Below, one piece after another: positions 1-64,000 of a stretch of DNA of 64,000 bases. The DNA comes from Nitrosarchaeum sp. Lineage in GTDB: Archaea > Thermoproteota > Nitrososphaeria > Nitrososphaerales > Nitrosopumilaceae. The notes beneath the pieces are model-generated. The model was not told the DNA's origin and made no database searches. It worked only from the letters and a program-made list of their open reading frames with translations. The position numbers were made by a program, and so were the translations under genes. The stretch covers positions 568,391-632,390 of the forward strand of contig JAILWJ010000001.1 in NCBI GenBank assembly GCA_025699025.1. Reading direction: 5' to 3'. Each line of letters begins with the position of its first letter. Position 1 is the first letter of the stretch.

Positions 1-193
1 GCTCTTCCTTGTCAAAATCCATTGCCAGTGCCTTTCCGGCAGCAGAGGGTGCGATGATTCCAGAGTACGCCAAAAGGCTGTCACTCATGGTGGTTTTTCC
101 ATGGTCAACGTGTGCAATGACACCAAAGTTTCGGATTTGATCCTTGTTTTTGATAATCTTCAAAACCTCAGATGTCGACTTGAATTTTACCAT
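1..193 (-). CDS. fusA: Translation elongation factor EF-2, N-terminal fragment
   Basis: This is the first 64 codons of a gene that runs off the left edge of the window; translation starts at the ATG ending at 193. The P-loop is visible as AHVDHGKTT, followed by the switch-I-side residues of the translocase GTPase, with the segment [14 protein letters not shown] typical of archaeal and eukaryotic EF-2 rather than bacterial EF-G. EF-2 moves tRNA and mRNA through the ribosome using GTP and normally carries diphthamide near its C-terminus, which lies outside this window. It is partial only because the window ends. Confidence 0.93.
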
Positions 194-236
194 AATCGCA
201 AACCGAGTTATTCAGCTATTAAATCTTATGAGAAGA

Positions 237-1145
237 TCAGTAGATCATCTCATCACTTGCATTGCGGAGTTTTTTTGCCGAGACAAAATTACAATCCTTC
301 TGGTGTCTCTTTTTGGCTTCAAAAAGCGGGAGCAGTTGTGAAAAGTAGGTATAGTACAACACAGATGAGATCTTGTTTTTGGATGCAAAATATGGATGGA
401 TTACATTTAATCCAAGTTTTTTGAGATTTTTTGCCAATTGTGTATTGTGGGAATTTTTTTCTTCAAAAATTATTACAGTGTCATTCTTTTTTGCAGAGAA
501 AAGTTCCATGTGGGAGAACTGCTCGATTCTCTCATAATGTGCATCAAGCCCCAGAATCTCATAGAACTTTGCTGCGCAGTACATGGCCAGCGGATAGGTC
601 ATGGAATTGCCCAAGACAAAAATTCTTTGCGTGTATCTTGATTTTTTTGCATCGAGGTACGCCTTTTTGTATATCTTGGGGTTGTTTGGAATGGAGATGT
701 CCTTTACAAGAGATATGCACGTCAGCGCACTGTCCAGAAAACTAATGCTCCCGGCAGTAAAGACATCAGAGTTTGGGGATTGCAGATGGATTGTGCCGGT
801 GCATGCTTTGGCAAGGCGGCTGTCTGGATTGGAGGTGATTGCAATTGCCTTTTTGGATGATTTTGCGACTCTGATGTTTGAGACTGTCTTCCCAGATATT
901 GATACGAAATAGACTGTCTTGGTTTTGAAGAGATGCTTGTTTTTGAGCAAGTCAAGTGGGTCAAAGGACCTGACCCTAAAGTCTGAAAAGTATTCTGCAA
1001 GCATTGCAGACACTAGAGAGTCTCCGCTTCCGGTAAATATTGTATGTTCTTGTAGAGATTTAGGAATGGGTTTTTGTTTCTCAAACTGTCTTAGAAAGTA
1101 AAGCTGCTTCTCAATGTCACTCTCGTATGCATCGATTGTTCCCAT
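237..1145 (-). CDS. SIS-domain sugar-phosphate isomerase-like protein
   Basis: A protein of 302 residues when started at the ATG ending at 1145; an upstream ATG ending at 1214 would add 23 hydrophobic residues and fits less well. Two SIS (sugar isomerase) halves are seen: FTGSGDSLVSAMLAEYF and VSISGKTVSNI in the first, LGNSMTYPLAMYCAAKFYEI and ERIEQFSHMELF in the second. Double-SIS proteins of about 300 residues include archaeal phosphoglucose/phosphomannose isomerases and aminosugar isomerases; the sequence alone does not decide the substrate. Its start faces the MqnD-like gene, leaving 121 bp for divergent promoters. Confidence 0.7.
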   Translation of the reverse strand: MGTIDAYESDIEKQLYFLRQFEKQKPIPKSLQEHTIFTGSGDSLVSAMLAEYFSDFRVRSFDPLDLLKNKHLFKTKTVYFVSISGKTVSNIRVAKSSKKAIAITSNPDSRLAKACTGTIHLQSPNSDVFTAGSISFLDSALTCISLVKDISIPNNPKIYKKAYLDAKKSRYTQRIFVLGNSMTYPLAMYCAAKFYEILGLDAHYERIEQFSHMELFSAKKNDTVIIFEEKNSHNTQLAKNLKKLGLNVIHPYFASKNKISSVLYYTYFSQLLPLFEAKKRHQKDCNFVSAKKLRNASDEMIY

Positions 1146-1266
1146 GAATATCAAAACATTCTTGGCATATATTAGAAAAACTATTTTCCAAAAAACTTGC
1201 AAATTATTTTTCAAAAATTTGCAAAATCAAGTTTTGATATTTATTACCACGGTTGGCAGATCACAT

Positions 1267-2094
1267 ATGGAAGTTTCCGTAGGGCACACACCTGATTCAG
1301 ATGATGCGTTCATGTTTTATGGGATGTTTACAGGCAAAATAACATCGCCGGATTTTACGGTAAGACATGTAATTGAGGACATTGAGAACCTCAACAAAAA
1401 GGCGACCAGTCCTCAGCTGGATGTGACCGCAGTGTCAGTTCATGCATGCGCATACATTCCAGGATATACGATTCTGAGAAGCGGCGGAAGCTTTGGGATT
1501 GGATACGGTCCGATTGTCACTGCAAGAAAGCAAATGTCGCTAGATAAAATAAAAAAATCAAAGATTGCAATACCAGGAAAGATGACATCGGCATTTTTGC
1601 TGTTGCAGTTAATGATTGGAAAGTTTGACTATGTTGAGATGAACTTTAGCGACATCCCGCAAGCAGTAAAAGCAGGAAAGGTGGATGCGGGCCTTGTGAT
1701 TCACGAGACCCAGTTGTCATACGAGCAGGAAGGCAACCTCAAAATCCTAGATGTCGGGGAGTGGTGGCACAAGACAACCAACGGATTGCCCGTGCCACTT
1801 GGGATAAACGTCATGAAGACAAGCCTGGGCATGGATCTGATTTGCAAGTTTGACAGGTACCTGCAAGCATCAATCGAGTACGGGCTCGAACACCTAGATG
1901 ACGCGCTGGAGTACGCAATGCAGTACAGCAGGGGAAAGCCAAGGGAATTGATTGAAAAATTTGTCAAAATGTATGTAAACCACGTAACAGTGAACATGGG
2001 CGATAGGGGCGAGGAATCGATAAGAAAACTCTTTGAGATGGCAAGAGAAAAGGATCTAGTTCCCAGTTTCGAGATAAGCATTGCCACCAAGTAA
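1267..2094 (+). CDS. MqnD-like protein (MqnA/MqnD family), probable menaquinone biosynthesis
   Basis: A 275-residue protein from the ATG at 1267; a longer frame reaches back to 1114 but would run into the divergent SIS gene. The N-terminus (VGHTPDSDDAFMFYGMFTGK) corresponds to the SPCPNDTF..ALLTGK start of 1,4-dihydroxy-6-naphthoate synthase MqnD, and the periplasmic-binding-protein-like fold continues with ENLNKKATSPQLDVTAVSVHA and a G-P-I-V segment. MqnD-type enzymes convert cyclic dehypoxanthine futalosine in the futalosine route to menaquinone, the respiratory quinone of thaumarchaea. The MqnE-like radical SAM gene at 4942-6039 supports that role. MqnA and MqnD are related, so the exact step is inferred. 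Confidence 0.68.
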   Translation: MEVSVGHTPDSDDAFMFYGMFTGKITSPDFTVRHVIEDIENLNKKATSPQLDVTAVSVHACAYIPGYTILRSGGSFGIGYGPIVTARKQMSLDKIKKSKIAIPGKMTSAFLLLQLMIGKFDYVEMNFSDIPQAVKAGKVDAGLVIHETQLSYEQEGNLKILDVGEWWHKTTNGLPVPLGINVMKTSLGMDLICKFDRYLQASIEYGLEHLDDALEYAMQYSRGKPRELIEKFVKMYVNHVTVNMGDRGEESIRKLFEMAREKDLVPSFEISIATK

Positions 2095-2120
2095 TTATAA
2101 TACAAAAAATTTTCAAATTC

Positions 2121-2411
2121 ATGGGAGACGGTATTGGCGGACCAGTGATAGGATGTCTGTCCAACAATGCATTTGAGTTGCTTGTGACACATTTTCGCAA
2201 AGACAACAAAGAAGAATATGGAAAGACAGAGAGAATAATAATTGCAAAGATTGACGATCCTGACAATCCACAGTACTCAGAGCCATCAAAAGAGGATTTG
2301 GAGAGAGCACTAAAAGGCAAATTCGTTTCGTGCAATGTCCAGTACAGGGATTCCAAAACAGACGCATTGGTATGCAACGTGTTTGTGCAAAAGCCCCCCG
2401 AAGGATTTTAA
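2121..2411 (+). CDS. Conserved-looking hypothetical protein, 96 residues
   Basis: A soluble acidic protein from the ATG at 2121, 26 bp after the MqnD-like gene and probably co-transcribed with it. A glycine-rich start (MGDGIGGPVIG) is followed by an alpha/beta-looking region with the phrase IIIAKIDDPDNPQYSEPSKED. It has no signal peptide, membrane segment or cysteine pair motif. I do not recognise the family. Antisense frames over the same stretch look like shadows. Confidence 0.6.
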   Translation: MGDGIGGPVIGCLSNNAFELLVTHFRKDNKEEYGKTERIIIAKIDDPDNPQYSEPSKEDLERALKGKFVSCNVQYRDSKTDALVCNVFVQKPPEGF

Positions 2412-2499
2412 ACGTCAAGCAAGAGACAGACCAGTTTTAAAATAAAAAAAGAGAATATCTGAAAATAATTTAGTTCAAAATCAATCAAACGAAACTAGT

Positions 2500-2637
2500 C
2501 TAAAATGTTCTACTACGGTGTTTTGGTAAACATTCACGGCAATATACTGGTCTTCCGGGTTTTGGCTCGAAAGGAACTTCAGAATCTTTGCCGCAATCTG
2601 CGCATGTACATTTGTACATTTTTCTGTCTTCTGACAT
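2500..2637 (-). CDS. Small CxxC zinc-binding protein, 45 residues
   Basis: A 45-residue protein from the ATG ending at 2637. Cysteines at 10, 12, 15, 33 and 36 form a CTCADC knuckle and a CREC knuckle about 17 residues apart, with a basic KPGRPVYC segment between. The same architecture (CxxC, 17 residues, CxxC, then a basic tail) is found in widely distributed archaeal and candidate-phyla zinc-ribbon micro-proteins. Function is unknown; zinc binding and nucleic-acid contact are the usual guesses. It precedes tfb on the same strand by about 100 bp but is transcribed toward the MqnD operon. Confidence 0.72.
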   Translation of the reverse strand: MSEDRKMYKCTCADCGKDSEVPFEPKPGRPVYCRECLPKHRSRTF

Positions 2638-2744
2638 GATCTAGTAGGATTTACCAACTATAAGAAGCATCGGTATTTTCAAAAACATCATTATCTCAAA
2701 TGCCAAAAGACATCTCAAAAATTAAAACCAATAAACGATTCAGG

Positions 2745-3665
2745 TTAGATTTTCAGCTTTAGTGTCTCTTCTGCTTTTAATCCCTTGTATCGGTTTCTGA
2801 TGGTGACCTCGGTCACTCCAGCAGCCTCTGCAATGTCGCGCTGTGTAACAGAGACGCCGTTTTTCACACATGACAGGTATAGCGCGGATGCGGCAAGCCC
2901 CATTGGGTCCTTTCCTGCAGACTCTTCTCTCTTTTGTGCGTCTTGCAGCACTTTGATGGCATAGCGTTTTGTTTTTTCTGTAATCTCTAGTTTGCTTGAG
3001 ATTCTTGCAATGCACTGGATTGAATCCACCACGGGCATCTTTAGTTCCAGTTCATGGTGTAGCAACCTGTAACATCGCGCAATGTCTTTTCGTTTTACGT
3101 TTGCAGCATCGGCAACATCTTTTAGCGTCCTTGGAGTTTCCGTGTCTCTGCATGCGGCATACAGTGATGCTGCAATCATTGCAGAGATTGATCTTCCGCG
3201 AACTAGTTTTTTCTCCAGTGCCTTACGATAAATGTATGCTGCCTTTTCAAGAACGTTTGCAGATATTGCAACCTTGTCTTTTAGCTTGTTTAGCTCACCC
3301 AGTGCTTGTCTTAGGTTTCTATCAACAGGTTCATGAGCTTGGCTTCTGCTGTCCCATGTCCTCAGCCTTTCAATTGTGCTTCGCATAGATGTAGAGAGTG
3401 GTTTTCCTGATGCGTCCTTGTTCAGAGGATTGATGACGGTAGATAACCCCATGTCATGGATGGTAAGAGATGACGGTGCGCCGGTTCTTGCAGGATCAGA
3501 GCCGCCGTCTTTTTGAAAGGATCTCCATTCGGGACCTGACTCTTGTGATTTTTCAGAAAGAACATATCCGCACTTTGCACAAAACTGCTCGCCGGTTACC
3601 TCATCGGTAAGCAGTGAGTTTTTTCCGCAACGGAGACAATTTGAATTTGGTTGTAATAGGACCAT
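2745..3665 (-). CDS. tfb: Transcription initiation factor B (TFB)
   Basis: A 306-residue TFIIB homologue, the usual length. An N-terminal zinc ribbon uses C10, C13, C29 and C32 (CLRCG and CAKCG), followed by a B-reader/linker region with GPEWRSF and two cyclin-like repeats, the first about residues 110-200 (KAAYIYRKALEK, AASLYAACRD) and the second about 205-300 (AASALYLSC, TIRNRYK). TFB bridges TBP at the TATA box and RNA polymerase. It starts 9 bp after the alba gene on the same strand, so the two are likely one transcript. Thaumarchaea usually carry several TFBs; this is one complete copy with no missing zinc ligand. Confidence 0.97.
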   Translation of the reverse strand: MVLLQPNSNCLRCGKNSLLTDEVTGEQFCAKCGYVLSEKSQESGPEWRSFQKDGGSDPARTGAPSSLTIHDMGLSTVINPLNKDASGKPLSTSMRSTIERLRTWDSRSQAHEPVDRNLRQALGELNKLKDKVAISANVLEKAAYIYRKALEKKLVRGRSISAMIAASLYAACRDTETPRTLKDVADAANVKRKDIARCYRLLHHELELKMPVVDSIQCIARISSKLEITEKTKRYAIKVLQDAQKREESAGKDPMGLAASALYLSCVKNGVSVTQRDIAEAAGVTEVTIRNRYKGLKAEETLKLKI

Positions 3666-3674
3666 GATAACTAC

Positions 3675-3959
3675 CTACTTTGCGTTCCTCTTTATTGGAA
3701 TTTCAATTGTGGATACGTTTCTGTTTTTCCCATCAGATGAGACAAGAGACTCTGAGCCGATTTTTACATCACCTACAGAGTAGGCAGGCTTGGTTCTTTG
3801 CAAGACTATTTGCACCACATCTACTGCAGGTCCTATGCTTTGTCCCCTGGCCTTGATTGTGACTACAGGGATTGTAGATAATTGAATTATTGCCGAAGTA
3901 ACATAAGTCATCAATGGTTTTTTCCCAATGAATATAGTTTCAGTTGTATTGCTTAACAT
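3675..3959 (-). CDS. albA: Alba family chromatin protein
   Basis: A 94-residue Alba protein, the normal family length. The family signature is clear: TIFIGKKPLMTYV at residues 8-20 carries the paired lysines (K13, K14) that contact DNA or RNA and are acetylated in Sulfolobus, followed by KARGQSIGPAVDVVQI. The C-terminal beta hairpin ends in EIPIKRN. Alba dimers coat and bridge DNA and also bind RNA. The gene is the promoter-proximal member of an alba-tfb pair; a TATA-like TTTAAATA on the minus strand (about 3978-3987) lies just upstream of its ATG, consistent with a short leader. Confidence 0.95.
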   Translation of the reverse strand: MLSNTTETIFIGKKPLMTYVTSAIIQLSTIPVVTIKARGQSIGPAVDVVQIVLQRTKPAYSVGDVKIGSESLVSSDGKNRNVSTIEIPIKRNAK

Positions 3960-4089
3960 GAGGAGTTACCTTGTACCGCTTATTTAAACTGAGTATGAAG
4001 GGACATCCTGCCAAGCGCGGATTGCCATCCAATGCACAATCTCAAATCGGCAATGCCCCAACATGCTTAAGTCCCACAGAAGAGAGTCA

Positions 4090-4209
4090 ATGCAACGGCA
4101 TATGGACAAAGAATGGCTGAGGGTCAAAAGTGGCAGAAGCAAAGGTTGCAAGGACTGCATAAAACACAAATGTATACCAAGCAGCTGCATGTGTGATTGT
4201 CATAAATAA
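4090..4209 (+). CDS. Cysteine-rich micro-protein, 39 residues
   Basis: A short frame from the ATG at 4090 (or the ATG at 4102) in the otherwise empty 353-bp stretch between alba and the next gene. Residues C20, C23, C28, C33, C35 and C37 plus two histidines crowd the C-terminal half, ending CMCDCHK. The N-terminal half is basic with a Trp. The tail closely matches that of another small protein at 14981-15115 (CSCDCH), which argues that both are real metal-binding peptides. The antisense frame over this stretch has no recognisable pattern. Function is unknown. Confidence 0.5.
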   Translation: MQRHMDKEWLRVKSGRSKGCKDCIKHKCIPSSCMCDCHK

Positions 4210-4312
4210 TTCAAGATGAGATTTTGTTTTACCACAGTACAAATTCAGAACGCATCCAAAAGTTGCAGAAAATCCCTAATATAGGATAGAGGCAAACTAA
4301 CAGTGAAAACAG

Positions 4313-4594
4313 ATGGTTTTGGTAGACAAGAAAATCCTTTTGGGCGGAATTGCAATGTTGGCAGTGGGCGGAGCATTGCTTGGGTATCTAAACTCCACAG
4401 TTCCCGCAGGCCATGCTGGGATGACAGAGGAGGAAATGCTGGATCTGATGATAAGAGAGCAGGAAAACCAGAACATGAACACGCTTGCAGGAATTTTGTT
4501 CGGAGTCGGATTCCTGCTGGTGCTGATTAGTTTTGGAGCCAGAAGGAAAAACAGGGGCAGCCCAAAAAAACTAGAAGAAAAGCCAACAGAATGA
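4313..4594 (+). CDS. Small two-helix membrane protein
   Basis: A 93-residue protein from the ATG at 4313. Hydrophobic segment 1 (about residues 8-25, LLGGIAMLAVGGALLGYL) and segment 2 (about 59-77, LAGILFGVGFLLVLISFG) are separated by an acidic Met/Glu-rich loop (MTEEEMLDLMIREQEN) and followed by a basic tail (ARRKNRG), suggesting both ends on the cytoplasmic side. It is followed 39 bp later by the thiamine-binding-like gene. I know no family for it. Confidence 0.65.
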   Translation: MVLVDKKILLGGIAMLAVGGALLGYLNSTVPAGHAGMTEEEMLDLMIREQENQNMNTLAGILFGVGFLLVLISFGARRKNRGSPKKLEEKPTE

Positions 4595-4633
4595 GATTAA
4601 ACGTTTTAATCCCAAATTCATGGAAAAACAATA

Positions 4634-4945
4634 TTGATTCAGGCAGAGATTAGCATATACCCGATGGGAACAAGTTCAACAAGCGCAAGTTTTTACATTG
4701 CAAAAGCCATCGAGTCAATTCAAAAACTAGACGGAATAAGATACCAGATAAATCCAATGGGGACAGTTTTGGAATCAGAGAACATCGATGTCATTTACGA
4801 AGCATCAAAGAAGATGATGGAAGTTGTTCACAACCTAGGAGTAAACAGGGTCGAAGTTATCCTGAAGATAGATTCAAGAAAAGACAAGCAGACAAAGATG
4901 GAAGAAAAGATAGAATCCATCAAGAAACAAATGAGTCCAGATTAG
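4634..4945 (+). CDS. Thiamine-binding / MTH1187-YkoF family protein
   Basis: A 103-residue protein beginning at TTG 4634; the nearby ATG at 4620 is out of frame. The sequence has the DUF77 signature: an N-terminal strand (EISIYPMGTSSTSASFYIAK), then YQINPMGTVLES and the helix that ends HNLGVNRVEVILKID. Relatives form ferredoxin-like dimers that bind thiamine or its HMP moiety. A thiamine link is plausible, as thi4 also occurs in this window, but is inferred from family only. The last 4 bp overlap the convergent mqnE end. Confidence 0.72.
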   Translation: MIQAEISIYPMGTSSTSASFYIAKAIESIQKLDGIRYQINPMGTVLESENIDVIYEASKKMMEVVHNLGVNRVEVILKIDSRKDKQTKMEEKIESIKKQMSPD

Positions 4946-6039
4946 AAATTTTTCAAGATGTTAAAATAAGTGTCACGTTGTGCAGGCTTTCGTCCAATCT
5001 CCTTGACCATGGTAGCAAGCTCTTCAACAGATGATGCAGTAGGCTTGCCTGCGGCGCGGTAGACCTCTTCGGAGAATGCAGTTCCAACCAGATCACTTCC
5101 TCCGTTGGACAATGCAACTTGGGCAAGCTTTTTTCCGTATGCAACCCAGTATACCGATATGTTGTTTAGAACATTTGCAAGCATCAGTCGTGACAATGCA
5201 ATAACTCTCAGATCATAAACAGATGAGCACTCGTTGTTTACCAGGTGTTTTTGCTCCAGTTCGGTGTTATCAAGACTGAACTTGAGTGGAATCAAGGTGA
5301 TAAACCCGCCAGTCTTTTTTTGCAGTTCGCGGATTTTAATGAGATGATCAACAATGTGGGCGGGCTCTTCAATGTGGCCATAAAGCATGGTAACGTTACT
5401 TTTGATTCCAAGATTGTGGGCTTGCTCTACAGTGTTGAGCCATTCTTCCCCGCTGCATTTTCCGCGAGCAATCTTTCCACGGATGTCAGGATGGAACAGT
5501 TCTGCTCCACCTCCAGGCATTGAATCCAGACCCGCAGTTTTTAGTCTGGAAAGAACCTCCTTTACAGAATTTTTTGTCAGCTTTGAGAGGTAGAAAATCT
5601 CTGCGGCAGTAAGGGCCTTTATTTTTAATTCAGGGTGGTTCTTCTTGATTGCCCTCATCATGTCTTCATAGTAGTCCAAGGGCAGTTTTGGATGAAAGCC
5701 ACCAACAATGTGAACTTCGGTTGCACCCATGTTTTTGGCAATAGATACGCGTTGTTCGATTTGCTCAGGAGTCAGCGTATAAGCGTCATCTGCCCCCTCT
5801 TTTCTATAAAAGGCACACATTTGGCAGCTTGCAGCGCATACGTTTGTGTAGTTCATGTAGTATGATGCTGCAAACGTGACAGTATCCCCGACCAATTTCC
5901 GTCTACTAAGATCAGCGACGGCGCCAAGCATGTGCAGGTTATCGTAATTCATCAATTCCAATCCGTCATTATATGACAACTCTTCTCCAGCAATTGCTCG
6001 ATCTAATGCCTGAGAATCTCCGACTAGCTGTTCCAGCAT
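4942..6039 (-). CDS. mqnE: Aminofutalosine synthase-like radical SAM enzyme (MqnE/MqnC/CofH superfamily)
   Basis: A 365-residue radical SAM protein. The [4Fe-4S] motif is CxxxCxxC at C68, C72 and C75 (NYTNVCAASCQMCAF). Several segments favour MqnE over CofH or MqnC: HIVGGFHPKLPLDYYEDM, LDSMPGGGAELF, and the SNVTMLYGHIEEP / TGGFITLIPLKF stretch. MqnE joins 3-enolpyruvoylbenzoate to SAM to make aminofutalosine in the futalosine route to menaquinone. The MqnD-like gene lies 3 kb away, so this window holds two steps of the pathway. The N-terminus has no membrane segment and the enzyme should be cytoplasmic. MqnC remains the main alternative. Confidence 0.75.
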   Translation of the reverse strand: MLEQLVGDSQALDRAIAGEELSYNDGLELMNYDNLHMLGAVADLSRRKLVGDTVTFAASYYMNYTNVCAASCQMCAFYRKEGADDAYTLTPEQIEQRVSIAKNMGATEVHIVGGFHPKLPLDYYEDMMRAIKKNHPELKIKALTAAEIFYLSKLTKNSVKEVLSRLKTAGLDSMPGGGAELFHPDIRGKIARGKCSGEEWLNTVEQAHNLGIKSNVTMLYGHIEEPAHIVDHLIKIRELQKKTGGFITLIPLKFSLDNTELEQKHLVNNECSSVYDLRVIALSRLMLANVLNNISVYWVAYGKKLAQVALSNGGSDLVGTAFSEEVYRAAGKPTASSVEELATMVKEIGRKPAQRDTYFNILKNF

Positions 6040-6119
6040 GGATAGAGTCAGCCGTTAAAGGATATATTCCTTAACTGTAGGTCTCAAGAGATAAGTAGGC
6101 AGATGCGGTTAGAAAATAC

Positions 6120-6293
6120 ATGGTTCTGCCATTGGTTGATGAAAACAAGCCAAAATGCTACTATTGTCATCAAGGATTTGACAATATTGAAAAATTACGT
6201 GAGCATCAAAAGGCAGAGCATTCAGAATTTCTAGAGACGCATGAGAAAGACATCAAAAGGCAGCCTGCACCCGGCGATGTTACTGTATTTTAG
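6120..6293 (+). CDS. Single C2H2-type zinc-finger micro-protein, 57 residues
   Basis: A 57-residue frame from the ATG at 6120. It contains one C2H2-like finger: C13-x2-C16, then H29-x4-H34 (KCYYCHQGF followed by LREHQKAEH), with phenylalanine and leucine at the positions expected for the finger core. The remainder is charged. Single C2H2 proteins of this kind occur in archaea as putative nucleic-acid binders. Its last 14 bp overlap the end of the convergent TPR gene. Confidence 0.65.
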   Translation: MVLPLVDENKPKCYYCHQGFDNIEKLREHQKAEHSEFLETHEKDIKRQPAPGDVTVF

Positions 6294-6765
6294 ACTTTAT
6301 AGATTTTAGCAAGTCTTGAGCCATCTCTTTGCTAATTGATGCAAGATCATAATTTTCATCAATTGATAATGCTTTTTTGAAATGCTTCAAGGCACCTTCA
6401 ATGTCTCCGGTTTCCCCCAAAGAGAGACCTTTGTATGCCAATGCCATGGCAGATTTCTTGTCAACTTTCAAGGCATCATCATAGCACCGTATTGCCTCAG
6501 GATACTTTTCAAGTGTGTGCAAAGACGAGCCCTTGTTAATCAACGCGTCAACATGGTCGGGGTTAATTTTGAGGGCTTTGTCATACATTCTGATTGCTTG
6601 CCTGATGCGACCCAAGTTTTGAAGTGTGACCCCCTTGTCAATTATTGCATTGAGGTTTGATGGGTCTTTTTTTAGTGCCAAATCATACAGTTTCAGAGCA
6701 TCAAGATAGTTTCCATCTTCACATAGTTCATAGGCCTGAATCATCATGTCATCTATTTCTGCCAC
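6280..6765 (-). CDS. TPR-repeat protein, 161 residues
   Basis: A small soluble protein built of about four tetratricopeptide repeats. Repeat cores end in ALKKDPSNLNA, ALKINPDHVDA, ALKVDKKSAMA and ALSIDENYDLA, each about 34 residues after the previous, with W/Y-G-A positions conserved (NKGSSL, YKGLSLGETG). TPR solenoids are protein-protein scaffolds; there is no catalytic domain here. A second short TPR gene (6822-7049) lies just upstream on the same strand, and the pair could be co-transcribed. Confidence 0.82.
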   Translation of the reverse strand: MAEIDDMMIQAYELCEDGNYLDALKLYDLALKKDPSNLNAIIDKGVTLQNLGRIRQAIRMYDKALKINPDHVDALINKGSSLHTLEKYPEAIRCYDDALKVDKKSAMALAYKGLSLGETGDIEGALKHFKKALSIDENYDLASISKEMAQDLLKSIKSKIQ

Positions 6766-6821
6766 TATGTCATGAATAACAATTTGTCGATAATATAGAT
6801 TGACTATTTGTCAATGACAAA

Positions 6822-7049
6822 TCAAGATGCAAATTTGTCTCTGGGATCAATTTCAAGGGATTTGTTAAAGCACTCCAATGCCTCCTGGTATCTGCCAAGA
6901 CTTCGAAGAGCCACTCCTTTAAAGTTCCATATCTCAGGGTCATTTTGATTTAAAATAAGTGCCTGATCAAAGCATCCCAGCGCATCATCAAACTGTCCGT
7001 CTTTAAGAAATGACTTGCCTTTGGAAATCAGAGCATCAGTTTGTGTCAC
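6822..7049 (-). CDS. Short TPR-repeat protein, 75 residues
   Basis: Two TPR units fill this 75-residue protein (FDDALGCFDQALILNQNDPE and YQEALECFNKSLEIDPRD). It ends with a stop codon 57 bp before the next TPR gene. That gene is in a different frame and has its own ATG, so I treat the two as separate genes rather than one broken gene, although a recent split of a longer TPR protein cannot be excluded. Confidence 0.7.
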   Translation of the reverse strand: MTQTDALISKGKSFLKDGQFDDALGCFDQALILNQNDPEIWNFKGVALRSLGRYQEALECFNKSLEIDPRDKFAS

Positions 7050-7143
7050 ACAGATATTGTCCGTTCGCTTGTATTAAATTTGACAGATACTAAAGTACAA
7101 TAGAAGAGCCAGAATTAAACAGATTTTAATAAAAACCCTGAAA

Positions 7144-7157
7144 ATTTAAATGCATTT
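7144..7157. promoter_or_regulatory. Palindromic AT-rich promoter element before the Lrp gene
   Basis: Two overlapping perfect palindromes, ATTTAAAT (7144-7151) and AAATGCATTT (7148-7157), lie 18 bp before the ATG of the Lrp/AsnC gene. The first overlaps a TATA-like sequence and the second is the kind of dyad an Lrp dimer could bind, so autoregulation is an inference. The short distance to the ATG would leave little or no leader. Confidence 0.4.
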
Positions 7158-7175
7158 TTATCATTTAAAGAACAA

Positions 7176-7619
7176 ATGAATTTGGATGAAACAGACAAGA
7201 GAATTCTTAAAAATTTAATGGTTGATGCACGGCTTTCTGCAAGGCAACTTGCATTAAAGCTTGGCATGTCCACAGTTACTGTACTATCAAGAATAAAAAA
7301 GCTGGAAAAAGAGAAGATCATCAAAGGATATACTGCAATAATTGATCATGAAAAACTAGGGTACAACCTAACTGCGATTATCGAAATCATAGGCAAAAAA
7401 GACAAGATCATGGATATCGAAGCAGAGATAGCAAAGATAGAGAACGTTTGTGGGGTATATGACATCACAGGCAACACAGACACCCTAATCATAGCAAAAT
7501 TCAAAGAAAGAAACGAGTTAAGCGAGTTTGTCAAAGGGCTATCAGCCATACCCAATGTGGACAATACCATCACGCACGTAGTCCTAAATACAGCAAAAGA
7601 AGACTTTAGACTAACATAA
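7176..7619 (+). CDS. Lrp/AsnC family transcription regulator
   Basis: A full-length 147-residue Lrp/AsnC protein. Residues 1-55 form the winged helix (TDKRILKNLMVDARLSARQLA and TVTVLSRIKKLEKEKIIKGY), followed by a hinge and a RAM ligand-binding domain (about 65-140: NLTAIIEIIGK, GVYDITGNTDTLIIAKF, TITHVVLNTAKED). Such dimers or octamers bind amino acids or other small effectors and act as activators or repressors. The J-domain gene starts 4 bp after its stop and is probably in the same transcript. Confidence 0.93.
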   Translation: MNLDETDKRILKNLMVDARLSARQLALKLGMSTVTVLSRIKKLEKEKIIKGYTAIIDHEKLGYNLTAIIEIIGKKDKIMDIEAEIAKIENVCGVYDITGNTDTLIIAKFKERNELSEFVKGLSAIPNVDNTITHVVLNTAKEDFRLT

Positions 7620-7623
7620 CAAA

Positions 7624-8187
7624 ATGAAAAAGGTAATTTTTCTGATTTTTGGAATCATACTATTTGGAACAATGCAGTTTGTGCTAGCCCAATCGACGGA
7701 AAAAGAACTCCAAATGGAGTTGGTGGTGTCAGACGAGGAGAAGATTATTTTATTTGCAGGATTTGCAATTGCCGTAATAGCAGTTTTTCTGTTTCTTGCA
7801 AGAGACATAATTCTCAGGAAAAAAACAAAGTATGATTCAGAGCAGCTAGAGTCAAAAAAAGACAAAACCTATGAAAAATATCATTCAGACTGGTCAGATG
7901 ACTACGAGGAGCTTGGAAAAAGAAAGAACACAAAGGAAGACAAGGAGTTCAGAGAAGCAATTGAGAACTCAACACTGCCAGATTATTACAAGGTTTTAGA
8001 AGTGTCCCAGGACGCAACACAGGAGGAGATCAAAAGCCAGTATAGAAAACTAGCAAAGAAACTACATCCAGACAAAACAAAAAATAAAGAAACAGAAGAG
8101 ATGATGAGAGAGATAAACAAAGCATATGAAATACTGTCAGACAGCGAGTTGAGAGAAAAGTACAACAAATACTTTAGTGCTACTTGA
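7624..8187 (+). CDS. Membrane-anchored J-domain protein
   Basis: A 187-residue protein with an N-terminal signal-like hydrophobic stretch (residues 3-22, ending VLAQS), a second membrane segment (about 41-58) and a C-terminal J domain (about 119-184). The J domain keeps the HPD tripeptide at 148-150 (KLHPDKT) needed to stimulate Hsp70 ATPase, followed by INKAYEILSD. There is no Gly/Phe or zinc-finger region, so it is a type III J protein. It would recruit DnaK to the membrane; no dnaK is in this window. The first hydrophobic segment may be a cleaved signal peptide. Confidence 0.85.
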   Translation: MKKVIFLIFGIILFGTMQFVLAQSTEKELQMELVVSDEEKIILFAGFAIAVIAVFLFLARDIILRKKTKYDSEQLESKKDKTYEKYHSDWSDDYEELGKRKNTKEDKEFREAIENSTLPDYYKVLEVSQDATQEEIKSQYRKLAKKLHPDKTKNKETEEMMREINKAYEILSDSELREKYNKYFSAT

Positions 8188-8575
8188 TGTCAATCAAGAT
8201 CATGTTTAGTTCGATCTTTGATGAAGTCTGCATGCTGTTGGTAAGATTTGTAAACAAGGAAATGTCCTTCGGCATCCCATCAATTTCCAATTGCGTGTCA
8301 ATTCGGATTTCTCCAAAATCAGTATTGGGTCCCAACATCGTTTTGGACAAAAAAGGCACGATTGATAAATCATGAACCACACCTCTTACTTTGTATTCAA
8401 ACTTGTCTGAGAAATACACTCCGCCCCGGGTAGTTGGAGAATTAACAGGGGTGGGCAGATGGGACACGGTGACATCATCAATATCATACTTTCTGTTGTT
8501 AAGATGAATCGTGCATTTCAAAGGCTGTTTTTGAGCAGATAGAAAAGATTTCAACAAGCTCAGATCCAGAGACAT
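8180..8575 (-). CDS. Hypothetical protein, 131 residues
   Basis: Started at the ATG ending at 8575 (MSLDLSLLKSF); a longer frame to 8638 adds a hydrophobic stretch but would run into the neighbouring divergent coding region. The body is beta-rich with CTIHLNNRKYDIDDVTV, EYKVRGVVHDLSIVPF and FGEIRIDTQLEIDG, resembling a compact beta barrel. It overlaps the end of the J-domain gene by 8 bp, tail to tail. I do not recognise the family. Confidence 0.5.
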   Translation of the reverse strand: MSLDLSLLKSFLSAQKQPLKCTIHLNNRKYDIDDVTVSHLPTPVNSPTTRGGVYFSDKFEYKVRGVVHDLSIVPFLSKTMLGPNTDFGEIRIDTQLEIDGMPKDISLFTNLTNSMQTSSKIELNMILIDIK

Positions 8576-8712
8576 CAAGAAAACAAAAAATACAATTCTA
8601 TTGAATCTTTCTAAATTTGAAAAAACGGTCCCAGTCACTCACATTTCAGATCAACTTTAAAAACAGGAATATCTCTTTTGAAATATTGCAGGAATTTGCC
8701 ACTCCGCTTAAC

Positions 8713-10011
8713 ATGAAAAACGAGATTCTCAGCCTTATTGCAGAGAGTGGATTTGCCGAAGATTGTTTTGTCGAGATGCTAAATTATACAATCGAGTTGT
8801 TTGAGACGCAAGGCCTGGGGGCAGACTACTATGGATACCACAACATCAACCACGAGTTAGAAGTAACATACATTGCGCTCTTGTCTGCAAACTTGAACAA
8901 TGATGTCTTGAACAAGTTCTCATTGGAGGATTTGAAGTATCTGTATACTGCAGCGCTGTTTCATGATTTTGATCCTCAGAAAAGCGTTGACAAACCACAT
9001 GAAGACAGCGTCTTGAAATTCATTTCAATGGATAAGAAGCTGCGAGACCTAATAGAACAAGCAGGCTTGGATTTGGAGATCATCAAGGTATTGATCCTGC
9101 GAACAACATATCCATGGAGTGGACAGCTAAAGGAAAACGCCGAAAGACAAATCAAAGAATGCTTTAGAAAATCAGAAACAGCAAAAGACAATCAACTGTA
9201 CCAAGAGCACGTGATGAGGTTAGGATGGTATCTATCTGTAGTGGATCGAATCAGCGGTTATGCGTTAGGCGATTTTTCAAAAGCAATGGAGATGGCAAAG
9301 ATGAACGCGCATGCATTAGCATGGAGACCATCGCTGATTGTCAGAAGCTCTGTAGCATATTTTGAGGAGCTGTTAAACAAAGAGACAGACATGTGCAGAA
9401 CCGTTTTAAAATCACTTCCAAAGCACATGCGGAGGAATTTCTTTGACACCGTACTTTCGTTTATGGGCATCAGGCAGCAAGAAATTGCAATACAAGCAAA
9501 TTATTCATATGAAAACTTGAAGCTTGTTCCAACCATAGAAAAAATGTCGACGCGTGAAGACCCGCAATTTATCAAGTCATTGTATTCAATATTTTTAGAG
9601 TTACCAACGCCACTTCAGTTCAACAAAGACAAGTTTGAAGAATCCCTCAGAGACCAAAACGTCATTCTGAATACACTCAGAGTAAATGATTGTAATGGAG
9701 AGATTGTAGGATTTGCCAAGGGAGGGCCGCTGGAATCATATCGTCTAAGACCAGAAATAAGAGATGAGAATTACGGATTATACAACACGATATTTCTTGA
9801 GCCACTAGCCCTCAAAATGGGGTATTGGGGATTAAAAGGAGGCAGCGAAATGAGACACATGTTCATTATGCAGGCCCACTCAAAAAAATACAAGCACCTG
9901 ACTAGTTTTGCCTTGAGAGACGTCATACGAGCCAGAGTCAGCAAGGAAAATGCAGAGTTTGTAACAATGTTTGACCCCGAACGCTGGGATTACTACAGAA
10001 TTAAAATTTAG
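8713..10011 (+). CDS. HD-domain protein with GNAT-like C-terminal region
   Basis: A 432-residue protein from ATG 8713 (32 residues shorter than the longest frame). The N-terminal half resembles an HD phosphohydrolase: H43 and H47 (GYHNINHELEVT), H84-D85 (LFHDFDP) and a later Asp (SVVDRISGYALGD) could bind metals, as in 3',5'-cyclic nucleotide phosphodiesterases. The C-terminal 130 residues (DCNGEIVGFAKGGPLE, NYGLYNTIFLEPLAL, FALRDVIRARVSKENAEFV) look like a GNAT acyltransferase fold, with a strand, a P-loop-like turn and a final helix. The fusion and the function are inferred; substrate unknown. Confidence 0.6.
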   Translation: MKNEILSLIAESGFAEDCFVEMLNYTIELFETQGLGADYYGYHNINHELEVTYIALLSANLNNDVLNKFSLEDLKYLYTAALFHDFDPQKSVDKPHEDSVLKFISMDKKLRDLIEQAGLDLEIIKVLILRTTYPWSGQLKENAERQIKECFRKSETAKDNQLYQEHVMRLGWYLSVVDRISGYALGDFSKAMEMAKMNAHALAWRPSLIVRSSVAYFEELLNKETDMCRTVLKSLPKHMRRNFFDTVLSFMGIRQQEIAIQANYSYENLKLVPTIEKMSTREDPQFIKSLYSIFLELPTPLQFNKDKFEESLRDQNVILNTLRVNDCNGEIVGFAKGGPLESYRLRPEIRDENYGLYNTIFLEPLALKMGYWGLKGGSEMRHMFIMQAHSKKYKHLTSFALRDVIRARVSKENAEFVTMFDPERWDYYRIKI

Positions 10012-10157
10012 AAATATCTCAAAATGTGGCTAGCCACCAACAAGCAATTTTGAGTTGAACTCTCAAAACACGTGTTCGCAAAATGAAGAAAAGATTTGAC
10101 CAAAATCAACAGGAACATAATGCAGAAACGCTTTATTAACAAAAAATTTCAAGTCAG

Positions 10158-10595
10158 ATGATGAAAGTTCTTGCAGCATTGCCAATTCTAATTATTTTGA
10201 GCATGGCTGCAAGTCCCAGTTTTGGAATATCGTCATTAGACAAGGTAATGGTTAGCGAATCAGGATTGGTAAACAGAAGCGGCAATCCAATCGGGACAAA
10301 TGTCAACATAAACCAACAAGTGCTGGTCTCATCAAAGATCACAAACACGCAAGATGTAAACCAGGATTTCATCTACATTGTACAGATAAAAAACGAATAT
10401 GATGTCGTAATAAAAATAGGATGGATTACAGGTACGCTGACAAAGTTCCAAAACTTTGTACCGGCAGTATCATGGGAACCAACAACGCAGGGAACATTCA
10501 CAGTAGAAATCTATGTTTGGGATGGACTCAATCAACAGAAACATAACTATGAAGCACTTGCAAAGATGATTGAATTTTCAGTCATAGCAAGCTAA
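10158..10595 (+). CDS. Secreted protein with signal peptide, 145 residues
   Basis: A signal peptide is clear: MMKVL, then a hydrophobic core and a SFGIS cleavage site at about residue 22. The mature part (about 120 residues) is beta-rich with NINQQVLVSSKITNTQDVNQDF, QIKNEYDVV and a WEPTTQGTFTVEIYVWDG stretch, matching an Ig-like or cohesin-like beta-sandwich found repeatedly in thaumarchaeal surface proteins. There is no membrane anchor or sorting motif, so it may be periplasmic or secreted. Confidence 0.75.
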   Translation: MMKVLAALPILIILSMAASPSFGISSLDKVMVSESGLVNRSGNPIGTNVNINQQVLVSSKITNTQDVNQDFIYIVQIKNEYDVVIKIGWITGTLTKFQNFVPAVSWEPTTQGTFTVEIYVWDGLNQQKHNYEALAKMIEFSVIAS

Positions 10596-10735
10596 ATAGA
10601 TCATCTTGACAATACAATTCCGTCTAAAAGATCAAAGTGTTGAAAGAAAATTTAGAAAATGATCAAAAACGCAAGGGTCACGCATGCAAAAATATGTTTG
10701 TCCTTGTCAAATATAAGATCGGCGTTTGCCTCATA

Positions 10736-10751
10736 GTTAAAAAAGTTTAAC
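10736..10751. promoter_or_regulatory. Perfect inverted repeat upstream of a small zinc-protein gene
   Basis: GTTAAA and TTTAAC flank an AAAG spacer, forming a 16-bp dyad ending 37 bp before the ATG at 10789. Its position between the secreted-protein gene and the small zinc-protein gene suits an operator or a TATA-overlapping regulator site. It could be chance in AT-rich DNA. Confidence 0.3.
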
Positions 10752-10788
10752 AAGTCTTCGCTAATAGAACCTTGAGCCTAAATGTATC

Positions 10789-10932
10789 ATGACAATAGGA
10801 TATTGTGTTAAGTGCCGAGACAAAAGAGACATCCAAGGCGCAAAACCATACACCATGAAGAATGGAAAACCTGCACTAAAAGGCACATGCCCAGCATGCA
10901 GCACAGCCATTTTCAGAATAGGCAGAGGCTAG
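10789..10932 (+). CDS. DUF5679-like zinc-ribbon micro-protein, 47 residues
   Basis: A 47-residue frame from ATG 10789 with two CxxC knuckles: C6/C9 (GYCVKCRD) and C34/C37 (GTCPACST), separated by KPYTMKNGKPALKG. This is the DUF5679 pattern, found alone or fused to other domains in bacteria and archaea; it is a rubredoxin-like zinc ribbon. It ends 6 bp before the end of the convergent gene. Confidence 0.75.
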   Translation: MTIGYCVKCRDKRDIQGAKPYTMKNGKPALKGTCPACSTAIFRIGRG

Positions 10933-10938
10933 AGAAAT

Positions 10939-11190
10939 CTAGTATTGCCATTCATCTGTGATGCCATTCCATAGCGAACGCAGTGCAGATGGATCTTTTT
11001 CTATTTCTTGAACAATTCTGTTTTGCAATGCAAAAAAGAAATTCTCCAGTGCATCCACCCCACCATCAAGAAACAACTCCCTTCCAATTTCAGTTATTCT
11101 ATTCTTTTTCTCGTTTACCTCAGATGAATCAGGGTTTTGTAAACAAAAGGTCATCAAGTCCATCAATTCCTCTTCCAGCATGAAATCCAT
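10939..11190 (-). CDS. Hypothetical helical protein, 83 residues
   Basis: Started at the ATG ending at 11190 (MDFMLEEELMDLM), the longer frame to 11241 adding only a poorly supported extension. The protein is mostly helical and acidic (FFFALQNRIVQEIEKDPSALRS) and ends SLWNGITDEWQY. No motif is recognised. It follows the 11248-11625 gene on the same strand by 57 bp, so the two may be one transcript. Confidence 0.45.
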   Translation of the reverse strand: MDFMLEEELMDLMTFCLQNPDSSEVNEKKNRITEIGRELFLDGGVDALENFFFALQNRIVQEIEKDPSALRSLWNGITDEWQY

Positions 11191-11247
11191 TAAAAATAAA
11201 AATCCGTTTGGGAGATAACTACTTTGCTTTAAAAAATACAAGAAAGG

Positions 11248-11625
11248 TTATCTCAGCCTTCGATATATTTCCTTGAACTCTATTGATAGATTATATGCGA
11301 TGTTTAAGAAATGAGCCAACTGGTTCATCGATGTTTTATCACGGGAAAGCTGTCTTAAGATAGTCAAGGCTTTTTGCGGAGAGCTCTTTTGCAGAGGAGA
11401 TTTACCAGACCAGGTCTTGAATGATTCCTCCACATCAAGGCAGAAATTCAAAATAAATTGCTCCCAGTGAGCCATAGATGACATCACATTGGGGTTTGGA
11501 AGCAACACCAATGCCAGTTCACGAAATTCATTGCGTCTGTCCACCAATAGCATGTCAAGTGCCTGTTTTACTTTCTCTTCCTGATACGTGCCATTGTTAA
11601 GCATGTACAATCCAGCGATACTCAT
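11248..11625 (-). CDS. Hypothetical helical protein, 125 residues
   Basis: A 125-residue soluble helical protein (VKQALDMLLVDRRNEFRELALV and TILRQLSRDKTSMNQLAHF). It has no signal peptide or cysteine motif. The ATG ending at 11625 lies only 17 bp from the start of the divergent frameshifted zinc ORF, so promoter space is very tight. No family recognised. Confidence 0.5.
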   Translation of the reverse strand: MSIAGLYMLNNGTYQEEKVKQALDMLLVDRRNEFRELALVLLPNPNVMSSMAHWEQFILNFCLDVEESFKTWSGKSPLQKSSPQKALTILRQLSRDKTSMNQLAHFLNIAYNLSIEFKEIYRRLR

Positions 11626-11642
11626 ACGGTAATATTCTCAGA

Positions 11643-11769
11643 ATGGAAGATAAAACAACCTGTCAAACATGTAAAAAATTGTTTGAAAATTTTGGCAAAA
11701 ATGGACAAATGTAACACATGTAGCAACAATACAGCAGACTATGGGATAACAAGAGCACTAGTCAGATAG
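11643..11769 (+). pseudogene. Zinc-ribbon micro-ORF interrupted by a frame change at an A tract
   Basis: Frame 1 from ATG 11643 encodes MEDKTTCQTCKKLFENFGK and stops at 11714 soon after the A5 run around 11697-11701. Another frame from ATG 11701 encodes MDKCNTCSNNTADYGITRALVR and ends at 11769. One base fewer in the A run would join them into a 41-residue protein with two CxxC knuckles (TCQTCKK and CNTCSN). I read it as a frameshifted gene, a sequencing error, or possibly two tiny ORFs or slippage. The tail overlaps the end of the superoxide dismutase gene by 12 bp. Confidence 0.4.
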
Positions 11770-12381
11770 TTCTGAAAAACGATTGCCAACATACTCCCAG
11801 TTTACCACATTCCACCAAGCATCAATGTAATCAGATCTTCTGTTTTGGTACTTTAGATAGTATGCATGTTCCCAAACATCCAGCCCAAGTAAAGGGATTT
11901 TTCTCATGGTCCACGGGCTGTCTTGGTTTGTAGTGGTGATGATTTCAATTTTGTTGTATGTGGGATTGAAGACCAACCAACACCAACCGCTTCCTTGAAT
12001 TGACAGGGAGAGATTTGAGAAAATTCTCTTAAACGAATCAAAGCTGTCAAAATAAACATCAATTGCATCGGCCAGTCTGCCACCTGGCTTTTTGTCACTG
12101 TCTGGAGACATGACCTCCCAAAATAATTTATGGTTTTCAAAACCGCCGCCAAAAAAGTTTACAGCGTTTCTGGCAGATTCCGGAATGATGTTAAGATCAG
12201 ACAATATGGATGAAATGTATTGCGGATGTGATTTTCCTCCAATTTGTTCAAGGGTGTTGTTTAACCCATCAACGTATGCCTGATGATGTTTTTGGTGATG
12301 TATCTGCAAAGTGTCCTTGTCGACAAATGGTTCTAGCTCATCATACGCATAGGGTAGCCGTGGCAACAAATAATGTACCAT
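11758..12381 (-). CDS. sod: Iron/manganese superoxide dismutase
   Basis: A 207-residue Fe/Mn superoxide dismutase from the ATG ending at 12381; the upstream frame to 12456 adds 25 unlikely residues. Metal ligands are visible: His in IHHQKHHQAYVD (near residue 28), His in ENHKLFWEVMSP, and Asp plus His in LDVWEHAYYLKYQN. The GSGWCWLVF and IQGSGW segments and FGGGFENH are family hallmarks. The enzyme dismutes superoxide to oxygen and hydrogen peroxide, of obvious use to an aerobic ammonia oxidiser. No signal peptide is seen, so it is cytoplasmic. Confidence 0.95.
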   Translation of the reverse strand: MVHYLLPRLPYAYDELEPFVDKDTLQIHHQKHHQAYVDGLNNTLEQIGGKSHPQYISSILSDLNIIPESARNAVNFFGGGFENHKLFWEVMSPDSDKKPGGRLADAIDVYFDSFDSFKRIFSNLSLSIQGSGWCWLVFNPTYNKIEIITTTNQDSPWTMRKIPLLGLDVWEHAYYLKYQNRRSDYIDAWWNVVNWEYVGNRFSELSD

Positions 12382-12504
12382 GTCACACCAAACCTTTCTC
12401 CTCATATATTTTTCAAGCAAAAACGAATCAGTCTTTTGACAGATATAAAAAAACACACATCAAAAAGCGGAAAAGATGATAACTAATCACAGAGTAGCCA
12501 CATC

Positions 12505-13125
12505 ATGATAAAACTAGGGTTTGTCGATTTAGAAATTCTGCATTTGGGGATTAAGGGCAACGGCACTTTTAATGAGAGAGACATTGAAAATTCAAATCTA
12601 AAGCGACTAGGAGTTGGCAGGATTTTGGATGCCCTAGCATCACTCAAAGACAGAAAGTTAATCGAGCTAAACAAGGACGGGTTTTTTAGAATTACAGATC
12701 TGGCCAGATGTTTTCTGTGGGATGAGAAAATTCCACTGCGGGTAAGAATTTTGAGGACACTGGAGATTAAATCATTTAGCAGCGAGGAAATGTCTTACTT
12801 TTTAGAAAAGACAGAAAAGGAGATTCTTGACGAGATGGAAAATCTGAGAAAAAGCAATCTGGTCCTAATGTCGCCACAAAGAACCGAGTCAAAAATCATC
12901 AGAGTTTTTGAAATTCTGCCAGACGGGATTGAGAAATTAAAAAAAGTAGAGAAGGAAGGGTTTGAAAAAGAGAAAGAGGAGACATCCAAACCAGAAAATG
13001 ATATCGCATACATTCTAGAGCAGGTAATCAAAGACATCAATAGTCTGGAGATTCAGGAAGAAAAGAAACGTGAAATCATCTCAAAGATTCTAAGCATCAA
13101 AGAAAAGACAGGCTACTTTGAATGA
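12505..13125 (+). CDS. Winged-helix DNA-binding protein with coiled-coil tail
   Basis: A 206-residue protein with an N-terminal winged-helix region (about 20-70: GVGRILDALASLKDRKLIELNK) and a second helical region (SSEEMSYFLEKTEKEILDEM, with LPDGIEKLKKVEKEG). The C-terminal 50 residues are charged and helical (EEKKREIISKILSIKEKTGYFE). It may be a transcription regulator; thaumarchaea have many such proteins. The end overlaps the SNF2 gene's end by 13 bp, tail to tail. Confidence 0.6.
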   Translation: MIKLGFVDLEILHLGIKGNGTFNERDIENSNLKRLGVGRILDALASLKDRKLIELNKDGFFRITDLARCFLWDEKIPLRVRILRTLEIKSFSSEEMSYFLEKTEKEILDEMENLRKSNLVLMSPQRTESKIIRVFEILPDGIEKLKKVEKEGFEKEKEETSKPENDIAYILEQVIKDINSLEIQEEKKREIISKILSIKEKTGYFE

Positions 13126-14837
13126 ATCTTGTCATGAATTTGTGCTAAAATTAATTCAGCCTTGTCCTTATTCTCATAGGTGTCTGCAGTTTCATCCATG
13201 ATGGTGTCTATTTCATAGCTCTTGTCAACCAGAATATTTGCAACATGATCATCCAGAGTTCCATTTCCAATTAGATAGTATGCAAACACGGTATTCTTTT
13301 GTCCAATTCGGTGCAAACGATCTTCAGCTTGTCTGTGAATTGCAGGACTCCAGTCCAGTTCAGCAAATATTACATATTTTGCACGAGTGAGGTTGATTCC
13401 TACGTTGCCAGCACGAAGACCTGCAATCATAAGCTTGGATTCGCCTTTTTGGAATCTATCAATCTGATCCTGGCGCACATTATCAGACTGTCCTCCAATG
13501 ATGGACACGGGTGAGAATTCAGACAGGCTCTCATGAAGCAATTTGTGAATGACCTTGTGATGGCAAAATACAACTACACTTTCTTCAATTTCCATAATGT
13601 TCTTGACAAAGTTAATCACGTGAGGCAGTTTTGCTATTCCGGCAATCTGTCTCTCGCTTTGAATTGCTCTTTGATATGAGGCGGATTTGTCAAATGCGGT
13701 TTCAGCGTCTTTTTGCTCTTCTTCTAATTTCTTCCATATTTTTTCCAATTCTTCAAAATAATACTCTGTATCCGAATCAATCACTTCCTTGTAACGTACC
13801 TTGTCTTTGAGTTCTTTGAGCACGTCGGATTTCTTGCGTCTTAGCATGACGTGCTTTTGCAATTCGTTTCTAAGTGAAGCCCTCTTGTTTTCAAGAACTA
13901 TTGCCTTTCCTTTTTCATTAACATAGCAGAAATATTCACAGAACTCTTTGAAGCTTCCTAGCAAACCAGGTTTTAAAATATCAACAATGGGCCAGATTTC
14001 AGAGCCGCGATTGTAAATAGGAGTTCCAGACAAGCCAATACGATAAGATACCGAGGGCAATGCCGCTAGTTTTTTTACTGCCTTGTATTTTTGAGTGGTT
14101 TTTGATCTTAGGTTATGTACTTCGTCGCACACAATGGTTCGAATATTTAGTTTGGACAAATCTTTCATGCGTTTGTAGAGCAGCTCATAGTTGATTATGT
14201 AAAAGTCAGTTGCAGGAAGTTCCTGGGACTTTCCAGTTCTGATAATTGTAGATGTTGCAGATTCATTGTCTATCAATCTGCCATTTCTGCTTTTTTTCTT
14301 GACAAATTTGGAAATTTCCCGTTCCCAATTGTTCAGAGTGACCAATGGGGCAACCACAAGTACTGGAAATGTTTGTTTTTCTGTTGTTACATAGGACAGT
14401 GTTTGGACCGTTTTCCCGAGGCCCATCTCATCTGCAAGTAGTGCGTTTCCAGATGATTTTAAAAGAAAATCCAGTCCTTCTTTTTGAAAATTAAGTAGTT
14501 TTCCTCGAAATTGATCTCCCGGTTTTACCTTCTTGAGATGGTGTTTTACAGGAGGCAGCGTAGGTTTTGGAGTAAATGTCTTGATAATTTTTCTCTGCCA
14601 AGCGGATTTTGACAGAATTTCAAGAGGGTATCTGTCCATGATGAGCTTGATCTGTTTTACGCTCTCTTCGCTGTCAGGTATTATGACTTCGTTAATATTT
14701 TCACCATACCACGCCTCAGGAACCAATCTTGAAACCATGCTGACTGCACGTTCGCCAGTTACTTTCCAGCTCCATATTTTTGAATATTTGTCAAGAACAT
14801 ATTCTAAGGTTCCAAAGTTTTCCATGGATGTTGCCAT
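13113..14837 (-). CDS. SNF2-family helicase-like ATPase
   Basis: A 574-residue Swi2/Snf2 protein. Motifs: DEMGLGKT (Walker A, residues 136-143), VVAPLVTLNNW (motif Ia), DEVH (motif II, 238-241), LSGTP (motif III, 269-273), the RRKKSDVL bridge, IIGGQSD and the RAGNVGINLTRA and RQAEDRLHRIGQK motifs V-VI. The first 100 residues, rich in Trp and Lys, lack an obvious domain and may bind DNA. Such ATPases remodel protein-DNA or nucleic-acid complexes, the HARP/SMARCAL1 type anneals DNA. It lies next to a small Cys-rich ORF and a nuclease-like gene. The N-terminal part could give its specificity. Confidence 0.9.
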   Translation of the reverse strand: MATSMENFGTLEYVLDKYSKIWSWKVTGERAVSMVSRLVPEAWYGENINEVIIPDSEESVKQIKLIMDRYPLEILSKSAWQRKIIKTFTPKPTLPPVKHHLKKVKPGDQFRGKLLNFQKEGLDFLLKSSGNALLADEMGLGKTVQTLSYVTTEKQTFPVLVVAPLVTLNNWEREISKFVKKKSRNGRLIDNESATSTIIRTGKSQELPATDFYIINYELLYKRMKDLSKLNIRTIVCDEVHNLRSKTTQKYKAVKKLAALPSVSYRIGLSGTPIYNRGSEIWPIVDILKPGLLGSFKEFCEYFCYVNEKGKAIVLENKRASLRNELQKHVMLRRKKSDVLKELKDKVRYKEVIDSDTEYYFEELEKIWKKLEEEQKDAETAFDKSASYQRAIQSERQIAGIAKLPHVINFVKNIMEIEESVVVFCHHKVIHKLLHESLSEFSPVSIIGGQSDNVRQDQIDRFQKGESKLMIAGLRAGNVGINLTRAKYVIFAELDWSPAIHRQAEDRLHRIGQKNTVFAYYLIGNGTLDDHVANILVDKSYEIDTIMDETADTYENKDKAELILAQIHDKIHSK

Positions 14838-14980
14838 AAATTGTCGATAGAAAGTTTTTTTGCCTTATGAATCTTCATGTTTTGCTCGATCATGCAAGAA
14901 ATTGCTGAAAATTAATAATAGTTAAAATAGAACGACGGTATTATCTATAGACCCATTTCTGTTAGTAGGGATGGAATGAA

Positions 14981-15115
14981 TCAGTGAGCTTTGCCTACAG
15001 GATGAGGCTTGGTGTTCTCATCATGACAATCACAACTGCATAGATGAGTAGAATGGTTGTTTAGACAGTCAATACACTCATAGTGTTTTCTTGCCTCACA
15101 AGCGCCACAAATCAT
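14981..15115 (-). CDS. Cysteine/histidine-rich micro-protein, 44 residues
   Basis: A 44-residue frame from the ATG ending at 15115. It has C3, C6 (CGAC), C14, C17 (CIDC), C26, C28 and C30 (CSCDCHDEN) plus seven histidines. The CxxC, CxxC and CxCDCH pattern suggests zinc or other metal binding. It shares the CxCDCH tail with the ORF at 4090-4209, supporting that both are genes. It lies in the otherwise gene-free gap between the SNF2 and nuclease-like genes. Function unknown. Confidence 0.55.
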   Translation of the reverse strand: MICGACEARKHYECIDCLNNHSTHLCSCDCHDENTKPHPVGKAH

Positions 15116-15167
15116 CCTAAAAGTAGTACAAACTAGAAAGATTTGAATTTTGTCTATTTTTTAGCAG

Positions 15168-15827
15168 TTAATACTCAACTTCACTTCTTTGAAGTAGCTT
15201 CCCAGTCAGATCAACATATCCTTGGGGATCAAGCTCTTTTGCAAAATTCTTGTCGATGTTGATGAGGTAGATAGAATGAAGATGGGCGTTTAAAATATCG
15301 TCATAGTCTATTGGAGGGCTTTTGTAGTATCGATCACAGAGCGTTTGCACCTTCTTTATTTCAGACTCTTGTCGCGCATTTGGCGGCAAGAGAAAGAGCT
15401 TTGGCAGCGGAACCAACCCGATAACAGGGGTAGCTAATGAGAACTTTGAGCAGAATTTGCTATATCGGGCAATTTTACTCATGATTCTAGCAGCATAGTA
15501 GTCAATTGTATCCATAGCGTGATCAGGCGGAGTGAATCCAGTTTCAATCTCAATTATAGTATTGCCACCTCCTTTTTTTGCAAAAATGTCACAAACCAGA
15601 ATGTCTGAAACCTGTTTTTCGACTTCAACGGCATAACCGCGTGCAATGAGATTTGATGCGCATATCAATTCCAAGACAGAGTGGTTGATTTTTACCAAGT
15701 TTTTTTTATACATGTCAATTAGTTGTTGCCGGACGTAGTTTAGTTTAGGCAAATCTGCAGGCGAAAGACTTGCAGATAACCTATCTGTCACTTCATAAAC
15801 GTCATGACGGAATTTTTCTAAATCCAT
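15168..15827 (-). CDS. Putative nuclease-fold protein (PD-(D/E)xK-like), 219 residues
   Basis: A soluble protein of 219 residues. A restriction-endonuclease-like core is suggested by a helix LELICASNLIARGYAVEVEKQ, a strand with D75 and D80 (SDILVCDIF) and a strand with E93-x-E95 (IIEIETGF). The catalytic lysine of the canonical motif is replaced by Glu, so it may be inactive or a variant. Later helices (MSKIARYSKFCSKF) and a PLPKLFLLP segment are of unknown meaning. Proximity to a SNF2 ATPase suggests DNA work, but no direct link is shown. I am unsure of the fold. Confidence 0.5.
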   Translation of the reverse strand: MDLEKFRHDVYEVTDRLSASLSPADLPKLNYVRQQLIDMYKKNLVKINHSVLELICASNLIARGYAVEVEKQVSDILVCDIFAKKGGGNTIIEIETGFTPPDHAMDTIDYYAARIMSKIARYSKFCSKFSLATPVIGLVPLPKLFLLPPNARQESEIKKVQTLCDRYYKSPPIDYDDILNAHLHSIYLINIDKNFAKELDPQGYVDLTGKLLQRSEVEY

Positions 15828-15874
15828 GTGTACAAATAGAGAACAACACAGTGGTTTAAGAACATAAATGAGTG

Positions 15875-16783
15875 TTAGAACTTGACAAATCTATTGGAAA
15901 AGGTTCTGTTAAAAAACAGAATCAATCCGATTGAGCCAAACAAAATTATCATCATGACAGGGCCAAACTCCGGAACCACGTGAGTCCCAACAATCTGATA
16001 GCTTCGGCTTTTAGTTGGATCATAGCTTATTTTGATTTGTCTTGAATCTGCATCGCTTGACAATCTTTCAAATTCAACAATGTTCCCTCCAGACATTACA
16101 ATAAAATCAGAATCATTTCCTGATGAAGACTTTGAATCCAGAAGATATCTTGGAATGTCAAGTGTTATCGAGTCAGCATTTGAGCCACGAATTTTCAGTG
16201 CCAGAGTTTTGCTAGATATGCTCAAGGTTCCATCAGCGTTAAGAGCGGTCCCTTTTTCTGATTTGAATGGCAAGCAATATGATTTGCCATCATCTGCAAT
16301 GATTGGAATGTCTTGAGCAGTGCATTTATTGACATTATCAACGCCAAAAGACACGAGATTGAACTTTGTTTTGAATTGCCTAGTGTCGGCACCGCTTTGA
16401 GCTTTTATGACATACTCTCCGTCCTGCTTCCAAAGAGGGCTGTTAGTGTTCAATGTAAATGAAAAGTCACCAGTTTTTTTAGGAGAGATTTGCTCAACGG
16501 TAATGACATTTCCAATGGGGCTAGTCACAACAATCAAGACAGGAGAGACAGTGTTTTCTGGTCGCAGGTGTCCGTGAATTGTGACAGTGGAGCCACGATC
16601 ATAGGAATAAGAATCAGACCAGATAGTCAACGGAAACAAATCCTGATAAAGTTCAATGTTATGTGGGAGTATCTGGATGCAATTAAAACACGAGTCAGTT
16701 TGAGCAAAAGACAAAGTCAAGCCAAAGCCAGACACAAACAAAACGGCAGAGATTCCAACTAGTCCAAAAGCAACCATGCTCAT
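15875..16783 (-). CDS. PEFG-CTERM surface protein
   Basis: A 302-residue exported protein. A signal peptide at the start (hydrophobic core, then SFAQT) precedes Ig/beta-sandwich-like domains (YSYDRGSTVTIHGHLRP, GDFSFTLNTNSPLW). The C-terminus has the sorting tripartite signal: PEFG at 271-274, a hydrophobic segment (MMIILFGSIGLILFF) and a basic end (NRFVKF). This is the PEFG-CTERM motif of thaumarchaea, which are thought to be cut and anchored by an archaeosortase. The protein would be displayed on the cell surface. No archaeosortase is in this window. Confidence 0.88.
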   Translation of the reverse strand: MSMVAFGLVGISAVLFVSGFGLTLSFAQTDSCFNCIQILPHNIELYQDLFPLTIWSDSYSYDRGSTVTIHGHLRPENTVSPVLIVVTSPIGNVITVEQISPKKTGDFSFTLNTNSPLWKQDGEYVIKAQSGADTRQFKTKFNLVSFGVDNVNKCTAQDIPIIADDGKSYCLPFKSEKGTALNADGTLSISSKTLALKIRGSNADSITLDIPRYLLDSKSSSGNDSDFIVMSGGNIVEFERLSSDADSRQIKISYDPTKSRSYQIVGTHVVPEFGPVMMIILFGSIGLILFFNRTFSNRFVKF

Positions 16784-16926
16784 TGCATATCATTTGAGGG
16801 ATATTATTTAGGGATTTGTAAGGAATCATCCAGCATGAATGGGCAAAAATTACTCTAAAATTATTGAATGAAAGCAAACTTTTCTTCATCTCGGGTCTTA
16901 ACTGCAAATATCAAAAGGGGGAATTC

Positions 16927-17994
16927 GTGTTCAAAAAGTCAGCAATAATAGGAATCATTACAGTCTTGGCCATAATTCCATTAATTTCAGCATCAAATGC
17001 AGAATTATGGGATTTGATAATACTTGTAGACATTGAAAATGGGGCAATCCATCCAGGACAGGCACCAACTGTCACAGGAATGGTTGTAGACCATGCATCA
17101 AACCCAGTGGGACAGGTGCAGGTACACATTAGATCTGGGCAGGAGTCAATTTTTACCAACACAGATGAGAATGGTTATTTCAAGGCGACTCTAAGTGACG
17201 CCAACAGAGTCCCTGGCATGTATATTGTCAATATCGTGGGAAAGACACAGGATGGAAAGACAGGCATTGCAACAACCCAGTTTCAAGTCAAAGGAGATCT
17301 AACAAGAACCAGCGTGTTGGAAGAAAAACTATCCACCATAGAAGCAAGAAAGTATCTAGAGTCAGACGCAAGTAGTTTTTCAAAAGATCCAATAGGAACA
17401 ATGTTGTTTAATCACTATCAAAAATTATACCAAGAATTTCTCAAGGAGACAGAAACTACTCAAAAGTTGAAAAACGAGCAAATTTTCATAGAACAGCAAA
17501 AAGTAATTGCCAATGAATTAAGAGAAAAGGCAATAGAGGAGTTTGATCCAAAAATCGGCACATTTTCAGGATACAAATACGACGATTACATCAAAAGCCT
17601 GAATCCAGAAATAAGAGATACGATTATCAACCAACTAAATTTTACAAAGAATTTGTTTGCAGATGCCCACCTAGCTAGAGAGCAAGTTCTCGCAAATGGA
17701 GGAAGCGAGGAAGAGGCAAGACAGGCATTCATAGAGAAAATCACAATCACAAAGGAAGCACTAGATAATTTTGAAAAAGACACTCCTGAGACAACAGAAA
17801 ACGCCACAAGTGCGGAACAAGTTGAAATTACAACTGAGGAGACACAACCAGAAGATCAAAACGAGACATCACAAGTTGACGCAGGTGAAAGCGACATCAA
17901 GATAAGCGTGGATGGAAAAAAGATTTTCATAAACATTAACGGAACAAATATAGAATTCTTTGTCAACTCCACGGGAATTTACCAAGTTGATTAA
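16927..17994 (+). CDS. Exported surface protein with carboxypeptidase-regulatory-like domain
   Basis: From GTG 16927 this is 355 residues; an ATG at 16864 would add 21 residues before the signal peptide (FKKSAIIGIITVLAIIPL, cleavage after SASNA). Residues about 30-120 form an Ig-like/carboxypeptidase-regulatory-like domain (GQAPTVTGMVVDHASNPVG, NTDENGYFKATLSD). The middle is helical and charged, and the Glu/Thr-rich linker (ETTENATSAEQVEITTEE) leads to a final beta domain. It is divergent to the PEFG-CTERM gene with 143 bp between the starts, so the pair may share regulation. The protein has no sorting motif. Confidence 0.75.
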   Translation: MFKKSAIIGIITVLAIIPLISASNAELWDLIILVDIENGAIHPGQAPTVTGMVVDHASNPVGQVQVHIRSGQESIFTNTDENGYFKATLSDANRVPGMYIVNIVGKTQDGKTGIATTQFQVKGDLTRTSVLEEKLSTIEARKYLESDASSFSKDPIGTMLFNHYQKLYQEFLKETETTQKLKNEQIFIEQQKVIANELREKAIEEFDPKIGTFSGYKYDDYIKSLNPEIRDTIINQLNFTKNLFADAHLAREQVLANGGSEEEARQAFIEKITITKEALDNFEKDTPETTENATSAEQVEITTEETQPEDQNETSQVDAGESDIKISVDGKKIFININGTNIEFFVNSTGIYQVD

Positions 17995-18096
17995 TCACAC
18001 AATAAATGTGTCAATCGCACGCTTTTGTTAAAATCCTCAACAGGTTGAGAATCATACTTGTCAGAACCAAGAGTACGAAATGATCATGCAACACAC

Positions 18097-18360
18097 CTAT
18101 GTTTTCTGCTCATTTTGAAATATCCGAACAGCCTCCAAATGAGAACAGTTAGCTTTTAGCCCCTTGCCGTGATGAAACTTATAGAAATTTTTGAAGCCAG
18201 GACACTCACAGGAATCAGAGGTTACAAAATACGACTTTTCAGGATCTGATGATGACTTTATCTGATAAAGATCGTCTTCAATTTGCACAACGCCGCCGCT
18301 CTCCACCAATTTTTTTGCCTTTCTTATGGTGCTTGCGCTCATCTCAACATACAAAGTCAT
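18097..18360 (-). CDS. SWIM zinc-finger protein, 87 residues
   Basis: Residues 45-80 hold the SWIM motif: C51-x-C53 (DSCECPGFKNF) and C72-x-H74 (ANCSHLEAV), with a basic HHGKGLK loop. SWIM domains bind DNA or protein and occur in MULE transposases, SWI2-type proteins and bacterial factors. The protein has no other domain. Its ATG overlaps the stop of the upstream 101-residue gene (18357-18360), so they are co-translated. Confidence 0.85.
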   Translation of the reverse strand: MTLYVEMSASTIRKAKKLVESGGVVQIEDDLYQIKSSSDPEKSYFVTSDSCECPGFKNFYKFHHGKGLKANCSHLEAVRIFQNEQKT

Positions 18361-18662
18361 TTTTTATTTTTTAATTTTTTCATGACATTTGACCAATCAC
18401 TGTCTTCATTTTGGCCTTGAGCCAGTGCATTCTCATAAAACAGCTCAAACGTCCAATTCAGGATTTCGCCCCATATTGCTTTGAGGGAATCATCATCCGT
18501 CCAAAGAACGCTGGTCTTTACTGCATTCATGGCAAAAATATTTTTAGCATTCTTTGATGGATTCTTGTTCCATTTCTCAATCACACGATCACAAAAATCA
18601 AGAATTTGCTCTTTTGTTAGAGCCAGTTTATCAGGGTCGAATTGGGATTGTTTTTTACCCAT
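18357..18662 (-). CDS. Hypothetical protein coupled to SWIM protein, 101 residues
   Basis: An acidic, Trp-containing helical protein (KEQILDFCDRVIEKWNKN, SLKAIWGEILNWTFELFYENA). It overlaps the SWIM gene by 4 bp, which is the strongest hint that they act in the same process. No motif or signal is seen. Confidence 0.6.
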   Translation of the reverse strand: MGKKQSQFDPDKLALTKEQILDFCDRVIEKWNKNPSKNAKNIFAMNAVKTSVLWTDDDSLKAIWGEILNWTFELFYENALAQGQNEDSDWSNVMKKLKNKK

Positions 18663-18875
18663 GCTTGATCATGGCAAAGCAAGTAAATTAGAATTTTTTA
18701 AAAATTCATACAAGTGTTAGATATTTTCATGTTTCTCATGATTTTTAATCAATCAACAAGAGGGTTGAATCATCATGCAAGAGGAATCAAGGTTTAGCAA
18801 TACAAGATATGCAGGATTCTTGTTGTACTAGTTTGAGATTAGAATTATTATAAACTGCCCCACCTAGTTCAGATA

Positions 18876-19931
18876 TTGGGATTAAAGAAGTATGTTGCCA
18901 CCAGGGTGGCCACAATGTTTGGGGTTTTGATGGTAACTTTGCTTCTTACAATAATTCTAGTGGGTTCCAACATGGATACGATTCTAAAGCAGGGGATTAG
19001 TTTTCAGGTGCGCTCAGAAATAACGGAAAACCAAGACATTGCCAAGAGTTTCTCAAGTGTTGAAGAGTTTGAAGCATTTATTGATGATCAAATCAAGCAG
19101 AGGATGAAACTGCTAGGCCTAGAGGAACCATGGCATTCACCCCAGAGAATAGGGTTCACAATGTACAAGATATTGACTTTGGATTTTGGACACGCGACAT
19201 TTCTTACCAGTGATTCCGGATCATCGGATGTACGTGAGATAATTTTAGAGAAACTGCCAAGAACCATTCTTTTGTTTACAACTGCAACAATCATAATTTC
19301 AGTCATAGGAATTTTTCTGGGTGCAATTTCTAGCAACAGGGCAGGCTCTGCCATTGACAGAATAACATCAAGCTTTGCAATTATCAGCTCAAGCTTCCCG
19401 GTATGGTGGATTGGGATGCTCATGATTTTTCTGTTTTCATTTGCATATCAAATTTTTCCTGCAAGAGCAACGCCGTCAATTGCCCCATCAGAGCCGGGAT
19501 ACATACTGGCATTGCTTTACCACATGACGTTGCCCTTGATCACAATTGTCATGATTGGATTTGGCTCATGGGCATATTTGGTTCGCAACTTCATGGTAGG
19601 AATCATGCAAGAAGACTTTATCATGGCAAAGAGAACAATGGGAATCAATCAAAAGAAGATAATATACCGTCATGCATTAAAGAACGCCGCACCACCAATC
19701 ATCACCATCTTGGCACTTAGCCTTTCAGGGTCACTGGGGGGCGCAATAATTACCGAAGCAGTGTTTGACTGGCCGGGCATGGGACGCCTATATTTTGAGG
19801 CCATCACGGTGATGGATTTACCAGTGATCATAGGTGCCACATACATTTTGACAGTGTTTTTCTTAATCAGCATATTCATTGCAGATTTACTGTACGGATA
19901 CTTTGATCCCAGGGTGAAGACCAGCCGATGA
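18876..19931 (+). CDS. ABC transporter permease, DppB/OppB type
   Basis: A 351-residue permease from TTG 18876, spanning the membrane six or so times. It has the DppB layout: TM1 (VATMFGVLMVTLLLTIILVG), an external loop of about 80 residues, then TM2-TM6 and the EAA-like cytoplasmic loop (RTMGINQKKIIYRHALKNA), ending SIFIADLLYGYFDPRV. It would import oligopeptides or nickel with DppC. Its ATG/TGA overlaps dppC by 4 bp. No ATPase or binding protein is found next to the pair in this window. Confidence 0.9.
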   Translation: MGLKKYVATRVATMFGVLMVTLLLTIILVGSNMDTILKQGISFQVRSEITENQDIAKSFSSVEEFEAFIDDQIKQRMKLLGLEEPWHSPQRIGFTMYKILTLDFGHATFLTSDSGSSDVREIILEKLPRTILLFTTATIIISVIGIFLGAISSNRAGSAIDRITSSFAIISSSFPVWWIGMLMIFLFSFAYQIFPARATPSIAPSEPGYILALLYHMTLPLITIVMIGFGSWAYLVRNFMVGIMQEDFIMAKRTMGINQKKIIYRHALKNAAPPIITILALSLSGSLGGAIITEAVFDWPGMGRLYFEAITVMDLPVIIGATYILTVFFLISIFIADLLYGYFDPRVKTSR

Positions 19932-21295
19932 GTAGCATTACCCCAAATGAAATCAAGCAAGAGTTTATCAAAAGCAAGATAGGAATAGTCGGAGTCGGCA
20001 TTTTGGTGGTGTTGGTGATCATATCGGTAGCTACGGTAGTTGCAATCCCAAATGACACACTCAAGGAATGGAACAACCCAGTAAGCTGGATTTCACATCC
20101 AAAGACTGCAGTACCCGTCTGGGTCAACTATTTTCTCAGTGAGAAGATCCCAGAACACAAGATTCTAGACACACCAAATGTCATCTACAAAAAATCAGGA
20201 GATATGTCAGTAATTTCCCACCAATTTGGAGTGAATTTTGACTATGACCAATTTCCACGAGATTTTATTTATGAATTCACGGCAAAGTATTCCGGATCTT
20301 CGCTTCTGCAAATGTCAGTAATCAGGCCAGATGGGTTGCAGTTAGATCTGATATCAACGTCGCTGCCAGATTCAGATTCTACTTCTATTCACAGTGAAAG
20401 AATATTTTCCACAGACGAGATACTTAGAAAAAACATAATGCTGCAATCAGGCAAATTTGCATTTTCATCAGAGGGGACATCATCAGAAGACATTGTTTTT
20501 TCAGAAACAACCAGAAATCAGCCACTTAGAGGAAATTATGTATTCATAGTAAACATGTACGGGTTAAATTCTGAAAATGAGATTTTAGAATCAAGAATAA
20601 TCATTGGCGGAAAGGCGTTTGGCATAATGGGAACAGATGAGCTGAGAAGGGACTTGGCAATAGGATTACTGTGGGGAACGCCGCTGGCGTTGTTTATTGG
20701 ATTGGCAGTATCTATTGCATCTGTAATTACAGGATTGCTTTATGGGGTTTACGCAGGATACAAAGGCAAAAAAACAGACGAAGTTATGATGCGCTTTAAT
20801 GATGTAATTTACGCGCTGCCTGCACTTCCGTTTTTAATAATTTTGTCTGTAACGATAAGCAACAGCATATTTGTAATGGTAGGATTTTTGATGATTTTTG
20901 GCTGGGTAGGGGTTGCAAAGGTCTCAAGAAGCATGTCAATGCAAATAAAGACGAGGGGTTATGTCGAGGCCGCAAGTGCAATGGGGCAGAAGAATTCCAA
21001 GATCATATTAAAACACATACTGCCACAGTTGCTCCCATACGCGTTTGCAAGCATTGCAATCTCCGTCCCGGCTGCAATCACCACAGAGGCGGGACTGAGT
21101 TTTCTGGGACTGGGGGATCCGTCATTTCCAACATGGGGCCAGTTATTGCATGATGCAAATGTTTACGGAGCAGCATCAAGAGGGCTGTGGTGGTGGATAA
21201 TACCACCAGGAGTGATGATTGCAGTTACTGGCTTGGCGTTTGTATTTATCGGAAACGCGCTTGATGCAATAGTGAATCCAAAGCTGAAAAGATAG
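19928..21295 (+). CDS. ABC transporter permease, DppC/OppC type, with long extracytoplasmic insertion
   Basis: A 455-residue permease, clearly longer than the usual 280-300. TM1 (IGIVGVGILVVLVIISVATVV) is followed by an insert of about 190 residues, predicted extracytoplasmic and beta-rich (HQFGVNFDYDQFPRD, QPLRGNYVFIVNMY), then the permease core from about residue 245. The EAA-like loop is RGYVEAASAMGQKNSKIILKHILP, and EAGLSFLGLGDPSFPTWGQ is a DppC hallmark. It forms a dimer with the overlapping DppB-type protein. The insert could receive a substrate directly or dock a binding protein. Confidence 0.88.
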   Translation: MSSITPNEIKQEFIKSKIGIVGVGILVVLVIISVATVVAIPNDTLKEWNNPVSWISHPKTAVPVWVNYFLSEKIPEHKILDTPNVIYKKSGDMSVISHQFGVNFDYDQFPRDFIYEFTAKYSGSSLLQMSVIRPDGLQLDLISTSLPDSDSTSIHSERIFSTDEILRKNIMLQSGKFAFSSEGTSSEDIVFSETTRNQPLRGNYVFIVNMYGLNSENEILESRIIIGGKAFGIMGTDELRRDLAIGLLWGTPLALFIGLAVSIASVITGLLYGVYAGYKGKKTDEVMMRFNDVIYALPALPFLIILSVTISNSIFVMVGFLMIFGWVGVAKVSRSMSMQIKTRGYVEAASAMGQKNSKIILKHILPQLLPYAFASIAISVPAAITTEAGLSFLGLGDPSFPTWGQLLHDANVYGAASRGLWWWIIPPGVMIAVTGLAFVFIGNALDAIVNPKLKR

Positions 21296-21610
21296 TCAGC
21301 CCTGAAAATCATACTTGTTTATTATAGCAATGGCAGCATCATTTAGTTTAATTGTATACACTGCAGCAGTAGGATCCTTTATCTCGTGTAATGCATCTGC
21401 AAATTTTGTCTTTTGTTGTTCTGTCTCACCAGCCTCATGAGCACATAATGTGAATGCTTTCAGATTTAGATTGTTCTTTAGCAGATATGAAATAAACTTT
21501 TGATAATCTTCAGTGTTTGACCAATCTATGTTTCGTTCATTGCATGCAGTTATCCACACGTCTATGGAGTTATGAAACACTACCTTCTTTCTTAATTCTT
21601 CCAGAGACAT
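21296..21610 (-). CDS. Hypothetical helical protein, 104 residues
   Basis: A small soluble helical protein (MSLEELRKKVVFHNSIDVWI, NNLNLKAFTLCAHEAGETEQQ) ending TIKLNDAAIAIINKYDFQG. It abuts the tail of the DppC gene with no gap. It is the last gene on the minus-strand run 23702 to 21296. No function recognised. Confidence 0.55.
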   Translation of the reverse strand: MSLEELRKKVVFHNSIDVWITACNERNIDWSNTEDYQKFISYLLKNNLNLKAFTLCAHEAGETEQQKTKFADALHEIKDPTAAVYTIKLNDAAIAIINKYDFQG

Positions 21611-21621
21611 GTTTTATCCAA

Positions 21622-21948
21622 TCAGAAATCTGCACGTTGCATTTTTGAACCACATCTAGGGCATGATCCACCCTTGTGTTTGTGATTGCACACCAAGCAC
21701 ACATATTTCACAGCACTACTGCCTCCAGAATTCATTCCAAAGAATCCACCGCCGCTTGACTCTGAATCCCCATAACCACGCATACGGTTCATGTATCGTC
21801 TTCTCAGCAGCAAAGGAAACGCTATGAAAATTGCCAATGCGGCGCCCAGTCCATATGGAAATGGTAGCACCATTTGCAATCCAATGCTTACTGCCAGTGA
21901 GGCAAATAAGAAAATCAAATAAGTCTTATAATTAAACAATTCATTCAA
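21622..21948 (-). CDS. Membrane protein with C-terminal zinc ribbon, 108 residues
   Basis: Two adjacent membrane helices (about 9-42: YLIFLFASLAVSIGLQM and GLGAALAIFIAFPLLL), a basic stretch (RRRYMNRMRGYG) and a Gly/Ser-rich linker lead to a zinc ribbon with CLVC and CPRC knuckles at the C-terminus (YVCLVCNHKH, SCPRCGSKM). The ribbon should face the cytoplasm. Nothing more is known to me. Confidence 0.7.
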   Translation of the reverse strand: MNELFNYKTYLIFLFASLAVSIGLQMVLPFPYGLGAALAIFIAFPLLLRRRYMNRMRGYGDSESSGGGFFGMNSGGSSAVKYVCLVCNHKHKGGSCPRCGSKMQRADF

Positions 21949-22010
21949 AGTACCTTCAAAATCCTTATAAAGTTTTGTCAGGATTCGGATTTTTTACAGA
22001 GGTTTGCTTT

Positions 22011-22409
22011 TCATATGATAGACAGCGGCACTTCATTACCGCTGCTATCCCACGCAAAAATGTCGTTATCAGAATAGGGAGACTTTACAATTAAAGAAAC
22101 CAATCCAAAAAAATTATGAAGATCAGTCACAGACGGATGTGCAGAGCCACTTGGGTGGGAGTGGACAACCCCAACATAGCTCAGATCAAAGGGCAGAAAT
22201 GAGTGCGGAAATCCAGCAAACGTGGGTCCGGTGTAGTTAAACGGCGGGATTACAAGGCCATCAATCGTGATCATGCCTTGTTTGGATTTTCCTTTCAAAA
22301 TCAAAATCCCCTCGTTAGGATGTTTCATCTGACAGTATGACAGTATGCTATCTAAGACATTACGGTGAAGCGAAACATGTCTTTCAATTTTTTTCTTTTT
22401 GAACAACAT
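22011..22409 (-). CDS. JAMM/MPN+ metalloprotease (Mov34/RadC-like fold)
   Basis: A 132-residue stand-alone JAB/MPN domain. The metal site is complete: E33 (HPNEGILIL), H83-x-H85-P (VVHSHPSG), S93 and D96 (SVTDLHN), i.e. H-x-H-P-x6-S-x2-D. In archaea such JAMM proteins can remove ubiquitin-like SAMP modifiers or cleave sulfur-carrier proteins. The gene starts 24 bp after the coiled-coil gene on the same strand, which suggests a joint function. No ubiquitin-like protein gene is next to it in this window. Confidence 0.88.
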   Translation of the reverse strand: MLFKKKKIERHVSLHRNVLDSILSYCQMKHPNEGILILKGKSKQGMITIDGLVIPPFNYTGPTFAGFPHSFLPFDLSYVGVVHSHPSGSAHPSVTDLHNFFGLVSLIVKSPYSDNDIFAWDSSGNEVPLSII

Positions 22410-22433
22410 TGAAAATAAACGATTGGCAGTTAA

Positions 22434-23702
22434 TTAAGGTGGTTTTACTAGCGTGTACTGTACGCTAGAAAATTGTCTTAGTTTTGATTCAATATCAGTC
22501 AAGAGGGACGGTATTTTGGAACGTATTTCATCAGCCTCGTTTGTGAATGAAGTTATTTTTTGTCGATATTCTTCTTTTTCATGTAATGCTTTTTCAAGAT
22601 CTTTTTCAAATTTACCCAATGCAGTTCTGTCAAATTGGTTCATTTGTTCTTCAATACGCCGAACCTTTTCTTTGAATTCATCTACTTGTCTGATGAAAGA
22701 ATCAATCATCTCAACGGTTTCCGTAATGTGATCCATTGATTTTTCAATATCCTTTACAGATATAGAGCCTGAAAGAATCCCTTTCCGGACGTTTTCTAGA
22801 ATTACAATTATCATGTCACGGTTTTTTGAAACTAGTACATCAACAGGGTCTTCAACAAGTTTTACTAGCAAGTTTTTTTGGTCTTTGTCAGAGGAGATAT
22901 ACTCACACCTACTCAGAGGACGAGAAATTTTTGTAAATTGCGTGCCAATATGATTTTTGATTTGAGTTTTTTCGCCACCCAATTGTTCAAGGGAATGTCT
23001 TAGAGATTCATAATCAGAGAATTCTTTTGAAGACTTGATTTTATCAATAGAAGCATTCAGAGAAAGTATTTGACCTTCAAGTGATTCAATGTCTTTGTTG
23101 ATCTCAGATATTCTCTGTGTATGATGCTCAAGTTCCTCGTCATAGTTGTTTAGTGCCTTTAATGAATCAGTGATTTGCTCATATGTTACCTTGGCGTCGT
23201 CGTAATTTTTGATCATTTGCCGTATTTCAAAATGGTTAGAATTCATTTGAGCAAGAATTTGTTTTAGCTGTTCTGCATATTTTTTGGCAAAAATATGAAT
23301 CACACGGGTTTGGCGACCCAATACATCACCAATTTTTTTTAAAATCTGGTTTAAAGCATCGTTTAAGATCTTTGTATCCTCAATTGTGGACACCTGAGGC
23401 AGGTTCAAGGTATCTTTTTTAATCACATCAATTACTTGCTGCTTCCCCCTGACAACAATTATTCTCAGGTGTTTATCGATTTCATCAACTGCCAAGTTGT
23501 CTTTTTCAAGAGTTTTCCCAATTTTTGCCAGCTCCTTGATCAGGGGATCGGTAGAATCTCTCAATGATTTGATTTCAGCCAGCATCTGATTTGTTCTACG
23601 GTTAAGAATTTCATCGATGATTTTAGGTATGTCCTTAGTATGAATCTGCTTTGTAGTTGCTTGAGAATCATCCTCTTTCTTTTTTCCCCATCCGAAAACC
23701 AT
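22434..23702 (-). CDS. Large coiled-coil protein next to JAMM protease
   Basis: A 422-residue protein, starting at ATG with a short basic/aromatic head (MVFGWGKKKEDD). It is almost wholly helical and charged with long heptad stretches (about 190-240 DEELEHHTQRISEINKDIES and 320-400). A region about 250-285 (FTKISRPLSRCEYISSDKDQ) may break the coils. No ATPase or membrane segment is present. It precedes the JAMM gene by 24 bp. I do not assign it to a named family; a structural or cytoskeletal role is a guess. Confidence 0.65.
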   Translation of the reverse strand: MVFGWGKKKEDDSQATTKQIHTKDIPKIIDEILNRRTNQMLAEIKSLRDSTDPLIKELAKIGKTLEKDNLAVDEIDKHLRIIVVRGKQQVIDVIKKDTLNLPQVSTIEDTKILNDALNQILKKIGDVLGRQTRVIHIFAKKYAEQLKQILAQMNSNHFEIRQMIKNYDDAKVTYEQITDSLKALNNYDEELEHHTQRISEINKDIESLEGQILSLNASIDKIKSSKEFSDYESLRHSLEQLGGEKTQIKNHIGTQFTKISRPLSRCEYISSDKDQKNLLVKLVEDPVDVLVSKNRDMIIVILENVRKGILSGSISVKDIEKSMDHITETVEMIDSFIRQVDEFKEKVRRIEEQMNQFDRTALGKFEKDLEKALHEKEEYRQKITSFTNEADEIRSKIPSLLTDIESKLRQFSSVQYTLVKPP

Positions 23703-23776
23703 TGCAAGTAATTCTTTGTTGGGGATTAAATGTGTTAAATTATCAAAATTTAAAAATTGTCCATGATGAAGCCAAA

Positions 23777-24244
23777 ATGATGGTAAAAAACTCTAAAAAA
23801 TCATTTCATACTGGAACTGTGAAAAGAACAATCACAGTCAATGCGTCAAAAGAAAAAACATGGAGAAAAATCAGCAACATCGTGGGATTGCCATCATGGG
23901 TTGTAGATGTAAAAAAAACAACATATCTTTCCAAGAAAAAGAGAAATGTCGGGGCAATCAGAAAAATAACATTTGATGATGGAAACACCATTGAAGAGCA
24001 TGTTGTAGCATGGAAAAACAAAGAATATTTCACATATGTGGCAACTGAGGGATTGCCATTGAGAGTGTACGTTGCAACAATTTCAATAAAACCCAAAAAC
24101 AAAAAATCTACCCAGATAACGTGGCAGTCATATCTTAACAGTAAAAAAATGCCCAAAAACCAATTTATGGAATTTCTGGCATTTATGGGTTCATTTTATG
24201 AGACATCTTTGGCAAATCTCAAGAAACAATTAGAGCGCCAATAA
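23777..24244 (+). CDS. SRPBCC-fold (polyketide cyclase-like) protein
   Basis: A 155-residue protein from ATG 23777 (a paired ATG at 23780 is possible); a longer frame from 23657 overlaps the divergent coiled-coil gene start and is less likely. It has START/SRPBCC features: KRTITVNASKEKTWRKISN, LPSWVVDVKKTTY, and a last helix FYETSLANLKKQLER. These form a ligand pocket for hydrophobic molecules. No enzyme activity can be named. Confidence 0.7.
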   Translation: MMVKNSKKSFHTGTVKRTITVNASKEKTWRKISNIVGLPSWVVDVKKTTYLSKKKRNVGAIRKITFDDGNTIEEHVVAWKNKEYFTYVATEGLPLRVYVATISIKPKNKKSTQITWQSYLNSKKMPKNQFMEFLAFMGSFYETSLANLKKQLERQ

Positions 24245-24289
24245 CATACACACATCAAAATGTAAATACGATATAGATAGATCAGTCTT

Positions 24290-24625
24290 GTGAGCGATAC
24301 GCGATTTACGATCTTGGGAATTGCTCTAATTTTTGCAGGATTTTTAATTTTAGGGGTGCTTGGGAATGACTTTCGAATAAACAATATCGAGATGGCAGAA
24401 TTTGGTGATTGTTACGATTACAGCCAAGACAACCCAGTTTCAATCGATTGTTCATACAGAATGCTTGATCAAAGTATGTTCTTGGCAGCAGTTATGGCAT
24501 TCATTGTAGGTGGAATAGTATCTCTAATCAAGGGAGTCAGAGGCAAGTGGGACAATCAGGTAAAGCCGGAGGACATGGTAGGCCCCAGTAGAGACGATAA
24601 TTCAGAAAAAGAAGGCAAAGGCTAA
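24290..24625 (+). CDS. Two-helix membrane protein, 111 residues
   Basis: Starts at GTG 24290. Membrane segment 1 (residues 7-24, TILGIALIFAGFLILGVLG) and segment 2 (about 66-82, MFLAAVMAFIVGGIVSLI) flank an external loop of about 40 residues with two cysteines (GDCYDYS and IDCSYR). The C-terminal 25 residues are charged. A disulfide between the two loop cysteines is plausible. No family recognised. Confidence 0.6.
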   Translation: MSDTRFTILGIALIFAGFLILGVLGNDFRINNIEMAEFGDCYDYSQDNPVSIDCSYRMLDQSMFLAAVMAFIVGGIVSLIKGVRGKWDNQVKPEDMVGPSRDDNSEKEGKG

Positions 24626-24637
24626 AAAATTTCACAG

Positions 24638-24718
24638 TTATTTTCCATGTGCCAGTTCTTCATAGTCGTCAGGATGCTCTTCTTTCATTCTTTGAAAATA
24701 CACTTCTTCATATGGCAT
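24638..24718 (-). CDS. Possible 26-residue micro-protein
   Basis: A very short frame from the ATG ending at 24718 encodes an acidic helical peptide (VYFQRMKEEHPDDYEELAHGK). It lies in a gap between two genes and has no other support, so it is only a candidate. Its composition is that of a helix rather than random AT-rich DNA. Confidence 0.25.
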   Translation of the reverse strand: MPYEEVYFQRMKEEHPDDYEELAHGK

Positions 24719-24793
24719 TTTTGTTCTTTTTTTATTTGCAAAATTTACATTTAACCTTAAGGAATGATTTGTACTTGACTCAGGCTAAAAATA

Positions 24794-25174
24794 CTACAAA
24801 GGCTTTTCAATTAATGATTTGAGGTTAGAAAATGCCTGACCAATCTCATCCATTCGTTGGTTGAATTGCTCATCGCTGATGTTTTCAGGCTTTATCAAAG
24901 TAATCATGATTTCAGACTCTTCAGCGCTGGGCACAACGCGCATCGGCACATCCCATTTTGATTCTTCATCTATGTACACACAGTCTAAAATTCCAAATGA
25001 CCTGTTTTCGTTGAATTTTAGTTTTGCTGGACCCCTAGGAGTGCTGAACATCCACCAACCATCATCAGATTTTACTGCATCAGACATCATTTTTGCAGGG
25101 GAGTTTAAAATGGCATCAAACGTATCGCCTGTTCTTCTTTTTACAGTAAAGCTAAGGGTTCGAGAACGAGCCAC
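24794..25174 (-). CDS. SRPBCC-like hypothetical protein, 126 residues
   Basis: A protein with a probable SRPBCC fold: an initial strand (RTLSFTVKRRTG), DDGWWMFSTPRGPAKLKF in the middle, a MITLIKPENISDEQFNQRM stretch and a long C-terminal helix. The ending is FSNLKSLIEKP. It is one of two such proteins close together (see 23777-24244). Ligand unknown. Confidence 0.55.
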   Translation of the reverse strand: MARSRTLSFTVKRRTGDTFDAILNSPAKMMSDAVKSDDGWWMFSTPRGPAKLKFNENRSFGILDCVYIDEESKWDVPMRVVPSAEESEIMITLIKPENISDEQFNQRMDEIGQAFSNLKSLIEKPL

Positions 25175-25235
25175 ACAGACATAATTCAGTTTGTGATTAA
25201 AAAGGATATGGTATCTATGAATAGTAAGTGTTTGG

Positions 25236-25412
25236 TTATTTATTCAAAAAGTCCTTGATTTTTTTGAGATTTGCCACATGTGACTCGTGAAACATATCAA
25301 CAGATTCGGCCAGAGATGCAGGCAATACAGATTTGAGATTCTTTACCACGTCATTGCCGCTGGAAATCATATTGTCAATTAATTTTTCAATTTCATTTTT
25401 TTCATCGCTCAT
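25236..25412 (-). CDS. Hypothetical small helical protein, 58 residues
   Basis: From the ATG ending at 25412 (a GTG at 25421 is also possible) a 58-residue helical protein follows (EIEKLIDNMISSGNDVVKN and FHESHVANLKKIKDFLNK). It is 9 bp after the RAM-domain gene on the same strand; the two are likely co-transcribed. Function unknown. Confidence 0.5.
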   Translation of the reverse strand: MSDEKNEIEKLIDNMISSGNDVVKNLKSVLPASLAESVDMFHESHVANLKKIKDFLNK

Positions 25413-25421
25413 TTTAGACAC

Positions 25422-25652
25422 CTAATCTTTTCTTATAAGAGTGGAAGTAGATCGAATTTTAGGCAGTTTTTGTATATTCCAAGATACGATTTCTCGTATT
25501 TTTTCAAAATTTTCGGCTTCAAGTTTTACCATCATATCATGAGTCCCTATGGTTTCAAAAACATCCTTAACCTGTTCTAGTTCACGTAATTTTTCTATCA
25601 GTTCTTCCTCTGCTCCCAATTCACAATTTAACATCACGTATGCAACAGTCAT
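25422..25652 (-). CDS. Stand-alone RAM (Lrp/AsnC ligand-binding) domain
   Basis: A 76-residue protein equal to the C-terminal effector domain of Lrp/AsnC regulators without a DNA-binding part: TVAYVMLNCELGAEEELIEKL, VKDVFETIGTHDMMVKLEA and the terminal STSTLIRKD strand. Such RAM domains form dimers that sense amino acids. It may modulate a full Lrp protein in trans; one is encoded at 7176-7619, but no direct link is shown. A start at the upstream ATG (25658) adds two residues. Confidence 0.85.
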   Translation of the reverse strand: MTVAYVMLNCELGAEEELIEKLRELEQVKDVFETIGTHDMMVKLEAENFEKIREIVSWNIQKLPKIRSTSTLIRKD

Positions 25653-25739
25653 AAACAAATTATGGAGTTTGATTATTTAAATTAATTAATTACCTAGAAT
25701 TCAAAAAACTGCTTATATGAAAAAGGATTACGCAATACG

Positions 25740-25973
25740 ATGATAATAGGCAACATCGGTAAAGATGAGAAGCGAAAAAAATTCACACTAGAAATTACAT
25801 GTTCAAATTGCAAAACTAAGGTTCCAGGCAGAATGCAGACGTCTGAAAGGCATTATGGTACCGCATCATTTAACAAAGAAGTGGCAGATTTTAAAAGAAA
25901 TTATTTGTGCGGAAGGTGTCGCGACAAGAAAAGGGTAGCAGGGAATAGATCACCTGCCAAAAGACAATTCTGA
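25740..25973 (+). CDS. Small zinc-binding protein, 77 residues
   Basis: Cysteine pairs C21/C24 (ITCSNCKTKV) and C57/C60 (YLCGRCRD) and a strongly basic C-terminus (KKRVAGNRSPAKRQF) suggest a zinc-ribbon nucleic-acid-binding protein. It starts at ATG 25740 with a TTATATG-like sequence upstream (about 25710). No family is recognised. Confidence 0.6.
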   Translation: MIIGNIGKDEKRKKFTLEITCSNCKTKVPGRMQTSERHYGTASFNKEVADFKRNYLCGRCRDKKRVAGNRSPAKRQF

Positions 25974-26014
25974 ACAATCAAATGAAAGTCAGAGAAGAGA
26001 GTAGAAAAATAGCA

Positions 26015-26048
26015 GACATTAATTGTATTCAAAAACACAATTAATGTC
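26015..26048. repeat. Long perfect inverted repeat (12-bp arms)
   Basis: GACATTAATTGT (26015-26026) and its exact complement ACAATTAATGTC (26037-26048) flank a 10-base spacer in the gap 25974-26145. The outer bases also nearly match (AGC and GCT ends). As RNA this is a stable stem-loop without a clean T-run after it; it could be a terminator for the gene ending at 25973 or a regulator site. Confidence 0.5.
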
Positions 26049-26145
26049 CAGCTATTGTTGCTTGGTAGGCTGTACTTTCAAAATTTGTATTTAACGCCGA
26101 TGGACGATTTATCAGTAAAAAATCAGAGTAAAAGAGAAACGAATC

Positions 26146-26298
26146 CTATTTTGTGCCTTTTAGGGTGGACTTTAGAGTTTCATTGACGACATATGAAAAA
26201 CTAATTGCTTTGTTGGATTCTTGAATGAGTTTTGATTGTTTGACACGTAATTTCTTTACCAATTCGTCATCTAACATTATTGTGATTCTTGATGCCAT
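26146..26298 (-). CDS. Ribbon-helix-helix protein, 50 residues
   Basis: A 50-residue frame from the ATG ending at 26298. The strand RITIMLDDELVKKLR and the two helices (KLIQESNKAISFSYVVNETLKS) fit a ribbon-helix-helix (CopG/Arc-like) fold. Such proteins are dimeric DNA binders, often antitoxins or copy-number regulators; no toxin partner is next to it. It begins 120 bp upstream of the metzincin gene's stop. Confidence 0.65.
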   Translation of the reverse strand: MASRITIMLDDELVKKLRVKQSKLIQESNKAISFSYVVNETLKSTLKGTK

Positions 26299-26418
26299 AG
26301 ACTACAACGTACAATAAATTTCAAATAATATTAACCTTGCATGTATTCAAATAGTTCAATTTTAGATGCACAATCACAGAATTGTGAAAAATATCAATTC
26401 CAAAAACGGAAGTTAATG

Positions 26419-29400
26419 TTATTGTTCTTCAAGATGGAGTTTTGTTGCCACAGCATGATCGTTTGAGTTTATTACCAACATCCCGCCAGAATTTGCAATA
26501 GTACACATACCTGACTTGTGTGACTTGTCCAAGCCTATACAGTTTATGTCTGAATAATAATTAAATGACTTGCCTGAATCAACTTTGTATTTTTCATCAA
26601 TTGATGGGACAAAGAAAACATCCACCTTGTTTGAATCCTGTACGCTTACTTGGTATTTGTAGGAAGGATCAGCGCTGAATGAACAGCCTTTGACAAACAC
26701 AGAGTCGTTGCCTGGGATCACCACAGTCTGATCAAGGGGGGCAAACTTTGCATCATCAATCATTGGATACATGATGTTTGATTCAGCAGCTGCGTGGCCA
26801 AGTCCTAGGGTGTGACCAATTTCATGAATCAGAATATTTTTGATAGATTCAGAACTGTAGGGCCTCCAAGTTCCGTCACAGTTAGTACTTCCCAAGCCGA
26901 TTGAAATATGAGTCTGACCTATGGTATACCCATCAAAATCATTTCTGAGTTCTTTTTCCCATTCAATGGTAGTGATGTCAGAGGAGCTAGTGCTGACTAT
27001 TTTAAATTCCACGTTAGCAATTTGTTTCCAATAATCCAATGCACCACGCACTTCAACAGACATATCTTTTGACCATTTTGGAGTCGGTTCAACAAAAAGC
27101 AGTTGTGTTTTTGAGTTCTTTATTTGCGATATCCAATCTCCAGGCAGATTTTTTTGAATGTCGGTTGTTTTGAACATGACTCCTTGTACACTGGTTTCAT
27201 TCATGTAGTCATGGTTCACGCTATCAATTCCTGTAACTGATTTTTGTCCTTTCTTCAATAGATTCAACAATACCCGATATTCTTTGTTCTCATCTCGTAA
27301 AACTTGGATTTCCTCGTCATTTACAAGATTTTTTGCCTTGAGATAATTAAGTTCAACAAGCAACATGTCATTTTTCTTTGTCAATTCATCAACCATGCCA
27401 TCGGATAAAGAAAGCGTTGATTTTTGTGCATGACTGTCTTGAGGATCAACATCGGTTTGCACTTGAGTGTTTTTTAGTGAGGTAATTTGATCATGTTTTT
27501 CTTTAATTTCAGATTGTAAAAAGGAGATTTGTTTTTTAAGATCATTGTTCTCGGCATGAATTTCAGACATCAGGATTAAATTGTCTGCATTGTCATTGTT
27601 TGCAACACGGGCCTTTTTTTCCAGTATTTTATTTTCTTCTTTGAGATCATCGATGGTTTTTTGATGCAAAGAATTTTGTTCTGTAAGTAGTTGGATCATG
27701 CTATCGGTTTGACCAAGAGTGTCACCCGCTGCATTTAAAGGAGCATCACGGATATTTTGTGCATTTTTCAATGATGAAATTTCATTTTTGTATTGCATAT
27801 TTTCGTTTTCGAATAATTTGATTTGGTTTTGATAGCTTGATATCTTCGAGTTTAGCTCGTTTACGAGTGCATTAGATTCTTCGATTTCCAGTTCCAGTCT
27901 AGTAATGAATTCATTTTGTGCAGTTTTCTCGCCTTCAAGATCATGCAATTTAGATTCAAATTCGGATATTTTTTGCTTGTTTGTCGGAATCAAATCATTT
28001 TTGAGTGAATTGTTTTCATCACTTAAAACATTGATTGTGTTTTCATGACTTTTGATTTTAGAGTTTAGATCTGTCACCAAATTATTTAGATCATCAACAG
28101 TATTTTTCATCAAAATCAGCGAGGTATTTTTTTCAATGTTTTCATGCTCCAAGGTGCCAATTGCTTGCCTGTATTGATCATTTTCAGTTTTCAGATTGTC
28201 TACCAGTTCTTGGTAATTTGCCAATCTAGAATCCAAGACAGATTGGAACTCGTCGGATTCCTGAGCCTCATTCATTATTTCAACCAGAATCTTTCTTTGT
28301 TCTGCGTTTTCCTGTTCCAATCGAGAGATTTTTTCTTGATCACGCGTCTTTTCTGCATTTGTTTGTTCAATTTTATTTTCAAGCAGCACAGAATCATCTT
28401 TTAGAGAGTTTACAAGAACAGCATACTCGTCAATTTTTCCTGAAAGTGAAGATATGACATTGTTGGCACCCACAAGATCATTTAGCACTCCTGCAAGTTG
28501 TTCTTTTTGTGTTTGGTTAATGCCTTCCAATCTACTGATGGTTTCTTCAAAATTAGAGTTTTGGGTTTCCAACAGAGAGATGTTTGCTTCATTTTGCTGC
28601 TGCTGATTGAGGGCAGTATTGAATTTTTCATCAAGAGACTTGATTTTTTCTTCATATTCAATCATTTTTTGCTTTTGGGCAAAATTTTCGTTTTTTAGAT
28701 CAGTGATCAATAATTCGTATTCTTCATCGTTTTGAATCAATTGATTTGCCTGTAATCGATTTTCTTGGTTTATCACTTTTAGTACAGCGATTAGTTCTTG
28801 GTTGTTTTGAATTTCCAGGTTAAGCATGTCAATATCATTTTGATAGGATGTTGCCTTTTCTTCGAGACCTCGAATTTGGTCTACAAACGCTTTATTTTCC
28901 AGCGTTAGATCATTGATTTTTTTTACATGTTGGGATTCCGCTTGGAGCCGTTCATCATCCTTCACATTAGATGGAATTCGTTGTTCTGGAATGCCATTGC
29001 TGGTTATCCAAGAATCAATCTGTTTTGAGAATTGTTGGTTTGTAGCTCGCAGTGACTTGATTTCGTTTTGCAATGCCTGATATTCATCAAACAGTTTTGA
29101 CATTGTTGCAGGATAATCATTGGATTTGCTTATTTTCTGACTTTTTAATAAAATTCGAAATTCCTTATTCTCTTCTCTTAGCTGTTTTACTTCATCCTCA
29201 AGAACCTCGCTTTTTGCTTTTAGATAATCTGCATGTCTTTGCAGTTCTTTGTCATCAATGGATGAAATTTTTACAATTCCCTGTTCGGAAAGATAGTCTA
29301 TCGCCCTTACAAATTCCTCATTTGTAATATGACCGTCAGACCACATAGATAGTGTAGTTTTCACCCATTCTGGAATTTGTTCTTGTTCTCCAAAACTGGG

Positions 29401-29478
29401 ATTAACATCAACAAACAGAAAAACCCCGACGAGGGACAACAATAATAAAATCGCTATCTGCACAAATGTCCCTCTCAC
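26419..29478 (-). CDS. Secreted giant coiled-coil protein with C-terminal metzincin protease domain
   Basis: A 1019-residue exported protein. A signal peptide (hydrophobic core, NPSFGEQE) is followed by a short domain (about 36-75: PEWVKTTLSMWSDGHITNEEF) seen in other thaumarchaeal exported proteins, then some 600 residues of near-continuous coiled coil. The C-terminal domain has the zinc motif HEIGHTLGLGH at 885-895 and a Met-turn MYPM about 8 residues later (near 903), i.e. HExxHxxGxxH and a methionine turn as in matrixin-type metzincins. Upstream sequence LRNDFDGYTIGQTHISIG is the substrate-strand region. A last beta part follows. It would be a cell-surface protease held on a long stalk; no sorting motif is seen. 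Confidence 0.92.
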   Translation of the reverse strand: MRGTFVQIAILLLLSLVGVFLFVDVNPSFGEQEQIPEWVKTTLSMWSDGHITNEEFVRAIDYLSEQGIVKISSIDDKELQRHADYLKAKSEVLEDEVKQLREENKEFRILLKSQKISKSNDYPATMSKLFDEYQALQNEIKSLRATNQQFSKQIDSWITSNGIPEQRIPSNVKDDERLQAESQHVKKINDLTLENKAFVDQIRGLEEKATSYQNDIDMLNLEIQNNQELIAVLKVINQENRLQANQLIQNDEEYELLITDLKNENFAQKQKMIEYEEKIKSLDEKFNTALNQQQQNEANISLLETQNSNFEETISRLEGINQTQKEQLAGVLNDLVGANNVISSLSGKIDEYAVLVNSLKDDSVLLENKIEQTNAEKTRDQEKISRLEQENAEQRKILVEIMNEAQESDEFQSVLDSRLANYQELVDNLKTENDQYRQAIGTLEHENIEKNTSLILMKNTVDDLNNLVTDLNSKIKSHENTINVLSDENNSLKNDLIPTNKQKISEFESKLHDLEGEKTAQNEFITRLELEIEESNALVNELNSKISSYQNQIKLFENENMQYKNEISSLKNAQNIRDAPLNAAGDTLGQTDSMIQLLTEQNSLHQKTIDDLKEENKILEKKARVANNDNADNLILMSEIHAENNDLKKQISFLQSEIKEKHDQITSLKNTQVQTDVDPQDSHAQKSTLSLSDGMVDELTKKNDMLLVELNYLKAKNLVNDEEIQVLRDENKEYRVLLNLLKKGQKSVTGIDSVNHDYMNETSVQGVMFKTTDIQKNLPGDWISQIKNSKTQLLFVEPTPKWSKDMSVEVRGALDYWKQIANVEFKIVSTSSSDITTIEWEKELRNDFDGYTIGQTHISIGLGSTNCDGTWRPYSSESIKNILIHEIGHTLGLGHAAAESNIMYPMIDDAKFAPLDQTVVIPGNDSVFVKGCSFSADPSYKYQVSVQDSNKVDVFFVPSIDEKYKVDSGKSFNYYSDINCIGLDKSHKSGMCTIANSGGMLVINSNDHAVATKLHLEEQ

Positions 29479-29529
29479 TTGTATTTACCATGATCAGGAT
29501 AAAAAAGTGGCGATACAGACACAAGCATA

Positions 29530-29679
29530 CTAAATTTTAGGCATGTCTTGTAATGATTTGTCTGCAATACTTTCAACCGTTTTTATCCCCCATTCCCTCA
29601 ATACAGTATTATTTGCAATATCAAATACTTGCGCCAGTATCTGATCCATAGTAGACATCAACATAGTTACAAACTCCAT
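29530..29679 (-). CDS. Hypothetical small protein, about 49 residues
   Basis: The frame is open to 29760, but the start of that longer frame contains an 11-bp inverted repeat and biased sequence. I therefore prefer the ATG ending at 29679, giving a helical peptide (MSTMDQILAQVFDIANN, TVESIADKSLQDMPKI). No motif is present and the evidence for coding is modest. Confidence 0.35.
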   Translation of the reverse strand: MEFVTMLMSTMDQILAQVFDIANNTVLREWGIKTVESIADKSLQDMPKI

Positions 29680-29698
29680 GCACGTATGAAACACAGAT

Positions 29699-29750
29699 GA
29701 GATATAATTGTCAGTATGTATTTTTTTGATTTTACATGAAATTATATCTC
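29699..29750. repeat. Inverted repeat with 11-bp arms
   Basis: GAGATATAATT (29699-29709) and AATTATATCTC (29740-29750) are exact inverse complements separated by 30 bases. It lies upstream of the likely start of the small gene ending at 29530. It could fold as RNA or bind a dimeric regulator; no function is shown. Confidence 0.4.
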
Positions 29751-29774
29751 TATCAGGCAACAGACTTGGAAAAA

Positions 29775-30017
29775 TTAATTGGTTTTTTCTTTAATTTTTG
29801 CTATTTCTTTTTCTATCTTGTTGACATTTTGACTCCAAATTTTTATCAGTTTTTCTTCATTCTCTAGAGCAAAATTATCAGAATCATAAAGTGAGAGTTT
29901 TTCCATTTTGTCCACATGTGATTGTAAATTAGCTTTTGCTTCAACTAGTTTTTTTTGTTGGTACTCCAAGACTTTCTGCGTTAGGAAATTCAATGTATAG
30001 CAATAATCAGATAACAT
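29775..30017 (-). CDS. Hypothetical coiled-coil protein, 80 residues
   Basis: Two helical segments (FLTQKVLEYQQKKLVEAKANL and WSQNVNKIEKEIAKIKEKTN) give a small coiled-coil protein. It is in a run of minus-strand orphan genes between the metzincin gene and the toxin-antitoxin pair. No family recognised. Confidence 0.45.
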   Translation of the reverse strand: MLSDYCYTLNFLTQKVLEYQQKKLVEAKANLQSHVDKMEKLSLYDSDNFALENEEKLIKIWSQNVNKIEKEIAKIKEKTN

Positions 30018-30049
30018 AGAATAAAAGAATTTGAATTAAATCTTGAGTA

Positions 30050-30283
30050 TCACGGGGAAGAGTTAAAGTTTTTCAAGTCTAGGCACTTTGAATCATATTC
30101 ACCAAGGTATTTTTTGCTGTTGATTTGGCTATCTTGCAAATATATCTCACAGGTCTCAAAATCTATCAATTTTTTTGTGTTGGATGTATTTGCAGTATAT
30201 TGGAAGATCAGTATTCCCACAAGCACGATAATCAAAATGGCAGGCAGTCTTTTTTGAGTCAGATCCACGCCATAGATTCGCAA
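30050..30283 (-). CDS. Small single-pass membrane protein, 77 residues
   Basis: A basic N-terminus (TQKRLP) and one membrane segment (AILIIVLVGILIFQY, residues about 14-29) lead to a hydrophilic external part with two cysteines (FETCEIY and DSKCLDL) that could form a disulfide. Two cysteines about 20 residues apart suggest a small extracytoplasmic domain. No family recognised. Confidence 0.5.
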   Translation of the reverse strand: MRIYGVDLTQKRLPAILIIVLVGILIFQYTANTSNTKKLIDFETCEIYLQDSQINSKKYLGEYDSKCLDLKNFNSSP

Positions 30284-30366
30284 GTGACTGAATTAAGCCT
30301 TTGGCAAAGAGAATCAATTCACAAAGCATGTCATTTTAGCATTACATGACAGATGCAAGTACTAAA

Positions 30367-30567
30367 TTACAAATTCAATAGTTGGAAAACTTGTTGCGCA
30401 TCGTAAATAGTTAAAGATGGTTTGTAATCAAGTGAATTTTTGCATCTAAGTGCCAGATAAGGAAGGGTCGAATTTTTCGAAGCCACTACATGAAACAGTA
30501 GTTTGAGCCGGATGGCACTCTGCCCACACAGATGCGGGTATTTTTTGACAATTTGCTCTGAAACCAT
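30367..30567 (-). CDS. Hypothetical protein, 66 residues, weak support
   Basis: A frame of 66 residues (KKYPHLCGQSAIRLKLLFHVV, LALRCKNSLDYKPSLTIYD) without signal, motif or clear codon preference. It lies between two better-supported genes. It could be spurious. Confidence 0.25.
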   Translation of the reverse strand: MVSEQIVKKYPHLCGQSAIRLKLLFHVVASKNSTLPYLALRCKNSLDYKPSLTIYDAQQVFQLLNL

Positions 30568-30604
30568 ACAATGTAGAAAGCTTTGGAGTATTCAGACTCT
30601 ACCG

Positions 30605-30859
30605 TCATTTTTTGTAAATTCTTCCCCTATGATCTGCTTCTATAACAAAAATAATCATTTTACTTTGCTGTAGATCCAAAATAACTCTGTAATTTCCTAC
30701 TCGCAATCTGTAAAATGGTGAATTTGTAAGTCTTGCCACACTCTTGAATGGATCTTGTATACAACCTAACACTGCATCATAAATCCTCTGTGCATTTTTC
30801 TTGTCTAGTTTTTCTAGCTGTTTTACAGATTTTTCAGACCATATGACTTGCCATGTCAT
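30605..30859 (-). CDS. RelE/ParE-family toxin
   Basis: An 84-residue RelE-superfamily toxin. The fold is clear: VIWSEKSVKQLEKLDKK (helix), DPFKSVARLTNSPFYRLRVGNYRVILDLQ (beta-sheet core with the Arg-rich loop) and FVIEADHRGRIYKK at the end, where His and Arg are the common catalytic or RNA-binding positions in the LR.G.YR and HR..IYK motif. RelE enzymes cut mRNA on the ribosome; ParE-like members poison gyrase. It starts one base after the stop of the antitoxin gene. Confidence 0.9.
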   Translation of the reverse strand: MTWQVIWSEKSVKQLEKLDKKNAQRIYDAVLGCIQDPFKSVARLTNSPFYRLRVGNYRVILDLQQSKMIIFVIEADHRGRIYKK

Positions 30860-30860
30860 G

Positions 30861-31094
30861 TCATTTTAGGCCTAGTTTCTTTTTGACTTGTTCAGATGTA
30901 TACACACGTCCTGCCTTGATGTCTGCTACTCCTTCTTCTATGTTTTTGATGATTGTAGGGCTTAGCACATCGTCTTCTTGTGTATTTTTTAGCAGTCGTG
31001 CAATCACCGCTTCATAGGTTTCGCCTGGATGGGTCATCTGTTTTTTTAGATCGTTTTTTATCTTTTTAGAAAGTTTGATTGTGCTTTGTTCCAT
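30861..31094 (-). CDS. Antitoxin of RelE-type toxin
   Basis: A 77-residue protein from the ATG ending at 31094 (an upstream ATG ending at 31151 would overlap the promoter repeats). The basic N-terminus (TIKLSKKIKNDLKKQM) followed by GETYEAVIARLLKNTQ looks like a ribbon-helix-helix or AbrB-type DNA-binding domain, and the C-terminal helices (IKNIEEGVADIKAGRVYTSEQVKKKL) should wrap the toxin. It precedes the toxin gene by 1 bp in a classic antitoxin-toxin order. It probably represses its own promoter. Confidence 0.87.
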   Translation of the reverse strand: MEQSTIKLSKKIKNDLKKQMTHPGETYEAVIARLLKNTQEDDVLSPTIIKNIEEGVADIKAGRVYTSEQVKKKLGLK

Positions 31095-31095
31095 G

Positions 31096-31130
31096 GTATA
31101 CTCTAGTATACTATGGTATATTCTGATATA
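31096..31130 (-). promoter_or_regulatory. Toxin-antitoxin promoter with four TATA-like elements at 10-bp spacing
   Basis: On the plus strand GTATA occurs at 31096-31100, 31106-31110 and 31116-31120 and ATATA at 31126-31130, spaced exactly 10 bp. The last element (TTTTATATC on the minus strand) is the TATA box of the antitoxin gene, which starts at 31094. A helically phased repeat like this is suited to several antitoxin dimers bound along one face of the DNA to shut off the promoter. The binding protein is inferred. Confidence 0.6.
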
Positions 31131-31233
31131 AAAACAGAGTGGTGGGGACACTTACAATATTCTCACAACTATTTTTTGAATTGTATCCACTCGTTAATCA
31201 TCAATACGGAAATGTATTCAACTCAAAAGTGAA

Positions 31234-31315
31234 CGCCAGGTAAGGGACTTGAACCCCTGCACGCTTGCGCGTAGCCGTTTTCGAGACGGCCGCCTTACCA
31301 CTTGGCTAACCTGGC
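31234..31315 (-). tRNA. tRNA-Ser (anticodon CGA)
   Basis: On the minus strand the gene runs from 31315 to 31234: acceptor arms GCCAGGT and ACCTGGC, a D-arm GCC..GGC, an anticodon stem-loop with GCCGT/ACGGC and loop CTCGAAA (anticodon CGA, codon UCG), a long variable arm (TACGCGCAAGCGTG) diagnostic of class II serine tRNA, and a T-arm with GGTTCAAGTCC. The discriminator is G and CCA is not encoded. A TTTATTA box about 25 bases upstream (about 31337-31345) fits an archaeal promoter. No intron is present. Confidence 0.95.
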
Positions 31316-31356
31316 AAATTCCCTTAGATCACCTCCATAATAAAGCAAATCAGACA

Positions 31357-31614
31357 TCATGTTCTATCAATATCCAAAAGCTCGTCATTGAATCTTTTTT
31401 TAATTTGCTCTTTGGTTTTTTGCCATTCTTCTTCAGATATCACATCTGAAAAAATTGAATGAAACAAGACACGTTGGCCCAGTAACACACAAATGGCTTT
31501 TTTTTCTTCGTCAGCAAAAGGAAAATAGGATACAAGTTCTGCAGGAGTGCCAGATTTGTCACATTTTACTTCATAGATGCGGTCAAGAAAATATTCAGGA
31601 ATAATGCCAGTCAT
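31357..31614 (-). CDS. Hypothetical protein, 85 residues
   Basis: A soluble protein with an N-terminal region (EYFLDRIYEVKCDKSGTPAEL), a central hydrophobic strand (AICVLLGQRVLFHSIF) and an acidic helical tail (SEEEWQKTKEQIKKRFNDELLD). It sits immediately upstream of the tRNA gene on the same strand. No family recognised. Confidence 0.5.
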   Translation of the reverse strand: MTGIIPEYFLDRIYEVKCDKSGTPAELVSYFPFADEEKKAICVLLGQRVLFHSIFSDVISEEEWQKTKEQIKKRFNDELLDIDRT

Positions 31615-31687
31615 ACCAAGTTATTGTATTTGGGATTTTATAAAAACAGATCAAGAGGAACAAAACAAGGTGGAGGATTTGAAGAGA

Positions 31688-31879
31688 TTATGAAGATTGC
31701 CTTGTGCGTTTGAGAAAACCAACCGAGATCAAAACAATCCCAACCAAAACCCATCCAATAGCATAGCCAGACACGTCTTCCTTAAAACTTACAATTTCAG
31801 TGGCGCCCCGTGTCAATCCCCAGCTAATCACACCACCCAGAATAAAGCTAATTCCGGCCCAAAGAAACCAATTTTGCAT
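31688..31879 (-). CDS. Small membrane protein, 63 residues
   Basis: Started at the ATG ending at 31879 (MQNWFLW), the longer frame to 31927 being less likely. Two membrane segments ([18 protein letters not shown] and [18 protein letters not shown]) with a charged loop between and a basic end (KRTRQSS) predict a hairpin. It is divergent to fen1, with 90 bp between the starts. Function unknown. Confidence 0.55.
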
Positions 31880-31969
31880 AATCTGGAAAAAAATTATCAA
31901 AATAAGGGTATTTGCCTTTCCATACATTCAAGGATAAACACAAAATACCACAAAAGACAAGAAAGAGTA

Positions 31970-32995
31970 ATGGGCTTAAACCTAAAATCACTTGTAATAC
32001 GAGAAAAGACAAAGCTTGAGACATTTTCAAACAAAGTAATTGCAATTGATGCCTATAATGCAATATACCAATTTCTAGCCATAATCAGAGGCCCAGACGG
32101 AATGCAATTATCAGATTCTGAAGGAAGGATCACCAGCCACCTAAGCGGTTTGCTATACAGAAACATCAATTTTCTATCTCTTGGAATAAAACCGGTGTAT
32201 GTATTTGATGGAAAACCACCGTCATTGAAAACAGCAGAGATAGAGCGAAGAAAACAGATCAAAAAAGATGCGACTATAAAATATGAAAAAGCAATTGCGG
32301 AAGGGAACCTGGAAGATGCAAGAAAATTTGCACAGCAGACTACCAGTATGAGAGATGGAATGGTGGAAGATTCAAAAATACTGCTCAAGCATTTTGGGAT
32401 TCCATATATCGATGCACCGTCAGAAGGGGAGGCGACTGCCGCACACCTTACAAACACGGGACAGGCGTATGCATCGGCAAGTCAGGACTTTGACTCTGTT
32501 TTGTTTGGAGCAAAAAGACTGGTAAGAAATTTTACAAATAGCGGTAGAAGAAAAATACCAAACAGGAACACATACATCGAGATAGAACCTGAAATAATTG
32601 AGACACAGAAAACGCTAGACGCACTAGAAATAACAAGAGAGGAGTTGGTCGACGTAGGAATTTTGATTGGCACAGACTTTAATCCAGACGGGTTTGAAAG
32701 AGTAGGGCCAAAGACCGCACTAAAAATGATAAAACAGCATTCAAGATTAGAAGACATTCCTCCTATCCAGGATCAGCTAAAAGAGATAGATTACGAGCAA
32801 ATAAGAAAAATATTTCTGGAGCCAAATGTCGCAAAAGTTGATGAAATAATATTTGGAACCGTTGACTATGACGCAATTACAGAATACCTAGTCAAGGAAA
32901 GAAATTTTTCAGAAGACAGGGTTCAATCGTCATTAAACAGACTCAAAAAAGCAATTGAAAAGAAGAGCCACAATTTGGATCAGTGGTTTGGCTAA
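31970..32995 (+). CDS. fen: Flap endonuclease 1
   Basis: A 341-residue FEN-1 (XPG family) nuclease from ATG 31970; the frame is open further upstream but that part overlaps the divergent membrane gene. Metal-binding acidic residues are present: D27 (VIAIDAYN), D in VFDGKPP, E in [10 protein letters not shown] in SQDFDSVL and D in GTDFNPDG. The C-terminus NLDQWFG is the PCNA-interacting (PIP-like) tail, though the usual glutamine is replaced by Ser. FEN1 removes 5' flaps in Okazaki-fragment maturation and repair. Upstream is the divergent small membrane gene. Confidence 0.96.
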
Positions 32996-33033
32996 AATTT
33001 TAATTTAATAGTAAGATAAAGGCAATTCAAAAA

Positions 33034-33564
33034 ATGTCACAGACAGAGGCCCGAAGGATTCTCAAGGATGCCCCAATAATGTGGCGCAGAATCAACTCAA
33101 TAGGCATAATCCTTGACTGTAATTCAACATATGCCACAAAACTCGGATATGCAAAATCAGAGATAATAGGCAAGACAATTTTTGAGCACGTTCCCAAGGA
33201 ATCATGGGAAGACATGAACGAGTCTCTAAAGGCATGGTTTGAGACAGGAAAAGTAACAGACAGAAAAATAACCTTCAAAAGACAAGACGGAAGTAAATTC
33301 CCAGGAATTCTTCAAGCCACAAGCCTGTATGATGAGAAAGAAAACCTGATTGGAAGCAACACAGTTATTTTTGATGCAAATGACCTGAATGACGAGAAAA
33401 TTTCAGAGTTAAAAAAATACTTCAAGAATGCAAAAGACAGACTAGACGAGATAAAAATTACAGAGTATGAAAAGATGGATGAAAACTCAAAGTCAGAATA
33501 CGACGGATTGAAAAAGATGTTTGACATGTTAATTGAAACAGATCTAAAGGCATTGGCAAAGTAA
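33034..33564 (+). CDS. PAS-domain protein with C-terminal helical tail
   Basis: A 176-residue protein with one PAS domain (about residues 12-110: APIMWRRINSIGIILDCNST, GYAKSEIIGKTIFEHVPKE, RKITFKRQDGSKFPGILQAT). The last 60 residues are helical (ISELKKYFKNAKDRLDEIK). There is no kinase or regulator domain, so it probably signals by protein contact; ligand (heme, flavin or none) is not evident. Confidence 0.9.
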   Translation: MSQTEARRILKDAPIMWRRINSIGIILDCNSTYATKLGYAKSEIIGKTIFEHVPKESWEDMNESLKAWFETGKVTDRKITFKRQDGSKFPGILQATSLYDEKENLIGSNTVIFDANDLNDEKISELKKYFKNAKDRLDEIKITEYEKMDENSKSEYDGLKKMFDMLIETDLKALAK

Positions 33565-33571
33565 ATAGCGT

Positions 33572-35482
33572 TTATTTTTTCATAGATTTTTGCAGTTCCT
33601 CAAAAGCAGTTTGCACCTCAGTTACTGCAGCTCCATCTTCCAGAGTGCTAACATCGCCGATCTTATCATTGCTGGCTATTGCCTTTAAGAGTCGCCTCAT
33701 TATCTTCCCGCTCCGAGTCTTTGGGAGTTTCGAAACAAAATAGATTTGCTTCGGTGTTGCAATAGCGCCAATATCAACTCGGATTTTGGAGATCAATTCC
33801 TTTTCTAGAAGTTCTGAACTCTTTTGTGTGTTCTCCTTTAAAACAACAAACGCAATTATTACTTCGCCCTTAACCTCGTCAGGTATTCCACACACTGCAG
33901 ATTCTGCAACGTCGTGGTGTGACACTATGCAGCTTTCAAGTTCGGCAGTGCCAATCCGATGCCCTGCAACTTTGAGGACATCATCAGCACGACCAAGCAA
34001 CCAAAAATATCCATCTTCGTCTTTTATTGCATAATCCCCTGAATAATAGAAATTAGCATACTTTGACCAGTAGGTGTCTTTGTATTTTTTATCATCACCC
34101 CACAGTGTCAAAAGCATACCAGGCCAAGGATTTTTGATTACAAGGTAGCCCTTTGTATTTGCGGGCAGATCAATGCCATTTTCATCGACTACGGATATAG
34201 AAACTCCAGGAATCGGCCTTGTACCAGATCCGGGCTTTAAAGGAATCGTCTCCAACCCAGGCAGAGGAGAAATCAACATACCGCCAGTTTCAGTTTGCCA
34301 CCACGTATCTACTATGGGACATTTTTCTTTCCCGATGGTGCGATAGTACCATCGCCACACTTCGGGGTTTATTGGTTCACCAACAGTCCCAAGTAACCGA
34401 ATCGAGGAAAGATCAAAAGAGTTTGGTAGTGCATCACCAAATTTCATAAACATCCTCAATGCAGTGGGTGTAGTGTAAAATATTGTTACGTGATACTTTT
34501 GAATTATATCCCACATACGTGATGGGTTTGGAAAGTCAGGAGCTCCTTCATACATCACTTCGGTGGCGCCATGAAGTAACGGGGCATAAACAACATAGCT
34601 GTGCCCTGTAACCCACCCTATATCAGCAGTACAGAAAAACACGTCTGAATTTTTGATATCAAATGCCCATTTGAACGTCGAATGCAAATGAGTAAGATAC
34701 CCGCCAGTGCCATGTAAAACACCCTTTGGTTTTCCAGTAGTTCCAGAAGTGTATAGAATGTAAAGTGGGTGCAAGCTGTCTAGCGGTTCTGCTTCACATT
34801 TCTCAGAAACATTTTCCATCAAATCATCCCACATCTTGTCTTTATCAGTTAGTGTAATCTCTGTTTTTGTTCTTTTACAGACAATTGTATTCTCGACAAA
34901 GTCAAAATCTTTGATTGCATCATCCACAGTTTCTTTTAATTTTACGACAGATCCACGCCTGTAACCTCCATCTGCAGTGATAACTATCTTGGATTTGGAA
35001 TCATAAATTCTGTCCCGGATTGATGATGCACTAAATCCAGAAAATATTACAGAATGCGTTGCCCCAATCCTAGAGCAAGCAAGCATCGAGATAGGAAGTT
35101 CAGGAATCATGGGAAGATACAAAGTCACACGATCACCTTTTTTGATACCCAGAGATTTGAGAACGTTGGCAAGTTTTTGTACTTGAATCCATAAATCCTT
35201 GTAAGTCAGTATTCTTGATTCGCCATTTTCACCTTCCCATAAAATTGCAGGTTTTTCAGATTTTTGTGCCTGATGGACATCCAATGCATTGTAAGATGCG
35301 TTGATTTTGCCCCCAACAAACCATTTTGCAAACGGCGGATTCCAATCAAGAGTCTTGTCCCAGGGAGAAAACCAGACGAGTTTTTTAGCCTGATTTTCCC
35401 AAAAAGACACATAATCAGAATTTGCAAGTTGTCTTGTTTCTGTGTCAAAATTACCAAGGCCAATATCATACAAATCTGGCAT
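33572..35482 (-). CDS. acs: AMP-forming acetyl-CoA synthetase
   Basis: A 636-residue acyl-adenylate enzyme of the Acs type. P-loop YTSGTTGKPKG (244-254), the VDTWWQTETGG motif, YYSGDYAIKDEDGYFWLLGR and the hinge, and the catalytic Lys K593 in KTRSGKIMRR (the target of reversible acetylation in relatives) are complete. The enzyme makes acetyl-CoA from acetate, ATP and CoA; in a carbon-fixing thaumarchaeon it may also recycle acetate or propionate. The thaumarchaeal hydroxypropionate cycle uses ADP-forming ligases, so this is not assigned to that cycle. It is in tail-to-tail arrangement with the PAS gene. Confidence 0.92.
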   Translation of the reverse strand: MPDLYDIGLGNFDTETRQLANSDYVSFWENQAKKLVWFSPWDKTLDWNPPFAKWFVGGKINASYNALDVHQAQKSEKPAILWEGENGESRILTYKDLWIQVQKLANVLKSLGIKKGDRVTLYLPMIPELPISMLACSRIGATHSVIFSGFSASSIRDRIYDSKSKIVITADGGYRRGSVVKLKETVDDAIKDFDFVENTIVCKRTKTEITLTDKDKMWDDLMENVSEKCEAEPLDSLHPLYILYTSGTTGKPKGVLHGTGGYLTHLHSTFKWAFDIKNSDVFFCTADIGWVTGHSYVVYAPLLHGATEVMYEGAPDFPNPSRMWDIIQKYHVTIFYTTPTALRMFMKFGDALPNSFDLSSIRLLGTVGEPINPEVWRWYYRTIGKEKCPIVDTWWQTETGGMLISPLPGLETIPLKPGSGTRPIPGVSISVVDENGIDLPANTKGYLVIKNPWPGMLLTLWGDDKKYKDTYWSKYANFYYSGDYAIKDEDGYFWLLGRADDVLKVAGHRIGTAELESCIVSHHDVAESAVCGIPDEVKGEVIIAFVVLKENTQKSSELLEKELISKIRVDIGAIATPKQIYFVSKLPKTRSGKIMRRLLKAIASNDKIGDVSTLEDGAAVTEVQTAFEELQKSMKK

Positions 35483-35607
35483 AAGAATGGTAAGAGAAGG
35501 AACTTTCTAAATGTTCACAAATACCAGACACATATTATGACATATCACTCCAGTCAAACTAATTCAGCTTAGAATCCCCAAGGCAAAATTAAGAAAAATG
35601 AAAAAAA

Positions 35608-36510
35608 TTATTGTGCTTCCATTCTAGCAAGCCAGTCGTTGTCATTATCATTAGATGTTTCTGATGTCACCTTTTGGGGTGGTTGTGGAATTGTTGTGCG
35701 TGCTTCAGTTTCAGTTGGAGGTTCCGGGAAATGTGGTAGAGCCTCAACTTCAAATGGTGTTGCTGAAGATGATACGGGTTCTGTTGGCGCTTCTGGAAGG
35801 CTGGTCTGAACTATTTGTCCAGAATTGTCCAGATATGATACGGCGGAATCCTGTAAATGTTTTTGCGGGGCAAGAGTGCTTTGTACTTCAGTATCAAGAT
35901 CTGCGATTCTCCTCTGCACGTTTGAGATTTCTGCGGTTTCGTGATTCACATGCTCAATCACTTCTGATGTGCATGATTTCACGGTCTCAAATGTTGTTTC
36001 AGAGATTTCGTTGCTCTTGTACTGTACCTTTGCATCAAACAATAACATTTTTGCAGACTTCATTTGATCATCTAACTCTGTCATCCTTGCCTCAAGTTTG
36101 GCTTTGATCTCATGTTCAATTTCATCTAATGATGCAAGTTTTGACTTGTATTTCTCATGAATGATTTCTGCATCCTCTTTCATGTCATCATTTTCAGAAA
36201 CAATATCAATCAGAGCCTTTAGACGACGTAGAGTCAGTTGTTTTTCTCGTAGAAGTCTTTGTGAGTCTAGTCTCCATTTTGGAATAAAAATGACAACTTC
36301 GCCTTGGACTACTAATTGCTCATACTGGATTTGCTGTAATCCCTGTGAGCCGCAGTCAACACCCACTGATTGGATGCTTCCGTCGATGTCAGTTATTGTT
36401 CCAACGACTTTACCCATGAATGTACCGTACATGTCTTTGACGTTTTTACCGATGATATCGATATCGTCGCGGGTCATGTGTAATGGTTTAGAGATTCGTA
36501 TAACCGACAA
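35608..36510 (-). CDS. cdvA: CdvA-like cell division protein
   Basis: A 300-residue protein with an N-terminal PRC-barrel-like beta domain (about residues 12-75: DDIDIIGKNVKDMYGTFMG, VGTITDIDGSIQSVGVD, GEVVIFIPKWRLD), a long coiled coil (about 80-215) and a Pro/Glu/Thr-rich, disordered C-terminus ending DNDWLARMEAQ. This order is that of CdvA, which binds DNA or membrane and recruits the ESCRT-III-like CdvB in thaumarchaeal division. cdvB and cdvC are not in this window, as in other thaumarchaea where cdvA is separate. The gene is divergent to 36611-36895. Confidence 0.8.
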   Translation of the reverse strand: MSVIRISKPLHMTRDDIDIIGKNVKDMYGTFMGKVVGTITDIDGSIQSVGVDCGSQGLQQIQYEQLVVQGEVVIFIPKWRLDSQRLLREKQLTLRRLKALIDIVSENDDMKEDAEIIHEKYKSKLASLDEIEHEIKAKLEARMTELDDQMKSAKMLLFDAKVQYKSNEISETTFETVKSCTSEVIEHVNHETAEISNVQRRIADLDTEVQSTLAPQKHLQDSAVSYLDNSGQIVQTSLPEAPTEPVSSSATPFEVEALPHFPEPPTETEARTTIPQPPQKVTSETSNDNDNDWLARMEAQ

Positions 36511-36610
36511 AGTGTTAGAAAGGTTTCTAGTTTTGGTAAGATTAATTTCACAAACTCAAAATGTCAATATATGAGAAATTTTAAAATTAAATGACAAATC
36601 AGAGGCACAT

Positions 36611-36895
36611 ATGATACAACGAGAAGAACTAGAGCAGATACTGTACTTTGTAGCAAACAGGTGGATGGAGATTACAAAAGACCCAAGCAATAAAGCCATG
36701 GAAACACTACCAAGCAATTTCTGGATGAATTCAGTTGGAGGAAAAGCTGGGAATGGAAGATGGGTCACAGCACTGATGTACACAGAAAATGAAGCAGATG
36801 CAAATGCATTCAAAGAAGTCCTCCTAAGATGGCAGACAAAAGGAATGGAAAAAACACAAGCGCCCGATCTGATACAGATAGGAAAAAAGAAATAG
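36611..36895 (+). CDS. Hypothetical protein, 94 residues
   Basis: A soluble helical/beta protein (LEQILYFVANRWMEITKDPSN, NFWMNSVGGKAGNGRWVTALM, ADANAFKEVLLRWQTKGME). A start ATG at 36611 follows a 100-bp divergent promoter region with cdvA. It lies 32 bp before the ThyX-like gene and may be co-transcribed. No family recognised. Confidence 0.55.
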   Translation: MIQREELEQILYFVANRWMEITKDPSNKAMETLPSNFWMNSVGGKAGNGRWVTALMYTENEADANAFKEVLLRWQTKGMEKTQAPDLIQIGKKK

Positions 36896-36927
36896 ACTAT
36901 TAATAATTGGTAAACTTTTGAAAATTA

Positions 36928-38547
36928 TTGTCAGAGTTTACAAACAAAGAGAAAAAAATTCTGTCAGAACACTTTTCAAACTCTGACAGTGACGTGTTTG
37001 CAATAATCACACCGCAACAAGTAGATCGAGGAGCACTCATGTCAAGATACAGCAGGACAGACAAGAGCATGCGTCGAATATTTCTAGATGAGTTTTTAAA
37101 AAATAAAAACAGAGGAGAGGAGTTTTACAATAGAGTACTTTTGGAATACGGAGACGATTCCGTTGCAGAACTTGGTGAAGCGCAAATCGCAATTGAGGGA
37201 TTATCAAACATTGCAGTTAAAAAAATAGAAGACAGGAGGATAGGACTATCATATTTAGAAAAATCTTCCAGATACGTTGCATGGGATAAAAAAACAAATG
37301 GACAGTATAGATTCTACAGAGAACCCGAGTTGATGAAGTCAAAATTTGCAGATTTGTATGTAGAAACATGCAACTTTTCTTTTGACACATATTCAAAAAA
37401 CATAGAACCGATGATAAATTATGTTAGGGAAAAATATCCAATTGAAAAATACTCTTTTAAAGATTCCAAGGATGAAAAAGAAAAACCATTTTCAAAATTA
37501 AAGGATGAAAAAGACATAAAATCTGCAAACATGGTATACAGGGGTTCAACAAAAGCTAAGGCACTGGATATTCTAAGAGGACTGCTCCCTGCATCAACCC
37601 TGACAAACGTAGGCATAACAGGAAATGGCAGAGCTTTTGAATACTTGCTCACAGTTTTAGGTTCATCAAAACTCAAAGAAGAGCAAGATTTAGCCTCAAA
37701 AATAAAAAAAGAGCTGGATGTAACCATAAAGTCATTTGTAAGAAGGGCCGATGACAAATACGGCAGAGCATTACAAGCATATCTAAAAGAGATAAAAAAT
37801 GCATCAAGAAAAATAGCATTAAAAGAAATCAAGCCAAAAGTGATTTCAGGAGCACGTACTAAACTTGTCGACTATGAATCAGAACCATACGCCATAGATA
37901 AAATAGTCACAAGTATCCTCTACGAGCAATCACCCAGCACATCCTATGAGAATATTTTAGTCCAGATAAAGAAAATGCCAAAAGAAAAGAAGATAAAAAT
38001 CATAGAGACATTTGCAAAATTACGAGCAAACAGGAGGCACAGACCTTCGCGTGCATTTGAAAATACATACTATACGTTTGATCTTCTAAATAATTTTGGG
38101 ATGTTTAGAGACTTTCACAGACACAGAACATTGACGCTGGAAAGACAGATGCTCACAACAGATCACGGGTACAGCATACCAGATGAGATAAAAGTACTAG
38201 GAATAGACAAGGAGTTCAAAGAGTGCATGAACAACACAAGAGAGACATTTTCTAGGATCAGAACCAAATTTCCAGAGCAAGCCCAATATGTCGTTAATTT
38301 TGCATACAATTATCCATACTTTATGAGATTCAATTTGCGTGAAGCATGTCATTTAATCGAATTACGTACTGTTCCTCAGGGTCACATAGACTATAGACGA
38401 GTGGCGCAGCAAATGTTCAGAGAAATTAACAAAGTACATCCAAATCTCAGCAAGATAATAAAATTTGCAGACTTGAAAGAGTACGACCTTGAGAGGTTTG
38501 AATCAGAAAAGAGAACAGAAGAGAAGAGAAAAAGCATAACCAAGTAA
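36928..38547 (+). CDS. Tandem ThyX-like (FAD-dependent thymidylate synthase family) protein
   Basis: A 539-residue protein from TTG 36928. Two ThyX-like units are recognised: residues about 30-260 ([49 protein letters not shown]) and about 310-520 ([10 protein letters not shown]-like region, [37 protein letters not shown]). The second unit holds RHR-x-LTLER, close to the RHRxxSxxxxSxR motif of ThyX; the first lacks it. ThyX makes dTMP using FAD and methylene-THF as a homotetramer of ~220-residue subunits; here two are fused. Whether it is a working thymidylate synthase is uncertain. Confidence 0.7.
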
Positions 38548-38578
38548 TATTCTAATACAATCAAAACCAATGCAATTC

Positions 38579-38977
38579 ATGTCTGAAAAAATCCCAAAAA
38601 CCAGAGAGGAGTGGAAATCAAAATTGACTCCAGAGCAATTTGAGATTTGCATCAACAAAGGAACAGAACCGCCGTTTAGTGGAAAGTATTGTAACACCAA
38701 AGAAGACGGGATATACAGGTGTGTCTGCTGCAGCGAGCCATTATTCAAATCAGACGCAAAATTTGACTCAGGCTCTGGATGGCCAAGTTTTTGGGAACCC
38801 ATATCAGATGAAAAAATCGAGTATACCTCGGACACATCATATGGAATGACTCGCACTGAGGTCAACTGTAGTAAATGTGGGGCACATTTGGGACATGTGT
38901 TTGATGACGGTCCAAAACCAACCAACCTCAGATATTGCATAAATTCAATTTCGCTGGATCTAAGCAAAAACAAGTAA
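38579..38977 (+). CDS. msrB: Methionine-R-sulfoxide reductase
   Basis: A 132-residue MsrB from ATG 38579 (an ATG at 38570 is also possible). Two zinc CxxC pairs are kept ([10 protein letters not shown] and [11 protein letters not shown]), along with the [10 protein letters not shown] motif and the catalytic Cys in RYCINSISL. The enzyme reduces the R-diastereomer of methionine sulfoxide, with thioredoxin as usual electron donor; TrxB lies elsewhere in the window. No signal peptide. Confidence 0.96.
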
Positions 38978-39102
38978 TGCCAACAAGGTAAAAGGAATTT
39001 CAAAATGAGTCACAAATTATTAATAAAACACAAGCAGTGATAAGAAAATCAAAGAATGAATCAAATGAGTGAAAGCAACCAACCAAAAAGGAAAGAAAGG
39101 AT

Positions 39103-40113
39103 TTGAGGATAATACTTTGTGGGTTTGGAGTTGTCGGCCAGAGCTTAGTCAAATTGTTTGTTTCGAGATCGGAGGATCTCTATGCAAAATATGGATTAAA
39201 ACCAAGAGTTGTCGGCGTATTTGATAGCAAGGGAAGCGCAGTTGATCAATCAGGCTTAGATTTAGAAAAACTCGTTCTGGTTAAAAAAGAATTTGGAACT
39301 GTCAAAAATTATGCAAAAACAAAAAACAACTATTCAGGATTAGACATGATAAAAAATATCGATGCAGACGTTCTCATCGAGACCACTGCCAGTAACTACA
39401 AGGATGCAGAACCAGGCATGACCCACATTACAAATGCCATGAAATCTGGCATGCATGTAATTTCGGTAAACAAGGGTCCACTTGCACTGGCGTTTCCTTC
39501 TCTGATGGAGCTTGCAACATACAATCAAGTCATGTTCAAATTCAGTGGCACTGTAGGGGGAGGAACTCCAATCTTAGATTATGCAAAAAACAGCCTCAAG
39601 GGAGAAAGAATCACGTCGTTTGCAGGTATTTTGAATGGTACAACAAATTATATCCTAACAAACATGGCAAACGGTCTTTCGTTTGACGCAGCATTAACCG
39701 ATGCCAAATCTAAAGGATATGTGGAAGCAGACGAGTCGTTGGACTTGGACGGGCTGGATGCGGCTGCCAAATTAGTAATCTTGGCAAATTGGGTCATGGA
39801 TATGAAAGTAACAATGCCAGACATAAAATGCACAGGCATCCGCAAAGTAACAACTGAGAACATCAAAAATGCTGCAAAGAAAAAATGTGCAGTCAAACTT
39901 ATTGCATCATGCAACAAGGAACTAGAAGTGTCCCCAAAAGAAATCTCAGTAGATGATCCACTATGTGTAAACGGGACGCTTAACGCAATTGCATTTACAT
40001 CTGAGCATTCTGGAACTCAGACAATAATAGGAAAAGGCGCAGGCGGGATGGAGACGGCCAGTTCCATTCTCAGAGACTTGCTTGACATCAGACAAGAGAT
40101 AGCAAGAACTTGA
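39103..40113 (+). CDS. hom: Homoserine dehydrogenase
   Basis: A 336-residue protein from TTG 39103. The Rossmann motif GFGVVGQS (residues 7-14) begins the NAD(P)-binding domain, and GTVGGGTPI, GILNGTTNYIL and KGYVEADESLDLDGLDAAAKLVILA are classical homoserine-dehydrogenase motifs. It lacks the C-terminal ACT domain. It converts aspartate semialdehyde to homoserine toward threonine and methionine. Its stop overlaps the start of the PUA gene by 4 bp. Confidence 0.95.
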   Translation: MRIILCGFGVVGQSLVKLFVSRSEDLYAKYGLKPRVVGVFDSKGSAVDQSGLDLEKLVLVKKEFGTVKNYAKTKNNYSGLDMIKNIDADVLIETTASNYKDAEPGMTHITNAMKSGMHVISVNKGPLALAFPSLMELATYNQVMFKFSGTVGGGTPILDYAKNSLKGERITSFAGILNGTTNYILTNMANGLSFDAALTDAKSKGYVEADESLDLDGLDAAAKLVILANWVMDMKVTMPDIKCTGIRKVTTENIKNAAKKKCAVKLIASCNKELEVSPKEISVDDPLCVNGTLNAIAFTSEHSGTQTIIGKGAGGMETASSILRDLLDIRQEIART

Positions 40114-40586
40114 AATCCAATTTAATTTCCAAAAGTGAAACATCTGCACTCTTAAAAACAGTATCTGAAAAATGGGGAATTGAAACTCCCAAAATTAAAA
40201 ACCTCAAAGTACATCAAATCTCAGATGAAGCTCAAATAATCACAGGGCAGGGAATAAAAATTCTAAAAGTGGATGACATGTACCTTCCATTTTTGTCAGA
40301 AACTACACTGCTTGAAAAGTTTCCACATGTAATTGTAGACATGGGTGCGATAAAGTTCATGTGTAAGGGTGCAAACGTGATGAGACCAGGAATTAAGAGT
40401 CATTCAGAATTCCAAAAAGATGGCATCGTATGTATTGTTGAAGAATCACAGCACAAGTTTCTAGCAGTAGGAAAAGCACTTGTTTCAAGCAAAGAATTAG
40501 AAACAATGCAAAAAGGAGAAGTAGTGAAAAATCTACACTATGTTTCAGACAAGTTCTGGGAAACGGGAAAAACGATTTATGATTAA
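40110..40586 (+). CDS. PUA-domain protein, MCT-1/Tma20-like
   Basis: A 158-residue protein from TTG 40110. Its C-terminal PUA domain (about 80-155: HVIVDMGAIKFMCKGANVMRPG and KFLAVGKALVSSKELE) and an N-terminal helical/beta domain (about 1-75) match the archaeal relatives of MCT-1/Tma20 and DENR-associated factors. Those relatives bind RNA and act in ribosome recycling or translation re-initiation. It overlaps hom by 4 bp and abuts the 3' end of the proteasome gene. Confidence 0.85.
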   Translation: MKSNLISKSETSALLKTVSEKWGIETPKIKNLKVHQISDEAQIITGQGIKILKVDDMYLPFLSETTLLEKFPHVIVDMGAIKFMCKGANVMRPGIKSHSEFQKDGIVCIVEESQHKFLAVGKALVSSKELETMQKGEVVKNLHYVSDKFWETGKTIYD

Positions 40587-41179
40587 GTAATTTTATCAGT
40601 AAACTCTTCTGTGCCGTGCTCAGTGATTACAAGAATGTCAAGACCGTCACCGCTGGCAGAATCTCTCAATGCTGCTGCACGAACCGCTTTTTTTGCCAAG
40701 TCAATTGCCGCATCTTTTGTCATGTTAGGTTTGAATTGAGGATCTAAAACGCCTAATGCCATTTCAGCACCAGTGCCAACTGCGGCATACTCATCAGGAA
40801 GCACAGATCCTAGCGGATCTAAAGTATACATTATTGGTTTGTCAACTACACCGCCAACAATAACCTGAGTCAAAAGTGGGAAGAATCGTCTTTCATACAT
40901 CATATTTGACATCATTTTAGCGATAGTGTTTGGTGGCACGTCTCTTTTTAATTCCATTTTTCTAATTTTTGCCAATGCTGCAATCTGCAATGACAGAATT
41001 TGCATGTCTGCAACCAAGCCAGCACACGTAGCACCGACCTTAGGAGTGATGGGAAATGTTTTCTTTGTAGATTTACTAACAAGAAAATTTCCAAATGCGA
41101 TCCTTTTTTCACTTGCAAGAACTATACCGCCATCAAAAGTAATACCTACAGCCGTTGCTCCTGGCATGTACATGGACAT
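40583..41179 (-). CDS. psmB: Proteasome beta subunit lacking the N-terminal catalytic threonine
   Basis: A 198-residue proteasome beta subunit. The fold is clear (GATAVGITFDGGIVLASEKR, AFGNFLVSKSTKK, VGATCAGLVADMQIL, DEYAAVGTGAEMALGVLD). Aligning the VGI and SEKR segments without gaps to catalytic beta subunits puts Ala8 at position 1, Glu24 at 17 and Lys40 at 33, so Glu17 and Lys33 are kept but Thr1 is replaced by Ala. It would be a non-catalytic beta type, paired with an active one elsewhere in the genome. The short leader MSMYMPG is not a processed propeptide. Confidence 0.9.
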   Translation of the reverse strand: MSMYMPGATAVGITFDGGIVLASEKRIAFGNFLVSKSTKKTFPITPKVGATCAGLVADMQILSLQIAALAKIRKMELKRDVPPNTIAKMMSNMMYERRFFPLLTQVIVGGVVDKPIMYTLDPLGSVLPDEYAAVGTGAEMALGVLDPQFKPNMTKDAAIDLAKKAVRAAALRDSASGDGLDILVITEHGTEEFTDKIT

Positions 41180-41270
41180 ATTTCAAATCATTTCACAGCA
41201 TAATAAAGGGCTTTCTCCTTTTAAGCAGCATTCAACAAATATTTTATACAGTGAAAAATTGTAGGGGGTA

Positions 41271-41690
41271 ATGGCTGGAGCAAATATCCGTGAAACAAAG
41301 TTAAATGAGATTACACATTTTGGCCTCAGATCTGCAATAGGAGTAATATTCATAGTACACGGATATGAAAAATTCAACCCCGGATTCTCAGGATTTCTTA
41401 CAGGAGTGCTAGGGTTCCCACCCGAAATGCAAATTCCAATTGCATTGGCAGAGTTGGTGTCAGGCGTTCTTTTGATCATTGGGGTGTTCAGCAGAATATC
41501 AGCATCAATGATTGCCATAATCATGACAGGGGCAATATTTTATGTGAAGAATGCAGCAAACCTGACAGGCCAAGGTGGATATGAATTAGATCTCATATTG
41601 TTGGCAGGGGCAATCGTGGTAATCGTGGCAGGTCCTGGAAAGATATCGTTATCTCACATAATCAAAAAACTACCCAGATTCATACACTAG
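41271..41690 (+). CDS. DoxX-family membrane protein
   Basis: A 139-residue protein with four membrane segments (FGLRSAIGVIFIVHGYEKF, MQIPIALAELVSGVLLIIG, ASMIAIIMTGAIFYVKNA, LDLILLAGAIVVIVAG). The HGYEKF and LAELVSGVLLIIG motifs are those of DoxX/DoxD proteins, which take part in quinone-linked or thiosulfate redox chemistry. The precise role is not evident. It ends in 4-bp tail overlap with the M20 gene. Confidence 0.9.
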   Translation: MAGANIRETKLNEITHFGLRSAIGVIFIVHGYEKFNPGFSGFLTGVLGFPPEMQIPIALAELVSGVLLIIGVFSRISASMIAIIMTGAIFYVKNAANLTGQGGYELDLILLAGAIVVIVAGPGKISLSHIIKKLPRFIH

Positions 41691-43048
41691 GAATTTCCAA
41701 ACTTTTCCATTATAAGGCAAATACATTTCGTAGTTTTTTTAAGCAAATCAATTCGGGCAAATTCATTGGGGGAATGAATTCGAGAAAACATGTATGTGCT
41801 TCCAATTGAAATGCAAGGAGCTTTTAGGACACGTATAAATGAAAACATGGGTCCTGTTCCCGCATTTGAAACATTGAGAATAGATTTTCCATAAGATTCG
41901 TCTGCTGCCTCTTTTACCTTTGTAACAAACGGATCAGAAGGATCTGTTCTTGCGGCCGCCTCGCCATGAAAAACTTTGACATCAATATCTGAAAACCCTT
42001 TTAATTTCAAATGGTTCTTTAGTCGCATCACTTGTTTTTTTGGATCCATTTTAGGAACTAATCTAAAATCAATTTTGACCAAAGCGGTTCCAGGAAGAAC
42101 CGTTTTTGCGCCTTCTCCAGTATAGCCAGACACAATTCCAGCAATGTTGCATGTTGCACCTCCAACAAGTGCTTTCTTTGCATCGAGTCCCCTCAAGTTT
42201 CCGACAAACGAATCAACGCCAAATTCCCGTTTGAGTGATTTTTCATCAAACGGTTCTTTAGAGATAATATCCAAGTCAGTTTTTGAAAAAGATACAACAT
42301 CTTTGTACCAGTCTTTAATGAGGATTTTTCCATTTTCATCACGAAGCGTTTTAAGTGCTTCAATTAGCCGCCATGCAGGATTTTTGATCAAAACAGCAAG
42401 ACTAGAATGAGCATCACGAATGGATTCAGTTACAGACAATTCAACAAAAAGCAATCCTTTCATTCCCAAACCCACTATTGGTCTATCTTCAGAGTCAACA
42501 TAACCAAATTCCCAGATTACGCCATCACAAGAAAATTTCTTTTGGTATTTTTTTAAATAATCCTCAATATGTGCACTGCCAGTTTCTTCCTCACCTTCAA
42601 TGACAAATTTGATGTTACATGGGACATCACCAGTTGTTTTCAGGCATGCCTCCACAGCCTTGATTCTTGTAATTAGTTCTCCTTTGTCATCAGCAGAGCC
42701 TCGTCCAAAAACTTTGTTTCCTTTCACTTTGCCACTAAATGGAGGATCGTCCCAAAGTTCGAATGGTTCTGCAGGTTGCACATCATAATGATTGTAAAAT
42801 AAAAGAGTTCGAGCAGGATTTGATCTAGATTTTATTTCGCCATAAACTAATGGAGCAACGCCTTTTTTTAGTTGGAGTATTTCAGATTTTATTCCAGATT
42901 TGTCCAGTAATTTTTTGACCAGTTTTGAGCATTCCTCTATACCTTCATTTTTTGCAGATATGCTAGGCTGCCTAATCAAAAGTTGCAAATCAGATACAAG
43001 ACTTTTCATGTTAGAGTCAATGTAACGAAATGCATTCATAGAATTCAC
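41687..43048 (-). CDS. M20-family metallopeptidase (dipeptidase/ArgE/DapE-like)
   Basis: A 453-residue M20 peptidase. Zinc-site residues are present: H in LLFYNHYDVQPAEP, D in GRGSADDKGE, two Glu in FVIEGEEETGSAH and later D and H in SEDRPIVGLGM and SRIHSPNEF. The insert of about 110 residues forms the dimerisation domain. The family includes carboxypeptidases, dipeptidases, succinyl-diaminopimelate and acetyl-ornithine deacylases; substrate is not clear. Its ATG overlaps the end of the NAD(P)HX dehydratase gene by 4 bp. Confidence 0.9.
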   Translation of the reverse strand: MNSMNAFRYIDSNMKSLVSDLQLLIRQPSISAKNEGIEECSKLVKKLLDKSGIKSEILQLKKGVAPLVYGEIKSRSNPARTLLFYNHYDVQPAEPFELWDDPPFSGKVKGNKVFGRGSADDKGELITRIKAVEACLKTTGDVPCNIKFVIEGEEETGSAHIEDYLKKYQKKFSCDGVIWEFGYVDSEDRPIVGLGMKGLLFVELSVTESIRDAHSSLAVLIKNPAWRLIEALKTLRDENGKILIKDWYKDVVSFSKTDLDIISKEPFDEKSLKREFGVDSFVGNLRGLDAKKALVGGATCNIAGIVSGYTGEGAKTVLPGTALVKIDFRLVPKMDPKKQVMRLKNHLKLKGFSDIDVKVFHGEAAARTDPSDPFVTKVKEAADESYGKSILNVSNAGTGPMFSFIRVLKAPCISIGSTYMFSRIHSPNEFARIDLLKKTTKCICLIMEKFGNS

Positions 43049-43908
43049 ACTATTTTATCAAACGGCTTCATCACAAAAGGCAGTTCTTCTAACAGATCCA
43101 TAGATGTCATATGTAGTCCCAATTTCTTTTGAGCAGATTTTCCTGCAAGCCCGTTGATGTATGTTGCCGCCGCCGCAGATTCCAAAGCATCACGGTTCTT
43201 AGACAGCATTCCTGCCACTAATCCAGATAGGACGTCACCGGTTCCACCAACAGTCATAGCAGGGGTCTTTTTCTCATTAAGAAACGTAGTTTTCCCATCA
43301 GAGATAATATCAGTTGCGCCTTTTAACAGTACAGTAAGCCCGTTTTCCTTTGCACATCGCTCAACGGCGGATATTCTTTCTGGTTTTGAATCAGATGGCA
43401 CAATACCAAACAGTCGCTTAAACTCACCAGCATGGGGTGTCACTACAACATTCTTGTCGGGCAAAAATGGCAAGACCTCAGGAATCAGTGCGCCTGCATC
43501 CAATGACAGACGAACATCTCGATCAAGTAGAGATTTTATAAGATTGACTAACGCATTTTTGTCTTGTACAGCTAGTCCCATTCCAATTGTTGCAGAATCG
43601 AGACTTTTTGGCAACACTCCAAGCAATTTGTTTACAGCGCCACGAGTTAATTTTTGATCCACCAATGGCAGAACAATAAGATTCGGAGATATGGAACGAG
43701 TTGCAGTGACATTGATTTTTGGAACGGCAGTATACACCAAATCAGTTCCGCAGCGCAACGCGGCAATGGATGACAATATGGGGGCACCATGATAGATATA
43801 ACTGCCACCTACAACCAAGACGATTCCATTTTCTCCTTTTCTAGATTTTGCTTTTCGTGAAGGAATGAATTTTTTTACATGTGATATCTGAAGAGATTTT
43901 CTAACCAT
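43045..43908 (-). CDS. nnrD: ADP-dependent NAD(P)H-hydrate dehydratase
   Basis: A 287-residue ribokinase-fold protein without the epimerase (NnrE) part. The hallmark GGTGDVLSGLVAGML motif and NVVVTPHAGEFKRLFG and GSYIYHGAPILSSIAALR are visible. It repairs damaged hydrated NAD(P)H using ADP or ATP. The gene runs directly into the M20 peptidase gene by 4-bp overlap; the metabolic link is unclear. Confidence 0.92.
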   Translation of the reverse strand: MVRKSLQISHVKKFIPSRKAKSRKGENGIVLVVGGSYIYHGAPILSSIAALRCGTDLVYTAVPKINVTATRSISPNLIVLPLVDQKLTRGAVNKLLGVLPKSLDSATIGMGLAVQDKNALVNLIKSLLDRDVRLSLDAGALIPEVLPFLPDKNVVVTPHAGEFKRLFGIVPSDSKPERISAVERCAKENGLTVLLKGATDIISDGKTTFLNEKKTPAMTVGGTGDVLSGLVAGMLSKNRDALESAAAATYINGLAGKSAQKKLGLHMTSMDLLEELPFVMKPFDKIV

Positions 43909-43959
43909 ATGCCATGTTTTAGTATAGGATGAATAAATCTTGTTTTGGCGGGTGGAAAA

Positions 43960-44790
43960 TTAACCAGTATCGGATTTTTTTGATGTTTTTGCCTCTGTTT
44001 TTCTGGATCCTCTATCAAAGAATGCTTTTCTTGCAAAGCACAGATACGTTGTATGCCCTATGCCTTGAAAGGAATGTCTAGTTTTCCCCTCTCTGGCCTC
44101 AATAGTTCTTAGAATATGCTCTGTCGATTCAATATCAGTAAACTCGTTTTCAACTAGAGACATAGTCAGTTTTTCAAGTTGGTTCATGGTAGGACATATT
44201 GCAAATATACAGCCACTTCCTTTCAGCATTTTTCTTACTTGGGGAATTACTACCCAGGGATCGCCCAAATCAATGAGTGCAACATCTGCATCATCAAATG
44301 GTAGTTTCTTTGCAGTTTTTAAATCCAGTTTTTCCTGTGTCACATATTTTGAAACACCAGCTTTTTTGATGTTTTTTTCTGCAATTTTCATAAAATTTTC
44401 GTCCACGTCAAAAGTGTAAACATGTCCGCGTGGTTTTACAACGCTTGCAACAAACGAAGTTAGTGAACCACTGCCAGTGCCAATCTCAAGAATTTTTTGC
44501 CCGCTTGTGATTCCAGCCCTTGCAATAATGTAACCAATGTCCTTAGGATAGACGATTTGTGTACCATGTTGGATTTTCATAATGTAATCATAAATGGTCG
44601 GTTTGAGAAGATAGACGTACTTGTCTTTGTTTGTAGTCAGTCTGGTACCATATTCTTTTCCTATTGCATCAACATGTTTAATGACACCGATATGAGTATG
44701 GAGTGATTCTTTCTTAGATATTTTTACAAGCCATTTTTTTGATGAATTAAAGTAAAACAAGACAGGAGAGTTTTGCTTTATCTTTTCCAT
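43960..44790 (-). CDS. trmI: tRNA (adenine-N1) methyltransferase TrmI
   Basis: A 276-residue protein from the ATG ending at 44790. The SAM site is KILEIGTGSGSLTSFVA, with the preceding GTQIVYPKDIGYIIARAGI tRNA-binding signature of TrmI and the DVALIDLGDPW motif. It makes m1A57/58 in the tRNA T-loop and is a stable tetramer in archaea. The C-terminus (KAFFDRGSRKTEAKTSKK) is basic. It lies upstream of the NnrD gene on the same strand by 51 bp. Confidence 0.93.
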   Translation of the reverse strand: MEKIKQNSPVLFYFNSSKKWLVKISKKESLHTHIGVIKHVDAIGKEYGTRLTTNKDKYVYLLKPTIYDYIMKIQHGTQIVYPKDIGYIIARAGITSGQKILEIGTGSGSLTSFVASVVKPRGHVYTFDVDENFMKIAEKNIKKAGVSKYVTQEKLDLKTAKKLPFDDADVALIDLGDPWVVIPQVRKMLKGSGCIFAICPTMNQLEKLTMSLVENEFTDIESTEHILRTIEAREGKTRHSFQGIGHTTYLCFARKAFFDRGSRKTEAKTSKKSDTG

Positions 44791-44876
44791 GAAATTAGAA
44801 CAAAAAAATTTTAGATAAGAATCTACTGATTTTATCAATACGCATTCATTAAATACAGTAAGAGAAATTCAAGAAT

Positions 44877-45011
44877 ATGGCAAATATGAAATGCGTGTCA
44901 TGTGGAATTAGTTTCTTTTCTCCAATGGGATCAGACAAATGTTCTAGATGTACACCAAAAGAAGCACATGGGCATGAGGACCATTCTTGTGGTTGTGGAC
45001 ATAGCCACTAA
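44877..45011 (+). CDS. Metal-binding micro-protein, 44 residues
   Basis: A 44-residue frame from ATG 44877 with two CxxC knuckles (C6/C9 and C22/C25: KCVSCG and KCSRCTP) and a His/Cys-rich tail (HGHEDHSCGCGHSH). It is divergent to trmI with 86 bp between. The tail could bind nickel, copper or zinc. It belongs to the group of tiny Cys-rich proteins discussed in the findings. Confidence 0.6.
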   Translation: MANMKCVSCGISFFSPMGSDKCSRCTPKEAHGHEDHSCGCGHSH

Positions 45012-45066
45012 TCCATTTTTTACTTTTTAAATCACACAAGCATGAAATTACAAAACTAGCAAGAAC

Positions 45067-46953
45067 CTACATTCTATCAGGTGCGGCAATACCTAACAAA
45101 TCAAGAGACTTTTCAATGGTAGATTTAAACGAGTTAACCAAACACAATCTAGCACTCTCTAGTTTTTCATCACCCAAATCAAGAACATGCACATGCTCGT
45201 AAAATGAGTTAAATGCCACAGCTAGATCATGGCAATATCGTGCAATAACTTTTGGAGAAAAGTTCTTTGCAGCATCATAGACTTGAATGTCAAACAGACC
45301 AATCATCTTTATCAGATCTAATTCAGGTTGTTCACCTAGCAATCCAAATTCAACATCAATAGAAGGAGTCTTTCCGGATTTTTCTATGATTCTTGCAGCT
45401 CTAGCATGAGTGTATTGAATGTAGGATGCAGTGTCACCTTCCAAGCTAAGTGATTTTGTCAAATCAAATGCAATTATTTTGTCAAGATCCTGCTTTATCA
45501 TTTCATAACGCAGTGTTCCTACAGACACATGATGTGATATAGAGTCAATATCGCTTGCAGACATTTCAGGGTGCCGCTTTTTTGTCTCCTCAAAAGTCTT
45601 GCTTTTTAGTAATTCATAGACAGAATCAGCATTCACATATAGTCCCTTTCGTCCAGACATCTGAGCTTGTTTACCATCTGTTTCAAGACCCAGAGTCTTT
45701 GCAGTTTCTGCACTGAGAGTCACGGATTCATATCCAAGATGGATGTACGCATCAGATACAGATTTGAATTTAGCCATCAGGGATGTAATGATTTTCTGCA
45801 ATCTCGCTTGTCTAGAATCAATTACGGTGATCACTTTGTTTCCTGAAAAATTTTGTTTTGGTTCCGGAGATTTTTCAAGTGTGGTCTGCCATAAAACCTG
45901 AGTATTGGGTTGAGTTTTTTCGTATTTTTTGTAATTAAACGGATCATTCAACAACCCTAGCTTCCAAGCAGCATACGGAATGTCTTTTGCAATATAAGTT
46001 GCAGTACCATTACTTCTGACAATCACCTTATCTTCTTCCCCTTCGTCACCACGAATTACCCAGCATCCTTGGTTTTTGCCTTCTTTTTCAAATTCAATCA
46101 ACCCCATTTCTTTTAGTTTTTCAAATATCGTACTCCATAATCCTGAGCGAATAATTTGAGATTCAAAATTCAGACAATCATAATAAACGCCAAGATTCCA
46201 ACACGTCTCAAGTTGGGCAGATAAAACACGCTGGGTAATCTTATCTGCAAATCTGGCGGTTTCTGAACTTGCGTCTTCCAAGTCCTTTAAAGTATTTTTT
46301 CTGATTTCTTCAAGAGTGGGATCGGATTCATATTTTTCAGTTGTCTTGACATAGACATCGTCACCACAATAATGATCAAATTTTTTCCCCGTAGGAGGAT
46401 CTTGTGGAAATCCAAAATGTTTGAATCCAACTATAATGTCAGCAACTTGCAAACCCGAGTCATCAACGTAATTTAGAACATTGACTTTGAAATTAGATTT
46501 TTTTAAAATTCTAGAAACAGTGTCACCAATGATGATGTTACGTATGTGTCCAATATGAAGTGCTTTGTTGGGATTAACACTTGTATGTTCCACTACAATG
46601 GAGGAATTTTCTCCAAGATCAACTGTTCCAAACTCGCCCAAAAAGGATTCAGACAAAATTAATTGGCTCAGTTTTTTCCAATCAGCATAAAAATTCAGGT
46701 AGCCAGAAGGATGTGCCTCTGATTTCAATACTAGCGTACTTTGACAGTCAGAATATTTTTCAGATAAAAGCAATGCAATGTCCTTAGGGTTTTTTTTGAG
46801 TTGCTTTGATAGCAAAAATGAGATGTTGGAACTAGCATCACCAAATCCAGGTTTTGAGGGCTCTACGGAGAACGAAATGGGAGCGAGAGACAAATCACCA
46901 AGTATTTTTTTAAGATTGTTTTCAATTTCATCAATTATTGATTTGAACGACAT
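45067..46953 (-). CDS. argS: Arginyl-tRNA synthetase
   Basis: A 628-residue class I tRNA synthetase. The HIGH motif appears as ALHIGHIRN and the KMSKS-region counterpart as MSGRKGLYVN, with the signature YVDDSGLQVADI and QYTHARAARIIEKSG. The N-terminal add-1-like region (about 1-110) and C-terminal DALR anticodon-binding domain (about 520-628) are present. It charges tRNA-Arg. It lies one base after the end of the downstream phosphatase gene's start codon region (46955) and shares the strand. Confidence 0.97.
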   Translation of the reverse strand: MSFKSIIDEIENNLKKILGDLSLAPISFSVEPSKPGFGDASSNISFLLSKQLKKNPKDIALLLSEKYSDCQSTLVLKSEAHPSGYLNFYADWKKLSQLILSESFLGEFGTVDLGENSSIVVEHTSVNPNKALHIGHIRNIIIGDTVSRILKKSNFKVNVLNYVDDSGLQVADIIVGFKHFGFPQDPPTGKKFDHYCGDDVYVKTTEKYESDPTLEEIRKNTLKDLEDASSETARFADKITQRVLSAQLETCWNLGVYYDCLNFESQIIRSGLWSTIFEKLKEMGLIEFEKEGKNQGCWVIRGDEGEEDKVIVRSNGTATYIAKDIPYAAWKLGLLNDPFNYKKYEKTQPNTQVLWQTTLEKSPEPKQNFSGNKVITVIDSRQARLQKIITSLMAKFKSVSDAYIHLGYESVTLSAETAKTLGLETDGKQAQMSGRKGLYVNADSVYELLKSKTFEETKKRHPEMSASDIDSISHHVSVGTLRYEMIKQDLDKIIAFDLTKSLSLEGDTASYIQYTHARAARIIEKSGKTPSIDVEFGLLGEQPELDLIKMIGLFDIQVYDAAKNFSPKVIARYCHDLAVAFNSFYEHVHVLDLGDEKLESARLCLVNSFKSTIEKSLDLLGIAAPDRM

Positions 46954-46954
46954 T

Positions 46955-47650
46955 CTATATCTCTGACAGTATGGGTGCTAATTTATCTAGTGCTTCTATA
47001 ACGCCATCACCTGCTTTTGCTGAAACAGTCATTGTCGCATGAGACTGAACATATTCCGAAGCGTTACCTAGCGCAATACTGGTTTTTGCTACTTGAAACA
47101 ATGGAACATCTGTTGCACTATCACCAATGGCTATCACGTCTTCTTTTGATATGGACAATCTTTTCATCACTTCTTTAAATCCAAACCCCTTGTCAATTCC
47201 AGCAGAATTGATATGAAATGCATATTGACTATCAGATAAAACAACATCCAGATTTTTTTTTGCGACAAGCTGCTTTGCCAAATCAATGTCAAATGTTCTC
47301 TCCAAGACAACCTCAGTCATCCTTGGAAATACAGGTTTTTGAAAAACATTTTCTATTTCGCTTTCAATTATTTGGAAAGCATGTTCACATTTTGTAATAT
47401 CGCCTAAGCGGACATGTTCATTTGTGTCCAAGGTTATACACCCGCCATTCTCACCAACTGCAATTTTGGTTGTTCCACCAAATACAGACAACAAGAATCC
47501 CTCAACAGAAGAGCGGCCGGTAACAAAGATCACATTATGACCCATATTTTTCAGGTGTCTCAAAGCTGCCAATGCATCAAGATTTATTCGCCCACCCCCG
47601 TTTTCAGTAATAGTTCCATCAATATCTACTGCAAATGTTTTAGGCGTCAT
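46955..47650 (-). CDS. Phosphoglycolate phosphatase (archaeal HAD type)
   Basis: A 231-residue HAD hydrolase of the Cof/archaeal PGP type. Motif I DIDGTIT (residues 9-15), motif II VTGRS, motif III Lys in the GIDKGFGFKEV region, and motif IV GDSATDVPLF are all present. It hydrolyses 2-phosphoglycolate, but sugar phosphates cannot be excluded by sequence. Its ATG lies 31 bp downstream of the next gene on the strand; it leads argS with a 1-bp gap. Confidence 0.9.
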   Translation of the reverse strand: MTPKTFAVDIDGTITENGGGRINLDALAALRHLKNMGHNVIFVTGRSSVEGFLLSVFGGTTKIAVGENGGCITLDTNEHVRLGDITKCEHAFQIIESEIENVFQKPVFPRMTEVVLERTFDIDLAKQLVAKKNLDVVLSDSQYAFHINSAGIDKGFGFKEVMKRLSISKEDVIAIGDSATDVPLFQVAKTSIALGNASEYVQSHATMTVSAKAGDGVIEALDKLAPILSEI

Positions 47651-47681
47651 GGAATCAATTTTTCCAACCGAATAATAATTG

Positions 47682-48035
47682 CTACGAAGTGGCGATCAAT
47701 TTCAATATGTCACGAATGATGGAATCATGGGCGGCATCCAATTCCATACTTACCAACAACAAAGTCTTTTGATCCAAAGGAAATGTAACTCGTTTTACGT
47801 TAGCATACTCTGTAAATGCATATCTTGTTTTCCCAAGCTTAAATTCATGGGCCCTTCTCCCAACCATTCGCTCATAGGCATACCAAATAGATCTTTCAAG
47901 TTCATCAGAGTCAAGTATCCCAACTGTATCAAAGCGATATCCACCATACTTTTGTTTGCCATCGATCACAATCATGGAAAATCTAATCTTAGAATCGACG
48001 TTCATTACGTCTTTACACAGCCTCTCAAAGTCCAT
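47682..48035 (-). CDS. Hypothetical protein, 117 residues
   Basis: An alpha/beta soluble protein (FSMIVIDGKQKYGGYRF, ERSIWYAYERMVGRRAHEFKLG and TLLLVSMELDAAHDSIIRDIL). The order strand-helix-strand-strand-helix recalls the roadblock/profilin-like fold, which is an inference. It is the first gene of the run to argS on the minus strand. No catalytic motif is seen. Confidence 0.6.
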   Translation of the reverse strand: MDFERLCKDVMNVDSKIRFSMIVIDGKQKYGGYRFDTVGILDSDELERSIWYAYERMVGRRAHEFKLGKTRYAFTEYANVKRVTFPLDQKTLLLVSMELDAAHDSIIRDILKLIATS

Positions 48036-48119
48036 AGCTTTAAACGATCAAAGCAATATTAGAAAATTTTGTGAATGCACACCACCCAAAACTGCCAAAG
48101 CAACTTGTAGGAGATTACC

Positions 48120-48341
48120 ATGAAAAAAGGAACAATAGAAGAGATTTTCAGTAAAGCAAAATTCGCAGACAATCCAAACCAGTACAAAGTTTTCTATCGA
48201 GATTTTGAGCAAACGGTAGAAAAGACATTACCAGAGTTTGTCAAAGAATCAGATAATTTTCAGGTCATCCCAATTTCAAGAATTGAACGAATTGAAAGGA
48301 ATAATAGCATTTTATTTGAAAAGAGAAAGAAGGTAGAATAG
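48120..48341 (+). CDS. DUF504-like (UPF0248) protein
   Basis: A 73-residue protein from ATG 48120. The profile KGTIEEIFSKAKF, YKVFYRDFEQTVEKTLPE and the ending IPISRIERIERNNSILFEKR resemble the DUF504/UPF0248 domain, which in archaea occurs alone or next to translation genes. The adjacent DRG GTPase begins 1 bp after its stop, so they should be co-translated. Confidence 0.55.
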   Translation: MKKGTIEEIFSKAKFADNPNQYKVFYRDFEQTVEKTLPEFVKESDNFQVIPISRIERIERNNSILFEKRKKVE

Positions 48342-48342
48342 A

Positions 48343-49452
48343 TTGGGAATTCCAGAAAAGATCAAAGCCATTCAAGATGAAATGGCAAGAACACAGATCA
48401 ACAAAGCTACAGAACATCATCTAGGCTTACTAAAAGCAAAGATTGCAAAGTTAAAACGAGAACAAGAAGACAAGGAAACCAAAAAAAGTGCAGCAAAAAC
48501 TGACGGGTTTGATGTCAGGCGAGCAGGAGATGCAACTGTGGTGTTTATCGGGTTGCCCAGTGTTGGAAAATCAACACTGTTAAACAAATTGACGGATGCA
48601 AATTCCGCGGTAGGCGCATTTCAATTTACAACATTAACAGTAGTACCAGGAATGATGGAATATCGAGGCGCAAAGATTCAGGTATTAGATCTTCCCGGAA
48701 TTATCAAAGGAGCATCTAGCGGTAAAGGGTTAGGAAAGAGAATTTTATCAGTGGCCAGAAGTGCAGATTTAGTTTTATTGGTATTAGACGTGTTTCAGCC
48801 ATATCACGAAGATGTTCTTGTAAATGAGCTAGGAAACATCGGAATAAGACTAAACCAGCTACCCCCAAACATCACAATTGAAAAGGCTTCAATGGGCGGA
48901 ATCGCAATAGCTCAGCAAGTAAAGCTGACAAAAATATCAGAACAACATCTCAAAGATATTTTACATTTGTATGGAATTGTAAGTGCCAGGGTTGTAATAA
49001 GAGAAGACATAACATCAGAACAATTAGCAGATCACATTGCAGGAAATATCAGCTATTCAAAATCACTAACAATATTAAACAAAATAGACTTGGTAGATAA
49101 AGAATTTTTAAAAGATCTAAAAACGAAAATAAAATCAGAAGTGATAGAAGTATCAGCAAATTCAGAAATCAACATGGAATTGCTTAAAGAGAAAATTTAC
49201 GATAAGCTTAGTTTCATCAGGATATACATGAGACCAAAAGGCGGGGAAACGGATTTCAAAGAACCGCTAATTGCAAGGGAAGGCGACACTGTAGAAGACA
49301 TTTGCAACAAGCTACACCGCAGAATGAAAAAGGAATTCAGATATGGACTAGTGTGGGGCAAAAGTGTAAAATTCGGAGGACAGCGAGTAGGATTGAGCCA
49401 TATTTTGCAAGATGAAGATGTTTTGACAATTATCAAATCAAAAGGAGTTTAA
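48343..49452 (+). CDS. DRG-family (OBG-like) GTPase
   Basis: A 369-residue protein from TTG 48343. G1 GLPSVGKST, G3 DLPGIIKGAS, G4 NKID and G5 VSAN are visible, with an N-terminal helical region (residues 1-60) and a C-terminal TGS domain (about 295-369). These mark developmentally regulated GTP-binding proteins, which associate with translating ribosomes in eukaryotes; archaea usually have one. It follows the DUF504-like gene directly. Confidence 0.95.
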   Translation: MGIPEKIKAIQDEMARTQINKATEHHLGLLKAKIAKLKREQEDKETKKSAAKTDGFDVRRAGDATVVFIGLPSVGKSTLLNKLTDANSAVGAFQFTTLTVVPGMMEYRGAKIQVLDLPGIIKGASSGKGLGKRILSVARSADLVLLVLDVFQPYHEDVLVNELGNIGIRLNQLPPNITIEKASMGGIAIAQQVKLTKISEQHLKDILHLYGIVSARVVIREDITSEQLADHIAGNISYSKSLTILNKIDLVDKEFLKDLKTKIKSEVIEVSANSEINMELLKEKIYDKLSFIRIYMRPKGGETDFKEPLIAREGDTVEDICNKLHRRMKKEFRYGLVWGKSVKFGGQRVGLSHILQDEDVLTIIKSKGV

Positions 49453-49474
49453 TTTTCGATCAGAGATATTTGAG

Positions 49475-49651
49475 ATGGATCAGGAAACAGAACACCGTTG
49501 GTGTAATTATTGCATTGCAAAAACAAAACAAGTTGTTGTTTTTTTACCAGAAATGGCAACTTACAAGCGTAGAAGACAATACAAATGCACGATCTGTGGT
49601 AAAAAAAGTTGGTTGCAAGGCAGAAGACCATCAGCTGAAAGTGTGTATTAA
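49475..49651 (+). CDS. Zinc-ribbon micro-protein, 58 residues
   Basis: A 58-residue frame from ATG 49475, 22 bp after the GTPase gene. It has a C10-x2-C13 knuckle (WCNYC) and a C38-x2-C41 knuckle (KCTICGKKSW), with a strongly basic segment (YKRRRQYK) between. This is a zinc ribbon and probably binds nucleic acid. A frame that avoids this one in the same stretch carries no such pattern. Confidence 0.6.
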   Translation: MDQETEHRWCNYCIAKTKQVVVFLPEMATYKRRRQYKCTICGKKSWLQGRRPSAESVY

Positions 49652-49695
49652 GAAAAAAATCGATCGAAAAAAAAGTGAAAAATAAAAAAAGTTCG

Positions 49696-49713
49696 TTGAT
49701 AAATTGTTATCAA
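49696..49713. repeat. Perfect 18-bp inverted repeat before the H1-like gene
   Basis: TTGATAA (49696-49702) and TTATCAA (49707-49713) flank ATTG. The repeat lies 57 bp before the ATG of the H1-like gene and 44 bp after the end of the zinc-ribbon gene. It could be an operator of the H1-like gene or, as RNA, a weak terminator. Confidence 0.45.
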
Positions 49714-49770
49714 TTTGTGTAAAATTATTTAGTTTCACCATAGAAAAACAATGAAAATGTGATTTTGTCA

Positions 49771-50028
49771 ATGGCTACAAAAAGAAAAGCTGCTACTAAA
49801 CGTAGACCTACACGAAAATCTACTACAAAGAAAGCAGCTCCAAAGAGAAAAGCTAGCAAAAAAACCGCTGCAAAGAAAGCAGCTCCAAAGAGAAAAGCAG
49901 CTCCAAAGAGAAAAGCAGCTCCAAAGAGAAAAGCAGCTCCAAAGAGAAAAGCAGCTCCAAAGAGAAAAGCAGCTCCAAAGAGAAAAGCAGCTCCAAAGAG
50001 AAAAGCAGCAGCAAAAAAAAGACGATAA
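49771..50028 (+). CDS. Histone-H1-like Lys/Ala/Pro-rich repeat protein, 85 residues
   Basis: An 85-residue protein from ATG 49771. The composition is about one third lysine plus alanine, proline and arginine: the start MATKRKAATKRRPTRKS, then seven tandem AAPKRK units and the end AAAKKRR. This is the composition of eukaryotic histone H1 tails and bacterial HctA/AlgP-like proteins, not of a globular domain, so it probably is intrinsically disordered and binds nucleic acid. There is no known homologue I can name. The gene ends 11 bp before a terminator-like hairpin. Confidence 0.75.
   Translation: MATKRKAATKRRPTRKSTTKKAAPKRKASKKTAAKKAAPKRKAAPKRKAAPKRKAAPKRKAAPKRKAAPKRKAAPKRKAAAKKRR
49879..50004 (+). 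repeat. Seven 18-bp tandem repeats in the H1-like gene
   Basis: The unit GCAGCTCCAAAGAGAAAA is repeated seven times exactly end to end (49879-50004), each unit encoding AAPKRK. Identity down to synonymous positions points to recent expansion by slippage or unequal recombination. Copy number could vary between strains. Confidence 0.9.
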
Positions 50029-50049
50029 TCACGTCGAAAAATTAACAAT

Positions 50050-50075
50050 CGTCATAAAATGACGGTTCGTTTTCC
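50050..50075 (+). terminator. Hairpin and T-rich tail after the H1-like gene
   Basis: CGTCAT (50050-50055) and ATGACG (50059-50064) form a 6-bp stem with a 3-base loop; the run after it is T-rich (GTTCGTTTTCCTTTTT). It begins 22 bp after the H1-like stop codon. Archaeal terminators need mainly the T-run, so this is probably where the transcript ends. Confidence 0.5.
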
Positions 50076-50100
50076 TTTTTCTAATTTAAGTTTCCAAAGA

Positions 50101-50385
50101 TCAACTAAACATTTGTCCCGGCGGTTGGGAATTTTTTCCTTTGATAGAATTTTTTTGTACCGTAAATTTTTTGTCTGGTGGAGTTATAGATAATTTCACC
50201 GCAGTATTAATCGCATAATGTGGAGTGCCATCAGGGTTTGTATAGTTGATGGCTTTGCCAACTCTGTCCAAATCAACTTTGACTTTAACAATTGTTCCAT
50301 CTTCCAACTCAAATGTTACAAATTCATTTTCCAATCTTTTATAATCCAACATTTTGAATTCTATTTTTTCTCTGTTTTCACTCAT
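50101..50385 (-). CDS. Hypothetical protein paired with the collagen-like gene, 94 residues
   Basis: A soluble beta-rich protein (FVTFELEDGTIVKVKVDLDRVG and AVKLSITPPDKKFTVQKN) ending with a Pro/Gln tail (KGKNSQPPGQMFS). It starts 22 bp downstream of the collagen-like gene on the same strand, so they are probably co-expressed. It may be an accessory or binding partner; this is inferred from location. No family recognised. Confidence 0.55.
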   Translation of the reverse strand: MSENREKIEFKMLDYKRLENEFVTFELEDGTIVKVKVDLDRVGKAINYTNPDGTPHYAINTAVKLSITPPDKKFTVQKNSIKGKNSQPPGQMFS

Positions 50386-50407
50386 TAGTTAATCACCTGT
50401 TTAATAA

Positions 50408-52024
50408 TCAATAAAGATAGCTCATCAGTTTGATTTGTTCCTCAGTGCTGATAATACTTTTGTTTGTCAATATCTCAAGTAATTCTTTAAAGATTGCTTT
50501 TTGTTCTGCAGACATTCCACCAGATGGACCCTTTTCTCCGGGTGGACCGGGTGGACCACGTGGACCTGCAGGACCAACTGGACCCTGCTCTCCTTGTGGG
50601 CCCTTATCTCCTTGTGAACCAAATGGACCGGTTGGACCACGTTCACCTTGTGGGCCTTGGATTCCTTGTGGGCCTTGTGGGCCTTTTTCTCCAGGCGGAC
50701 CAGATGCCCCACGTTCACCTTGTGGGCCTTGTGGGCCTTGTGGGCCTTTATCTCCTTGTGGACCTGCTGGACCGGTTGGACCTTTGTCACCTTGTGAACC
50801 CATTGGTCCTTTCTCTCCTTTTTCTCCTTGTGAACCAGGAACGCCTGTCAGACCCTTAGAACCGGTTGGACCTTGTGGGCCTTGTGGGCCTTTTTCTCCA
50901 ATGGGACCCTCTTGACCTCGCGGACCTTTATCTCCAAAAGGTCCAGGTGGACCTAACGGTCCTTTGTCTCCTGGTGGACCGGTGGGACCAGTTAATCCTT
51001 TATCACCAGTAGGACCAGGAGGACCTAACGGTCCTTTGTCTCCAACGGGTCCTTGTGGACCTTTATCTCCAATGGGACCCGGTGGACCTTGAATTCCTTT
51101 TTCGCCTTGTACACCAGCTTGCCCTGTTGGACCTTTTTCTCCAATGGGGCCAGTGGGTCCAGTTAATCCTTTATCACCTGGAACTCCTTGTGGACCTTTA
51201 TCTCCCTTGTCGCCAGGTAATCCACGTAATCCGGTTGGTCCCTTGTCGCCAGTAGGACCTGTTAATCCTTTTTCGCCTTTATCGCCAGTAATTCCTTTCA
51301 GACCTGTCGGACCCTTGTCGCCAGGCGGACCTGTTGGGCCTTTATCACCCTTGTCGCCAGGCGGACCTGTTGGGCCTTTATCACCCTTGTCGCCTTTATC
51401 GCCAGTAATTCCTTTGTCGCCAGAGATTCCTCTGTCTCCAGACAATCCCTTATCGCCCTGTGGACCTTTATCACCAGTGGGACCTTTATCACCAATTGGT
51501 CCTTTTTCTCCAGGCGGACCTTGTGGGCCTTTATCACCAGGCGGACCAGGCGGACCTGTTGGGCCTTTATCGCCTGCAGGACCTTCAGGACCCCTTGGGC
51601 CTCTATCGCCTTGCAATGCATAACCAGCAAAACTTGTTTCTTGGGGTTTAGATCTTTTTGCAGGTTCTGATTTGGGTTCAGGTTTAGATTCAGTTTTTGG
51701 TTCAGGCTTTGTAGATTTCCGTGTACCACCCAATGATACATCAAAAACAGAATGAAGTGAAGAGAAAAGATCAGATACGACTATCCAAATTGTATCTTGA
51801 TCATAAACTACAGACGGGATGGGATTTTCATTAGATCCCAGTGTTTCTGTAAACATGCCATCTTTAACTCGAAGATGGAAATTACCTCGCCATAATGATT
51901 TGAATTGTTTAGTTCTTATGCTGTCATCAGAGGGTTTTGAGTCAGTAATTGAAATTTGTACTTCATACACCCCAGACTGCCTGAATGGGGCTTTGCCTTG
52001 AACTTCTATTCTTGGAGAGGACAC
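50408..52024 (-). CDS. Collagen-like protein with about 120 uninterrupted Gly-X-Y triplets
   Basis: A 538-residue protein from the GTG ending at 52024. Residues 1-100 form a beta-rich head ([30 protein letters not shown]), followed by a repeated Lys/Pro/Glu linker (about 104-128), then Gly-X-Y from G139 to about 503 with no visible break, rich in GPP, GDKGPT and GEKGP. A 35-residue helical tail ([18 protein letters not shown]) may trimerise the chain. No signal peptide or membrane segment is seen. A related frame continues upstream of the GTG to a TGA at 52097-52099 without a standard start. Collagen-like proteins in archaea are rare. Confidence 0.85.
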
Positions 52025-52138
52025 ACCGTTGATGTAAATTCCAAGTATTTCTATATTTTCAAAGATTTTTCCAGAATTTTGAGAACTAGGCTCGATTCAG
52101 GATAGTATTTATCTAGATAAAAAGTCAAACATGACCTA

Positions 52139-53269
52139 GTGAAGAAGCCATTTCAAAGAAAAACGAGAAAAACCAAGGAAGATACGCCAAAAATAGACGT
52201 AAACCAGCCTGAGGAACAAACCAGCCTGGTAGATTCGGATTATAATCGCAAAAAATTATTCAAAAAGGGAGTCAACCTCATGGCAGATGAAAAGCTTGAG
52301 GAGGCAGCAGTTGTTTTTGAGCAAGCACTGAGAATAGATCCCAATAATGTCGAAACCTTGATGAAACTAGGTTATGCAAGGTTCCACTTAGAAGAGCACG
52401 GAGAAGCCCTCAAAGTGTATGACAAAATTTTGGATATTGATGTAACAAATCCAGAAGCATGGAACCTCAAAGGACTGGTACATTATGAACAGAAGAATTT
52501 TTCAAAAGCACTAGACGCAGTAGAAAAAGCCATAGAATCAGACCCGACTTATGGAATGGCATGGTACAACAAAGCATGTTATTTGTCGCTACTAAACCAA
52601 GTTCCGGAATCACTTGAAGCATTAAAACGCTCAATTGAGATTGATGTAAAAAATGCCAGAAAGTCAGTCAGAGACAAAGACTTTACAAATGTCAGAGTTG
52701 AAGAAGGATTCAAACGAATCAACGAAGTAGTGGTGTTAGAATCAGTCAGGCAAGGATATCACACATTGGGGGCAATTGTATGGACCACATTTTTAGATAA
52801 AGCAGACGCAGAAGAAGCACTTCGAAAGCTGTTAGAGAAAGGATTAATCGTACAAAACGAAAAACGTGACGGTCTAAGTAAAATTCCGATATATGATCTT
52901 GCTCCAGACGTTGCTGAAAAGATGGGCAAAGAAAAGAAAGGGTTGTTTGGAATTACAAGAAAACAGTTACCGACACCAGTAAAAAACCTCAAAGAGTTAA
53001 GTCATGCAATCCAAGCAGTCCGTGAATCGATCGAGGCAGAAGACATTGAAAAAACAATGGATAATTTTGAAGAGTTCATAGATCCTAAAAAATCAGGCGA
53101 GCAGATGATTGAGCAGTTTTTTGATGAGCATAGAGAAATAAGATTATGGAAAATCAGACTAAAGGATAGAGGAGTGGATTACTTGATTGAAAATAAAGAC
53201 AAAATGCTCAGCCTGTTTGACAACATCGAAGTCACAATTACAAAAAAACTCCGAAGCGAGATATCCTAG
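52139..53269 (+). CDS. TPR protein with winged-helix C-terminal region
   Basis: A 376-residue protein from GTG 52139. A basic head (KPFQRKTRKTKED) is followed by four or five TPR units (LEEAAVVFEQALRIDPNNVE, HGEALKVYDKILDIDVTNPE, FSKALDAVEKAIESDPTYGM). Then a winged-helix-like region (HTLGAIVWTTFLDKADAEEALRKLLEKGLI) and a helical tail with no named domain. Divergent to the collagen gene by 115 bp. It is probably a scaffold or regulator. Confidence 0.78.
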   Translation: MKKPFQRKTRKTKEDTPKIDVNQPEEQTSLVDSDYNRKKLFKKGVNLMADEKLEEAAVVFEQALRIDPNNVETLMKLGYARFHLEEHGEALKVYDKILDIDVTNPEAWNLKGLVHYEQKNFSKALDAVEKAIESDPTYGMAWYNKACYLSLLNQVPESLEALKRSIEIDVKNARKSVRDKDFTNVRVEEGFKRINEVVVLESVRQGYHTLGAIVWTTFLDKADAEEALRKLLEKGLIVQNEKRDGLSKIPIYDLAPDVAEKMGKEKKGLFGITRKQLPTPVKNLKELSHAIQAVRESIEAEDIEKTMDNFEEFIDPKKSGEQMIEQFFDEHREIRLWKIRLKDRGVDYLIENKDKMLSLFDNIEVTITKKLRSEIS

Positions 53270-54082
53270 TTATTCTGCAGACAAATCCCAATAATTGGCA
53301 TCTTCTTGCTTTTCTAGTGGTTTTTTCAAATTCTTCCATTCTTTAAAAGAACGAACATATAGTTTGACATTTGGCAATCCGACTGACTTTAACGCATAAT
53401 ATGCTAGCCCAGAAAGAGTGCCGACACTGCCGCAGTACGTGATTATTTCAGAATCGCCAGATATGCCTCGATTATCAAGCAGTCGTTTCATATCCTCTTT
53501 TGGGCGCAAAATCTTGTCATTTTTTGCAAGGGTTCTGTATGGGAGACTGATTGCGCCTGGAATGTGCTGCTCTAGATAGTTTAGCCTCTCCCTGTTATCT
53601 ATGAGGACCACATCTTTTTTTTCTTTTGACTGTTCAAGATAATCAGATGTGGCTAAAATCTCAGATTTGAGATGTAAAGAATGCTGCTTGCTTTGAACTT
53701 CAGGAGAGACGGTTTCACTTTCCAATCCAAGTGATTTCCACCTACTGTATGTGGTTTCAAGTAAAGACACATCAGAATGTCCGATATATTCCAGTGTCCA
53801 TGCAACACGTGATGCAAGAGCACCAAAGGTGTCATCATAAACTACAACGCGAGTCTCATCGTCTATTCCCAGAGAGTTGAATATTTTCAAAACACGCTCT
53901 GGACTATCATCAGACAGCAGATTTGCCAGGGGGAGGTTTACTGCTGTTGGGATATGATTTTGTTTATAGTCTTCTTCTCGTCGGACATCGATAACGCGAA
54001 CACTTTTGTCTCGAATTTCCGAACGCAGTGAATCGATATCGGTTGTAGTTTTAATGGTTTTTTCTTGGCTCAAGCTGCGCAT
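53270..54082 (-). CDS. Two-domain rhodanese sulfurtransferase
   Basis: A 270-residue protein with two rhodanese domains (about 15-125 and 140-265). The second has the catalytic C217 in YCGSVGTLSG, the CGxxGT-like loop; the first has Asp-Thr (VVYDDTFGALA) at that site and is probably inactive, as in most thiosulfate/3-mercaptopyruvate sulfurtransferases. The start overlaps the stop of the siroheme reductase gene by 13 bp, so a sulfur-transfer link to sulfite or thiosulfate chemistry is likely. Confidence 0.92.
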   Translation of the reverse strand: MRSLSQEKTIKTTTDIDSLRSEIRDKSVRVIDVRREEDYKQNHIPTAVNLPLANLLSDDSPERVLKIFNSLGIDDETRVVVYDDTFGALASRVAWTLEYIGHSDVSLLETTYSRWKSLGLESETVSPEVQSKQHSLHLKSEILATSDYLEQSKEKKDVVLIDNRERLNYLEQHIPGAISLPYRTLAKNDKILRPKEDMKRLLDNRGISGDSEIITYCGSVGTLSGLAYYALKSVGLPNVKLYVRSFKEWKNLKKPLEKQEDANYWDLSAE

Positions 54083-55878
54083 TCACCCTTACCAGTCTTT
54101 GTGTGATAACTGGTGTCGCTTCCATAATCAGAGTAGAAATCTGGTTCGTCTTCTTTTGTTGGTGGAATCGCGAATTGATCCATGATTTTTCTCAGATCAA
54201 GAATTGATTTGATTTCAGAATCTTCTTTTTCATTTACAATTCTATGAATCCATTCTTTTAGAGTATCATTAGGTTTTTTGTGTTTCTTGAACAGCTCAAT
54301 AATTTTCAGAATTGCGGGAATTACTCTTTTTGCAGGAATTCGAGTACAGGTCAACCCAAGCATGGTCTCACCATCTGAACGACCCCCAAGCAGCATCTGA
54401 TAGTTTGGATACATTTCTTTTCCGACTCTTCCGCCGCCTCCAAAGAACCCTATTGTTGCAATGCCATGCTGACCACAAGAGTTGGGACATCCGCTAATCT
54501 TTATTGTAGAATCACGAAGATCATCATCTTCATCCAGTCTCAATTCAAGGAATTTTCTCTGAATTTCTTTGGCAAGTCTATGAGAATTTGTCAAGGCCAA
54601 GTTACAGGAGGTAGTACCAGAACAGCCAATTGGAGCAGTCATGGTAAGAGATCCGGACTTGGCAAGGCCAACTTCAAGTAGTCTTGAGTACAATCGAGGC
54701 AAATCATACTCAGAGACATATCTCAGTGCGATGTTTTGATTGAATCCAACGCGTGCCTTTCCTTCAGAAGAATAATCGCCCACAATCTCACCCAGTGCAG
54801 ATAGTTGGTTTGCTGTGATGTCACCTGCTTCGAGTGTGATAAATGCAGAACGATAACCAGGTTGCTTTTGTTTTTCAGTATTAGTCTTGAGCCATCTTGC
54901 ATAACCATCAGGGTTTGGATTACCACTTTCATCAGTAACTCGTATAGGTTTTCTGATTTCAGAAGGAGTGCAATCCACATCCAGTTGAGTAACCACAGAC
55001 TGTGTTGCCCTGACCAAAGCCCTTTCTTTGAAGACAAGGTTTTGGAATGCATCCCAACCCATATCATTTACCAGATAACGCATTCTATTTCGTGCAAGAT
55101 TCTTCCTGTCACCTAATCGATCGAATATCCTCAATACAGCGATTGAAGTATAGATAAGATCCTCTTCGGGAGTAAATTCTTCTAATTGATGTCCTACAAA
55201 AGAGCGGTTTCCCAAACCGCCGCCCAGAAATATTTTAAATCCTTTTTGTCTAGTGCCGTTAATCTCTTTGGTTTGAGGAATCAATCCGACATCCACCATC
55301 CTCACCATGCCATGTTTCTCACAACAGGTGAAATTGAATTTGAATTTTCTTGGAAGACTCTGAGCCATTGGATTTCTCAAGAAGAATTTTGCAGTTGCAA
55401 GAGCATATGGTGTTGCATCAAACTCTTCACCTGGGCAGACGCCAGATAATGGACTGCACATCACATTTCTAACAGAGTTGCCACATGCTTCTCGTGAGGT
55501 CAATCCCACTTCTGCAAGCCCTCTGAAAATCTCTGAGACATCCTCCAAAATTACCCAATGTAGTTGAATGTTTTCTCGGGTTGAAAAATGGGCACTGCCA
55601 ATAGAAAATTGCTCGCTTAGTTGAGCGATTTTTTCAAGTTGGTGAGGATAGATCTCTCCTGCAGGTAGCTTGATTCTGACCATAGCATAGTCGCTTGTCA
55701 TCCGTGTACCATACGCGCCATGTTGTAGTCTATACCTTCGAAAACTGTCGTCATCATACTTGCCCTGACGATAAAGTTTTACAGTTTTTGCAAAGTCATC
55801 AGCCTCTTCAATTCTAGCCCAATTGATTGTCGGTTTTACGGAATTGGAATGAGGCTGTTTAAGATCAGATACTGTCAA
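54070..55878 (-). CDS. Ferredoxin-dependent siroheme nitrite/sulfite reductase
   Basis: A 602-residue siroheme-[4Fe-4S] reductase. The cluster and siroheme ligands are C419, C425 (GCSGTTSCNLAL), C464 and C468 (GCPNSCGQHG), i.e. C-x5-C and C-x3-C, and both ferrodoxin-like half domains with FSTRENIQLHW and ACGNSVRNVMCSPLSG are kept. These enzymes reduce nitrite to ammonium or sulfite to sulfide in six electron steps; the sequence alone does not tell which. The overlapping rhodanese gene favours sulfite, while thaumarchaea also use nitrite reductases for assimilation. The C-terminal end TGKGECAA is unusual. Confidence 0.9.
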   Translation of the reverse strand: MTVSDLKQPHSNSVKPTINWARIEEADDFAKTVKLYRQGKYDDDSFRRYRLQHGAYGTRMTSDYAMVRIKLPAGEIYPHQLEKIAQLSEQFSIGSAHFSTRENIQLHWVILEDVSEIFRGLAEVGLTSREACGNSVRNVMCSPLSGVCPGEEFDATPYALATAKFFLRNPMAQSLPRKFKFNFTCCEKHGMVRMVDVGLIPQTKEINGTRQKGFKIFLGGGLGNRSFVGHQLEEFTPEEDLIYTSIAVLRIFDRLGDRKNLARNRMRYLVNDMGWDAFQNLVFKERALVRATQSVVTQLDVDCTPSEIRKPIRVTDESGNPNPDGYARWLKTNTEKQKQPGYRSAFITLEAGDITANQLSALGEIVGDYSSEGKARVGFNQNIALRYVSEYDLPRLYSRLLEVGLAKSGSLTMTAPIGCSGTTSCNLALTNSHRLAKEIQRKFLELRLDEDDDLRDSTIKISGCPNSCGQHGIATIGFFGGGGRVGKEMYPNYQMLLGGRSDGETMLGLTCTRIPAKRVIPAILKIIELFKKHKKPNDTLKEWIHRIVNEKEDSEIKSILDLRKIMDQFAIPPTKEDEPDFYSDYGSDTSYHTKTGKGECAA

Positions 55879-56002
55879 TATAAGAAAAATGCTTTGAGTT
55901 GTGATATAAATTTTTGATATATGGACGTTTTAGGAGGACAGTTTTCAAAAGCATACATAATTTTCCTACATACAAATACCAAGCGGAAAATCGTTGAAAA
56001 AA

Positions 56003-56030
56003 ATTAGTATATCCTAATTTTTAAATAAAA
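56003..56030 (+). promoter_or_regulatory. Palindrome and TATA box upstream of thi4
   Basis: ATTAG (56003-56007) and CTAAT (56014-56018) with a 6-base spacer form a dyad directly before the TATA-like TTTTTAAATAAAA (about 56018-56030), about 40 bp before the thi4 ATG at 56071. A repressor or BRE-like element at this place would regulate thi4, whose product is made sparingly in suicide-type enzymes. No TPP riboswitch is visible in this leader. Confidence 0.4.
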
Positions 56031-56070
56031 AGTGGGAAAGTATTAATGGGTTCTAGGCAACAAAAAATCC

Positions 56071-56889
56071 ATGCAAGAAGCAACGGTTGCAGAAAAGCCA
56101 TCAAAAATATTTACTGACGTCAGAGAAGTTGACATTACCCGTGCTATTGCAGATGAATTTCATTCAGTTCTGATGGATAGAGCCGAATCAGATGTAATCA
56201 TTATTGGTGCAGGTCCTGCAGGGCTAACTGCAAGCAGAGAATTATCAAATATGGGATTCAAGGTTTTGGTAATTGAGCAAAATAACTACCTAGGAGGCGG
56301 ATATTGGCTTGGAGGATATATGATGAACCCAGTAACGGTAAGAGAGCCAGCACAAAAAATTTGGGACGAGCTTGGCATACCATACAAAAAAGTTCGAGAA
56401 GGGTTGTACCTCACTCCAGGACCCCATGCAGTGTCAAAATTAATTGCAGGTGCATGTGATGCAGGAGTCAAATTTCTAAATCTCACTAAATTCGACGACC
56501 TTGTTTTAAAAAATGGCAGAGTTGCAGGCATTGTTGTCAATTGGATGCCAGTATCAGCACTGCCAAGAAACATCACATGTGTTGATCCAGTTGCATTTGA
56601 AGCAAAAATAATCATTGATGCGTCAGGACATGATTCTGTTGCAGTAAAAAGACTAGTAGACAGAGGACTGGTAGACTGGAAGGGAATGAATCCAATGTAT
56701 GTCAACGAAGGAGAAGAGCATGTTGTTGAAAAAACAGGCGAAGTATATCCAGGATTAATTGCTGCAGGAATGTCAGTAACTGAGACGCATGGGCTTGCAC
56801 GAATGGGTCCAACATTTGGCTCAATGCTATACTCTGGAAAGAAAGCAGCTGAGATTGCAGCTGAGAAAATCAAAGAGTTAGAAAGATAG
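56071..56889 (+). CDS. thi4: Thiamine thiazole synthase Thi4, Cys-containing type
   Basis: A 272-residue Thi4 with the NAD site GAGPAG at 46-51 (DVIIIGAGPAGLTASREL) and the loop NNYLGGGYWLGGYMMN. Eukaryotic Thi4 uses a Cys as sulfur donor and is inactivated after one turnover, while Methanococcus-type enzymes have His there and use sulfide. Here the equivalent position is C170 (NITCVDPVAFEA), i.e. a Cys-type enzyme, with HDSVAVKRL downstream. It makes ADP-thiazole from NAD, glycine and (as Cys type) its own Cys sulfur. Expression may be high. Confidence 0.93.
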   Translation: MQEATVAEKPSKIFTDVREVDITRAIADEFHSVLMDRAESDVIIIGAGPAGLTASRELSNMGFKVLVIEQNNYLGGGYWLGGYMMNPVTVREPAQKIWDELGIPYKKVREGLYLTPGPHAVSKLIAGACDAGVKFLNLTKFDDLVLKNGRVAGIVVNWMPVSALPRNITCVDPVAFEAKIIIDASGHDSVAVKRLVDRGLVDWKGMNPMYVNEGEEHVVEKTGEVYPGLIAAGMSVTETHGLARMGPTFGSMLYSGKKAAEIAAEKIKELER

Positions 56890-56962
56890 AAAAATAATGT
56901 TTTAAATGCTTAGGCTTGTAATCTGTGGAAGCATACATTTGCGACTATCAAAAATTTAGTTT

Positions 56963-58168
56963 TCAATTCCCCTCCACCTTGCATCCTGATTCATTTGGAA
57001 GGCAATACACTTGAAATTTGAACAGTGCTGTCTTTGCAGAAATGTTGTCAGTTACATCAACATATGCAAGGAGTGTTTCAATATCATCAAAGCTTTTTGG
57101 AATCTCCCATGAAAACACGAATCTTCCAGAACCGTCTGTCTTTCCTTCAAACTCTCGAATTACATCCTTACCGTAATCCTCAATAGTTATTCTCACAAGT
57201 GCGTCAGGTACAGGGATTCCTGTACGTGTGACATCAACTGTAATGTCATGAGTTGTTCCACGTCGAATTTGTTTTTGTCCAGTAACATCTACTTGTAGTG
57301 ATGATTCAGATGTTGTTTCTGGTTCAGGTAAGGATTCAGGTTCTGGTGTATACTCAAAGCAAACAAAATTCTGTAAGATTTGTGGAGAGAAAACATCCCC
57401 ATTGGAAACTTCAATTCTATAATATCCAGGATGCGGGCATACAAATTCCTCGAAGTCGTTGCCCATTGAATAGGAATGGAAAGTACCAGGTGTTTCAGCA
57501 TACTCTAAGCAATATTTTATCGAACTGTCCTCATATACAGGGTTGTTTTGTACATCAAGTATACGCAATTTGAGTTCCCAACAATCAGAATAATTCCCCC
57601 ACTCTAGTAAGTTGAATTCTATTTTCTCCCCTACATGAGAGATGGAGGAAATAGATGGAATTGAATATTCCAAGTACTGTTCACCAGAATGATATCTTTG
57701 AGAATACTCCCACGCAATCTCTTTTATCCTGTCATTGCTTAATGGATGCTCATCATTACCATAACTAAGATTGCCAGTAATGCGATATGACATTTCATTG
57801 CGTCCTGTAAGATCTAACTCTTTGATTGGATCAGGTCCTGCAGGAAGCAGCAATCGTAGTTTTGCCCAACCTCTTGTTATAAGAGGCCCTTCAGAATCAG
57901 GAAATACACATACAGGCTCGTAGCGAATATTGTATGCCAGATGGTGTTCTGAATCGCAAATAACATGACCTAATTTTATTCCAAGAGACATCTGTTTTGG
58001 TGGAGATGGTATAAGATCTTCAGAAGTTTTTGGATAGTCTAGAGTCCCAATTGTATCGTCACACGTCACAGGAGGATTGTCCGGATCGTATACACACATT
58101 GCATATGCAGGGTTTTGTAAAATTACAAATGCGCCAAGAATCAGTAAAAAAATTATCAGGTATTTCAT
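56963..58168 (-). CDS. Exported surface protein with C-terminal Ig-like domain
   Basis: A 401-residue protein from the ATG ending at 58168. The signal peptide (KYLIIFLLILGAFVILQ then AYAMC) may be cleaved after AYA. Eight or so cysteines (CVYDPDNPPVTC, VCVFPD, DCWELK, VCFEYTP) suggest disulfides. A linker (PESLPEPETTSESS) leads to an Ig-like domain (about 300-390: GQKQIRRGTTHDITVDVTR, GRFVFSWEIPKSF). No sorting motif or membrane anchor is visible. Function unknown. Confidence 0.72.
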   Translation of the reverse strand: MKYLIIFLLILGAFVILQNPAYAMCVYDPDNPPVTCDDTIGTLDYPKTSEDLIPSPPKQMSLGIKLGHVICDSEHHLAYNIRYEPVCVFPDSEGPLITRGWAKLRLLLPAGPDPIKELDLTGRNEMSYRITGNLSYGNDEHPLSNDRIKEIAWEYSQRYHSGEQYLEYSIPSISSISHVGEKIEFNLLEWGNYSDCWELKLRILDVQNNPVYEDSSIKYCLEYAETPGTFHSYSMGNDFEEFVCPHPGYYRIEVSNGDVFSPQILQNFVCFEYTPEPESLPEPETTSESSLQVDVTGQKQIRRGTTHDITVDVTRTGIPVPDALVRITIEDYGKDVIREFEGKTDGSGRFVFSWEIPKSFDDIETLLAYVDVTDNISAKTALFKFQVYCLPNESGCKVEGN

Positions 58169-58381
58169 ACCGTATAAAACCAATTATTCATCATTGAAAA
58201 GTGCTTCTGATGTTTTGCATCACCATATTGAATATTTTTTATAAAATATCTGCAATAATGAAAACAATATTGTTAGAGATGTTTTGTTACAAAATTATAA
58301 GTGGTTTATATATAAAATCTGTACAATTCCTTAAAAAAGTAGACGTTAGAAAGATAAGCAAATGCAATACAGATAAAGTCA

Positions 58382-59158
58382 TTGAAAGTCAACAGGATTA
58401 TCTTTTATGATGAGCCATCAGTTCCAGAAATAAATTTAGACAGTCTGGCAGAATTTACTTCAAAAACATTTGGAATCACGCCAGAAAAGAGAGAATCAAT
58501 TCTCACATATGGCAATGAATCCACAGCAAGACATATCGCATCAGCTAGAATATTCAAATTGAGTGTACCCTACATTAAACATATTCCAACCTCAGAAGAG
58601 ATTGAATTTGAAAAAAAGAACATGGCAGATACATCAACAAATCAAAACATCACATACTACGATGGGTTTGAATTGCAAAATATCCTGAGAGACATCATTC
58701 CAAAAGATGAATCAGGAGAAGATGTCTTTCACGTAGTATTTACAAACAAGCTAACTTGCACTTATGACTATAGTGATTATAGGTATCATGGAAGAGCACT
58801 GATTGGTGCAAATCCAGCAATAATATCAACTACAGGCATAATTGAGGCTCCAGCCAAGCCAAGAGACTACTATGTGGATCTCATTACAAATTCAAGGTTG
58901 GGGGTAAATGTCGATGCACTCAAAGAAAAATACAAAGGGATGTTTCTAGAGTACCACGATGCCAGATTGACTACAATTATTGAAGGGTATCTCCTGCAAG
59001 CATTGTTTTACTATGAAACGGCAGAACCATTTTGTGACGATGTAGAATGCAGATTGTTTAATGCCCATTGGCAAAAAGACCTGTTATACTCACAGATAGA
59101 ATCTAGAAAATTATGCAAAAAACATCAAGAGATCTTACAAAAATTGACAATGACTTAA
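58382..59158 (+). CDS. Archaemetzincin-like protein lacking the HExxH motif
   Basis: A 258-residue protein from TTG 58382. The C-terminus has C218-x4-C223 and C245-x2-H248 (FCDDVECRLF and LCKKHQEI), which mirrors the second zinc site of archaemetzincins (CxxxxC ... CxxC, last ligand His here). In the preceding segment, where archaemetzincins have HExxHxxGxxH, this protein has EGYLLQALFYYET with no His. It could therefore be an inactive relative or a different peptidase type; thaumarchaea have a putative metallopeptidase family like this (possibly DUF6775). Upstream it has VFHVVFTNKLTCTYDY and ANPAIISTTGIIE, like the core strands. Confidence 0.6.
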   Translation: MKVNRIIFYDEPSVPEINLDSLAEFTSKTFGITPEKRESILTYGNESTARHIASARIFKLSVPYIKHIPTSEEIEFEKKNMADTSTNQNITYYDGFELQNILRDIIPKDESGEDVFHVVFTNKLTCTYDYSDYRYHGRALIGANPAIISTTGIIEAPAKPRDYYVDLITNSRLGVNVDALKEKYKGMFLEYHDARLTTIIEGYLLQALFYYETAEPFCDDVECRLFNAHWQKDLLYSQIESRKLCKKHQEILQKLTMT

Positions 59159-59185
59159 ATTATTGAAATAAAAAGATGCCCTATC

Positions 59186-60175
59186 ATGATGGCAGCAGAC
59201 GGAGGGGCAACAGTTCTAGAAAATAAAGACGCACCAAAGATGCCGGAGAAAAAAAAGACAAAATTTGATGTTGTAATTATAGGAGCAGGTCCTTCGGGTT
59301 ACACTGCAGGGATTTATTGCTCAAGAGCTGGATACGACACTTTGATCTTGTCTGGAATATTACCAGGAGGACAACTGGTCAACACAACCGAGGTTGAAAA
59401 CTATCCAGGGTTTGAAAATGGGATTATGGGGCCAGATCTAATGATAGAAATGAGAAAACAGACTCAGCGAATGGGAACAACGATCATAGATGATGAAGTT
59501 GTGAATGTGGATTTTAGACACAAGCCATTCAAAGTGTTAACAGCTTCGGAGGAATATGAAGGACGAGCAGTCATCATTGCAACTGGTGCAAACCCAAGAA
59601 AGCTAGGATTGGAAGGAGAGCAAACATTTGGAGGCAAGGGTGTTTCATATTGTGCTACTTGTGACGGGCCATTTTTTAGAAATCAAGAGCTTGTCGTTGT
59701 AGGAGGAGGCGATTCTGCAATCGAAGAGGCAACATTTCTGACAAAATTTGCCTCAACTGTTCATTTAGTTCATAGAAGAGACGAATTGCGTGCAAGCAAG
59801 ATAATGCAGGAAAGGGCACTAAATAATAATAAAATCAAATTTCATTGGGATTCAGAGATCACAGACATTAAAGGCGACCAAAAAATGCGTCAAGCAGTCA
59901 TAAAAAATCTAAAAACAGGTGAAGAAAAAATACTAGATGCAGGAGGACTCTTTGTTGCAATTGGTCATGAACCAAACACAAAACTATTCACAAATCAGAT
60001 TGACTTGGATGAAGATGGGTATATTGTATTAAAAAATAAAACTCATACAAACATAGAAGGCGTTTTTGCTGCAGGAGACGTGCATGATAGAACATACAGA
60101 CAGGCAATTACCGCTGCCGGTTTTGGATGCATGGCAGCAATTGATGTAGACAAGTATCTGACAGAAAATTCGTAA
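59186..60175 (+). CDS. trxB: Thioredoxin reductase
   Basis: A 329-residue flavoprotein. FAD site GAGPSG (33-38), the redox CATC (C156 and C159, SYCATCDGPFF), NADPH site GGGDSAIEEA and the C-terminal AAGDVHDRTYRQAITAAGFG segment are complete. It passes electrons from NADPH to thioredoxin, which would drive MsrB and disulfide reduction. The start is one of two adjacent ATGs (59186, 59189). The two following genes are close on the same strand and may be co-transcribed. Confidence 0.95.
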   Translation: MMAADGGATVLENKDAPKMPEKKKTKFDVVIIGAGPSGYTAGIYCSRAGYDTLILSGILPGGQLVNTTEVENYPGFENGIMGPDLMIEMRKQTQRMGTTIIDDEVVNVDFRHKPFKVLTASEEYEGRAVIIATGANPRKLGLEGEQTFGGKGVSYCATCDGPFFRNQELVVVGGGDSAIEEATFLTKFASTVHLVHRRDELRASKIMQERALNNNKIKFHWDSEITDIKGDQKMRQAVIKNLKTGEEKILDAGGLFVAIGHEPNTKLFTNQIDLDEDGYIVLKNKTHTNIEGVFAAGDVHDRTYRQAITAAGFGCMAAIDVDKYLTENS

Positions 60176-60196
60176 CATAATTTTTGAACAGATGTC

Positions 60197-60415
60197 ATGA
60201 AAAACGCTCCATGTAACAGGTGTTCAAAAAAATTCAGTGAGAAAGACATCTATACAATTCAACAATTCCAATACCGACAAGAACCAAATTATGAATGGAC
60301 AAAAGAATTTCTAAACAATCTAGAAGTTGGCGAATGGGATTCTCTTTGTGAGCAATGCATGAAGTTTTATGCAGAAACATCCATGTCTGCTTGGAAAAAA
60401 TGCAGTAAGAGATAA
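60197..60415 (+). CDS. Small zinc-binding protein, 72 residues
   Basis: A 72-residue protein from ATG 60197. Cysteines C6/C9 (PCNRCSKKF) and C51/C54 (LCEQCMKF) plus C69 are likely metal ligands. A Tyr/Gln-rich middle (IYTIQQFQYRQEPNYEW) separates them. It is 21 bp after trxB and 9 bp before the next gene, so a redox or chaperone role is conceivable. No family recognised. Confidence 0.62.
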   Translation: MKNAPCNRCSKKFSEKDIYTIQQFQYRQEPNYEWTKEFLNNLEVGEWDSLCEQCMKFYAETSMSAWKKCSKR

Positions 60416-60424
60416 TTACAAACT

Positions 60425-60907
60425 TTGGCAAACAACGATGACGCAATGGATGAGATCAAAGAAAGCACAAAAAATCACAGTAAGAAACTAGCAAAGATAG
60501 GAACAGAATTGTCAGAAATCCAATTTAATTTCAAAGTGCTAGACAAAACAAACGCAGATTACTGGCAAAAACGTATTGAACATTTTAAGAAATACCACCA
60601 AAAAGGAATGGAGTATTATACAGAGGTCCACTCATTGATGAGTTTGGTGGAAAAAGAAGATGCAGGATTGTTTCTGCTCAGCATGAGCAAATTGCGTCAA
60701 CTAGGAGCCAAATTAATCGAAATATTGGAAAAGGTGAAAGAAAATCCGACAACAATGTCATCAAAAGACAAACAACAAAGCAGGTGGAGTAAGGAACTCA
60801 AAGAAGAACTAATACAATGCAGCAACAAAAACATACAGCTAGAAAAGGAAATGAATTTGAAGTTCAGAGATTTTTACGACAAGCATTTGAAGAAATTGTT
60901 AGAATAG
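60425..60907 (+). CDS. Helical coiled-coil protein, 160 residues
   Basis: A soluble helical protein from TTG 60425 (NHSKKLAKIGTELSEIQFNF, YWQKRIEHFKKYHQKGMEYY, LRQLGAKLIEILEKVKENP). It follows the 72-residue zinc protein by 9 bp. No catalytic motif is seen and I recognise no family. Confidence 0.55.
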   Translation: MANNDDAMDEIKESTKNHSKKLAKIGTELSEIQFNFKVLDKTNADYWQKRIEHFKKYHQKGMEYYTEVHSLMSLVEKEDAGLFLLSMSKLRQLGAKLIEILEKVKENPTTMSSKDKQQSRWSKELKEELIQCSNKNIQLEKEMNLKFRDFYDKHLKKLLE

Positions 60908-60918
60908 ATCAAAATCAA

Positions 60919-61911
60919 TCAATATGCTAATTGAGACATGTGTTTAGCTTCTTTTAATGACATATCAAATTCCTCTTCAGTCATAATGTTTTGTTTGGCA
61001 TAAACACTCTTGAATTTTCGTCCATCATCTGCAAAAATTCCAACAACACATGCTTTGCCTTCAATAGGATATTTTTTCATGCATGCATAAACAGCTGCCG
61101 AGGAAGGGCTAATCAGTAATTTGTCTTTAGCAAACACCTCTTTTACAACAGAGAACGCCTCTGCATTATCAACAGAAACCCAGTCATCAACAACGCTTTC
61201 ACGCTTCAAGAAAAGATCAGGTTTTGCAGACTCTTCAAAGTTTCTCCAACCTTGTATCAAATGGTTTTGTTGTGGCTGACACCCAATAATCTTAATGTTG
61301 GGATTTTTTTCTTTGAGGTAGGTTCCGATGCCAGTAATGGTTCCACCAGTTCCAACACCGGTAAAAAAATGAGTTACTTTCCCATCAGTTTGTTTCCATA
61401 TTTCTGGTCCAGTTCCAACATAATGTCCCTTAAAATTTGCTTCATTGGCATATTGATTAGGGGAATAATATGTGTCGGGCCTAGAAGCAGCTATTGACGT
61501 TGCAAGAGCAATGCTTTGGTCCGTACCTGCACCTACTTTTGGGCACAGATCATCGCTGGTTTCAAAAACTTTGGCACCCAAATTTCTAATAATGTCTTTA
61601 GTTTCGTTGCTTGCTTTTTCAGGAATTACAATTTCTACCTTGTAACCCAGCAAATTAGCAATTCCAGTAAGTGCAATCCCAGTATTTCCAGAAGTTGGTT
61701 CAATAATGATGCTTTTTCCTTTTGTCAGAATTCCCTTTTCCTCACCATCTTTGATCATCCAATATGCAGCCCTGTCTTTAACAGAGCCAAACGGATTATG
61801 TCCTTCTAACTTTGCAAAGTATTCAACATTCTCATTTGAGAGAGAGTTTAGCTTTACAAGAGGTGTGTTACCTACTCGATTAAGCACATCAGTATCAGCA
61901 ACAGTCGTCAT
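60919..61911 (-). CDS. cysK: Cysteine synthase (PLP-dependent beta-replacement)
   Basis: A 330-residue fold type II PLP enzyme. K45 in PFGSVKDRAAYWM forms the Schiff base; PTSGNTGIALTGIA binds the substrate amino acid and the GVGTGGTITGIGTYLKE loop binds the PLP phosphate. It makes cysteine from O-acetylserine, O-phosphoserine or a related substrate with sulfide. It lies 7 bp after tusA, so the pair is probably one transcript. It could be CysM-like (O-phosphoserine or thiosulfate-using). Confidence 0.93.
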   Translation of the reverse strand: MTTVADTDVLNRVGNTPLVKLNSLSNENVEYFAKLEGHNPFGSVKDRAAYWMIKDGEEKGILTKGKSIIIEPTSGNTGIALTGIANLLGYKVEIVIPEKASNETKDIIRNLGAKVFETSDDLCPKVGAGTDQSIALATSIAASRPDTYYSPNQYANEANFKGHYVGTGPEIWKQTDGKVTHFFTGVGTGGTITGIGTYLKEKNPNIKIIGCQPQQNHLIQGWRNFEESAKPDLFLKRESVVDDWVSVDNAEAFSVVKEVFAKDKLLISPSSAAVYACMKKYPIEGKACVVGIFADDGRKFKSVYAKQNIMTEEEFDMSLKEAKHMSQLAY

Positions 61912-61918
61912 GATCTGT

Positions 61919-62155
61919 CTATTTCACCTTTTTGATTTGAAATGTGATAACGTTTCCGTCTTTAGACATATTCACCAATTCATGACCGTTGCGATTAACC
62001 CATCTAGAGATATCATCTTCAGCTGCAGGATCATCTGCCAAGACGGTTAAAATCTGACCAACTTGCATTCTCTCAATTTCAATTTTTGTTCTAAACACAG
62101 GTTCTGGACAAAATAATCCTGTTGCGTTTAATTTTTTTTCAGTAGATTCAGACAT
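61919..62155 (-). CDS. tusA: TusA/SirA-like sulfur-carrier protein
   Basis: A 78-residue TusA-fold protein with the catalytic C16 in GLFCPEPVFRTK, the signature CPxP motif, and the strand GQILTVLADDPAAEDDISRWV. TusA proteins carry persulfide sulfur; here the gene leads cysK by 7 bp, so sulfur delivery to cysteine or to thiolation is plausible. The N-terminal extension of 12 residues is short. No other sulfur-carrier gene is adjacent. Confidence 0.93.
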   Translation of the reverse strand: MSESTEKKLNATGLFCPEPVFRTKIEIERMQVGQILTVLADDPAAEDDISRWVNRNGHELVNMSKDGNVITFQIKKVK

Positions 62156-62223
62156 TATATCTAATTCATCAAGGTCGTTTTGTCATATTAAAATCTATTC
62201 GAGTTTAGCTCGACCTATTTTTG

Positions 62224-63144
62224 CTACAAGGCCATCTTGAACATAGTTCCCAGATTACGTTCTCTCATAAAACTAGGATCATGATTTTGAAAATTAATTT
62301 TTTGGGAAATTCTTTTCATCAGATAGATGGCAATGTTGTAAAAGATGGACCAAAGATGGCTGTCCTGATTAGAATCATATATTTTGAGCATCAGGGTTAA
62401 AAGCCATTTTGCATTGGGATAATGTTCAGATATATAATCAACCAGATAATCTTTGGAATTGCTAATTTTGTACTTTAAGTGATCTAAAGTTTCAACAGGC
62501 AAAGCATATCCCGTTTGTGAAATTTCAATTCTGCCCCTTCTCATAGACTGCAAAATATCATCCAGGTTATTTTCTGAATCAATAACGTTTACGCACCTGC
62601 CAAGAGTAGACAACACATGCGAATCACTGCCAGACACCTGAATCATGTTATGCTCCAAAGCAAACTGAGTTGCCTTTGCATTTGATAAAATATCGACATT
62701 ATTACTGTTGAAAACTTCAACCATGTCACATTTCTTTGCATCATCACGAAGTGCGTCAAGTAAACTAAACGGATGGGGTGCAGACGAGATCCCATTCTGT
62801 TTTCGTACTTCATCGATTAGTTCATCAAGAGTCAAGCCAGATTTAATTTCATCATGTATGCCATACGCCAAAACATGTGCACCCGTATCAATAGTAATTT
62901 CCTCTGCGGGAAAAACAGCAATATTTTTGAATTTGGAATGATCCTTTTTGTATTGTAAAAGCTGTCGATATCCATCAAGGGTATTGTGATTAGTGACAAA
63001 AATAGCATCCAAGCCCAAACTATGTGACCTGTCAAGTTGATCTCGGATGGACACATTGCAGTCATAAGGAGGCTCTTCAGTTCCAACGTGAAAATTTGAA
63101 AAAGAATTATGACAGTGTAATTCAGTTTTTACAGGCAATTTCAA
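62224..63144 (-). CDS. PHP-domain phosphoesterase
   Basis: A 306-residue PHP protein. Metal-site His/Asp pairs are visible: ELHCHNSFSNFH near residue 10, TNHNTLDGY, FPAEEITIDTGAHVLAY, SSAPHPFSLLDA and GSDSHVLSTLGR. PHP enzymes hydrolyse phosphate esters such as histidinol phosphate, or act on nucleic acids; without a tag the substrate is not known. A C-terminal region of about 90 residues (LKYKISNSKDYLVDYISEH) has no clear homology. Upstream is cofE. Confidence 0.85.
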   Translation of the reverse strand: MKLPVKTELHCHNSFSNFHVGTEEPPYDCNVSIRDQLDRSHSLGLDAIFVTNHNTLDGYRQLLQYKKDHSKFKNIAVFPAEEITIDTGAHVLAYGIHDEIKSGLTLDELIDEVRKQNGISSAPHPFSLLDALRDDAKKCDMVEVFNSNNVDILSNAKATQFALEHNMIQVSGSDSHVLSTLGRCVNVIDSENNLDDILQSMRRGRIEISQTGYALPVETLDHLKYKISNSKDYLVDYISEHYPNAKWLLTLMLKIYDSNQDSHLWSIFYNIAIYLMKRISQKINFQNHDPSFMRERNLGTMFKMAL

Positions 63145-63190
63145 GTAAAATTTTCATCTTGGAATTATAATCCTATTGCATTGCCAAGAG

Positions 63191-63937
63191 TCATCTAAAT
63201 AGATCTTCGTTTTCGGGTCGTATCAGGTTGTTTGAAAAATTATCGCTTGAAAAACCGTAATTTCGAATAATTGCAGCAGGACATTGAGCATTCTTTTGCA
63301 TCACTAATTCAGCAGCACCACTTAGCTCATCTGCAACAGCTATCGCAGTAACTCTCAGTATCTTATCAAAAGAGTCCAAGGTTCCAGCATAGTCAAGAAT
63401 AGGGTTTATTCCAGATACGCCTATAGCAACATTGGTCTGACCCAGTCTAAAAGGTCGTCCAAAAGTATCAGATATGATTACAGCAACATTCTTCTTTGTC
63501 ATTTGTAAAATTTCTTTTCTTATCAATTCAGCAGAACGGTTAGAGTCAACAGGTAAAAGTGTAGCATGCCCAGGCGGAACATTACTTTCATCAACGCCAG
63601 CATTTGCACAAACAAAGCCATGGTTTGTTTCAACAACCATGATTCCTCGGGCCATTCTTACAATTCTCTTTGATTCTCTAAGGATCAATTCAACAATCCT
63701 AGGATCCTTTTGATACTGAGAGCTAATTCCTTCTGCCAGCAATGAAGGCTTAACGGATTCCAGATTGACAACTCGCCCTTCTTGTTTTGAGATTATTTTC
63801 TGGGCAATTACCAAAATATCCCCATCACAAACAGATTCAGACTTTAAAATCAATTTTGCAATATTGTCAGTAGAGTCTATTTCCTTGTCTATATGCACGG
63901 GCAGAATATTCAACTGCCTATCAGTTGAAACATCCAT
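63191..63937 (-). CDS. cofE: Coenzyme F420:L-glutamate ligase
   Basis: A 248-residue protein with the F420 ligase signature: GDILVIAQKIISKQEGRVVNLESV near the N-terminus, the GFVCANAGVDESNVPPGHATLLP segment, VAVIISDTFGRPFRLGQTNVAIG and the ATP/Mg-site DELSGAAELVMQK motif. It adds glutamates to F420-0. F420 is made by thaumarchaea and its use in redox enzymes is inferred. The ATG ends at 63937, leaving 63 bp to the window edge with no other gene seen. Confidence 0.93.
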   Translation of the reverse strand: MDVSTDRQLNILPVHIDKEIDSTDNIAKLILKSESVCDGDILVIAQKIISKQEGRVVNLESVKPSLLAEGISSQYQKDPRIVELILRESKRIVRMARGIMVVETNHGFVCANAGVDESNVPPGHATLLPVDSNRSAELIRKEILQMTKKNVAVIISDTFGRPFRLGQTNVAIGVSGINPILDYAGTLDSFDKILRVTAIAVADELSGAAELVMQKNAQCPAAIIRNYGFSSDNFSNNLIRPENEDLFR

Positions 63938-64000
63938 AAAATATTGTTTATGCAGTAGTGGTGGTTTGAAGTTCTAATTTAAAGTGCTTGTTGATTATAT

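Follow-up and report, generated by a model that had tools for sequence, protein, structure and literature searches.

An uninterrupted collagen-like protein encoded in nearly all Nitrosopumilaceae

The window, the whole stretch of 64,000 nucleotides that was analysed, comes from a Nitrosarchaeum sp. genome (contig JAILWJ010000001.1) and contains a single collagen-like gene (Table 1). The gene boundaries given in the preliminary description are correct. That this thaumarchaeal protein is truly collagen-like is borne out by the 122 Gly-X-Y triplets and by PF01391 (Collagen), which is the sole Pfam family on the 538-aa protein (E=1.5e-60, five stretches). The run was first described as about 120 triplets reaching about residue 503, with short variations. 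The run exists, but it consists of exactly 122 triplets, reaches residue 504 and is uninterrupted, with Gly at every third residue (122/122). The commonest triplets are GDK (25), GPT (14), GPQ (14), GPP (12) and GEK (9).

Table 1. Positions of the collagen-like gene, its parts and adjacent features in the window
Feature	Position	Strand	Description and basis
Collagen-like gene	50408..52024	-	538 aa, GTG start; ORF call, Pfam, orthologues
Head	51731..52024	-	Residues 1-98; beta domain, family-specific; AlphaFold2 pLDDT >90
Linker	51611..51730	-	Residues 99-138; K/P/E/S-rich; predicted disordered, pLDDT ~50; poorly conserved in alignment
Collagen region	50513..51610	-	Residues 139-504; 122 Gly-X-Y triplets, zero interruptions
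Tail	50411..50518	-	36 aa; helical-hairpin-like, candidate trimerisation domain; conservation
Conserved promoter element AAATATAGAAATACTT	52044..52060	-	TATA/BRE-like; 20-36 nt upstream of GTG; 38 aligned upstream regions
Small 94-aa gene	50101..50385	-	Possible non-obligate partner; 22 bp downstream of collagen gene
Divergent TPR protein gene	52139..53269	+	Conserved 5' neighbour (context only); Pfam, synteny

The Gly codons of the collagen region are mixed (GGT 55, GGA 36, GGC 29, GGG 2) and the collagen DNA has a GC content of 55%, compared with 39% for the window. The region is thus coding sequence and not a simple DNA repeat or satellite. It is not a sequencing artefact, a possibility that had been considered earlier. 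The gene is present as a single copy in its own genome (1.71 Mb, four contigs, 99.99% complete). If triple-helical, the rod would be about 105 nm long (366 residues x 0.286 nm). Prolyl hydroxylation of the rod is rejected for lack of a PF13640 (prolyl hydroxylase) match in its own genome. Lysyl-oxidase cross-linking is likewise rejected, as PF01186 is absent from the same genome and from 99 of the 110 Nitrosopumilaceae genomes searched.

In the AlphaFold2 model of the head monomer, the fold spans residues 6-97, with approximately 95 residues at pLDDT >= 90. It contains six predicted beta strands, the first of which starts at residue 6, and one or two short helices. The beta-rich head that had been proposed is upheld by this model. 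The head sequence has no Pfam family and no PDB relative. In a Foldseek search of the PDB and viral models, no match to the head fold has E<0.01. The likeliest match, the SgrA adhesin 5fce, is too weak to interpret as a relative (TM 0.43, E 0.16). A bacterial secreted 'NYQGRL...LFSVTLG' domain, which we took to be a possible relative of the head, aligns to it with an hhalign probability of 0.8%, the test set being four near-identical atypical sequences. The same domain has no tblastn match in plasmids, and IMG/VR yields an atypical variant only. The KPEPK units described in the linker are present in the sequence, but the linker is modelled with low confidence and is not kept in relatives.

The tail is near-invariant, with 80% mean column identity, and L14, K20, I29, L31, S33 and L35 are invariant. 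Its conservation across orthologues supports the earlier suggestion of a helical C-terminus, and it looks like two short amphipathic helices. In tail searches, Nitrosopumilaceae matches have E<1e-11 and the best match elsewhere has E=0.003, making the tail family-restricted. There is no relative of the tail in Pfam or the PDB. A SHOCT identity is rejected: within the limits of the HMMER filters, none of 21 tails has a SHOCT match at E<=10. The tail is proposed as a trimerisation domain.

The upstream regions of 38 loci have AAATAC-type boxes in common. The box closest to the conserved GTG/ATG stands 26-27 nt ahead of it in 19 of 22 sampled loci. A promoter so close to the start codon is a hallmark of leaderless archaeal mRNA. 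This constant spacing implies an mRNA with little or no leader and pins down the start codon. With the start fixed and the fold beginning at residue 6, a signal peptide is unlikely. Hydrophobic stretches are missing from the whole 538-aa protein (maximum 19-residue Kyte-Doolittle mean of 1.26), and no segment would suffice for a membrane helix. The preliminary description, which found no signal peptide, agrees with all three observations, and synthesis without a Sec signal is well supported by the conserved start site.

The full-length orthologues (n=35, from 16 genera) contain 68-163 triplets each. Broken Gly-X-Y periodicity in relatives, which had been named as a reason for doubt, is not found: there are 0 interruptions in 4014 triplets. 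When orthologues of equal length are paired, their Gly codons never differ at position 1 or 2 (0 differences) but do so 25-93 times at position 3, and the X and Y codons vary freely. The number of triplets varies, but their register does not: with no broken triplet and Gly codon changes confined to the third base, it is under strong purifying selection. The X position is occupied by P (42%) and D/E (31%), and the Y position by K/R (35%), Q (17%), P (14%) and T (12%). Hydroxyproline-free bacterial collagens have charged and polar X-Y residues, as this protein does (PMC8968730).

A 151-aa query made up of the head and first triplets detects the gene in 206 of 250 Nitrosopumilaceae genomes, 123 of 131 high-quality genomes and 22 of 22 genera. 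Among the single-contig Nitrosopumilaceae genomes listed, 24/24 have the head of the collagen gene. Fragmentary orthologues (e.g. L063, L091) run out within the repeat at contig edges, so some absences are probably assembly breaks. Isolates are among the carriers, and named records with an orthologue include Nitrosopumilus salaria, Nitrosopumilus sp. b1, Ca. Nitrosopumilus limneticus, Nitrosarchaeum MAGs and Ca. Nitrosotalea devanaterra (LN890280.1). None of the 70 genomes from the sister family (f3) has the head. In an order-wide sample, it is not found outside the Nitrosopumilaceae, which account for all 22 matches. Positive controls were detected in both searches. To call such proteins rare in archaea, as was done at first, is misleading, since this one is near-universal in the family to which its head is confined.

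The order of DRG GTPase, collagen gene, divergent TPR gene, rhodanese and sulfite/nitrite reductase is kept. Head distances are correlated with those of the neighbour genes (Mantel r 0.76-0.86, 0/2000 permutations). Together, the conserved synteny and the distance correlation indicate that the collagen gene is vertically inherited, and it probably dates from the ancestor of the Nitrosopumilaceae. In the single-contig genome G040, the orthologue (L096:5895-7700, forward strand) retains the head and tail, but its collagen part is frameshifted and a single in-frame stop interrupts the gene. This broken gene may reflect decay, in which case the gene may be dispensable, or an assembly or sequencing error.

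The small gene downstream had been suggested as a partner. This suggestion fits its position directly 3' of the collagen gene in many genomes and its co-variation with the head. It does not fit its distribution, as the 94-aa gene is present in just 48 of the 131 high-quality genomes (14/22 genera), compared with 123 for the collagen gene. The mismatch rules out an obligate partner, and the gene is at most an accessory. Where present, the 94-aa family has 73% mean column identity and an NPDGTPHYAxN motif, and a decayed trace of it occurs in G152. In some genomes, proteins of 150-166 aa encoded elsewhere are weakly similar to the 94-aa protein, which AlphaFold models poorly (pLDDT 53). Another small gene (49759-50028, forward strand) encodes a Lys/Ala/Pro-rich protein with about seven exact KAAPKR-type repeats and no Pfam match, reminiscent of histone-H1-like DNA-binding tails. 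Within this gene, an 18-bp unit is repeated in 7.4 copies with 100% matches (49876-50009).

Other collagen-like proteins are also present in these archaea. Those of f3 (L196-L207) are Gly-X-Y proteins from the same order, but they have signal-peptide-like N-termini and other flanks, are mostly shorter (~13-52 triplets) and lack the Nitrosopumilaceae head and tail. In another genus of the Nitrosopumilaceae, a 2518-aa secreted-looking protein (L098:199-7755, reverse strand, G222) has 559 consecutive Gly-X-Y triplets between a AAKKAADDAAQK repeat region and FG-GAP-like repeats. A further secreted-looking Nitrosopumilaceae protein, of 1183 aa (L097:2739-6290, reverse strand, G135), has short collagen stretches followed by surface-protein-like repeated domains.

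For the collagen gene of the window, the following are established: the anatomy of the sequence, purifying selection on Gly, presence in nearly all members of its family, restriction to that family, and vertical descent. The best explanation, to which we give about an even chance, is a core gene for a homotrimeric rod that is trimerised by its tail, binds through its heads, is made independently of Sec and is probably intracellular. The C-terminal 36-aa helical tail would nucleate the homotrimer. The 122 triplets would then wind into a triple helix of ~105 nm without hydroxyproline, in which the charges of D/E at X and K/R at Y may stabilise the helix. At the opposite end of the rod, three beta heads on flexible linkers would form a binding cluster. 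Least certain is the last step, in which the rod would act as a rigid tether or scaffold of adjustable length, either within the cell or on the inner side of its envelope. With no Sec signal, the simplest reading places the protein at one of these two sites. The BclA-type spore filaments of Bacillus are an intracellular collagen rod without a Sec signal, and their non-collagen end domain is thought to trimerise. There is no spore in these archaea. More tentative is the specific proposal of a cytoplasmic collagen, a trimeric, length-variable core element of ~100 nm whose new-fold beta head anchors or spaces a cellular structure; its chances are somewhat below even.

Prokaryotic collagen-like proteins studied so far act mostly outside the cell. 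This counts against an intracellular rod and in favour of a surface fibre or adhesin, exported independently of Sec and Tat and attached to the S-layer via its head or tail; the Thr residues at Y (12%) could carry glycans. Such a fibre is the main rival, less likely than the intracellular rod. A signal peptide, a hydrophobic segment and a sorting motif are all missing from the 538-aa protein, whereas the f3 proteins, L097 and L098 all have ordinary signal-peptide-like N-termini, which suggests that these archaea export collagen by the usual route.

It is improbable that the repeat forms a long disordered, charge-rich spacer or a condensate in vivo instead of a triple helix. Collagen and disorder predictions do overlap, but the absolute Gly at every third residue and the free synonymous change are a triple-helix signature that would be pointless in a spacer. 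Descent from a domesticated virus tail-fibre gene is more improbable still. The full-length protein strongly matches tail-fibre PHROGs, and phage tail fibres (PHROGs 6320, 5073, 366) likewise have collagen repeats and are made in the cytosol with no signal peptide. However, the PHROG matches are confined to the collagen repeats. The best PHROG match of the head has E=0.011 (a function-unassigned PHROG), the tail has none, and the head has no relative in viral contigs or phages. Unlike the phage genes, the archaeal gene has no phage neighbours and no phage-like head or tail; it is vertically inherited at a fixed chromosomal position, a housekeeping locus in all genera inspected.

An LPXTG-anchored Scl-type adhesin, as automatic annotation may label the protein from its top NCBIfam match (NF038329), is refuted by the sequence: the match falls in the collagen repeats at 208.3 bits against a curated cut-off of 325 (NF038330, 193.8 against 400), and there is no signal peptide, LPXTG or C-terminal hydrophobic anchor. 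Scl1 and Scl2 of Streptococcus resemble the archaeal protein: they too have a globular N-terminal domain and a long Gly-X-Y run with charged or polar residues at X and Y, and they lack hydroxyproline machinery. The archaeal protein differs in its unrelated head, its additional conserved C-terminal helical tail, the absence of a signal peptide and LPXTG anchor, and its place among the core genes of a family. A product of 'Ca. Nitrosotenuis chungbukensis' has been named 'LPXTG-anchored collagen-like adhesin' (PMC13037477), a name that, judged by sequence, would not be justified for the 538-aa protein.

Beyond that mention, searches of the open-access literature yielded no account of a conserved Nitrosopumilaceae collagen, and a review of prokaryotic collagen-like proteins is silent on archaea (PMC8968730). 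The Nitrosopumilaceae protein widens the range of natural collagens. With no signal and a tail of its own, it would readily supply a triple helix that needs no hydroxyproline, and may also yield a new trimerisation module. The Nitrosopumilaceae, a family of ammonia-oxidising archaea, are globally abundant and rank with the most numerous cells of the ocean. A perfect collagen that is kept in nearly all of them, even in genomes of ~1.2 Mb, suggests an important, unrecognised structural function, and a collagen-type protein looks to be a basic part of Nitrosopumilaceae cells.
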